Shown: positions 1 through 34,749 of the stretch, piece after piece
Numbering within the stretch: position 1 is the stretch's first letter
Layout: each line of letters begins with the position of its first letter
Source of the DNA: an uncultured Bacteroidales bacterium
GTDB taxonomy: Bacteria; Bacteroidota; Bacteroidia; Bacteroidales; F082
Length of the DNA stretch: 34,749 bases
Reading direction: 5' to 3'
Assembly: GCA_900317155.1 (NCBI GenBank)
Contig: ONFO01000046.1
Coordinates: 1 to 34,749 of the forward strand
Position numbers and translations under genes: made by a program
Notes under the pieces: model-generated
Told to the model about the DNA's origin: nothing
The model's database searches: none
What the model saw: the letters and a program-made list of their open reading frames with translations, nothing else

Positions 1-1
1 G

Positions 2-337
2 AACGATACCCCGACATCACCTTACAAGATGCGCCTTGTGGCCGACATGATCAGAGGCCAAAAGGTGGAGTTGGCACTGCACTCGTTGCAATACTCGACT
101 AAGGACGCCGCCAAGCCGGTTTACAAGCTGCTCCGTTCGGCCATCGCCAACTGGGAAGCCAAGAACGAAGGCAAGCGCGTTGAAGACAGCAACCTCTACG
201 TGAAAGAGATTTGGGTTGACGAAGGCCGTACGCTGAAGCGTATTCAGGCTGCCCCTCACGGACGTGCATTTCACATCCGCAAGCGCTCGAACCACGTTAC
301 GATCATTGTGGACAGCAGAATTGCTAACGAAGAATAA
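2..337 (+). CDS. rplV: 50S ribosomal protein uL22 (5' partial)
   Basis: The reading frame is open from base 2, so the start codon lies before the window. The visible 111 residues open with a [15 protein letters not shown] stretch typical of L22. They end with the conserved [15 protein letters not shown] hairpin, whose loop lines the exit tunnel in the 50S subunit. The match to Bacteroidota L22 is continuous with no gap. It is followed 24 bases later by rpsC, the usual S10-operon order. Confidence 0.97.
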
Positions 338-361
338 TTGGAGAATAAAAAGATTTAAATA

Positions 362-994
362 ATGGGACAAAAAACTAATCCTATAGGTCTTAGACTGGGA
401 GTCATCAAAGGATGGGACTCCAATTGGTTTGGCGGAAAAGACTTTTCGGCTAAGCTCGTTGAGGACGACAAGATCCGCAAGTATCTGAACGCCCGTCTCG
501 GCAAAGCCGGCATCTCAAAGATCGCCATCGAACGTTCCTTGAAGTATGTCACTGTCACCATCTTTACTGCTCGTCCGGGCATGATCATCGGCAAGGGCGG
601 CGAGGAAGTCGACAAGCTGAAGAAAGAACTGGTGAAGCTCACCGGCAAGGAAATCCAAATCAACGCTTCGTTCGGTACCATGAGAATGGGTGCCGAGGGC
701 ATCAAGATCTTGATTTCGGGTCGTGTCGGAGGTGCCGAAATCGCACGTTCCGAGTCGTACAAGGAAGGCCGTATCCCGCTGCACACGCTGCGCGCCGACA
801 TCGACTACTCCTTGGTGGAAGCCCATACCTCATACGGCCGTCTCGGCATCAAGGTGTGGATCTGTAAAGGTGAAATTTATGGTAAGCCCGAGCTGGTTCC
901 CACATCCGTCAATGCTCCTGCTAAGAAGCAAGGTGGCGCCCCGCGTCCTGCCGGTCGTGGTCCCCGTCGTGGTGGTGAAGGCAAACGTAAATGA
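362..994 (+). CDS. rpsC: 30S ribosomal protein uS3, internally shortened
   Basis: This is the head protein of the 30S subunit near the mRNA entry site. The N-terminus ([13 protein letters not shown]), the KH-domain GxxG ([12 protein letters not shown], about residues 75-86) and the C-terminal domain ([33 protein letters not shown]) are all normal. The protein is 210 residues long. Aligned by eye with E. coli S3, only 5 residues separate QIN (99-101) from MRMG (107-110), where E. coli has 39. About 34 residues are therefore missing, in frame, at about base 665. The lost segment carries the conserved PELDA and FRRAMK motifs, including the counterparts of E. coli R131, R132 and K135. The rest of the gene is intact, so this is either a real internal deletion or an assembly error. 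The tail is rich in G, R and P. Confidence 0.93.
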
Positions 995-1024
995 TCGTGT
1001 TTAATCTTTAAAAGTTGACTGAAT

Positions 1025-1444
1025 ATGTTACAACCTAAAAGACAAAAATACAGAAGGCCACAGAAAGGCAAGATGAAAGGTAACGCCCATCGCGCTCATC
1101 AACTTGCTTTCGGCTCTTTTGGAATCAAGACACTTGAAGAGGCTTGGATTACTGCCCGTCAGATCGAGGCCGCCCGTCAGGCCGTCACCCGTTACATGAA
1201 GCGTGAAGGCCAAATCTGGATCCGCATCTTCCCCGACAAACCCATCACAAGGAAGCCTTTGGATGTCCGTATGGGTAAAGGTAAGGGTGATCCCGAATTC
1301 TTTGTAGCTCGTGTTACCCCGGGTCACATGCTGTTCGAAGCCGAAGGCGTGCCGTTGGCCATCGCCAAGGAGGCTCTCCGTCTGGCCGCTCAGAAACTGC
1401 CCGTCAGCACGAAGTTTGTTGTTAGAAGAGATTACGTCGAATAA
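1025..1444 (+). CDS. rplP: 50S ribosomal protein uL16
   Basis: The 139-residue product begins [19 protein letters not shown]. It contains the signature block [25 protein letters not shown] and ends [17 protein letters not shown]16 binds 23S rRNA close to the peptidyl transferase centre and the A-site tRNA elbow. Length and alignment are normal for the order, a few residues shorter at the C-terminus than Bacteroides. It sits 30 bases after rpsC and 18 bases before rpmC. Confidence 0.98.
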
Positions 1445-1462
1445 TTTGGAGGATAATATACA

Positions 1463-1663
1463 ATGAAAAAGCAAGAAGCAATCAGAGAGATGAGCACCAC
1501 CGACCTGAAAGAGCGTGTGGAGCAAGCCCGCGAGCAGCTGGTGAAGATGAGACTCAACCATGCCGTTTCGCCGCTCGACAATCCCAATCAGATTCGTGAA
1601 ACCCGCAAGAACATTGCCCGTTATCTGACCGAATTGAGAAGACGTGAACTGGAAAATAAATAA
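1463..1663 (+). CDS. rpmC: 50S ribosomal protein uL29
   Basis: This is a 66-residue, mostly helical and highly charged protein. It matches L29 through [15 protein letters not shown] at the N-terminus and the [20 protein letters not shown] helix near the end. L29 lies at the polypeptide exit site next to L23. The length is normal for the family, and gene order rplP-rpmC-rpsQ is standard. Confidence 0.96.
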
Positions 1664-1680
1664 TTAAACGACGCAGAAAT

Positions 1681-1935
1681 ATGGAAAGAAACCTTAGAAA
1701 AGAAAGAATCGGCGTGGTCGTCAGCAACAAGATGCAGAAATCCATCGTCGTGGAAATCGAGCGTCGTGAGAAACACCCGATTTACGGCAAGTTCATCAAG
1801 AAAACCAGCCGTTTTATGGCTCATGACGAGAAAGAAGAGTGCAACATCGGCGACACCGTGCGCATCATGGAAACCCGTCCTCTGAGCAAGAGAAAACATT
1901 GGAGATTAGTAGAAATTATCGAAAAGGCTAAGTAA
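1681..1935 (+). CDS. rpsQ: 30S ribosomal protein uS17
   Basis: The protein has 84 residues and an OB-fold. Recognisable S17 blocks are [27 protein letters not shown] and the C-terminal [20 protein letters not shown]17 is a primary 16S rRNA binder in the body of the small subunit. The ATG at 1681 gives the expected N-terminus. Only one base separates its stop from the rplN start, which suggests translational coupling. Confidence 0.97.
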
Positions 1936-1936
1936 A

Positions 1937-2305
1937 ATGATACAACAGGAAACCAGACTCGCAGTAGCTGACAATAGCGGTGCAAAGGAAGTCCTCTGCA
2001 TCAGAGTGTTGGGTGGAACCAAGAAGCGTTACGCCCACACGGGCGACATCATCGTCGTCACCGTGAAAAGCGCCATCCCGAGCGGTAACGTGAAGAAAGG
2101 AACCGTTTCGAAGGCAGTCGTAGTCCGCACCAAGAAGGAAACCCGTCGTGCCGACGGATCCTACATCCGCTTCGATGACAATGCTTGCGTGCTGCTGAAC
2201 CAGGCCGGTGAACTCATCGGCACCCGTATCTTCGGGCCAGTGGCTAGAGAGTTGCGTGAAAAGCAGTTCATGAAAATAGTTTCGCTCGCTCCAGAAGTGC
2301 TTTAA
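1937..2305 (+). CDS. rplN: 50S ribosomal protein uL14
   Basis: The 122-residue protein has the exact family length. It begins [27 protein letters not shown], carries the [18 protein letters not shown] block, and ends [28 protein letters not shown] with some spacing changes. L14 forms intersubunit bridges and is the docking site of the silencing factor RsfS. No anomaly is seen. Confidence 0.98.
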
Positions 2306-2328
2306 TCAACATTTAAAAACTGAAAGAA

Positions 2329-2646
2329 ATGAGCAAATTACATGTAAAGAAAGGCGACACCGTATTGGTCCTTTCAGGCAACGACAAAGGCAAGCAAGGT
2401 AAGATCCTTAGGGTCGATGTGAAGAAAGAAAGAGCTATCGTCGAAGGCGTTAGAATCATCTCCAAGCACACCCGTCCCAACGCGGAACATCCTCAAGGTG
2501 GCATCATCAAACAAGAAGCCCCTATCCATATCTCCAACCTCATGGTGGTCGACTCGACCGGCAAACCCTCGAGGATTGGGCGTAAGAAAGACGAGAACGG
2601 CAAATTGGTCCGTTATTCAAAGAAATCAGGTGAAATCATTAAGTAA
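2329..2646 (+). CDS. rplX: 50S ribosomal protein uL24
   Basis: The protein has 105 residues. A KOW motif covers about residues 5-32 ([21 protein letters not shown]), followed by [13 protein letters not shown], a typical L24 loop. L24 is one of the two initiators of 50S assembly. The C-terminal lysine-rich tail ([18 protein letters not shown]) is normal for Bacteroidales. Its stop is two bases before the rplE start. Confidence 0.97.
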
Positions 2647-2648
2647 TC

Positions 2649-3206
2649 ATGAACTATCAACCCAGACTTAGAGGACAATACAAGAGTGAGATCGTGCCTG
2701 CATTGATGGAAGAGTTCCACTACAAGAGCGTGATGCAGGTTCCACGGCTTCTGAAAATCTCACTCAATCAGGGCATCGGCGCAGCTTTGGCCGATAAGAA
2801 ACTGATCGACTACGGTGTTGAGGAGATGTCCGCAATCACCGGTCAAAAAGCCGTACCTACCATTTCAAAGCACGACGTCAGTAACTTCAAGCTGCGTCGT
2901 GGCAACCCGATCGGCGTCCACGTTACGCTGCGCGGCGACAAGATGTACGAGTTTCTCGAACGCTTGGTCTGTGTAGCCCTTCCGCGTGTGCGCGACTTCA
3001 GGGGTATCAACGACAAAGGCTTCGACGGCCGCGGTAACTACAGCTTCGGCATCACCGAGCAAATCATCTTCCCCGAAATCGACATCGAGAAGGTCGTGAA
3101 GATGAACGGTATGAACATCACCTTCGTCACTTCAGCCAAGACCGACCAAGAGGCATTGGCTTTGTTGAAACATTTTGGTCTTCCCTTTAAAAATCAAAAC
3201 AAGTAA
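2649..3206 (+). CDS. rplE: 50S ribosomal protein uL5
   Basis: The 185-residue protein contains the L5 signatures [22 protein letters not shown], and [33 protein letters not shown]5 binds 5S rRNA in the central protuberance. Length matches the Bacteroidales family and there are no gaps. It is tightly packed with rplX upstream and rpsN three bases downstream. Confidence 0.98.
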
Positions 3207-3209
3207 ACT

Positions 3210-3479
3210 ATGGCTAAAGAATCAATGAAAGCGCGTGAGCGCAAGAGAGCAAAGATGGTCGCGAAATATGCTGAGAAACGCGCTGCCCTGAAAGCAGCCG
3301 GCGATTACGAAGGCCTCCAGAAACTGCCGAAAAACTCGTGCCCCGTCCGCCTGCACAACCGTTGCAAGCTCAGCGGTCGTCCGAAAGGTTATATGCGCCA
3401 GTTTGGCATTTCGCGTATTGATTTCCGTGAGATGGCCCTCAAAGGCCTCATCCCGGGCGTAAAGAAAGCTAGTTGGTAA
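3210..3479 (+). CDS. rpsN: 30S ribosomal protein uS14 (zinc-free form)
   Basis: The 89-residue protein shows [27 protein letters not shown] and ends [11 protein letters not shown], both diagnostic of S14. It lacks the paired CxxC motifs of the 61-residue zinc-binding form, so it is the longer C-minus type usual in this phylum. S14 sits in the head of the 30S subunit. The ATG at 3210 gives the expected [13 protein letters not shown] start. Confidence 0.97.
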
Positions 3480-3501
3480 ACATTTTAAGATTGATTGAAA
3501 G

Positions 3502-3906
3502 ATGAATACAGACCCTATAGCAGATTATCTGACTCGCATCCGCAATGCGAATAGTGCCAAGCATAGAATCGTTGAGATCCCCGCTTCGAACATGAAGAAG
3601 GCCATCACGAAGATCCTCTTCGAGAAGGGCTACATCCTCAACTACAAGTTCGAAGAAGGTGAGAAGAAATCACAGAATGTCATTAAGATCGCTCTTAAGT
3701 ACCATCCTGTGACTAAATTGCCTGCCATCACGACCATCGACCGCGTCTCGCGTCCTGGCCTGAGAAGGTATGCTGATAGTGAAAACCTGCCGCGTGTGAT
3801 GAATGGCCTCGGTATCGCCATCATCTCCACCTCGCAGGGTGTGATGACCGACAAGGAAGCCCGCAAGCTCCACATCGGCGGTGAAGTGATTTGTTACGTT
3901 AGCTAA
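3502..3906 (+). CDS. rpsH: 30S ribosomal protein uS8
   Basis: The protein is 134 residues long. The N-terminal [15 protein letters not shown] and the C-terminal [32 protein letters not shown] blocks are the classic S8 signatures. In E. coli S8 binds helix 21 of 16S rRNA and also represses its own operon. I did not find an obvious copy of that regulatory structure here. It sits 22 bases after rpsN. Confidence 0.97.
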
Positions 3907-3924
3907 TTATAGGAGATAGAAAGT

Positions 3925-4482
3925 ATGTCAAGAATTGGTAAATTGCCTATCGCCATCCCCGCTGGCGTAACGGTCGACATCAAAGACGGTGTCATCACGG
4001 TTAAAGGTAAGTTAGGTGAACTTTCGCAGAAGTTCGGCGACGGCGTCATCCTCGAGATGGAAGATGGCCATCTGCACGTGAAGCCCAATGAAGCTACCAC
4101 CGCTGGCAAGCCGGGTGCTTTGCACGGACTCTATCGCGCCCTCATTGCCAACATGGTCAAGGGTGTAAGCGAAGGTTTTGAAACGGTGCAGGAATTTGTC
4201 GGTGTCGGTTATAAGGCCGAGGCCAAGGGACAAATCCTCGAAATGGCTCTGGGCTTCTCCCACAACATCTTCATGGAGATGCCTCCGGAGATTAAGATTG
4301 AAACCATCAACGAGAGAGGTAAGAACCCCATCTTGAAGATGCGTTCATACGACAAACAACTTCTTGGTCAGGTGGCCGCAAAGATCCGCTCGATGCGTAA
4401 GCCTGAACCTTATAAGGGTAAGGGTATCAAGTTCGAAGGCGAAGTCCTGAGACGTAAGGCAGGTAAGGCTGCTGGTAAGTAA
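3925..4482 (+). CDS. rplF: 50S ribosomal protein uL6
   Basis: The 185-residue product begins MSRIGKLPIAIPAGV. It carries the second-domain signature KRxYDK-type motif as RSYDKQLLGQVAAKIRSMRKPEPYKGKGI, where the usual L6 block reads RKPEPYKGKGI. L6 lies near the factor-binding site of the 50S subunit. Length and both tandem domains appear complete. Confidence 0.97.
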   Translation: MSRIGKLPIAIPAGVTVDIKDGVITVKGKLGELSQKFGDGVILEMEDGHLHVKPNEATTAGKPGALHGLYRALIANMVKGVSEGFETVQEFVGVGYKAEAKGQILEMALGFSHNIFMEMPPEIKIETINERGKNPILKMRSYDKQLLGQVAAKIRSMRKPEPYKGKGIKFEGEVLRRKAGKAAGK

Positions 4483-4513
4483 AGATTAATACCTCAGTAA
4501 GAAAAGTAACAAA

Positions 4514-4870
4514 ATGGCAAAAACTAAAGAAGAGAGAAGACAGTTCATCAAGAAGAGCATCAGAAAGAAGATTTCTGGTACCGCCCAGCGTCCGCGCATG
4601 TCTGTCTTCAGAAGCAACAAGCAAATCTATGTGCAGCTGATTGACGACGAAGTCGGCAAGACTCTGGCTGCCGCCAGTTCCCGCGAGAACGGCATCGAAA
4701 ATGAAAAGATTACGAAAACCGAACAGGCCGCTAAGGTTGGTGCTCTGATCGCTGAGAAGGCCAAGGCCGCCGGCATCGAGACCGTCGTGTTCGATCGTAA
4801 TGGTTATTTGTATCACGGTAGAGTGAAGTCGCTGGCCGACGCAGCTCGTAATGGAGGATTAAAATTCTAA
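4514..4870 (+). CDS. rplR: 50S ribosomal protein uL18
   Basis: The 118-residue protein has the basic N-terminus ([34 protein letters not shown]). It ends with the typical [29 protein letters not shown]18 bridges 5S and 23S rRNA in the central protuberance. The length is normal. The stop is five bases from the rpsE start. Confidence 0.97.
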
Positions 4871-4875
4871 TTGTC

Positions 4876-5394
4876 ATGGCAGAAGTTAATGTAAAAAGAG
4901 TAAAGTCTAGCGAAATCGAGTTCAAGGAACGTCTCGTTAGCATCAACCGCGTCACCAAGGTGACCAAAGGTGGTCGTACTTTCACTTTCGCAGCACTGGT
5001 TGTCGTCGGCAATGAGAACGGCGTCGTCGGTTACGGACTTGGCAAGGCCAAGGAAGCCACCGCTGCTATCCAGAAGGGCGTTGATGACGCCAAGAAGAAC
5101 CTGGTGAAGGTTCCCGTTCTGAACGGCACGCTGCCCCACGAGCAATACGGCAAGTATAGCGGCGCTTACGTCTACATCCAACCCGCTACTCCTGGTACCG
5201 GTGTCATCGCCGGTGGTGCCATGCGTGCCGTCCTTGAGAGCGTTGGCGTGAAGAACGTGATGGCCAAGTCGAAGGGCTCCTCCAACCCCCACTCGGTGGT
5301 GAAGGCCACTTTCGACGCTCTGACCAGAATGCGCGATGCCTACACCGTCGCACAATTGAGAGGTGTGGATTTGGATACTGTGTTTAACGGATAA
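4876..5394 (+). CDS. rpsE: 30S ribosomal protein uS5
   Basis: The 172-residue protein has the dsRNA-binding-like N-terminal block [21 protein letters not shown] followed by [16 protein letters not shown]. The C-terminal domain has [44 protein letters not shown]5 contributes to decoding accuracy and, with uS3 and uS4, to the mRNA entry site. The family alignment is complete, so the shortening seen in uS3 does not extend to this entry-site partner. Confidence 0.98.
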
Positions 5395-5407
5395 AACTTT
5401 TGAAACG

Positions 5408-5590
5408 ATGAAAATAGTAAGAATCACCCAAGTCAGAAGTGGCATCGGAAGACCACAAGATCAAAAGGACACTTTGAGGTCACTCAAGCTGAGAAAGATG
5501 CATCAGTCGGTTGAGGTCGACATGGATGACCCCAGCGTGGCTGGTATGGTGAACAAAATTGCTCACCTTCTCAAGATCGAAGAAATCTAA
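5408..5590 (+). CDS. rpmD: 50S ribosomal protein uL30
   Basis: The product is 60 residues starting at the ATG at 5408 (MKIVRITQVRSGIGRPQDQK). An earlier in-frame ATG at 5363 lies inside rpsE and would add 15 unrelated residues, so it is rejected. The conserved TLRSLKLRKMHQSVEVDMDDPSVAGMVNKIAHLL pattern fits bacterial L30. It sits 13 bases after rpsE. Confidence 0.97.
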   Translation: MKIVRITQVRSGIGRPQDQKDTLRSLKLRKMHQSVEVDMDDPSVAGMVNKIAHLLKIEEI

Positions 5591-5618
5591 TTGTTGAACT
5601 TATCAAATCTACACTACT

Positions 5619-6071
5619 ATGGATTTAAGTAATCTCAAACCAGCAAAAGGTTCTACAAAGGAAAAGAAAAGATTAGGCCGTGGCCAAGGTTCAGGAAGAG
5701 GCGGCACGTCAACGCGCGGTCACAAGGGTGCTCAAGCACGCTCGGGCGCGAAGCGTAAGATCGGCTTCCAAGGCGGTCAGATGCCTCTCCAGCGTTTGGT
5801 TCCTAAGTTCGGTTTCAAGAACATGAATCGTATTGAGTATACCCCTGTCAATCTTGCAACTTTGCAGAAGCTTGCTGACAAAGGCATCACGGTTGTCACA
5901 CCCGAAGTGCTTGTTGAAAACGGTGTCACCCACAAGAAGGAGCTTGTCAAGATCCTTGGTCGTGGCGAATTGACTGCAAAATTGGAAGTTAGGGCTCACG
6001 CATTTTCCGCCAAGGCTAAAGAGATGATCGAAGCCGTCGGTGGCACTTGCGACAAATACGAAACGAAATGA
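5619..6071 (+). CDS. rplO: 50S ribosomal protein uL15
   Basis: The 150-residue protein has the glycine and arginine-rich N-terminus (RLGRGQGSGRGGTSTRGHKG) and the GFQGGQMPLQRLVPKFGF block of L15, followed by the globular C-terminal domain. L15 is a late-assembly 50S protein that winds through 23S rRNA. Its stop overlaps the secY start by four bases (ATGA), implying coupled translation. Confidence 0.98.
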   Translation: MDLSNLKPAKGSTKEKKRLGRGQGSGRGGTSTRGHKGAQARSGAKRKIGFQGGQMPLQRLVPKFGFKNMNRIEYTPVNLATLQKLADKGITVVTPEVLVENGVTHKKELVKILGRGELTAKLEVRAHAFSAKAKEMIEAVGGTCDKYETK

Positions 6072-7429
6072 AAAGATTGATTGAAACCATAAGGAACATC
6101 TTCAAGATTGAAGAGCTGCGTAAACGTATCCTGTTTACCATCCTCATCATCTTGGTCTATCGTTTCGGCTCGTTCGTCGTCATCCCTGGCATCGACCCGA
6201 ACCAGTTGTCAATCATTCAGAAGAGCAGTGAAGGCGGCCTTCTCGGTCTGTTGAACATGTTCTCTGGTGGCGCTTTCGGTAATGCCTCCATCTTCGCTTT
6301 GGGTATCATGCCTTACATCACCGCATCCATCATCATCCAATTGCTTGGCATGGCAGTGCCTTACTTCCAGCGCCTGCAAAAGGAGGGTGAAAGCGGTCGT
6401 AAGAAGCTGAACCAAATCATGCGTTATTTGACGGTGATTATCGTCTTCATCCAAGCTCCCGGTTATATCCGTAATGTGATCGAGCAGTTCAGGATGGCAG
6501 GTGCTGTCACCGCTGTTACTCCCTTTGACGGATCCGCTCCCGGTGTATTCTTCTGGATTTCATCGGTCGTCCTTCTTACTGCTGGCACCTTGTTTATCAT
6601 GTGGCTCGGCGAGAAGATTACCGACAGAGGTATTGGCAATGGTATTTCCCTCATCATTATGATCGGTATCATTGCCCGTCTGCCTGGTGCTTTCGTGGCC
6701 GAATGTGCAGCACGTTTCAACCAAGGTGGAACCGGCCTGCTGGTTCTTGTCATCGAGTTGATTGTGTTGTTCTTCGTGATGGTGGGCACTATCGCCCTCG
6801 TCCAAGGCACGCGCAAGATCCCGGTACAGTATGCCAAGCGTGTGGTTGGCAACCGCCAATACGGTGGTGTCCGTCAATACATCCCGCTGAAAGTGAATGC
6901 TGCTGGTGTTATGCCTATCATCTTCGCTCAGGCCATCATGTTCCTGCCCATCACCATTGCTGGTTTTAGACAGAGCGAGAGCCTGACGGGATTTGCCGCC
7001 GCTTTCACCAATATCAATGGTTTCTGGTACAACCTTGTGTTCTTCCTTATGATTATCGCCTTCACCTATTTCTATACGGCTGTGACGATGAACACCAACC
7101 AAATGGCGGAAGATATCAAGAAGAACGGTGGCTTCATTCCTGGCGTGAAGCCTGGTAAGAAGACGGCAGAATATCTTGACGACATCATGTCGCGTATAAC
7201 CTTGCCTGGATCCATCTTCCTCGGCATTGTGGCCATCATGCCTGCCATCGTTGCTTCACTCATGAACGTCACTACGGGATTCTCCCACTTCTATGGCGGA
7301 ACCTCGCTGTTGATTCTTGTGGGCGTTGTGCTTGACACTTTGCAACAAATCGAAAGCCACCTCTTGATGCATCACTACGATGGTCTCACCAAGACTGGCC
7401 GCATCAAAGGTCGTATTGGCAGAATGTAA
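6068..7429 (+). CDS. secY: Preprotein translocase subunit SecY
   Basis: The 453-residue protein is the channel of the Sec translocon. Ten hydrophobic segments can be traced, with the plug and second-helix region at GGLLGLLNMFSGGAFGNASIFALGIMPYITASIIIQLL. The cytosolic KKNGGFIPGVKPGKKTAEYLDDIMSRITLPG loop is also present. The start at 6068 (MKRLIETIRNIFKI) is chosen over an in-frame ATG at 6047 because the latter lies deep within rplO. The expected downstream map gene is missing. Confidence 0.98.
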   Translation: MKRLIETIRNIFKIEELRKRILFTILIILVYRFGSFVVIPGIDPNQLSIIQKSSEGGLLGLLNMFSGGAFGNASIFALGIMPYITASIIIQLLGMAVPYFQRLQKEGESGRKKLNQIMRYLTVIIVFIQAPGYIRNVIEQFRMAGAVTAVTPFDGSAPGVFFWISSVVLLTAGTLFIMWLGEKITDRGIGNGISLIIMIGIIARLPGAFVAECAARFNQGGTGLLVLVIELIVLFFVMVGTIALVQGTRKIPVQYAKRVVGNRQYGGVRQYIPLKVNAAGVMPIIFAQAIMFLPITIAGFRQSESLTGFAAAFTNINGFWYNLVFFLMIIAFTYFYTAVTMNTNQMAEDIKKNGGFIPGVKPGKKTAEYLDDIMSRITLPGSIFLGIVAIMPAIVASLMNVTTGFSHFYGGTSLLILVGVVLDTLQQIESHLLMHHYDGLTKTGRIKGRIGRM

Positions 7430-7470
7430 GTTTAAGTGTTCTTTGCCCATGGGAGCAAGACAAACCCAAG

Positions 7471-7512
7471 TTTCGGGAAACCTTCGGAAAATGTGCCGAA
7501 GGTTCCCCGAAA
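7471..7512. repeat. Large imperfect palindrome between secY and infA
   Basis: Two 17-base arms (7471-7487 and 7496-7512) pair with one mismatch around an 8-base loop. No T-run follows on the + strand, so it is not a canonical terminator. It sits 41 bases after the secY stop, in the place where map usually lies. It could be an RNA processing or attenuation structure, or a protein-binding dyad. Confidence 0.7.
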
Positions 7513-7589
7513 TGAAGGCAGAGTAAGGAGCCAAAATGGTGAAGATGAAGAAATTTGACAAAAATCACCTTCGTTTGGAAAAAAAATCT

Positions 7590-7613
7590 TACTTTTGCAG
7601 CCCGAAATTCGGG
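7590..7613 (+). promoter_or_regulatory. Probable infA promoter box with start-site palindrome
   Basis: TACTTTTG at 7590-7597 fits the Bacteroidota -7 consensus TAnnTTTG. A perfect palindrome, CCCGAAATTCGGG (7601-7613), begins about where transcription should start and would form a hairpin at the 5' end of the infA message. A TTTG lies 12 bases upstream rather than at the usual spacing of about 19, so the -33 element is uncertain. Confidence 0.5.
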
Positions 7614-7673
7614 TCCAGAATGGTGAAGGACAGAAGCAAATAACTAAATAATAAGTATTTGAAAGTATAAAGT

Positions 7674-7895
7674 ATGGTAAAACAATTGTCGATTGAACAG
7701 GAAGGCACAGTAGTGGAGGCATTGGGAAATGCCATGTTCCGCGTTGAGTTGGAGAACGGTTTGATTATCATCGCCACCATCTCCGGTAAGATGCGTATGC
7801 ACTATATCAAGATTCTGCCTGGCGACAAAGTCAAGTTGGAAATGTCTCCCTATGATTTGACAAAGGGCCGTATCACCTTCAGATACAAGAGTTAA
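7674..7895 (+). CDS. infA: Translation initiation factor IF-1
   Basis: The 73-residue S1-type OB-fold protein contains the diagnostic [44 protein letters not shown] and a terminal FRYKS. IF-1 occupies the A site of the 30S subunit during initiation. The length is normal. It begins the distal (alpha-operon) part of the cluster after a 244-base gap and probably has its own promoter. Confidence 0.98.
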
Positions 7896-7913
7896 CTACA
7901 AAAGTATATTGAA

Positions 7914-8030
7914 ATGAAAGTTCAAGCATCTGTAAAGAAAAGATCTGCCGATTGCATCATCGTGAAGCGCAAGGGCAGAGTGTATGTGATTAATAAGAAG
8001 AACCCTAAAGAGAATCAGCGTCAGGGTTAA
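7914..8030 (+). CDS. rpmJ: 50S ribosomal protein bL36 (zinc-free form)
   Basis: This 38-residue gene reads [14 protein letters not shown] and ends NQRQG, both clear L36 signatures. Of the four zinc ligands of E. coli L36 (C11, C14, C27, H33) only the second remains, so this is the C-minus form. The position between infA and rpsM is standard for the alpha operon. Confidence 0.96.
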
Positions 8031-8067
8031 TCTTGGTCGATAATTTTAAACTAAAGAATAAGATAAT

Positions 8068-8445
8068 ATGGCAAGAATCGCTGGTGTAGATATCCCGAGC
8101 AACAAGGCCGGTGAAATCTCATTAACCTACATTTACGGCATTGGCAGATCGCTGTCGAAGGAAATCCTGAACAAGGCAGGCGTTGAGCCCAGCAAGAAAG
8201 TCCAGGACTGGACCGACGACGAACAGAAAACCGTTCGTGACATCATCGCCGAACAGTACAAGACCGAAGGTGAACTTCGTGGTGAAGTTCAGATGAACAT
8301 TAAGCGTTTGATGGATATCGGTTGCTACAGAGGTATCCGTCATCGTGCTGGTTTGCCCGTCCGCGGACAAAGCACCAAAAACAACGCACGTACCCGTAAG
8401 GGCCGTAAGAAGACTGTCGCTAACAAGAAGAAAGCTACCAAGTAA
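8068..8445 (+). CDS. rpsM: 30S ribosomal protein uS13
   Basis: The 125-residue protein begins [26 protein letters not shown]. It ends with the tRNA-contacting basic tail [28 protein letters not shown]13 sits at the top of the head and forms bridges with the 50S central protuberance. The alignment is complete. Confidence 0.98.
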
Positions 8446-8491
8446 TAGGTAGTTGGATCATATCTAATTATTAAAACCACACAATTAAAAA

Positions 8492-8791
8492 ATGGCAAAA
8501 AACAACAAAGTTACAAGGAAACGTGTTGTGAAGATTGAAGCAACGGGCATGGCTTTCGTGAAAGCTTCGTTCAACAACGTCATTGTTTCTTTGACCAACA
8601 ATGAAGGACAAGTCATTTCTTGGGCATCAGCAGGTAAGATGGGCTTTAAAGGCTCAAAGAAGAACACACCATACGCTGCTCAGATGGCTGTTCGTGCCAT
8701 CCACTCGATGGGTGTTGAGGTGACCGAAATCATCGACGTCACACCGCTGCCGCACAATGGATGCCGTCCTCCAAAACGTAGAAGAGTGTAA
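8492..8791 (+). CDS. rpsK: 30S ribosomal protein uS11, internally shortened
   Basis: The gene encodes 99 residues instead of about 129. The N-terminal part ([42 protein letters not shown]) and the C-terminal part ([23 protein letters not shown]) are textbook S11. Residue A66 runs directly into [11 protein letters not shown] at about base 8690. Exactly 30 residues that normally lie here are absent: the helix after YAAQ, the next strand and the near-universal VKGPGxGRE motif. The frame is kept. S11 forms the 30S platform contacting 16S rRNA near the E-site mRNA, and the lost motif is part of its core fold. This is either a true deletion or an assembly artefact. Confidence 0.93.
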
Positions 8792-8817
8792 AGTCGAACA
8801 ATTAAAAAACTTGAATT

Positions 8818-9426
8818 ATGGCTAGATATACAGGTCCAAAAACGAAAATCGCTCGTAAGTTCGGTGAACCTATTTTTGGTTCAGACAAGTACTTCGAAAA
8901 GAGAAACTATCCTCCTGGAATGCATGGTGCCAACAGCAGAAGAAAGAAAGTCTCGGAATACGGCACTCAGCTGAAGGAGAAGCAAAAGGCTAAATATACC
9001 TACGGAGTTCTCGAGAGACAATTCCGCAAGACCTTCGAGCACGCTCGCCGCAAGGAAGGCGTCACGGGTCTGATTCTGATGCAACTTTTGGAATCACGTC
9101 TTGACAATGTGGTCTACCGTCTGGGAATCGCTCCCACCCGCGCCGCCGCTCGTCAGCTCGTGAACCATCGCCATATCGTCGTCAATGGCAGTGTCCTCAG
9201 CATTCCTTCCTACTTCGTGAAAGTCGGTGATGTTGTTGGCGTTCGTGAAAAGTCAAAGAGTTTGGAAGTCGTCACCAATTCCTTGGAAGGCCGTCAGGGC
9301 AGCAATTTTGCCTGGCTGGAATGGGATTCGGATAAGATGTGCGGCAAGTTCATGAACTATCCGGCTCGCGAAGAGATTCCAGAGAACATCAACGAACAGC
9401 TCATCGTTGAATTGTATTCTAAGTAA
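8818..9426 (+). CDS. rpsD: 30S ribosomal protein uS4
   Basis: The 202-residue protein contains the S4 RNA-binding domain ([35 protein letters not shown], about residues 90-125). It ends with the characteristic [22 protein letters not shown]4 nucleates 30S assembly and lines the mRNA entry. Length and motifs are normal, so it is unaffected by whatever shortened uS3 and uS11. Confidence 0.98.
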
Positions 9427-9459
9427 TTGTTGTTTGTTAACCTGGTAATATAAATAAAT

Positions 9460-10452
9460 ATGGCAATTTTAGCGTTTCAAAAACCCGATGAGGTTATCAT
9501 GATTGAAGGCACCGATACCAAAGGCGTCTTCGAGTTTCGGCCTCTTGAACCAGGTTTCGGCATCACCATTGGTAATGCGCTTAGAAGAATCCTGTTGTCT
9601 TCTCTTGAAGGCTTCGCTATCACTTCTATCCACATCGACGGCGTCAGCCACGAATTCGCCTCCATCGACGGCGTTATCGAAGATGTCGCCGACATGGTCT
9701 TGAATTTCAAACAAGTCCGCCTCAAACAAGTCGTTTCAACGGAAACACACGAGAAGGTCAGCTTCACCATCACAGGCCAGGAGCAATTCAAAGCCGGTGA
9801 CATCAACAAATACCTCTGCTCCTTCCAAGTGTTGAATCCGGAACTCGTCATCTGCAACCTCGAACCCTCTGTGAAGCTTAACATTGAGCTGACCATCAAC
9901 AAGGGTAGGGGCTATGTTCCAGCTGACGAGAATAAGGTAGTTGGTGCTCCTGTCGACACCATCGCCATCGACTCCATCTATACTCCTATTCGTAATGTGA
10001 GCTACAAGGTGGAAAACTGGCGTGTCGAGCAAAAGACCGACTACGAAAAACTTGTTATCGAAATCGATACCGATGGTTCGATTAATCCTAAAGATGCTTT
10101 GAAAGAAGCCGCAAAGATCCTCATCTATCATTTCATGCTCTTCTCTGACGAGAATATCAATCTCGTCCCCGACGAAAAGACCGTGACCGAAGACTTTGAT
10201 GAAGGTTCGTTGCATACCCGCCAGCTCCTCAAGACCAAGCTCGTCGACCTCGACTTGTCGGTACGTGCCTTGAACTGCTTGAAAGCTGCTGAGGTTGAAA
10301 CGCTTGGTGAACTTGTCGCCTTCAACAAGCAAGACCTGCTTAAGTTCCGCAACTTCGGTAAGAAGTCGCTCACAGAACTTGATGAACTGGTCAGAAGCAA
10401 AGGCCTCGAGTTCGGTATGAATGTCAGCAAATATAAATTAGATAAGGAATAA
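9460..10452 (+). CDS. rpoA: DNA-directed RNA polymerase subunit alpha
   Basis: The 330-residue protein has the dimerising N-terminal domain ([38 protein letters not shown]). It also has the C-terminal helix-hairpin domain ([44 protein letters not shown]) that contacts upstream DNA and activators. Both domains are complete. It lies 33 bases after rpsD and five before rplQ, the standard alpha-operon end. Confidence 0.98.
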
Positions 10453-10457
10453 GAAAG

Positions 10458-10961
10458 ATGAGACACAATAAGAAATTCAATCACTTGGGAAGAAAAAGCG
10501 CTCACCGCGCAGCTATGCTTTCGAACATGGCTTCTTCGCTGATTCTTCACAAACGCATCATCACCACGACTGCCAAGGCCAAGGCTTTGCGCATGTACAT
10601 TGAGCCTTTGATTACCAAGGCGAAGCCGGAATACAATGCCACGACCGAGACGGGTTCGAGCAACCGCAGAGTTGTTTTTTCTTACCTGCAAAACAAGTTT
10701 GCCGTGACAGAATTGTTCCGCGAGATTGGCCCGAAAGTGGCTACTCGTCCTGGTGGCTACACCCGCATCATCCGTATGCCGGAAAATCGTAAAGGTGATG
10801 CCGCTGAGATGGCCCTGATGGAACTTGTCGACTACAACGAGGTCTACACCCGTGAAGGTCAGAAGACCGCCGCTAAGGCCAAGAGCACCCGTCGTAGCAG
10901 CAAGAAGGCTGCTCCTAAGGCTGAAGCCGCTGAGGCTCCTGCCGATGAGACGAAAGAATAA
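10458..10961 (+). CDS. rplQ: 50S ribosomal protein bL17
   Basis: The 167-residue protein begins [28 protein letters not shown], the L17 signature, followed by [22 protein letters not shown] and [12 protein letters not shown]. The last 40 residues are an alanine, lysine and glutamate-rich tail typical of Bacteroidota L17. The gene is the last of the ribosomal cluster and is followed by an intrinsic terminator 21 bases on. Confidence 0.98.
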
Positions 10962-10982
10962 TGTTTTTTCGATACAGATGAA

Positions 10983-11013
10983 GAAAGGCCGCCGCGAGGT
11001 GGCCTTTCTTTTT
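10983..11013 (+). terminator. Intrinsic terminator of the ribosomal operon
   Basis: An 11-bp stem (10983-10993 with 10998-11008, one G-U pair) encloses a GCGA tetraloop. Five T residues follow directly. It lies just after rplQ on the same strand. Confidence 0.9.
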
Positions 11014-11033
11014 GTCTCCCATTATGGTGGACA

Positions 11034-11071
11034 AGTGCAAAAAAAAGCCGCCCCAACAGAGCGGCTTTTTT
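11034..11071 (-). terminator. Intrinsic terminator of the oxidoreductase operon
   Basis: Arms AAAAAAGCCGC (11041-11051) and GCGGCTTTTTT (11061-11071) pair perfectly. On the - strand the stem is followed by a run of eight T. It lies 20 bases past the stop of the gamma subunit gene and may work in both directions as a backup for the ribosomal operon. Confidence 0.85.
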
Positions 11072-11091
11072 GTCTTCGGTTGAACCGATTC

Positions 11092-11637
11092 TTAGTTCTC
11101 AGCCTTGATGTTGTCCATACCGACCTGAACGGCCTGCATGTTCAGCGGGATGAGCTTGTGGGCGCGCTCCGGCAAGGAGTGACGCAGACCCTCTTCGACG
11201 TTCTTGTTGTCGATGATGGGGCGTACCTTCAGGAAAGCACCCAAGATGATCATGTTGAACACCTTGCTGTTACCCATATCGGAGGCGAGTTGTGCGCCTT
11301 CGATGCTGTAGATGTGGATGTCCTTACGGGTGGGCTTGTGGGTGATGCCGTTGGGGTCGTAAATCAGGTAACCACCGGGCTTCACTTTGTCCTCAAACTT
11401 GTCGAGCGACTGCTGATTCAGAATGACGGCAGTGTCGAAAGCGTTGAGGATGGGGGAGCACACGCGCTCGTCGCTGACGATGACGGTCACGTTGGCCGTA
11501 CCGCCACGCATCTCGGGGCCGTATGAAGGCATCCAGCTGACTTCCTTGTCCTGCATGATACCACTGTAAGCAAGGATCTTACCCATTGACAAGACACCTT
11601 GTCCGCCGAAACCGGCTATAATAATTTCTTCTGTCAT
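11092..11637 (-). CDS. 2-oxoacid:ferredoxin oxidoreductase, gamma subunit
   Basis: The 181-residue protein has the gamma-subunit fold markers IAGFGGQGVLSMGKILAYSG, PSYGPEMRGGTANVTVIVSD and DPNGI. This subunit helps form the CoA-dependent reaction site. The enzyme family oxidatively decarboxylates 2-oxoacids (2-oxoglutarate or branched-chain) and reduces ferredoxin. It is the last gene of a four-gene - strand operon, 17 bases after the beta gene, and it is full length. Confidence 0.93.
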   Translation of the reverse strand: MTEEIIIAGFGGQGVLSMGKILAYSGIMQDKEVSWMPSYGPEMRGGTANVTVIVSDERVCSPILNAFDTAVILNQQSLDKFEDKVKPGGYLIYDPNGITHKPTRKDIHIYSIEGAQLASDMGNSKVFNMIILGAFLKVRPIIDNKNVEEGLRHSLPERAHKLIPLNMQAVQVGMDNIKAEN

Positions 11638-11654
11638 TGCTTTGTCGTTTTTAG

Positions 11655-12464
11655 TTATTTCTTAATCAGCTCGAAATTGTCCTTGAGGTCGCCCAAAGGA
11701 TAGACGGGCAGCATGTTGTCTTGCAGCCACTTGTTAGCGTCGACGGCGCTCATCTTCCAGTTGGAGTTGCAGTTCGAAACGATTTCAACGAAGTTGACAC
11801 CGTTCTTGTTCTCAATCTGGTTTTGGAAAGCCTTCTTGATGGCCTTCTTGCAGTTACGCACGGCGGCGGCGCTGAACACAGCCTGACGGGTGACGTAGCG
11901 CGTGCCGGGCAGCTGGGCCAGCAGTTGGGTGATTTGGAGCGGGAAACCGTTGTTCGGGGTTCCATCGGGCCACTGAGGCATACGGCCGTAAGGCGTGGTG
12001 GCGGTCTTCATGCCCACGAGGGTGGTAGGAGCCATCTGGCCACCGGTCATGCCGTAGATACCGTTGTTGACGAAGATCATGGTGATGTTCTCACCACGGT
12101 TGCAGGTGTGGATGGTCTCGCAGGTGCCGATGGCAGCGAGGTCGCCGTCGCCTTGGTAGGAGAACACGACCTTGTCGGGCCACACGCGCTTGATACCCGT
12201 GGCGCACGCCGGAGCGCGGCCGTGGGCAGCCTCGACGAAGTCAACGTCGAAGTAGTCGTAAGCCATAACGGCGCAACCCACGGGGGAGACACCGATGGTA
12301 CGGTCGTCAACGCCAAGCTCTTCGAGCACTTCGGCGATGATGCGGTGCACAGTGCCGTGACCGCAGCCGGGGCAGTAGTGGAAAGGTTTTTCAGTCAGCA
12401 GCTTTGATTTTTCGTAAACCAAGTTTTCAGGCTGGATGATATCTTGTAATGTGATTTCTGCCAT
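11655..12464 (-). CDS. 2-oxoacid:ferredoxin oxidoreductase, beta (TPP-binding) subunit
   Basis: The 269-residue protein binds thiamine pyrophosphate. It has CPGCGHGTVHRI near residue 32 and the TPP and magnesium motif GDGDLAAIGTCETIHTCNRGENITMIFVNNGIYGMTGGQ in the middle. It joins the alpha subunit to make the active site. The gap to the alpha gene is four bases, so translation is probably coupled. The substrate, 2-oxoglutarate or branched-chain 2-oxoacids, cannot be fixed from sequence alone. Confidence 0.94.
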   Translation of the reverse strand: MAEITLQDIIQPENLVYEKSKLLTEKPFHYCPGCGHGTVHRIIAEVLEELGVDDRTIGVSPVGCAVMAYDYFDVDFVEAAHGRAPACATGIKRVWPDKVVFSYQGDGDLAAIGTCETIHTCNRGENITMIFVNNGIYGMTGGQMAPTTLVGMKTATTPYGRMPQWPDGTPNNGFPLQITQLLAQLPGTRYVTRQAVFSAAAVRNCKKAIKKAFQNQIENKNGVNFVEIVSNCNSNWKMSAVDANKWLQDNMLPVYPLGDLKDNFELIKK

Positions 12465-12468
12465 TGTC

Positions 12469-13554
12469 TTATTCTCCTATAATTTGTTTCTTCATAGCTT
12501 CGAGAACTTCTTCCGGGGTGTGGATGATGCCACCGACGCGGCCAAAGTGTTCGGCCTTGGCGCGACCGTTGCAGGCCAGCAGCACGTCTTCGATCATCTG
12601 ACCACAGCTCAATTCGACTGAGAGGAATCCCTTGACACCCTTGTCGATGAGGTTACGGATGGCTTGGGTGGGGTAGGGCCACAGGGTGATAGGACGGAGC
12701 AGACCGACCTTCAGACCTTCGGCGCGACCAAGTTGCACCGACTTCTGGGCGATACGGGCGCTGGAGCCGTAGGCAACGAATACGTATTCGGCATCGTCGC
12801 AGTCGATCATTTCGTAGCGGACTTCGTTCTTGGTCACTTCGTCATATTTGCGTTGGAGGTGACGGTTGTGCTCTTCCATGCGGGCGGAGTCGAGGTCCAA
12901 AGAGGTGATGACGCGGTGTTGCGTGCCACGCTTGCGGCCTGTCAGTGCCCAAGGATACTTGGCTTTGATTTCCTCTTCGGTGAGGCGGGCTTTTTGCTCG
13001 GGCAGAACAACCTTTTCCATCATCTGGCCGATGGCACCGTCAGAGAGGATGCACACTGCCATTCTGTACTTGAAGGCCAGTTCGAAGCCCAGCGGCACGA
13101 AGTCAGCCATTTCCTGGACGGAAGCAGGGGCGAGGACGATGTTACGATAGTCACCGTTGCCGCCACCTTTGGTGTTCTGGAAATAGTCAGCTTGTGAGGG
13201 CTGGATGGTACCGAGGCCCGGGCCGCCACGCACCACGTCGGCGAAGACGCAAGGCACTTCGGCGCCAGCGATGTAAGCCAAACCTTCTTGCTTCAGGCAC
13301 ACGCCTGGGCTTGACGAAGAGGTCATGACGCGCTTGCCAGCAGCACCAGCGGCGTACACCATGTTGATGGCTGCCAATTCACTTTCAGCTTGAAGAACGA
13401 CCATACCGGTGCGTTCGTAAGGGTTCTGTTCCGACAGATACTCGATCACTTCCGACTGGGGGGTGATAGGATATCCGAAATAAGCATCGGCGCCGCAGCG
13501 GATGGCGGCTTCGGCCAATGCCTCGTTACCCTTCATCAGTTTTAATTCTCCCAT
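12469..13554 (-). CDS. vorB: 2-oxoacid:ferredoxin oxidoreductase, alpha subunit (VorB/KorA type)
   Basis: The 361-residue protein starts MGELKLMKGNEALAEAAIRCGADAYFGYPITPQSEVIEYL, the classic alpha-subunit N-terminus. It continues with GMVVLQAESELAAINMVYAAGAAGKRVMTSSSSPG and a C-terminal transketolase-like domain (VGLLRPITLWPYP). It is the type commonly named VorB in Bacteroidales. The ferredoxin-like gene lies 21 bases upstream. The enzyme probably feeds acyl-CoA and reduced ferredoxin into anaerobic metabolism. Confidence 0.93.
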   Translation of the reverse strand: MGELKLMKGNEALAEAAIRCGADAYFGYPITPQSEVIEYLSEQNPYERTGMVVLQAESELAAINMVYAAGAAGKRVMTSSSSPGVCLKQEGLAYIAGAEVPCVFADVVRGGPGLGTIQPSQADYFQNTKGGGNGDYRNIVLAPASVQEMADFVPLGFELAFKYRMAVCILSDGAIGQMMEKVVLPEQKARLTEEEIKAKYPWALTGRKRGTQHRVITSLDLDSARMEEHNRHLQRKYDEVTKNEVRYEMIDCDDAEYVFVAYGSSARIAQKSVQLGRAEGLKVGLLRPITLWPYPTQAIRNLIDKGVKGFLSVELSCGQMIEDVLLACNGRAKAEHFGRVGGIIHTPEEVLEAMKKQIIGE

Positions 13555-13575
13555 TATGTAAGATTTTTTGATTTG

Positions 13576-13755
13576 TTAGACAATTGGTTGGATTACAGGG
13601 CTTTCTTCGGGGTTCGCCATGAAGGCGTAATTGTAACCTTTTCCGTTTACTTCTTTTGCCAGTTCGATGACCTTGCATGGGCAGGCTGTGATACATACGC
13701 CGCAGCCTTTGCAACGCTCGATGTCAACGACGATGGCTCCTCTGAATTTTGCCAT
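13576..13755 (-). CDS. Ferredoxin-like delta subunit, shortened to one 4Fe-4S cluster
   Basis: The 59-residue gene starts ATG at 13755 and stops TAA at 13576. It reads MAKFRGAIVVDIERCKGCGVCITACPC, giving one complete CxxCxxCxxxCP motif (C15, C18, C21, C25). NGKGYNYAFMANPE follows, where the delta subunit normally continues into a second CxxCxxCxxxCP motif. Instead it ends ESPVIQPIV. Family members of about 75 residues carry two clusters, so the second is lost here. The other two frames downstream do not restore it. The operon is otherwise intact. Confidence 0.85.
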   Translation of the reverse strand: MAKFRGAIVVDIERCKGCGVCITACPCKVIELAKEVNGKGYNYAFMANPEESPVIQPIV

Positions 13756-13800
13756 ATTGATTAAGATTTAGGATTTGTTGTGTCGTTTAATAATGAGCCA

Positions 13801-13824
13801 CGAAATTAGGGAATTTTACCCAAA
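13801..13824 (-). promoter_or_regulatory. Possible promoter of the oxidoreductase operon
   Basis: On the - strand, TAATTTCG (13801-13808) matches the TAnnTTTG box with one mismatch. It lies 45 bases before the ferredoxin start. A TTTG (13821-13824) lies 12 bases further upstream, closer than the usual spacing. The surrounding 13756-13999 stretch holds no gene. Confidence 0.3.
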
Positions 13825-13943
13825 CATTGTTCGACTTTTTGTTTTATTTATAGGCAAAGGGCTAATTTAGATTGTTTTTAAATTAAAAGCCTTTCCATCG
13901 TCGCAATTTGCATCCTGCAAATTGAAACTGTTCCCGTGGCCTA

Positions 13944-13977
13944 AAAACAAAAAAAGCCAGCCGTATCCGACTGGCTT
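13944..13977 (-). terminator. Intrinsic terminator after the CPBP protease gene
   Basis: Arms AAGCCAG (13954-13960) and CTGGCTT (13971-13977) form the stem. On the - strand it runs into a run of seven T. It lies 22 bases after the stop of the gene at 14000-15070. Confidence 0.85.
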
Positions 13978-13999
13978 CATTCCATGAGAAATAAGATTC

Positions 14000-15070
14000 C
14001 TATTGGTTTTCTATATTTATCGATTCATTTCCAACACATTCAATCGTTTCTTTCTTTTTGCGGAATACGGGTGAAAAGATGAACACCACAAATATAATAG
14101 ATGTAACCAACTGAATCGGGATGTCTCCCCAGGTGATGACTTGGTTTTCGAGGACCGAAACATCACCCTCCGATAATACGGCAATCAGATTGTTGTTTAA
14201 ATAATGCATGATGATGGGAACCCAAATATTCTGTGTCTTTAGGTATGCGTATCCAAAGAATATCGCGTATGCCACGCAGGTAATGATTTGTGATATGACC
14301 ATTTGAATCTTGCATTCCTTGGTATAGTACATAAGGTCGACATCAAGATGCCATAAAGCCCATACAACACCTAAAAGCAGAATGCCGCCAATGGGTCCAT
14401 ATTTCTTCTGCATAATCGGTTGCAAATAGTGTCTCCATCCATATTCTTCCCCGAAAAAGAAAATGAATGACAAAGGAAAGCTTATTATTATGCCGAATAG
14501 CAACAACCATGTCTTTACCTTCTTGAAGGGATCAACCAATTGTGCAAGCTGATCGGTCACGTCTCCGTCTCTAAGCCCTGTTAAATAAGTGGTAATGATT
14601 ACGTTAATGACATACAATACCAAAAACAGCGCAATCATCAGGATGCTCTTTTTGATGTTCTTTCTTCGGATTCCGGCACGCTCCTGTTTATCACGTCCAC
14701 ATGCCCAGAACACTATGTAGGTGATGAGACCGAAAACACAAGCGACTGCCTCCGCAATAATGTCGGCGTTCTTAAACTCCGAGAATACTGACCATAGCGA
14801 TAGAATCATTAGTAATACTGTTGATGCAAGGATTAAGACGTAACCAGCAAGAGGAAATGACTTGATATCTTTCCTTGTCAATAGTATCCCTAACACTACT
14901 CCACAAGCGGGATACATCATTTTTGCGGTCGGAAAGACACCTATATCTATTCCGTGCTTGTATCCGATGTACATGGGAATGCTCATCAATAGCGAGAGGC
15001 CGTATGCCATCGCAATAAATATCCAGAGTCTTTTCTTGTCATCTTTTGTCATTGTGTTAGAGCTGTTCAT
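14000..15070 (-). CDS. CPBP-family intramembrane metalloprotease
   Basis: The 356-residue protein has about eight to nine membrane segments. It has the three CPBP (CAAX protease/bacteriocin-processing) motifs: EEYGWR at 208-213, WALWH with H241, and HYLNNN with H289 and N293. These place the glutamates and histidines for metal binding within the membrane. The substrate is unknown. Other family members process prenylated proteins, bacteriocins or anti-sigma factors. It lies downstream of an ECF sigma factor and a four-helix protein on the same strand, so a role in that circuit is possible. Base use is more AT-rich than the ribosomal region. Confidence 0.87.
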   Translation of the reverse strand: MNSSNTMTKDDKKRLWIFIAMAYGLSLLMSIPMYIGYKHGIDIGVFPTAKMMYPACGVVLGILLTRKDIKSFPLAGYVLILASTVLLMILSLWSVFSEFKNADIIAEAVACVFGLITYIVFWACGRDKQERAGIRRKNIKKSILMIALFLVLYVINVIITTYLTGLRDGDVTDQLAQLVDPFKKVKTWLLLFGIIISFPLSFIFFFGEEYGWRHYLQPIMQKKYGPIGGILLLGVVWALWHLDVDLMYYTKECKIQMVISQIITCVAYAIFFGYAYLKTQNIWVPIIMHYLNNNLIAVLSEGDVSVLENQVITWGDIPIQLVTSIIFVVFIFSPVFRKKKETIECVGNESINIENQ

Positions 15071-15109
15071 TTGATTTCCCTTTCTTTAGTTTATTTGTAT
15101 AATATCTGG

Positions 15110-15679
15110 TTAGTTCTTCTCGATGTCGTCAATTATTTCTTGGGCGGCATTCTTTGCCTTGCGATAATCTTTGTAGCCAGAGATTCCGCCTTGTATGCCT
15201 CCAAACAGTGTTAAGAATATATATACCCATGACCCTGTTTGAAGGTGCTTCCAAATTTCATAGCAAAACCAGATGTACCAAAGAATGAAGACGAGTAGGG
15301 CTATAATTAGGTCTTTTTGGGTGTATTGCTTCCTGTACTCTGCCATCACGTGAGCTATGGTGGCTATGTCGTCTTTCATGAAGTTGAGTTTGTCTATAGG
15401 CTTGTGAAGGTAGTATGTTGAAACAATAGCAACCACTACCATTAGGTAAGTTGCAATGATAAATACCAGACTAGTCATGTGGGTAAAATAGAGGATTGGA
15501 ATAAAAATTAGACCAAGCGAGCACCATAAATAACTAGAAAACTTCACATTTCTTATCCCGTTGCTTTTCGCTTTCATCGTTTCGCGAAGCAGGCGGTCGC
15601 TGACGATTTCTTGTTTGTCAAGCTGTTCCTTGAGGATGGCAAACTGGTTACGCATTTCCTCGAAATTCATTTCTTCCAT
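15110..15679 (-). CDS. Four-helix membrane protein paired with an ECF sigma factor
   Basis: The 189-residue protein has a charged N-terminal part (1-45, likely coiled coil: FEEMRNQFAILKEQLDKQEIVSDRLLRETMKAK). Two pairs of hydrophobic helices follow (about 48-66, 70-90, 122-140 and 146-162), then a charged C-terminal tail. I recognise no named domain. Its start is three bases after the stop of the sigma factor gene, the usual place for an anti-sigma factor, so that role is inferred. Confidence 0.7.
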   Translation of the reverse strand: MEEMNFEEMRNQFAILKEQLDKQEIVSDRLLRETMKAKSNGIRNVKFSSYLWCSLGLIFIPILYFTHMTSLVFIIATYLMVVVAIVSTYYLHKPIDKLNFMKDDIATIAHVMAEYRKQYTQKDLIIALLVFILWYIWFCYEIWKHLQTGSWVYIFLTLFGGIQGGISGYKDYRKAKNAAQEIIDDIEKN

Positions 15680-15682
15680 GGC

Positions 15683-16156
15683 TTACATTTTTTTAAGTTG
15701 TTCTTTGATCCTGAAAAGCTTTACGCCCACATTCTGTGCGGTGATTCCCATGACGGCACCGATTTCGTCGTAGCTCATGTCCTCCAACCACATCATCACG
15801 ATGGCTCTGTCTACAAGGCCGAGCTTCCCGATGCGCTCGTGGAGTTGCCGAACTTGCGCGATGTTGGCATCTTCGTCTTCGAAGAAGTTCACGTCCATCG
15901 ACAGAGGCACTTTCTTCACCTCTTTCTTTTTCTTGCGCTCTTGCAGGAGGCATGTGTTCAAGGCTACGCGATAGATCCACGTGCTAATCTTGCTGTCTTC
16001 GCGAAAGCTCTCGATGCCTTTCCATATGTTGACCAGCGTCTCCTGAAAGAGGTCGTTAACCTCATCTTCGTCTTGGGAAAACATGTAGCATACCGTGTAA
16101 ATGGTGCTTTTGTGTTTTTGAACCAATTGTTCAAATAGGTCTTCTTGGCTTTTCAT
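15683..16156 (-). CDS. RNA polymerase ECF-type sigma factor
   Basis: The 157-residue protein has region 2 (TVCYMFSQDEDEVNDLFQETLVNIWKGIESF, DSKISTWIYRVALNTCL). It also has region 4 (RAIVMMWLEDMSYDEIGAVMGITAQNVGVKLFRIKEQLKKM) with a helix-turn-helix. The ATG at 16156 (MKSQEDLFEQLV) is chosen. A longer in-frame form from 16276 would run through the promoter box and the terminator hairpin. It probably regulates its own downstream membrane protein and the CPBP protease. Confidence 0.92.
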   Translation of the reverse strand: MKSQEDLFEQLVQKHKSTIYTVCYMFSQDEDEVNDLFQETLVNIWKGIESFREDSKISTWIYRVALNTCLLQERKKKKEVKKVPLSMDVNFFEDEDANIAQVRQLHERIGKLGLVDRAIVMMWLEDMSYDEIGAVMGITAQNVGVKLFRIKEQLKKM

Positions 16157-16237
16157 TATTGTTTTGTTCTTTTGACCTTTAGATGCAGAAAGCAACTTAA
16201 AATTACAGAAAACTCCGATTTTTTTTGTTTGACGATG

Positions 16238-16245
16238 CAAAAATA
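16238..16245 (-). promoter_or_regulatory. Promoter -7 box for the ECF sigma operon
   Basis: On the - strand this reads TATTTTTG, an exact TAnnTTTG match, 81 bases before the sigma factor start. It follows directly on the T-run of the upstream terminator. A TTTG lies 12 bases upstream. Confidence 0.5.
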
Positions 16246-16257
16246 GGGAATTGGATG

Positions 16258-16290
16258 CAAAAAAATAGAGACGCAATCATTGCGTCTCTA
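16258..16290 (-). terminator. Terminator hairpin after the aminotransferase gene
   Basis: Arms TAGAGACGCAAT (16266-16277) and ATTGCGTCTCTA (16279-16290) are perfect complements around one base. On the - strand the stem is followed by a run of seven T. The GAGACGC palindrome resembles dispersed intergenic repeats seen in some Bacteroidales genomes, which I recall but cannot check here. Confidence 0.85.
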
Positions 16291-16312
16291 CTTTTCATTT
16301 CTGTCTTCTCGC

Positions 16313-17632
16313 TCATTTCACTGGATGGTCCATAGCAAATGCCTTCAGCCTTTCCGCCAGAATCGGGATTTCTTCCCTTTGGATGAGCGAAGTACAGGCG
16401 CGGACACCTTGTTTGGTGCTGCCACAGGTGTCGAGCGAAATGCCTGAGACGCCGTAATACATCATCTCCTCAACGAGGTCTGCACCTGTGAAGCCGGGAT
16501 AGCAGTAGGTGAAGTAGAAACCGTCGGCAATGGGCTCACCGCAGTCCTCGTCATAGGTGATGTAGAAACCGTTGTCGAGGAAGGCTTTCTTCATCAACTC
16601 GGCCTTGCGACCGTATTCCAACACATCCTCACGATAGTTGTAGGTACCATCGTTCACGGCTTTCAGCACAGCGGCCAAAGCGTGTTGAGCCGAGTGCGAA
16701 GTGCCTGAGCTCAGCGGGTGCAGGGCACCAAAGAGGATGGCGCGCAAGAAGACTTCCTGTCCGCAGAAGGCTTTCAGGTCGGGGAAGTGGTGCTGGGCCA
16801 ACTTGTTGCTGATGCCAAGGATGGCGCAACGCTCGCCGGCGTAGCTGAAGGCTTTCGAGCTGGAAATCATCAGGATGTAATAGTCGGTGTATTTGCCTAC
16901 GGTGGGTTGGTAAGGGGCTTCGCCCGGATGGCTGTAGTCCTTGCGGAAGTCCATTCCGAAATAGGCGAGGTCTTCCATGACGATGACATTGTACTTGTTG
17001 GTCAGTTCGCCTATGATGCGCAATTCCTCGTCGGTGAGGCACACCCATGTCGGGTTGTTGGGGTTGGAGTAGAGCAGGCTGTGGATGTTGCCTTTACTCA
17101 GCACCTCTTCCAATTTGGCGCGCAGTTTCTCGCCACGGTATTCGTAAATGTCGAAATGCTCCATCGGGATGCCGAGCACCTTGTTTTGGAACTTATGGAC
17201 GGGGAAGCCGGGGTCGATGAAGAGGATGGTGTTTTTCTTTGCGTCAGAATGTCCGGCAATCATGAACGAGGCGAAAGCACCTTGCATGGATCCGACGGTA
17301 GGCACGCAGTTAGCGGGGTCGACATCGAGGTCAAGGAAGTTCTTGATGAAACGAGAGGCCTCCTTTTTTAAAATAGGTGCACCGTCGATGGGCGGATAGT
17401 TGGCCGCCACACCGTTTTGCAAAGCTTTGATCTGGGCTTCCACGCCAGCACGGGCGGCGGGTAGTCCAGGGTTGCCTAACTCCATGTGGATGAACTTTTT
17501 GCCACTTGCAGCTTCGAGGTCAAAGGCCAACTTGTTGATTTCGCGGATGCCAGCTCTTCCGATGCTCGGCAGACCACTTTCTGCAAAGATTTTCTTTGCT
17601 AAATCTTGGGGTACGATATTGTGTTGCATCAT
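16313..17632 (-). CDS. PLP-dependent aminotransferase, class I/II fold
   Basis: The 439-residue protein has the fold type I markers NPNNPTW, EDLAYFGMDFR and the PLP-lysine motif SSSKAFSYAGER (lysine near residue 258). MELGNPGLPAARAG sits near the N-terminus. It transfers amino groups between amino acids and 2-oxoacids. The exact substrate is not evident. The start could be either of two adjacent ATG codons, 17632 or 17629. It has its own consensus promoter upstream and a terminator downstream, so it is a single-gene unit. Confidence 0.92.
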   Translation of the reverse strand: MMQHNIVPQDLAKKIFAESGLPSIGRAGIREINKLAFDLEAASGKKFIHMELGNPGLPAARAGVEAQIKALQNGVAANYPPIDGAPILKKEASRFIKNFLDLDVDPANCVPTVGSMQGAFASFMIAGHSDAKKNTILFIDPGFPVHKFQNKVLGIPMEHFDIYEYRGEKLRAKLEEVLSKGNIHSLLYSNPNNPTWVCLTDEELRIIGELTNKYNVIVMEDLAYFGMDFRKDYSHPGEAPYQPTVGKYTDYYILMISSSKAFSYAGERCAILGISNKLAQHHFPDLKAFCGQEVFLRAILFGALHPLSSGTSHSAQHALAAVLKAVNDGTYNYREDVLEYGRKAELMKKAFLDNGFYITYDEDCGEPIADGFYFTYCYPGFTGADLVEEMMYYGVSGISLDTCGSTKQGVRACTSLIQREEIPILAERLKAFAMDHPVK

Positions 17633-17672
17633 ATCTGTTTTGAAAAATAATACTCGTTATTGTTTTGAACGG

Positions 17673-17703
17673 CAAAGATAGGAAATTATTTGAGACGGGC
17701 AAA
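17673..17703 (-). promoter_or_regulatory. Consensus Bacteroidota promoter of the aminotransferase gene
   Basis: On the - strand TTTG (17700-17703) is followed after exactly 19 bases by TATCTTTG (17673-17680). This fits the -33/-7 consensus TTTG-N19-TAnnTTTG fully. The -7 box ends 40 bases before the gene start. This is the best promoter match in the window. Confidence 0.85.
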
Positions 17704-17744
17704 AATAAAATGATTAAGTTTTACCGTGGTAACTGTAGTTTTCA

Positions 17745-17752
17745 TATTTTTG
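17745..17752 (+). promoter_or_regulatory. Promoter -7 box for the C1 peptidase gene
   Basis: TATTTTTG exactly matches TAnnTTTG and lies 88 bases before the gene start. No TTTG is found at the expected -33 distance. Only a T-rich patch is present at 17719-17722. Confidence 0.5.
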
Positions 17753-17840
17753 CGCTTGTAAACCTCACGGCAGACTATCGCGCTGCAAATCTAGGTTTGT
17801 CCTTTGATAGCATATCATTAAAATTAAATTCCAAATACTA

Positions 17841-19016
17841 ATGAAAAAGCAATTGTTACTTGCCTTAGCCTTGATGATGGGCTTCATGCCCGTCAAGGCA
17901 CAAGATGAAAAGAAAGAAGAAGGATTCCAGTTTACTACAATCAAGGAAATTCCAATCACGGCCGTTCGCGACCAACATCGCTCTTCCACTTGCTGGGCCC
18001 ATTCCGGCATTGCCCTGATGGAAGCGGAAGCACTCCGCATCAAGGGCGTTGACGTCGACCTTTCCGAGATGTATGTTGTCAGCCATTCCATGATGGATCG
18101 TGCCGAAAAATATGTCCGTCTGCACGGCAACGCTAGCTGGGCACCAGGCGGCAAGTGCGGCGACGTGCTTTACTGCTTGGAACACTATGGCTTCGTCCGT
18201 CAGGAAGACATGCCTGGCAACCGTTATGGCGGAACCTTGCCCAATCACACCGAACTCGACCTCGTGGCCACAGGCTATGTGAAAGCCCTTGCCAAAAGTG
18301 ACATCAGCAAACTCAGCCCCGTGTGGAAAGAAGGCCTGCAAGGCATTTACGATGCCTATCTTGGCAAATATCCTGAAAAGGTGAATGGCATGACGCCACA
18401 GGAATATGCCAAGTCGTTGGGTCTCGAAGCCGACAACTACATCACCCTCACCTCTTTCACGCATCATCCTTTCTATGAGCCTTTTGCACTTGAGATCGAG
18501 GACAACTGGCGTGGCTGCCCTTATTATAACCTGCCTATCGACGAACTGATGGAGGTCATGCAATATGCCATCGACAAAGGCTACACCTTCCAATGGAGTG
18601 CCGATGTCAGCGAGCAAGGCTTCACCCGCGATGGCATTGCCGTCTGCCCCGATGCCGAGAAAGCGGTCGAACTCTCAGGCTCCGACATGGCACATTGGTT
18701 GGGCATGTCGGCGGCAAATCGTCGCAACGAGCTGACCTCTAAGCCAATGCCAGAGATTGAAGTCACACAAGAGATGCGTCAGGAAGCCTTTGATAACTGG
18801 GAGACTGGCGACGACCACGGTCTGCTCATCTTCGGCAAGGCCAAAGACCAAAACGGCAAGGAATACTTCATGGGCAAGAACTCGTGGGGTGACAGTGGCA
18901 AATACCACGGCATATGGTACGTCTCTGAGACTTTCGCCAAATACAAGACCATGAACATCGTCCTGCACAAGGACGCACTTCCTAAAAACATCGCAAAGAA
19001 ACTCGGTGTGAAATGA
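17841..19016 (+). CDS. Secreted C1-family cysteine peptidase (aminopeptidase C/bleomycin hydrolase type)
   Basis: The 391-residue protein has a signal peptide (MKKQLLLALALMMGFMPVKA, cleavage near residue 21). The papain-fold catalytic cysteine is in RSSTCWAHSG (C51), the histidine in DDHGLLIFG (near 331) and the asparagine in GKNSWGDSGKYHG (near 350). It resembles periplasmic peptidase C1 proteins of Bacteroidales related to PepC. It probably trims peptides in the periplasm, as the neighbouring DPP-IV protein does. Confidence 0.9.
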   Translation: MKKQLLLALALMMGFMPVKAQDEKKEEGFQFTTIKEIPITAVRDQHRSSTCWAHSGIALMEAEALRIKGVDVDLSEMYVVSHSMMDRAEKYVRLHGNASWAPGGKCGDVLYCLEHYGFVRQEDMPGNRYGGTLPNHTELDLVATGYVKALAKSDISKLSPVWKEGLQGIYDAYLGKYPEKVNGMTPQEYAKSLGLEADNYITLTSFTHHPFYEPFALEIEDNWRGCPYYNLPIDELMEVMQYAIDKGYTFQWSADVSEQGFTRDGIAVCPDAEKAVELSGSDMAHWLGMSAANRRNELTSKPMPEIEVTQEMRQEAFDNWETGDDHGLLIFGKAKDQNGKEYFMGKNSWGDSGKYHGIWYVSETFAKYKTMNIVLHKDALPKNIAKKLGVK

Positions 19017-19043
19017 CACGCTATAGAAGCGCTAAATAAAACG

Positions 19044-19077
19044 CAAAACCCGCTGAAACCAGCGGGTTTTGTTGTTG
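19044..19077 (+). terminator. Terminator after the C1 peptidase gene
   Basis: Arms CAAAACCCGCTG (19044-19055) and CAGCGGGTTTTG (19060-19071) pair perfectly over an AAAC loop. The T-run is interrupted by G residues (TTTTGTTGTT), so termination may be partial. It directly adjoins the 3' end of the tRNA gene on the other strand. Confidence 0.75.
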
Positions 19078-19153
19078 GTGGGACGTACTGGACTCGAACC
19101 AGTGACCTCTGCCGTGTGAAGGCAGCGCTCTAAACCAACTGGGCTAACGTCCC
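19076..19153 (-). tRNA. tRNA-Val (CAC anticodon)
   Basis: The - strand forms a cloverleaf. It has a perfect 7-bp acceptor (GGGACGT with ACGTCCC), an anticodon stem CTGCC/GGCAG around TTCACAC (anticodon CAC), a five-base variable loop and a T-stem ACTGG/CCAGT. Discriminator A is followed by an encoded CCA. One C-A mismatch lies in the D-stem (GCCC with GAGC). It reads codon GTG. Confidence 0.93.
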
Positions 19154-19167
19154 TTCCGTTGATACAA

Positions 19168-19187
19168 AAGACGCTTTGCAGCGTCTT
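19168..19187 (-). repeat. Spacer hairpin between the two valine tRNAs
   Basis: Arms AAGACGC (19168-19174) and GCGTCTT (19181-19187) pair perfectly. On the - strand the stem is followed by a short T-rich stretch. It may help RNase processing of the two-tRNA transcript or give partial termination between them. Confidence 0.6.
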
Positions 19188-19191
19188 CGTG

Positions 19192-19266
19192 TGGGGCGAA
19201 CAAGGATCGAACTTGTGACCTCATGCCTGTCAAGCATGCGCTCTAAACCAACTGAGCTACCGTCCC
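19192..19266 (-). tRNA. tRNA-Val (GAC anticodon)
   Basis: The - strand forms a cloverleaf. The D-stem is GCTC/GAGC, and the anticodon stem CATGC/GCATG surrounds TTGACAG (anticodon GAC, reading GTC and GTT). The T-stem is ACAAG/CTTGT. The acceptor pairs GGGACGG with TCGCCCC and has one A-C mismatch (positions 4 and 69) and one G-U pair. Discriminator A is present but CCA is not encoded (the following bases are CAC). The 5' half is almost identical to the neighbouring tRNA. Confidence 0.88.
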
Positions 19267-19277
19267 AAATGCGGGTG

Positions 19278-19285
19278 CAAAAATA
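19278..19285 (-). promoter_or_regulatory. Promoter -7 box for the tRNA pair
   Basis: On the - strand it reads TATTTTTG, ending 12 bases before the 5' end of the first tRNA. A TTTC lies at the expected 19-base distance upstream (19305-19308), one base off the -33 consensus. Confidence 0.6.
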
Positions 19286-19345
19286 CGGCTTTTTCGCTTT
19301 TTCTGAAACCCACAAGATTTTTTCAGCTTTTTTTCAAAAAAATTC

Positions 19346-19353
19346 TACCTTTG
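19346..19353 (+). promoter_or_regulatory. Promoter -7 box for the DPP-IV gene
   Basis: TACCTTTG matches TAnnTTTG exactly, 20 bases before the start codon. This gives a very short leader and supports the start at 19374. No clear -33 TTTG is present. Confidence 0.6.
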
Positions 19354-19373
19354 TGCAATCAAATCTATTCGTT

Positions 19374-21593
19374 ATGAAGTTTAAATACCTATTAGTCAGC
19401 TTGTTCCTTGTTTTTGGAACGCTTTCGGCTACGGCCCAAGAGAAGAAAAACTTTGATTTGGAAGACCTGTACATGCGTCCGACGTTCTATGCCAAGAGCG
19501 TCCGTGGCATGAATTCGATGAAGGATGGCAAGACATACGCCAACTTTGAGAAAGGCCAACTCAACATCTACAACTACAAGACAGGAAAACTGGAGAAGAC
19601 GCTGTTCGGCATCGCTGACCTTACCCTGCATCCTGACTCATTGCCTATTGGGTTGCAAGACTATGAGCTGAGTGCCAATGAAGATAAGATGTTGTGCGCT
19701 ACCGAAATGGAGAGCGTCTATCGCCATTCGTATCATGCTACCTATTATGTCTACGATTTCAACACGAAGACCTTGCAACCGCTTTCGGAGAACGGCAAAC
19801 AACGCCTCGCCACGTTCTCACCCGATGCTACCAAGGTCGCCTTTATGCGCGACAATAACTTGTTCATCAAGGACTTGAAGACAGGGGAGGAGAAGCAGTT
19901 CACCAAAGATGGCCTTTACAACCATATCATTAACGGTGCCCCCGACTGGGTCTACGAGGAGGAATTCAGCTTCTCTCAGGGCTTCTACTGGTCACCCGAC
20001 AGCAAGAAGATTGCTTACATGAAGTTTGACGAGAGCAAGGTGCGTGAGTTCCAGATGGAGGAGTTTGAAGGCCTCTATCCCGACTGGTATAGCTTCAAAT
20101 ATCCCAAGGCTGGCGAGGACAACTCCATCGTCGAGATTTATGTCTACGACCTCGAAAGCGGCAAGACGGTGAAGATGGACACGGGCAAGGAAACCGACAT
20201 CTATCTGCCTCGCATCGCCTGGACGAAGGATGCCAATGTGTTGGCCATCCAACGCCTCAACCGCCATCAGAATCATCTTGAAATCTTGGCCGCCGATGCC
20301 ACCACGGGAAAGAGCCGCGTGTTCTACGATGAGACCAACGACTATTACATCGACATCACCGACGACTGGCATTTCCTTGAGGACGGCAAGCGTTTCCTCA
20401 TGACCTCGGAGAGAAGTGGCTACAACCACATCTACCTTTGCAACCTCGATGGCACTGAGGCAAAACAACTCACCAACGGCCCTTGGGACGTGACCAGCGT
20501 TTATGGCTTCGACGGCAAGGAAGTGTATTTCCAAGCTGCCAAGAACACCCCCGTCGACCGCCAAATCTACGCCGTCAACTTGAAAGGCAAGATGCGCGAG
20601 GTGATAGGTCGCGAAGGCACCAACCAAGCCACTTTCAGCAAAGACTTCAGCTACCTTATTAATATAAACAGCACCATCAACCAGCCGCGCCAGTTTGAAC
20701 TTTACACCAATAAAGGTAAGTTGGTGCGTGTGTTGGAAGACAACCATGAGTTTGCCGAGAAGTTGAAAACCTTCAACCTTGGCGAGAAGAAACTCCTGAA
20801 GATTAGTGACCCTGCATTCACTTTGCCTGATGGCACCCAAGTCGATGTGGACGCTTGGCAAATCCTGCCTCCCGACTTTGACCCCAACAAGAAATACCCC
20901 GTGTTGATTTATGTGTACGGTGGTCCCGGCCATCAGACGGTGAACAATTCGTGGGCCAACAGTGACTATTGGTGGATGCAACTGCTTGCGCAGCATGGCA
21001 TCATCAGCGTGTCTATCAATAACCGTGGTAGCGGTGCACAAGGTGAGGCCTTCAAGAAGATGACCTACCTGCAATTAGGCAAGTACGAAACTGAGGACAT
21101 GATCACCCTCGCCAAGTACATGGCCAAGCAACCTTATGTGGATGGAAGCAGAATCGGTATCTACGGCTGGAGCTATGGTGGCTTCATGGCTGCCAACGGC
21201 ATCACCAAGGGCGCAGATGTCATCAGCACGGCAGTGTCAGTGGCACCTGTGACCAACTGGCGCTATTATGACAATGTCTACACCGAGCGTTTCATGCGCA
21301 CGCCTCAGGAGAACCCCGACGGCTACGACCTTAATTCACCCGTGCATAACACGGCTTTAATTAAAGGCAACTACCTGCTCTGCCACGGTAGCGGCGACGA
21401 CAACGTCCACTACCAAAACGCGATGGAGCTCATCAAGGCCATGATTTCGAACGGCAAGCAGTTCGACCTGATGATCTATCCCAATAAGAACCACGGCATC
21501 TATGGCGGCTACGAATACGGCGACGGTGAGTGCCGGATGCATCTGTTCAACAAGATTGACAACTTCTTGTTTGAGCATTTGCTGGGTGAGTAA
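19374..21593 (+). CDS. S9-family prolyl dipeptidyl/tripeptidyl peptidase (DPP-IV type)
   Basis: The 739-residue protein has a signal peptide (MKFKYLLVSLFLVFGTLSATA). A beta-propeller N-terminal domain spans about 40-500. The alpha/beta hydrolase domain carries NRGSGAQGEAF, the catalytic serine in GWSYGG (near residue 600), the aspartate in HGSGDDNVHYQN (near 675) and the histidine in NKNHGIYGG (near 706). It removes X-Pro di- or tripeptides in the periplasm. An in-frame extension to 19176 is rejected: it crosses a tRNA gene and the promoter box. Confidence 0.94.
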   Translation: MKFKYLLVSLFLVFGTLSATAQEKKNFDLEDLYMRPTFYAKSVRGMNSMKDGKTYANFEKGQLNIYNYKTGKLEKTLFGIADLTLHPDSLPIGLQDYELSANEDKMLCATEMESVYRHSYHATYYVYDFNTKTLQPLSENGKQRLATFSPDATKVAFMRDNNLFIKDLKTGEEKQFTKDGLYNHIINGAPDWVYEEEFSFSQGFYWSPDSKKIAYMKFDESKVREFQMEEFEGLYPDWYSFKYPKAGEDNSIVEIYVYDLESGKTVKMDTGKETDIYLPRIAWTKDANVLAIQRLNRHQNHLEILAADATTGKSRVFYDETNDYYIDITDDWHFLEDGKRFLMTSERSGYNHIYLCNLDGTEAKQLTNGPWDVTSVYGFDGKEVYFQAAKNTPVDRQIYAVNLKGKMREVIGREGTNQATFSKDFSYLININSTINQPRQFELYTNKGKLVRVLEDNHEFAEKLKTFNLGEKKLLKISDPAFTLPDGTQVDVDAWQILPPDFDPNKKYPVLIYVYGGPGHQTVNNSWANSDYWWMQLLAQHGIISVSINNRGSGAQGEAFKKMTYLQLGKYETEDMITLAKYMAKQPYVDGSRIGIYGWSYGGFMAANGITKGADVISTAVSVAPVTNWRYYDNVYTERFMRTPQENPDGYDLNSPVHNTALIKGNYLLCHGSGDDNVHYQNAMELIKAMISNGKQFDLMIYPNKNHGIYGGYEYGDGECRMHLFNKIDNFLFEHLLGE

Positions 21594-21613
21594 AACCTTG
21601 TAAGAAGGTCAAC

Positions 21614-21650
21614 AAAAAAAGCGAGCGGCAAACGTCGCTCGCTTTTCGTT
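21614..21650. terminator. Bidirectional terminator between convergent genes
   Basis: Arms AAAAGCGAGCG (21617-21627) and CGCTCGCTTTT (21636-21646) form an 11-bp stem. The - strand has a run of seven T and the + strand has TTTTCGTTTT. It serves the peptidase gene (+) and the beta-barrel gene (-). Confidence 0.85.
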
Positions 21651-21668
21651 TTATTTGAAAACTTCAAA

Positions 21669-22265
21669 TTATAAGGTGTAGCCAAGGCCAACAAAGAAAC
21701 CATTGGCCTTCATGGTGATATTGTTGCTTGAGTTGAGGTCAAGCAGGCCGAGACGATATCCGCCAAACAGGTTGAATTGGCTGAACTTCACATCGGCGCC
21801 AAACACGGCATAAAGGTTGAAACGGTTCAATTTGCTATTGTCGCCATACCAATTGTATGTAGTAGTATTGTTGCCAATTGTTGTTTTGGTATTGCCTGCA
21901 AGAGCTAAGCTCACCATGGGTCCAACAAATGGCGTAATGGTAATGTCGTGGTTAATACCGATGCCATAGTTGAACAAAATCGGAACATCAATAAGGGCTT
22001 GGGTGCTCTTACCCGTTCCAAATCCGAAGAAGGCATCTCCACTTTTGGTGTTCATGCGGAATTCGGCGCCAGCGGCAATGCCAATGCCTTTTGTTAGGCC
22101 AAAGTTCTTGGTGAATCCGGCAAAGAAGCCTTGATAGTTACTGCTGGTATTCCCTGAAATGAAGGATTCAGGAGCGTAACCTGCATAGATTGTTGATTGT
22201 GCCTGCACATTTCCGGCAACGAACATTGCGGCGATTAGCGCCACGATTGTAAATGCTTTTCTCAT
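21669..22265 (-). CDS. Outer membrane beta-barrel protein
   Basis: The 198-residue protein has a signal peptide (MRKAFTIVALIAAMFVAGNVQA). Alternating short amphipathic strands follow, rich in glycine, aromatic residues and asparagine (GFFAGFTKNFGLTKGIGIAAGAEF, FVGLGYTL at the C-terminus). This is typical of eight-strand PorT-like or OmpW-like barrels. The last residues end in a hydrophobic strand, as expected for a barrel. The ATG at 22265 is used, since an upstream ATG at 22313 adds a non-signal stretch. The function is unknown. Confidence 0.82.
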   Translation of the reverse strand: MRKAFTIVALIAAMFVAGNVQAQSTIYAGYAPESFISGNTSSNYQGFFAGFTKNFGLTKGIGIAAGAEFRMNTKSGDAFFGFGTGKSTQALIDVPILFNYGIGINHDITITPFVGPMVSLALAGNTKTTIGNNTTTYNWYGDNSKLNRFNLYAVFGADVKFSQFNLFGGYRLGLLDLNSSNNITMKANGFFVGLGYTL

Positions 22266-22372
22266 TTTGAAATGATTTTTGATTAACTGTAATGTTGATT
22301 GTGGGTTTATCAATTATTATGCCAATTCTAGCTTGAAATTTCTACAATTATTTTAAAGTCATGATAATTGTC

Positions 22373-22380
22373 TATTTTTG
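22373..22380 (+). promoter_or_regulatory. Promoter -7 box upstream of a small reading frame
   Basis: TATTTTTG matches TAnnTTTG. A TTTT patch (22351-22354) lies near the -33 distance. The only thing downstream is the 42-codon frame at 22399. The 22266-22616 interval is AT-rich and otherwise shows nothing. Confidence 0.45.
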
Positions 22381-22398
22381 TGGATACAATATGAACAG

Positions 22399-22527
22399 AT
22401 GATTTTTGGACAAATTGACACCCTTGCTAAGGAAATGGTGGAGGTTGCTGTCAATTCAAGTGGTGACGTTTTCTTCACCGCAATGGCAGAATACTACGAA
22501 CAAAAGAAAAAACTTGCCGTTGGTTAG
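22399..22527 (+). CDS. Possible small protein or gene remnant
   Basis: A 42-residue frame starts ATG at 22399 and stops TAG at 22527. It encodes a mostly helical, acidic-to-basic sequence: MIFGQIDTLAKEMVEVAVNS, then a middle part, ending YYEQKKKLAVG. I recognise no family. A promoter box lies 18 bases upstream. It could be a small protein or the remnant of a larger gene, as the next gene is also decayed. Confidence 0.35.
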   Translation: MIFGQIDTLAKEMVEVAVNSSGDVFFTAMAEYYEQKKKLAVG

Positions 22528-22577
22528 ATGTCTATTTTACTGGTTGTCAACCTGATGTGTTGTAAATATGTTATTTA

Positions 22578-22585
22578 TATTTTTG
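22578..22585 (+). promoter_or_regulatory. Promoter -7 box of the flavodoxin remnant
   Basis: TATTTTTG matches TAnnTTTG, 31 bases before the start codon at 22617. No -33 element at the usual distance. Confidence 0.45.
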
Positions 22586-22616
22586 TTCAGAAATTGAAAA
22601 TTTAAACTTTTACAAT

Positions 22617-23061
22617 ATGAAAAATCTGAAATTGACATTGGCTCTTGCGATTGTGGCACTTGTCGCCTTTTCATGTGGCCCTAAGAAAACTGGACAAAAT
22701 GTAGAAAAAGAAAAAGTTGCACCCAAGATATTGGTGCTCTATTATTCCCAAACTGGCAACACCAAAGCCGTGGCAACAGAGATGGCTACGCGCTTTGGTG
22801 CTGACATTGAAGAGATTGTACCTGTCCAATTGTACGATGGAGATTTTCAAGCGACGATTGAGCGTGGCAGGAAAGTACTCGAGGAAGGAGCTTCCCCGAA
22901 ATTCAACCCGTCAAAGCTGATGTTGCCAGCTACGAGGTGGTTTTCATTGGTTATCCTGTATGGTTTGGTACTTATGCTCCACCTATCATCACATTCATGG
23001 CTTCGATCCTGGCATCCATACTGTGTATGTTGGCGAAGTGATTGGGGTTTGGAAACGATAA
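22617..23061 (+). pseudogene. Decayed lipoprotein flavodoxin
   Basis: The frame from 22617 encodes a lipoprotein signal (lipobox AFSC) and the FMN phosphate-binding loop LVLYYSQTGNTKAVA of flavodoxins, then FGADIEEIVPVQLY. Near 22890 the homology jumps to another frame: PEIQPVKADVASYEVVFIGYPVWFGTYAPPIITFMAS, a classic flavodoxin core. That frame ends TGA at 23041. From 23005 a third frame reads DPGIHTVYVGEVIGVW and stops at 23061. The rest of the flavodoxin domain is missing. At least one frameshift plus an internal loss make this a pseudogene. Confidence 0.82.
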
Positions 23062-23185
23062 ATGCATCTTCAGCAGAAGGTTTGTCGTTTCTCGATGACT
23101 CATTTTTCAGAAATCCCCGAAATAGGGGATTGGTACACCTGAAAAATACCCATCAAAGGGGATTTCACAGGTGACAAGATTGCCA

Positions 23186-23193
23186 TACTTTTG
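23186..23193 (+). promoter_or_regulatory. Promoter -7 box of a possible short transcript
   Basis: TACTTTTG matches TAnnTTTG. TTTC (23163-23166) lies 19 bases upstream, one base off the -33 consensus. The region just downstream has no gene before a strong terminator at 23244. Confidence 0.5.
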
Positions 23194-23197
23194 CAGC

Positions 23198-23277
23198 AGA
23201 TTTTTGTCATACATTTTAGGATGAATTTTGAGTTAGTTTTATTGTGCGGGACAAAACATGGGTCCCGCACATTTTTT
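23198..23277 (+). ncRNA. Candidate small RNA of about 80 nt
   Basis: A promoter box at 23186 would start transcription near 23198. An intrinsic terminator ends it at 23277. Nothing between them looks like a conserved protein. A frame from ATG at 23221 runs on into the next gene in a different phase. The candidate is inferred only from the promoter and terminator arrangement and might instead be the remains of the decayed flavodoxin transcription unit. Confidence 0.3.
23244..23277 (+). terminator. Strong intrinsic terminator
   Basis: Arms GTGCGGGAC (23244-23252) and GTCCCGCAC (23262-23270) are perfect complements. Six T residues follow at 23272-23277. The next promoter box begins two bases later. 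Confidence 0.9.
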
Positions 23278-23278
23278 G

Positions 23279-23286
23279 TACTTTTG
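23279..23286 (+). promoter_or_regulatory. Promoter -7 box of the histidine phosphatase gene
   Basis: TACTTTTG followed by CAG, identical to the 23186 box. It lies immediately after the terminator T-run and 17 bases before the start codon, so the leader is very short. The -33 region falls inside the terminator hairpin. Confidence 0.55.
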
Positions 23287-23303
23287 CAGACAAATAAGAA
23301 CCC

Positions 23304-24572
23304 ATGTGCAAGGCATATAGAATAGTCCTAAGTTTCCTTTTCCTGGGTGTTTCGCTCGCATCTTTTGCCCAAGCTAATCGTCCTGAAGTTTTCCGTGAGC
23401 GATACACGTTGAAGCAAGTCTTGGCATTGAGCCGTCACAACATACGCTCGCCTTTGTCGGGAAGGCGTTCAACCTTACAACGCATCACACCTCACGAATG
23501 GCACCTTTGGTCATCGGATCCGAGTGAGTTGTCGTTGCGCGGTGGCGCTCTAGAGACCATGATGGGGCAGTATTTCCGCAAATGGCTCGTCAGTGAGGGC
23601 ATGATACAGGAAAACGAAATTCCTACTGAAGGCGCCATGCGCTTCTATGCCAACTCTTTACAGCGCACCATAGCAACAGCACAGTATTTCTCCTCAGGGA
23701 TGCTTCCTGTGGCTAATGTCCGCATTGAGTACCATTGCGAAGTTGGCAAGATGGATTCAGTGTTCGCTCCGCAGATCACCGACGATAGCGAGGCTTTTAA
23801 AGCTCTAGCCCAACAACAGATTGCCACAATGGGTGGCGAAAAAGGACTGATTGGAGTAGGGGAGAGGATGTCGGATAACTATAAGGTGCTGGAGCAGGTG
23901 CTCGACATGGGGCATAGTAAAGCATGTATTGAAGGAGACACCTGCCATTTTCGCACTGATGATGCGCATTTGTATCTCGTCAAATACCGCGAACCGGGCA
24001 TGGGCGGCTCGCTGCGCCTTGCTTGTCAGGCCGCTGATGCACTTATCCTTCAATACTATGAGGAACCTGATCCAGTGAAGGCCGCCTTCGGCGACACCTT
24101 GCTTTGGGAGGATTGGGAAAGCATCGCAGCCATTAAGGATTGGTACTGCGACGTTCTGTTTACAGTGCCCGTGGTGGCTCGTCAGGTGGCTCGACCATTA
24201 TTACGGACAATGCTTGAAGAATTGCAGACCGAAGGACGCCAATTCACCTTTCTCTGCGGTCACGACTCAAACATAGGCAGCGTTTTGGCCGCATTGCACG
24301 CCGAAGACTATTGTCTCCCAAGGGCCATCGAGAAGAAGACACCCATAGGCTGCAAACTGGTCATAGAGAAATGGGAGGATGATGAAGGCAAGTCTTTTGC
24401 AGCACTCAACCTTGTTTACCAAAGCACCGAGCAATTACGCAACATGACATTGTTGGATATGGAAAATCCGCCTATGGTGTTCCCCGTACGTCTCAAAGGC
24501 CTGGATGCCAATGCTGATGGACTTTATCCGTTTGAGGATGTTTTGAAGAGAATTGATGATGTAATCCATTAG
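23304..24572 (+). CDS. Secreted histidine-type phosphatase
   Basis: The 422-residue protein has a signal peptide (MCKAYRIVLSFLFLGVSLASFA). The phosphohistidine motif is SRHNIRSP (H45; the classic RHGxRxP has G where N46 stands here). A GALETMMGQYFRKWL block follows. The second catalytic motif is CGHDSN (H320, D321). This places it among histidine acid phosphatases, phytase and inositol-polyphosphate phosphatase relatives. The substrate is unknown. It is probably periplasmic. Confidence 0.88.
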   Translation: MCKAYRIVLSFLFLGVSLASFAQANRPEVFRERYTLKQVLALSRHNIRSPLSGRRSTLQRITPHEWHLWSSDPSELSLRGGALETMMGQYFRKWLVSEGMIQENEIPTEGAMRFYANSLQRTIATAQYFSSGMLPVANVRIEYHCEVGKMDSVFAPQITDDSEAFKALAQQQIATMGGEKGLIGVGERMSDNYKVLEQVLDMGHSKACIEGDTCHFRTDDAHLYLVKYREPGMGGSLRLACQAADALILQYYEEPDPVKAAFGDTLLWEDWESIAAIKDWYCDVLFTVPVVARQVARPLLRTMLEELQTEGRQFTFLCGHDSNIGSVLAALHAEDYCLPRAIEKKTPIGCKLVIEKWEDDEGKSFAALNLVYQSTEQLRNMTLLDMENPPMVFPVRLKGLDANADGLYPFEDVLKRIDDVIH

Positions 24573-24607
24573 TGTATTATTCCATCAGCATCACCTCTTT
24601 TGAGTCG

Positions 24608-24647
24608 AAAAAAAAACCGAAAGCAAAAACTGCTCTCGGAATTTTTT
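24608..24647. terminator. Bidirectional terminator
   Basis: Arms CCGAAAGC (24617-24624) and GCTCTCGG (24632-24639) pair with one mismatch. Six T follow on the + strand, and nine A precede the stem, giving a nine-T run on the - strand. It serves the phosphatase gene (+) and the T9SS cargo gene (-). Confidence 0.8.
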
Positions 24648-24671
24648 ATCAAGACAATAACTCGGCTTTTA

Positions 24672-25481
24672 TTACTTCACCATAACCTTTTTCACTTCAG
24701 TTCCGACTTTCACGAAGTATAAACCACTGGCAAGGCCTTGCAAATCGATGGTCTGTTTATTGTCAACGAACAAGGTTCTCACCACACGACCCATTTCATC
24801 CGAAATCGTCACGAGGCCTTCAGCTTCGATGGTGAGGGTTTCAGAAGCGGGATTGGGGTAAACGTCCATAGTAGCGGTTTTGTTTTCGACAATGCCTACA
24901 TTGCCACAGTCGTCATAGAGTTGGATACCTTGCCATTCCTCGGCTGCTTCGAAGACTTCAATGCAATTGCAAGGTACCACAATGTGCACATGGTCGTTGA
25001 TGTCAGCAAAGGCATCATCCCAAAGGAAGAAAGGCTGGTTGGTGTGAATGAAGATGTAATCAAGTTCATAACAATAGCTGAAAGCATTCGAGTTGATTTG
25101 TTGAATACTGGCAGGAATGTCGATAACTTCCAAAAGATGGCAGTCAGCAAACGAATGGAAACCGATGTTCACGATGGTGTTGGGCAAGGTGACGCTGGTG
25201 AGGTTAACGCAACCATAGAAGGCCTCGCTGCCGATGTAACGAACCCTTAATGACTCCCCGTTGATGGTTTCTGTTTCTGGAATGACCACGTCGCCTGAGT
25301 AGGTGTTTGGGTCGTCGTCGTTGACTACAATCAGGTAGGTTTCGCCACAACCTCCACCCGGAAGTTGTTGAGTGGCTTTACGGTAATAGATGCCATTGAC
25401 ATAGTAATCGTAGGCAAATGCACTTTGGCAAACCATCATAAGTGCCAAGGTCAACACTGAAAAGATAAATGTACGTTTCAT
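24672..25481 (-). CDS. T9SS cargo protein with BspA-type leucine-rich repeats
   Basis: The 269-residue protein has a signal peptide (MKRTFIFSVLTLALMMVCQSAFA). Several LRR_5 repeats span about 75-170 (IGSEAFYGCVNLTSVTLPNTI, IGFHSFADCHLLEVIDIPASI, INSNAFSYC). The C-terminal type A sorting domain (VYPNPASETLTIE to GLASGLYFVKVGTEVKKVMVK) directs export by the type IX system and surface attachment. BspA-like repeats often serve in adhesion. The ligand is unknown. Confidence 0.9.
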   Translation of the reverse strand: MKRTFIFSVLTLALMMVCQSAFAYDYYVNGIYYRKATQQLPGGGCGETYLIVVNDDDPNTYSGDVVIPETETINGESLRVRYIGSEAFYGCVNLTSVTLPNTIVNIGFHSFADCHLLEVIDIPASIQQINSNAFSYCYELDYIFIHTNQPFFLWDDAFADINDHVHIVVPCNCIEVFEAAEEWQGIQLYDDCGNVGIVENKTATMDVYPNPASETLTIEAEGLVTISDEMGRVVRTLFVDNKQTIDLQGLASGLYFVKVGTEVKKVMVK

Positions 25482-25510
25482 ACTTGTAATTGTTTAGATG
25501 ATAGATTTAA

Positions 25511-25518
25511 CAAAATTA
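25511..25518 (-). promoter_or_regulatory. Promoter -7 box of the leucine-rich repeat gene
   Basis: On the - strand it reads TAATTTTG, an exact TAnnTTTG match, 29 bases before the start codon. No TTTG at the usual upstream distance. Confidence 0.5.
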
Positions 25519-25649
25519 TTAGGTGCAAAAAACCGGGAATCATAACATATGCACGAAAAAAAAGTTGTAATTTTTGGAAAAAAAAGCAAAGTCCAGTTAT
25601 TTTTCGAGTCAAACTTGCAACTAAAACCATCAAAAGACACACCGAAAGA

Positions 25650-26174
25650 ATGGAATCTTCCGAGCCACACGAAGCCAACAAAAGCCGCATCGAAAACTTC
25701 AACGCACTTGTACTTCGGCACAAGGCCATGATTTGGCATATCTGTTCGGATTACAACGTTGGCAAGGCAAGGAATATGGAAGACTGCATTCAGGAAGTGT
25801 TGATCAACCTTTGGAGAAGCTTCGGGACTTTCGAAGAGCGAAGTTCGGAAAAGACATGGGTGTGGCGCGTGGCTACCAACACCATGTTGATGTTGAAGCG
25901 CAAAGAAGACAAAAGTCCACAAACGGAACCCATCGAGGCAGTCGGCGTGGGCGAAAAGGAAGATGAACCGAGCGACGAGAAATACAAGCAGTTGCAACAA
26001 CTCATCAACATGCTGCCCGAAGAAAGCGGTACGATCATTCGCGCCTTCTTGGATGGCTTCTCCTACAAGGAAATCGCCGAGATGACAGGAAGTTCGGTGG
26101 GCGCCGTTGCCATGCGCATCGCCCGACTCAAGCAGAAACTGAAAATAATGTACGAAAGAGAAAACAACCTATGA
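25650..26174 (+). CDS. RNA polymerase ECF-type sigma factor
   Basis: The 174-residue protein has region 2 (LVLRHKAMIWHICSDYNVGKARNMEDCIQEVLINLWRSF, SEKTWVWRVATNTML). Region 4 (LPEESGTIIRAFLDGFSYKEIAEMTGSSVGAVAMRIARLKQKL) follows an acidic linker. It overlaps the next gene by four bases (ATGA), the usual layout for a sigma and anti-sigma pair. The genes behind it encode exported proteins, so it may regulate surface functions. Confidence 0.92.
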   Translation: MESSEPHEANKSRIENFNALVLRHKAMIWHICSDYNVGKARNMEDCIQEVLINLWRSFGTFEERSSEKTWVWRVATNTMLMLKRKEDKSPQTEPIEAVGVGEKEDEPSDEKYKQLQQLINMLPEESGTIIRAFLDGFSYKEIAEMTGSSVGAVAMRIARLKQKLKIMYERENNL

Positions 26175-26572
26175 CGATGAAAAACAAGATAAAAGCATTG
26201 AAATCAAGTACGCAACGTGACAGCTTCGAAGCCCAATGGCAAAGCCGCCAACAGTGGCAGGAGCAGGCCGAAAAATGGGCGCCTGACGACAAGACCTTTT
26301 TGCAATGGGCAGAAAAGGCGCAACAAGACCCAGCCGGTTTAAGTGCAAATCTCATCCCCATTCACCGCAACAAACGTTGGATTCCATACGCTGCTGCAGC
26401 CAGCCTCGTCATTGGCGTGGCCGCCATCGGTCTGACCCGTCAAAGCCAACCCGAGAGCGGACTTCCCGTGGCCGAGGAAGTGACCGTGGAAAGCCAAACC
26501 ATCCACTTCATCTGCAACAACGGATGCTCGGCACAAGACATCATGTTCTTGGCCAACAAAGTCATTAAATAA
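26171..26572 (+). CDS. Single-pass membrane protein, probable anti-sigma factor
   Basis: The 133-residue protein has a charged, glutamine and tryptophan-rich cytoplasmic part (1-75). One membrane helix follows (WIPYAAAASLVIGVAAIGL, about 78-96), then a short outer part containing CNNGCSAQDIMFLANKVIK. Size, topology and the ATGA overlap with the sigma gene suggest an anti-sigma factor. I recognise no named domain. The two cysteines at the C-terminus are unusual and could sense redox state. A second ATG at 26177 is also possible. Confidence 0.75.
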   Translation: MTMKNKIKALKSSTQRDSFEAQWQSRQQWQEQAEKWAPDDKTFLQWAEKAQQDPAGLSANLIPIHRNKRWIPYAAAASLVIGVAAIGLTRQSQPESGLPVAEEVTVESQTIHFICNNGCSAQDIMFLANKVIK

Positions 26573-26587
26573 CAAAACCCAAAGACG

Positions 26588-27385
26588 ATGAAAAGCCTCG
26601 TTCCATATCTCGTTTTACTCCTTACAATCGTATTGTCGTCTTGCAGGGAAAAGACGGAAACTTCCAAGAAAACCTGCGAGAAAGCAGCATTGGAAATCTA
26701 TTGCAAGTATGCCGACAACGCCAACCTCACCGTGGCCTACCTCGGCGACTTGTCCGTCAACGGGAAGTGCATCGACGCCTTGATGTTGCAAGCCGACAAC
26801 GAATCGGATTGGGAAGCCCTGAAATGGGATTTCGGTTTCATGTCATACGACTCTGCGGAATTCCATTGCCCAAACAACGACAATCCTGTCATGATAGGTG
26901 TCGGCATCGAAACCGATTTCTTGGACGATGCCATTTTTGACACAGTATCTGACATCAGCCAAATCCCCGATGAAGACTTAGAGCGTTTCACGCTCATCGT
27001 TGCCGACAAAATGCGCGAAGTCATGAACAGCTTTCAAGCTCCCGACTCATTGCTGCCTAACACCGCCATCATCGTCGGTCAAGGCGAGATAGAACAAGAA
27101 GACACTGGGGATTCTTACGATGACTACATTATGACTATCGCGCGGTCGCTTGTCATCGGGATGATCGACGAAAGGCTTCATCCCAATAGGATTCCTGATC
27201 CCGACCTGCAACAGCAAAAAGACTGGAACCACAGCATCATGGACGATGCTCAAACTCACGGTCACATCGGCTATATCACTGCTGCTGACAACGAAGAGCG
27301 CGCCTTATGGCTCTTCTTCTATGACGACCAAGAAGAATTCAACTCCATCATCACCCATATTAGCGAAGACATGATTGTTAAATAA
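26588..27385 (+). CDS. Lipoprotein of unknown function
   Basis: The 265-residue protein has a lipoprotein signal (hydrophobic run ending LSSC, C19). The mature part is acidic and rich in aspartate and glutamate, with no family I recognise. It lies 15 bases after the probable anti-sigma gene and 27 before the next T9SS cargo gene. It is therefore likely part of the same transcript. Confidence 0.75.
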   Translation: MKSLVPYLVLLLTIVLSSCREKTETSKKTCEKAALEIYCKYADNANLTVAYLGDLSVNGKCIDALMLQADNESDWEALKWDFGFMSYDSAEFHCPNNDNPVMIGVGIETDFLDDAIFDTVSDISQIPDEDLERFTLIVADKMREVMNSFQAPDSLLPNTAIIVGQGEIEQEDTGDSYDDYIMTIARSLVIGMIDERLHPNRIPDPDLQQQKDWNHSIMDDAQTHGHIGYITAADNEERALWLFFYDDQEEFNSIITHISEDMIVK

Positions 27386-27412
27386 TTAACCTTTTATCAA
27401 ACTTTAACGCAT

Positions 27413-28285
27413 ATGAAAAAAAATGTATTTTTCCTTCTGATGTGCATTTTTGCCATGACAAGCATGACACAAGCACAAAACCGTGGCGACATCCAAGTGA
27501 ATGCCACCGAATTGAACAACGTAATGATTTCACAAGACCGTCTTCCTTCTGAGGGCTCTTGGTTCTCCTACGTCGGTGATTATTCATCGCCACAGATTAT
27601 CGGCATTGGCATGCCCTTCAACTGGGGGTATATGTTCCCCGCTGAACTGATGAGCGAGTACAAGGGTTGCTCTTTCACCCAGTTTGGTTTCTTGGATGCC
27701 GGTGAAGAGCAATTTGCCACCACCTACACCGTCAACTTCTATCTTGGCGGTGATGTTGCTCCACAAACTTTGGTTTCTACCCAACAGTTCGAAATCACTG
27801 GAACGGTTGGCGATGTCGTCACTTTCAGACTCGACACTCCCGTTGAAATCGATGGTACACAAAACATCTGGTTGACTTTCTACCATGACGGTTCCATTCA
27901 GTATCCCGCTCCCGCTGTTGCCGACGTGGGCAACCCCAACAGCCGTTGGCTCGGCATCGATGGCTATGGCTGGATGGATGTGGCTTCTGTCAGTAGCGAA
28001 GCCTACAGCTGGCTGGCATGGGTGTATGTCGATGGCTACGACTGGATCAACGAAAGCAATGAATCCGTCTCCGTGTATCCTAACCCCACTTCGGACAATG
28101 TGAACATCGCTGCACCGGGCATCAATCACGTCACGGTGATGAACACGCTCGGTCAAGTGATCTACGACGGCAACGTCGACGGAAACATGACCACCCTCGA
28201 CATGAGCTCCTATCAAGCTGGTGTTTATATGGTGCGTGTGACCACAGAAAATGGCCAAAGCGTAAAACTCGTTTCTAAACAATAA
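27413..28285 (+). CDS. T9SS cargo protein of unknown function
   Basis: The 290-residue protein has a signal peptide (MKKNVFFLLMCIFAMTSMTQA) and a beta-rich middle with many aromatic residues (FTQFGFLDAGEEQFATTYTVNFYLGG, IWLTFYHDGSIQYPAP). It ends with a type A sorting domain (SVYPNPTSDNVNIAAPG to YMVRVTTENGQSVKLVSKQ). The middle domain is not one I can name. It lies in the ECF sigma gene group. Confidence 0.85.
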   Translation: MKKNVFFLLMCIFAMTSMTQAQNRGDIQVNATELNNVMISQDRLPSEGSWFSYVGDYSSPQIIGIGMPFNWGYMFPAELMSEYKGCSFTQFGFLDAGEEQFATTYTVNFYLGGDVAPQTLVSTQQFEITGTVGDVVTFRLDTPVEIDGTQNIWLTFYHDGSIQYPAPAVADVGNPNSRWLGIDGYGWMDVASVSSEAYSWLAWVYVDGYDWINESNESVSVYPNPTSDNVNIAAPGINHVTVMNTLGQVIYDGNVDGNMTTLDMSSYQAGVYMVRVTTENGQSVKLVSKQ

Positions 28286-28312
28286 TAATGAACTTTTTTA
28301 GTTTACAAATAT

Positions 28313-28381
28313 AGCTTTCAGCGGTCAGCTATCAGCTATCAGCCACGGTACTACCAAACTGATAGCTGACGGCTGATAGCT
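28313..28381. repeat. Long hairpin made of iterated AGCTATCAG words
   Basis: Two 23-base arms (28313-28335 and 28359-28381) pair with two mismatches around a 23-base loop. Within the arms, the word GCTATCAG and its relatives recur in tandem. It lies between two T9SS cargo genes and has no T-run. Such low-complexity intergenic elements may be dispersed repeats in this genome, which would need a whole-genome search. Confidence 0.75.
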
Positions 28382-28428
28382 TACAGCGAATGTGGAAATT
28401 GAAGTTAAATCTTAAACAATTACGAACC

Positions 28429-29505
28429 ATGAAAAAGCTTTACATTCTCCTCGCGTTCCTGCTCTTTGGCGCAGGCCTTCGCGCACAACAGACCACCCTC
28501 ACCGAAGCCGTTGACTTCACCGTCACCGACTGTCACGGCCAGACTTACAACCTCTTCGAAATCCTTGATCGCGGTCAGGCCGTATTCATCGATTTCTTCT
28601 TCTATACCTGCGGTCAATGTCAGGTGATTTCGCCCTACATCACAGGATCCTATACCCAAATGGGCTGCAACATGCATGATGTGTTCTACATTGAAATTTC
28701 TTACATCGATAGCGATGCCGTCTGCCAACAATGGGCCAATGAATACGGCGTTGAGTTTCCTACCGTAGGAAAAGATGGTGGCGGCAATGAGGTCTTCGAC
28801 CTTTACGGCATCATGGCCTGCCCTACTCTCGTCCTTATCATGCCCGACCGCAGCATCCCCATCCGAGGCCTGCTTGACCTCTATCCCTTCTCGGCACAAG
28901 ATGTGGTCAATGCCATGCAACAAAACGGCTTGCAACCCCACGACTGCACGGGCACGCTGACCGTCAACCCGCAAACCTTGCACATCTACAACGATGGTGA
29001 GACCTATCAGCCTGGCCAACTGACCATTTCCAACATGACCGCTGAAGACGTAACCATCGATGCCTTCACTGCCGACCCCATCTTTGCGTTGCATTGCATG
29101 GATGATGGCCAAGACGTCACCGAAGGCATGACCGTCACAGCAGGAGAAACCATCATTATTGATGTTTATGTCGATGTGCCTGTGAAGGAAAACTTCGAAG
29201 GAAAGATGTATGTCAACACCTCGGCAGGCAACTTTGAGGTCGACATCGTTTACGAGATGACCGTCGGCATCGATGAAAACAGCACGACATTGACCATGTT
29301 CCCCAATCCCGCCAACGAAAGCGTAACCCTCCAAGGCGAAAACCTTGGCGTGGTAAGCCTTTACAATACATTGGGCCAAAAGGTCGAGACTTTCTACACC
29401 GACGAGTCGCAATTGGTCATCCCGACTTCCAAGTACCAAGAAGGCATCTACTTCATCAGGACTAGCAACGGGAACACGCAACGCTTGGTGATTGTGCACA
29501 AATAA
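28429..29505 (+). CDS. T9SS cargo protein with thioredoxin-like domain
   Basis: The 358-residue protein has a signal peptide (MKKLYILLAFLLFGAGLRA). A thioredoxin-fold domain (about 22-180) carries the CxxC motif in FYTCGQCQ (C61, C64) and ends with a cis-proline type motif (MACPTLVLIMPD). An Ig-like beta domain follows, and the type A sorting domain (MFPNPANESVTLQGENLGVV to YFIRTSNGNTQRLVIVHK) closes the protein. It may act as a surface or secreted redox protein. The start at 28429 is chosen because the ATG 13 codons earlier adds no signal-like sequence and lies at the end of the hairpin element. Confidence 0.87.
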   Translation: MKKLYILLAFLLFGAGLRAQQTTLTEAVDFTVTDCHGQTYNLFEILDRGQAVFIDFFFYTCGQCQVISPYITGSYTQMGCNMHDVFYIEISYIDSDAVCQQWANEYGVEFPTVGKDGGGNEVFDLYGIMACPTLVLIMPDRSIPIRGLLDLYPFSAQDVVNAMQQNGLQPHDCTGTLTVNPQTLHIYNDGETYQPGQLTISNMTAEDVTIDAFTADPIFALHCMDDGQDVTEGMTVTAGETIIIDVYVDVPVKENFEGKMYVNTSAGNFEVDIVYEMTVGIDENSTTLTMFPNPANESVTLQGENLGVVSLYNTLGQKVETFYTDESQLVIPTSKYQEGIYFIRTSNGNTQRLVIVHK

Positions 29506-29530
29506 GTTTTGTAGTTTATAACGAACAATC

Positions 29531-29568
29531 CGCCATTCGAGCGAAAGCTTGAATGGCGTTTCTTTTTT
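29531..29568 (+). terminator. Intrinsic terminator of the T9SS cargo genes
   Basis: Arms CGCCATTCGAGC (29531-29542) and GCTTGAATGGCG (29547-29558) pair with one G-U over a GAAA tetraloop. The T-rich tract TTTCTTTTTT follows. It lies 25 bases after the stop codon. The rest of 29569-29740 shows no gene. Confidence 0.9.
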
Positions 29569-29706
29569 AGTTTTCACCTCCGTTTCCTTCGGAACTCCAT
29601 CATGGACTGGCCTGTGCATCACACAATAACCTTTGCATCGACTCCTCAATTGAACTTTATGCGTGCGATTAAAAAGTCTGCCGCAATATTGAATTAAACA
29701 TTTTCG

Positions 29707-29714
29707 TACCTTTG
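29707..29714 (+). promoter_or_regulatory. Promoter -7 box of the efflux permease gene
   Basis: TACCTTTG matches TAnnTTTG and is followed by CAG, 26 bases before the start codon. No -33 element found. Confidence 0.55.
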
Positions 29715-29740
29715 CAGTCAATTTTAGAAGGATTGTAACC

Positions 29741-30952
29741 ATGCGTGAAATTTGGGCTTTAGTCAATGAGATGTCGCCGTATCTGCTGCTGGGATTCGCA
29801 TTTGCGGGATTGCTGCACTCGTTTGTGCCAGCCAGCCTGTATCGGCGTTATCTTGGCAAAAATAGTTTCAGTAGCGTCATTTGGGCGGCGCTTCTCGGTG
29901 TGCCCCTCCCCCTCTGCTCTTGCGGCGTGATCCCTACGGCCATGTCGCTGCGGAAAGAGGGAGCCTCAAAAGGAGCCACCACCTCGTTCCTGATTGCCAC
30001 GCCACAAACGGGTGTCGATTCCATCTTGGCCACTGCCTCGCTGTTGGGCGTTCCCTTCGCCATCCTACGGCCTGTGGCGGCGCTTGTCACGGCATTATTC
30101 GGTGGTGGCGTGGTGACTATGGCCACGCGCAATGAGCCTAACGAGGCCGTACAAAAGCAGGCTGAAGACAAACCTAAACTCAGTTTTTGGCAGAAGTGTC
30201 TAGAGGCTTTGCGATATGGCTTCGTGGACATGATCCAAGACATCGGCCGATGGCTCGTGCTAGGCTTGGTCATCGCGGGACTGATTACGGTTTTCGTGCC
30301 CGACGATTTCTTCCTGCGTTTTGCCGACGCGCCCATCCTGAGCATGCTGGTGATGCTGGCCATCTCCATCCCGATGTATGTATGTGCCACGGGTTCCATC
30401 CCGATTGCAGTCGCGCTGATGCTCAAAGGCATCACGCCCGGCGCGGCACTCGTCCTACTGATGGCAGGTCCAGCCTCCAACATGGCTTCCATCCTGGTCA
30501 TCCGTAAGGTGCTGGGACGCAAGACGCTGTGGCTTTATCTGCTGTCGATTACCTTGGGTGCCTTTGCCTTTGGCTTGGGTGTGGATTATCTGCTGCCTCG
30601 TGAGTGGTTCACCTCTCATCTGGTGCTGACTCACGCCTGCTGCCATGCCACGCCAGCCTTGTTCAACGTGATTTGTAGCATCGTGTTGGGCTGCCTGCTG
30701 GTCTATGCGCTGATAATGAGATTTGTACCAAAGAAAAAAGATAAGACTATGGAAACAAGAGTGTTCAAAGTAGAAGGCATGATGTGCAACCACTGCCGTG
30801 CCAATGTGGAAAAGACCTTGCAAGGCTTGCAGGGCATCGATGAAGTGACTGTTGACCTCGCCGCTGGTACCGCCACCGTCAAAGGCGACATCACCGATGA
30901 GGCCGTCATCAAGGCCATCACTGACATCGGCTATGAGGCGAAGCGATATTGA
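29741..30952 (+). CDS. SO_0444-family Cu/Zn efflux permease with C-terminal HMA domain
   Basis: The 403-residue protein has about eight membrane segments with the family motif PLPLCSCGVIP (about residues 54-64) and a matching second half (CATGSIPIAVALMLKG). A soluble heavy-metal-associated domain begins at residue 337 (ETRVFKVEGMMCNHC) with a CxxC copper-type site. It probably exports metal ions, the HMA domain delivering or sensing them. An internal ATG at 30749 might also yield a free metallochaperone. It overlaps the HxlR gene by 20 bases. Confidence 0.88.
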   Translation: MREIWALVNEMSPYLLLGFAFAGLLHSFVPASLYRRYLGKNSFSSVIWAALLGVPLPLCSCGVIPTAMSLRKEGASKGATTSFLIATPQTGVDSILATASLLGVPFAILRPVAALVTALFGGGVVTMATRNEPNEAVQKQAEDKPKLSFWQKCLEALRYGFVDMIQDIGRWLVLGLVIAGLITVFVPDDFFLRFADAPILSMLVMLAISIPMYVCATGSIPIAVALMLKGITPGAALVLLMAGPASNMASILVIRKVLGRKTLWLYLLSITLGAFAFGLGVDYLLPREWFTSHLVLTHACCHATPALFNVICSIVLGCLLVYALIMRFVPKKKDKTMETRVFKVEGMMCNHCRANVEKTLQGLQGIDEVTVDLAAGTATVKGDITDEAVIKAITDIGYEAKRY

Positions 30953-31313
30953 TAACATCCTCAACGAGATAGCCGCCAAAGATTCACAAGTGCTGTGCCG
31001 CGAGGTGCTTTCCATCGGCGACACGATGGATGTGCTGCGCAGCAAGTGGACGGTGGAGATACTCACCGCCATCCTTTGCGGCAGCACACGGTTCAAGGAC
31101 ATCTTGACGGCTGTCCACGGACTGAGCGACAAGGTGCTGACCGAAAGGCTTCGCCAGATGGCCGACAACCGCCTCATCGAGAAACACGAGTGCTATGGCT
31201 ATCCGCCGCGTGTGGAATACAACTTCACCGACCACGGCAAACAGCTCTATGTCATTGTCTATCGCATGACGGAATGGGGCTTGGAACACCAGCGACTGAT
31301 GCTGGGGAAATGA
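30933..31313 (+). CDS. HxlR-family transcriptional regulator
   Basis: The 126-residue winged helix-turn-helix protein has the HxlR core: IGDTMDVLRSKWTVEILTAILCGSTRFKDI, then GLSDKVLTERLRQMADNRLIEKH and YPPRVEYNFTDHGKQL. The ATG at 30933 gives a normal N-terminus and puts the start inside the permease gene. A longer frame from 30852 adds a proline and serine-rich stretch that is just the permease gene in another frame. One cysteine (VLCREV) lies before the DNA-binding domain, a common redox or ligand-sensing place in this family. Confidence 0.9.
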   Translation: MRRSDIDNILNEIAAKDSQVLCREVLSIGDTMDVLRSKWTVEILTAILCGSTRFKDILTAVHGLSDKVLTERLRQMADNRLIEKHECYGYPPRVEYNFTDHGKQLYVIVYRMTEWGLEHQRLMLGK

Positions 31314-31321
31314 CCAATACC

Positions 31322-31339
31322 ACCTACCAACAGGTAAGT
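31322..31339. promoter_or_regulatory. Candidate HxlR operator
   Basis: ACCTACC and GGTAAGT form a near-perfect dyad separated by AACA. It lies 9 bases after the HxlR gene and 28 bases before the radical SAM promoter box. The GGTAAGT half recurs upstream of the second HxlR gene at 34544. Confidence 0.4.
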
Positions 31340-31366
31340 AACGATGGCGCTTCCGGGAAACGGCTG

Positions 31367-31374
31367 TAATTTTG
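31367..31374 (+). promoter_or_regulatory. Promoter -7 box of the radical SAM gene
   Basis: TAATTTTG matches TAnnTTTG, followed by CA, 25 bases before the start codon. The candidate operator lies just upstream, at about the -33 region. Confidence 0.5.
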
Positions 31375-31399
31375 CACCGTAATTCAAAAACGAAACACC

Positions 31400-32281
31400 A
31401 TGCATTTTACAGATCCCATTTATCGTAATCCCTATTGGCCCACTTGGCCGTTGATTCAAATCACACAAAGCTGCACCCACAACTGTTGCGAGTTCTGCAC
31501 CATGTATAAAGGCATCCCGTTCCGGATGCAGCCGATGGGGTGGATCGAGGAAGACCTCAAGGAGATTGCCGCCACCGACCCTCATGCCAAAACCATCCAA
31601 CTGCTCAGCGCCAACCCTCTGGTGATGAGCTACGACAACCTGATGCCTCGTCTCGAACTCATCCGCAAATACCTGCCCGACTTGGAGTATATGTACACCG
31701 CCACGCGCGTCTCCGACTTGAAAGACAAGACCGTAGAACAGCTGCGCAACCTACGCGACATTGGCCTGAAGGAAATCTCGCTCGGCGTGGAGAGCGGCGA
31801 CGACTGGACGCTGGAACGCATTCACAAAGGCTACCGCTCGACCGACATCCTGGAGCAATGCCACAAACTGGAAGCAGCTGGTATCGCCTATTGGGTGACC
31901 TTCCTCAATGGCGTGGCTGGCAAAGAACACAGCCATGACCACGCTGTCAATTCTGCAAAGATATTTAGCCAGTGCAAGCCGATGCTCGTCGGCACGGGCG
32001 GTCTGACGCTGTTTCCAGGGACTCCGTTACTGGAAGAAGCGCAGAGAGGCGAATTCACACCACTCTCCGAAAAAGAAATGCTCATTGAACTGAAAACCTT
32101 CGTGGAGAACCTGACCTGCGACTGCAAGTTTATCACACATCACACGGTTTCGGGCAAGAACCTGACAGGTCCGGACTTCCTGAAACGCAAGGACAGCATT
32201 GTCGCAGCGCTCGAACACGAGATTGAACACGGCGACATGGACGCTATGGCTGCCATCAGAAGAAATAAGAGGTCGCTATGA
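31400..32281 (+). CDS. Radical SAM protein
   Basis: The 293-residue protein has a radical SAM cysteine cluster in QSCTHNCCEFCTMYKG. Cysteines are at 25, 29, 30 and 33. The likely ligands are C25, C30 and C33 (Cx4Cx2C), matching relatives with a CSHNxCxFC pattern. Later blocks (LKEISLGVESGDDWTLERIHKGY, WVTFLNGVAG, LTLFPGTPL) match the SAM-binding barrel of this family. The substrate is unknown. The HxlR gene lies upstream. Confidence 0.87.
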   Translation: MHFTDPIYRNPYWPTWPLIQITQSCTHNCCEFCTMYKGIPFRMQPMGWIEEDLKEIAATDPHAKTIQLLSANPLVMSYDNLMPRLELIRKYLPDLEYMYTATRVSDLKDKTVEQLRNLRDIGLKEISLGVESGDDWTLERIHKGYRSTDILEQCHKLEAAGIAYWVTFLNGVAGKEHSHDHAVNSAKIFSQCKPMLVGTGGLTLFPGTPLLEEAQRGEFTPLSEKEMLIELKTFVENLTCDCKFITHHTVSGKNLTGPDFLKRKDSIVAALEHEIEHGDMDAMAAIRRNKRSL

Positions 32282-32367
32282 GTGTCAAGGGATTTGATTT
32301 GCCAAAACTATCCCCTTCCTGTCCGAGGGACCGATTTCCTCATGGCAGAAATTGGCAAAAAAGTTCA

Positions 32368-32375
32368 TATATTTG
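32368..32375 (+). promoter_or_regulatory. Promoter -7 box of the carboxylesterase gene
   Basis: TATATTTG matches TAnnTTTG, 20 bases before the start at 32396. No proper -33 element. Confidence 0.5.
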
Positions 32376-32395
32376 CCGTGTCGTAGTTGGATGAA

Positions 32396-33532
32396 ATGGA
32401 AGTATTCAGACATATCAGATATGCAACCGCCAAACGCTTTGAGGAACCTGTTTTGTCCGGATTATCCACCGTTGGTGCAATTGTCGATAAGCCCACGGCT
32501 TGTTGCCAAAACGCGTTAAGGTTGGGTTTCTTGCTTGGAGACACTGAACCTCTGTCCCTCACGGAAGATTGCCATTTTCTTAGCATTTGGACCCCCTCAT
32601 GCGAAGGAAATTATCCCGTCCTTGTTTGGATTCATGGAGGGGCTTACATCGCAGGAACAGGGGAAGAGGCGGCATACGACGGTGCTGAACTCTGCCGTCA
32701 GGGAAACATGGTTGTGGTAACCATCTCCTATCGGTTGGGAGTCTTTGGCTATCTTTATAACGAAGAAAAAGGCGTCGTTAATTTAGGACTGAAAGACCAA
32801 CTCATGGCGCTCCGCTGGGTGAAGGCCAATATAGCCCGCTTTGGAGGCGATCCTGAGAGAATCACCCTGGCTGGTCATTCCGCAGGGGGCCATTCTGTAG
32901 CAGCAATCCTGTCCTCTTGCAACGAGCCTTTGTTTCGACGGGCTATCATCCAAAGTGCGCCACTGAGAATGCGGTCAAGTCGGCAGGATGGCAACACGCT
33001 GTTTCGCCAGTTTCTTAACGCTGCCGGCAAGCCTCTTGAAGAACTCACATCGGATGAAATGCTGGAAGCGCAAAAGACGGTCTTGTCGCACACAAAGTCG
33101 ATGATGCCGCTTGGGCCTATCGAACCCGACTTTACGGGTAAAATCACCGTTGGTTCACTGGAAAAAGTTCTCGTCACATGGCAAAAAGATGATGCCGCAC
33201 CTTTTGTCGCCCTAGCACTCAAGCACCAGCAGCACTTCGGAAATGCCATCGACAAGATAGCAACACATTTTGCGACAAAGAAGGTGTTCGGTGCTCCGGC
33301 AAAGCAGTATGCCAAAGCGTTGAATGCCCAAGGTGTCCCTGCGGAAGTCCGTTGTTTGGACTGGCGACCCCAAGGAAGTCCTTTCGGTGCCTGCCACTTT
33401 TTGGAACTGGCGCTGTTGTTTGGTTCATGGAAACGATGGGAAGGCACCAAAATGTTGGGCCAGACTTCATACGCAGAATGGGAAGACAGAAGCAAGCAAC
33501 TCAGAGCCGAGTGGATATCTTTTATCGAGTAA
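32396..33532 (+). CDS. Short type-B carboxylesterase family protein
   Basis: The 378-residue alpha/beta hydrolase has the oxyanion-hole motif WIHGGAYIAG, the catalytic serine in GHSAGGHS and the likely histidine in GACHFLELALLFG near the C-terminus. A SYRLGVFGYL block is typical of type-B esterases. It is shorter than the 500-residue class and has no signal peptide, so it is probably cytoplasmic. The ATG at 32396 is preferred over an upstream in-frame TTG (32387). Confidence 0.85.
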   Translation: MEVFRHIRYATAKRFEEPVLSGLSTVGAIVDKPTACCQNALRLGFLLGDTEPLSLTEDCHFLSIWTPSCEGNYPVLVWIHGGAYIAGTGEEAAYDGAELCRQGNMVVVTISYRLGVFGYLYNEEKGVVNLGLKDQLMALRWVKANIARFGGDPERITLAGHSAGGHSVAAILSSCNEPLFRRAIIQSAPLRMRSSRQDGNTLFRQFLNAAGKPLEELTSDEMLEAQKTVLSHTKSMMPLGPIEPDFTGKITVGSLEKVLVTWQKDDAAPFVALALKHQQHFGNAIDKIATHFATKKVFGAPAKQYAKALNAQGVPAEVRCLDWRPQGSPFGACHFLELALLFGSWKRWEGTKMLGQTSYAEWEDRSKQLRAEWISFIE

Positions 33533-33582
33533 AAGACACAGTTTTTTCATTCAACCGAGAACACTGTTTCCTCGATTTTTTG

Positions 33583-33590
33583 TACTTTTG
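33583..33590 (+). promoter_or_regulatory. Promoter -7 box of the membrane protein gene
   Basis: TACTTTTG followed by CA matches TAnnTTTG. The downstream gene starts at 33648 or 33687. Confidence 0.55.
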
Positions 33591-33686
33591 CACCCGAATT
33601 CAGTGAGCGTGTCGGTAGTCGAATCATAGGGTGAATCTGTAAGAACTATGCAAGTTGGGCACATGTTTAACTGTATGGTTTTTATT

Positions 33687-34337
33687 ATGAAATCACAAAT
33701 TCAAATTCAGCATTTAGTCTATGCTTTCATCACGGTTATTATAACCGTTCACGCGTTTGTGTTTTACAGTCTTTATGTTGTCGAGGGCGACGACATAATG
33801 CGGGCAGCTGGCACCACTTCGGTTTTGCAGGCCATCAACAGTCAGGGCGGCGTTTATATGTTCGGCAGCTATCTACCTGTATGGCTGATGATTATCATTG
33901 AAATGGTTTGCGCTTTTGTGCTTGCGGTGACGATGGGCAGTCCGCTGGCGTTTCGATTGGCCAGCCGCAAGTTTGACCCACGCTGCAATCACCCGATGAT
34001 ATTCGAATCAGCCATCATCACTGCCACGGTTTGCCTTATGTGCCCGACGATGAGCCTGTTAGCTGATTTCTTTTATTATCCTTACTATCAAGGATTTGAC
34101 GTAATTGACTTTTTGTGCCGTTGGTTCCGCTTGATATGCTACAACTTGCCGTTTGCCTATTTCTCGCAAATGTTTTTGATCCAGCCGTTTGTGCGGTTTG
34201 CCATACACAGGATTTTCCCCGACAACATCGCACGTCGGAACAAGCAGAATACCAACAAGACAATCATACCAGCAGATGAGACCGAGGTTATTGCCGATGT
34301 GATTATCCGCGAAAGCGAAATCGCTGCTATGGACTAA
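33687..34337 (+). CDS. Four-helix membrane protein of unknown function
   Basis: The 216-residue protein (229 if it starts at 33648) has four hydrophobic helices. They are at the N-terminus (LVYAFITVIITVHAFVFYSL), after the first loop (YLPVWLMIIIEMVCAFVLAV), in the middle (AIITATVCLMCPTMSLLADFF) and near the end (LICYNLPFAYFSQMFLIQPF). A basic cytosolic tail follows. I recall similar uncharacterised Bacteroidales proteins resembling DUF2798 members, but this is weak. It has its own promoter box and terminator, so it is a single-gene unit just before a second HxlR gene. Confidence 0.72.
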   Translation: MKSQIQIQHLVYAFITVIITVHAFVFYSLYVVEGDDIMRAAGTTSVLQAINSQGGVYMFGSYLPVWLMIIIEMVCAFVLAVTMGSPLAFRLASRKFDPRCNHPMIFESAIITATVCLMCPTMSLLADFFYYPYYQGFDVIDFLCRWFRLICYNLPFAYFSQMFLIQPFVRFAIHRIFPDNIARRNKQNTNKTIIPADETEVIADVIIRESEIAAMD

Positions 34338-34362
34338 CGCTCCCGTCAGCTTTGAAAACTTG

Positions 34363-34401
34363 ACCGCCGCAAGGGTTTTCTTGACCTTTGCGGCGGTTTT
34401 T
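34363..34401 (+). terminator. Intrinsic terminator of the membrane protein gene
   Basis: Arms ACCGCCGCAA (34363-34372) and TTGCGGCGGT (34388-34397) pair perfectly, with a run of five T at 34397-34401. It lies 26 bases after the stop codon. Confidence 0.9.
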
Positions 34402-34513
34402 CATATCATTTACACCATTCCCCCCGCTCCTCTTTCTTGAAGCCGTTTTTTTTCATGGAAAGCAGGCAAGACGCCCCAGAAGGCGGTAATTATATCCTCC
34501 TGTTTTTCAGTAA

Positions 34514-34552
34514 TACTAACCAAAAGGTGCGTGTATTGACAAAAGGTAAGTG
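34514..34552. promoter_or_regulatory. Repeated element upstream of the second HxlR gene
   Basis: CAAAAGGTGCGTG (34521) and CAAAAGGTAAGTG (34540) are direct repeats 19 bases apart, two turns of the helix. Each shows an AAAA core flanked by GGT. The second contains GGTAAGT, as does the site at 31322. They lie just before the promoter box and are likely regulator-binding sites. Confidence 0.45.
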
Positions 34553-34575
34553 ACTGAAATATAGAAATTTTTGTA

Positions 34576-34583
34576 TATTTTTG
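34576..34583 (+). promoter_or_regulatory. Promoter -7 box of the second HxlR gene
   Basis: TATTTTTG matches TAnnTTTG, 19 bases before the start codon. The repeats at 34521-34552 cover the -33 region, so a bound regulator would block it. Confidence 0.55.
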
Positions 34584-34602
34584 CCGCGTTAATTCAGAAA
34601 CA

Positions 34603-34749
34603 ATGAACAACAAAAGAGAAATACAAAACGCCACATTCCCTGATTGCCCAATACGCAACGTGATTTCGCATATCACTGACAAATGGTCGTTGTTGGTGCT
34701 TTACACCTTGGAGCAAAAGGAAGTGCTGAGATTCAAAGACTTGTGGCGA
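34603..34749 (+). CDS. HxlR-family transcriptional regulator (3' cut by window end)
   Basis: The visible 49 residues begin at the ATG at 34603. They include CPIRNVISHITDKWSLLVLYTLEQKEVLRFKDL, the first helices of the HxlR winged helix-turn-helix. The cysteine at position 15, just before IRNV, matches the conserved redox-active cysteine of family members such as HypR. The gene continues past the end of the window. Confidence 0.9.
   Translation, partial: MNNKREIQNATFPDCPIRNVISHITDKWSLLVLYTLEQKEVLRFKDLWR

Follow-up and report, generated by a model that had tools for sequence, protein, structure and literature searches.

We consider it highly probable (about 0.9) that the short ribosomal protein uS3 (S3) encoded by rpsC in the window, that is, the whole 34,749-nucleotide stretch analysed, which makes up contig C61 of the draft genome G000, is an error of that draft, produced by local mis-joining during short-read metagenome assembly in DNA that is conserved among relatives. 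The gap is real in the assembled sequence and almost certainly not in the organism, whose S3 is most likely of the ordinary kind, with about 244 aa. G000, to all appearances a metagenome genome, comprises 3.80 Mb in 65 contigs, with computed figures of 96.8% completeness and 3.0% contamination. The relatives with which it was compared are drafts too, and the strongest DNA matches outside conserved operons in two 20-kb searches were mostly of 70-89% identity. Throughout, G, L and C numbers denote genomes, fetched loci and contigs, respectively, and the coordinates of the features discussed are collected in the table.

Table. Features of the window and of contig C20 of the same draft that bear on the short S3 (window positions unless another contig is named).
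Feature	Position	Strand	Remarks
Contig start	1..99		Same sequence as the 99 bases that end C62; first gene cut there
rpsC (uS3) ORF as assembled	362..994	+	210 aa, 34 residues short, from translation, profiles and relatives' alignments
rpsC join	664..665	+	102 bp of 29/29 fetched relatives missing; 1 base common to both flanks
rpsK (uS11) ORF as assembled	8492..8791	+	99 aa; 90 bp (30 residues) missing at about 8690, in frame
Ferredoxin-type gene	13576..13755	-	62 bp missing at about 13607; broken frame, second cysteine motif gone
rpoB and rpoC breaks	contig C20, about 43041 and 45855 (L175)		

The first-pass annotation of this DNA had described an in-frame loss of 102 bases, or about 34 residues, near base 665 of the window, and the comparison with relatives that it had proposed bears out this description. 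In the translation of 362-994, QIN and MRMG are separated by ASFGT, the five residues it had counted between the two motifs. Of the 29 fetched relatives, 17 entered the protein alignment, in which this interval takes 39 residues; the other 12, lying on the opposite strand, were left out of it. The DNA alignment places the 102 additional bases after base 664 in all 29 fetched genus-mates, and against locus L006, exactly 34 residues are missing while both flanks are residue-identical, so that there is no compensating change in the remainder of S3. The gap takes away the last part of the KH domain (KH_2) together with the first part of Ribosomal_S3_C, the Pfam profiles being matched at 1-69 of 78 and 21-83 of 83, respectively; a bacterial uS3 should have both domains complete, and the window protein has neither. 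Taken as a whole, the protein still passes the curated cut-off of TIGR01009 (220.1 vs. 114.5 bits). It resembles this rpsC_bact family (PF07650 KH_2 plus PF00189 Ribosomal_S3_C) in that both flanks are matched and the usual operon neighbours surround the gene, and it differs in lacking the 34 residues of the domain junction, with the result that the profile is matched as two stretches. We take these neighbours to be rplV and rplP from their translations. A further part of the early description that held is the loss of an arginine-bearing segment of the FRRAMK type: the YRRAIK of the relatives falls within the missing segment, and window S3 is therefore devoid of these basic residues of the mRNA entry. 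Its placement relative to bacterial R131 and R132 is assumed, and K135 stems from the first-pass annotation. Following PMC6283612, in which mutation of Arg131/Arg132 of bacterial S3 lowered ribosomal unwinding, we take the YRRAIK segment as their equivalent.

No other genus genome with a match on both flanks shows the shortened form, and G000 also stands out by its score in the phylum sample. Searching 99 genus genomes gave a match in 61 and none in 38. In 59 of those 61, one match lay on either side of the insert, and the open frames among the matches listed ran to 243-252 aa; the remaining two were G000 itself and G087, the latter represented by one 30-residue fragment. In the phylum sample, TIGR01009 matched 374 of 395 genomes, and among the matches listed, the best one of G000 was the weakest (1.3e-31, in two pieces), the next-weakest being those of G476 (7.3e-54) and G243 (2.4e-68), for which the comparison is one of scores alone. 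The distance from ARPG to LHTxRAxI was 104 residues in 100 of 109 loci vs. 70 in window S3; in this count nine loci were unparsed and at least two genomes apparently entered twice, L054 and L055 seeming to be contigs of L011 and L017.

The S3 gene is not the only one broken in this draft. In the window, rpsK shows its deletion against 5/5 relatives in pairwise chains and against all four covering relatives in the DNA scan described below; the S11 profiles are matched as two stretches, and the protein falls below the cut-off of TIGR03632 (119.7 vs. 154.5 bits) and above that of NF003698 (125.3 vs. 111). The ferredoxin-type gene adjoins genes for 2-oxoacid oxidoreductase subunits and, going by these neighbours and its motif, would be korD/vorD-like; its loss and frame break are seen against 3/3 relatives, and the match to the dicluster profile extends over only half of it. 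On contig C20, an exact 40-bp tandem duplication shifts the rest of rpoB into another frame, and the adjacent rpoC lacks 55 bp and is likewise broken in frame. A genome search for rpoB gave two matches in G000, one to each half of this broken gene, and found no other. Thus, three of the five indels break the frame (rpoB, rpoC, and the ferredoxin-type gene) and two keep it (rpsC and rpsK), and the flanks of the other deletions have 0 (rpsK), 3 (ferredoxin-type gene), and 0 (rpoC) bases in common. The profiles of S8, S4, and RpoA of the window are each matched in one unbroken stretch, and therefore the conserved genes of C61 are not all affected.

The frequency of such events was compared between G000 and six relatives by a DNA scan, run with one script throughout, that counted an indel if it reached 10 bp and was borne out by all covering relatives, two or more in number. 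G000 has five genome-specific clean indels in 76,110 bases, each scanned against 3-6 covering relatives, and the six relatives have two in 305,646 bases, namely -72 bp in G052 and -11 bp in G061. The one-sided binomial p of 0.005 for this difference is only indicative: the rpsC event from which the search set out is among the five, and the rpoB region was chosen since rpoB was examined; in other words, C61 and C20 were not blind choices, with rpsC given and rpoB sought. Stretches of C21, C24, C32, and C62 of G000 gave zero events in the same scan, the targets of which lay outside the G000 stretches of C40, C15, and C25 and most of one further fetched set. Several G000 events fell below the rule and were left uncounted: an additional 22 bp on C20 at about 34210 (L174; 3 of 4 covering relatives), +11 at 2196 (1/6) and +72 at 13317 (1/3) on C61, and two on C38 (1/1 and 1/2). 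As for the two events in relatives, the -72 bp of G052 (contig C5, about 19794, L035) lies in frame in an oxidoreductase alpha-subunit gene, corresponding to about 13317-13390 of the window, and is possibly the same kind of error, the 72 bp being kept by G000, G066, and G018; the -11 bp of G061 (contig C199, about 3195 of L053) is found in a 122-aa gene of the ribosomal operon against 6/6 others. A count of breaks by tblastn gave 3 of 141 loci in G000 (rpoB, rpoC, and, weakly, a short ORF of C62), and among the relatives 0/108 in G065, 1/114 in G066, 0/91 in G018, 0/73 in G089, 1/23 in G061, and 0/109 in G052; it missed rpsC and rpsK, and the DNA scan, which is without the C62 and G066 breaks, was used instead.

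The ends of the contigs also bear the marks of the assembly. C61 starts inside a gene, presumably rplV-like, right at the point of its 99-base overlap with C62, and among the matches listed a second exact 99-base overlap joins C25 and C40, the same 99 starting bases are shared by C9/C62 and by C6/C65, and other contig ends match over 71 and 97 bases; the contig-end scan otherwise consisted mostly of self-matches of one stretch reading as N. Ends of exactly 99 bases are consistent with de Bruijn assembly at a k-mer size close to 99. Judged by the longest exact match, the lost segments of rpsC (155) and rpsK (148) stand at the 85-86th percentile and that of the ferredoxin-type gene at the 64th, this scoring having covered these three sites; this gives only moderate support to extreme conservation as the trigger of the breaks, the rpsC and rpsK segments being above average without being extreme and the ferredoxin-type segment hardly above it.

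In Chen et al. 2020 (PMC7111523), local assembly errors without read support are described in metagenome-assembled genomes (MAGs), as are scaffold joins that retain duplicate sequence. The breaks of G000 resemble what that paper describes in the wrong sequence at the join, in the duplicate kept where joined pieces overlap, and in overlaps between contig ends that come close to the largest k-mer in length. In contrast, the duplicate-sequence case of the paper has Ns at the join, whereas the G000 stretches compared have none, and the errors there were judged by read support, those of G000 by the assembled sequence. As is to be expected of a local error of this type, the rpsC indel is specific to one assembly, and it is accompanied by several further breaks, some of them in essential genes.

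Our proposal is that contigs would end or tangle where the DNA of co-occurring relatives is nearly identical, and that pieces may then be joined end to end with the bases between them lost, as in rpsC, rpsK, the ferredoxin-type gene, and rpoC, or with the overlap left in twice, as in rpoB. Cells depend for life on an RNA polymerase whose beta and beta-prime subunits are both intact. At least the break in rpoB is therefore necessarily an error, and the rpoC break is very probably one too. We read the rpsC and rpsK breaks alike since they have the same form, being clean, with 0-3 shared bases, specific to this draft, and placed in conserved operons. The first-pass annotation had offered an assembly collapse as the alternative to a living cell with such an S3; its suspicion of the assembly is upheld by the additional breaks, while the term collapse is not quite right, given that flanks with one common base indicate a join that lost bases and not a collapsed repeat, and repeat collapse was rejected on this ground. 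Several points tell against our explanation. For a de Bruijn assembler to make a join on 0-3 shared bases, either spanning reads or a later joining step would be required, and neither was seen; the joins are without Ns, the ferredoxin-type segment is hardly more conserved than average, some ends match over 71 and 97 bases, two of the indels are in frame, the relatives' drafts also carry such events, and S8, S4, and RpoA are intact.

That the flanks of the deletions have so few bases in common is also what would be expected if chimeric library molecules, made by template switching during PCR or amplification, had become the assembler's consensus in an otherwise normal organism, since a de Bruijn assembler must have met each join somewhere. 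We regard this as improbable, because chimeras should be random and rare at any one site, and five of them dominant in conserved genes would be unlikely without a cause in the assembly; furthermore, no hairpin favouring a polymerase jump was seen at rpsC, where the fold is no better than that of shuffled sequences (z-score 0.26), and jumping over a hairpin was rejected. We infer, then, that mis-joining rather than chimeric reads is the origin of the breaks. As to a chimera of two species at the rpsC join, the differences upstream and downstream (1/302 and 9/322 for L005, 1 and 8 for L006, 6 and 6 for L004) point to no single donor.

That a cell lives with a truly deleted S3, without the linker of the KH and C-terminal domains, the start of the latter, and the mRNA-entry arginines, would accord with the preserved frame, with the unchanged flanking residues, and with the genome search, in which the second full-length rpsC that the first-pass annotation had thought of was not found in G000. 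We nevertheless hold it very improbable, and so too that the organism encodes a 210-residue uS3 without these arginines while the remaining breaks are separate errors, given that frame-broken rpoB and rpoC and an rpsK 30 residues short make the same draft untrustworthy at such sites. Moreover, the 59 genus-mates in which both flanks were matched are all free of the deletion, and the 373 further genomes matched in the phylum sample all scored better than G000, with G476 and G243 judged by scores alone. The completeness of 96.8% leaves room for missing contigs, and hence for the window rpsC being a decayed duplicate of an intact gene on an unbinned contig, which we think hardly credible: the usual operon neighbours are present, a DNA search for a second copy of the stretch was negative, as was one for the lost 102-bp segment elsewhere in G000, and rpoB would require the same excuse. 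Local mis-joining thus remains our preferred reading of the short S3.

In summary, universal genes in draft genomes from metagenomes can show in-frame losses that mimic exciting variants, and a draft with a completeness of about 97% can still contain such errors; here, a check of rpoB, rpoC, and further core genes in G000 sufficed to unmask the S3 gap. If true, the short S3 would challenge the view that cells cannot do without the S3 residues at the mRNA entry. As biology, the short S3 of this draft does not matter.
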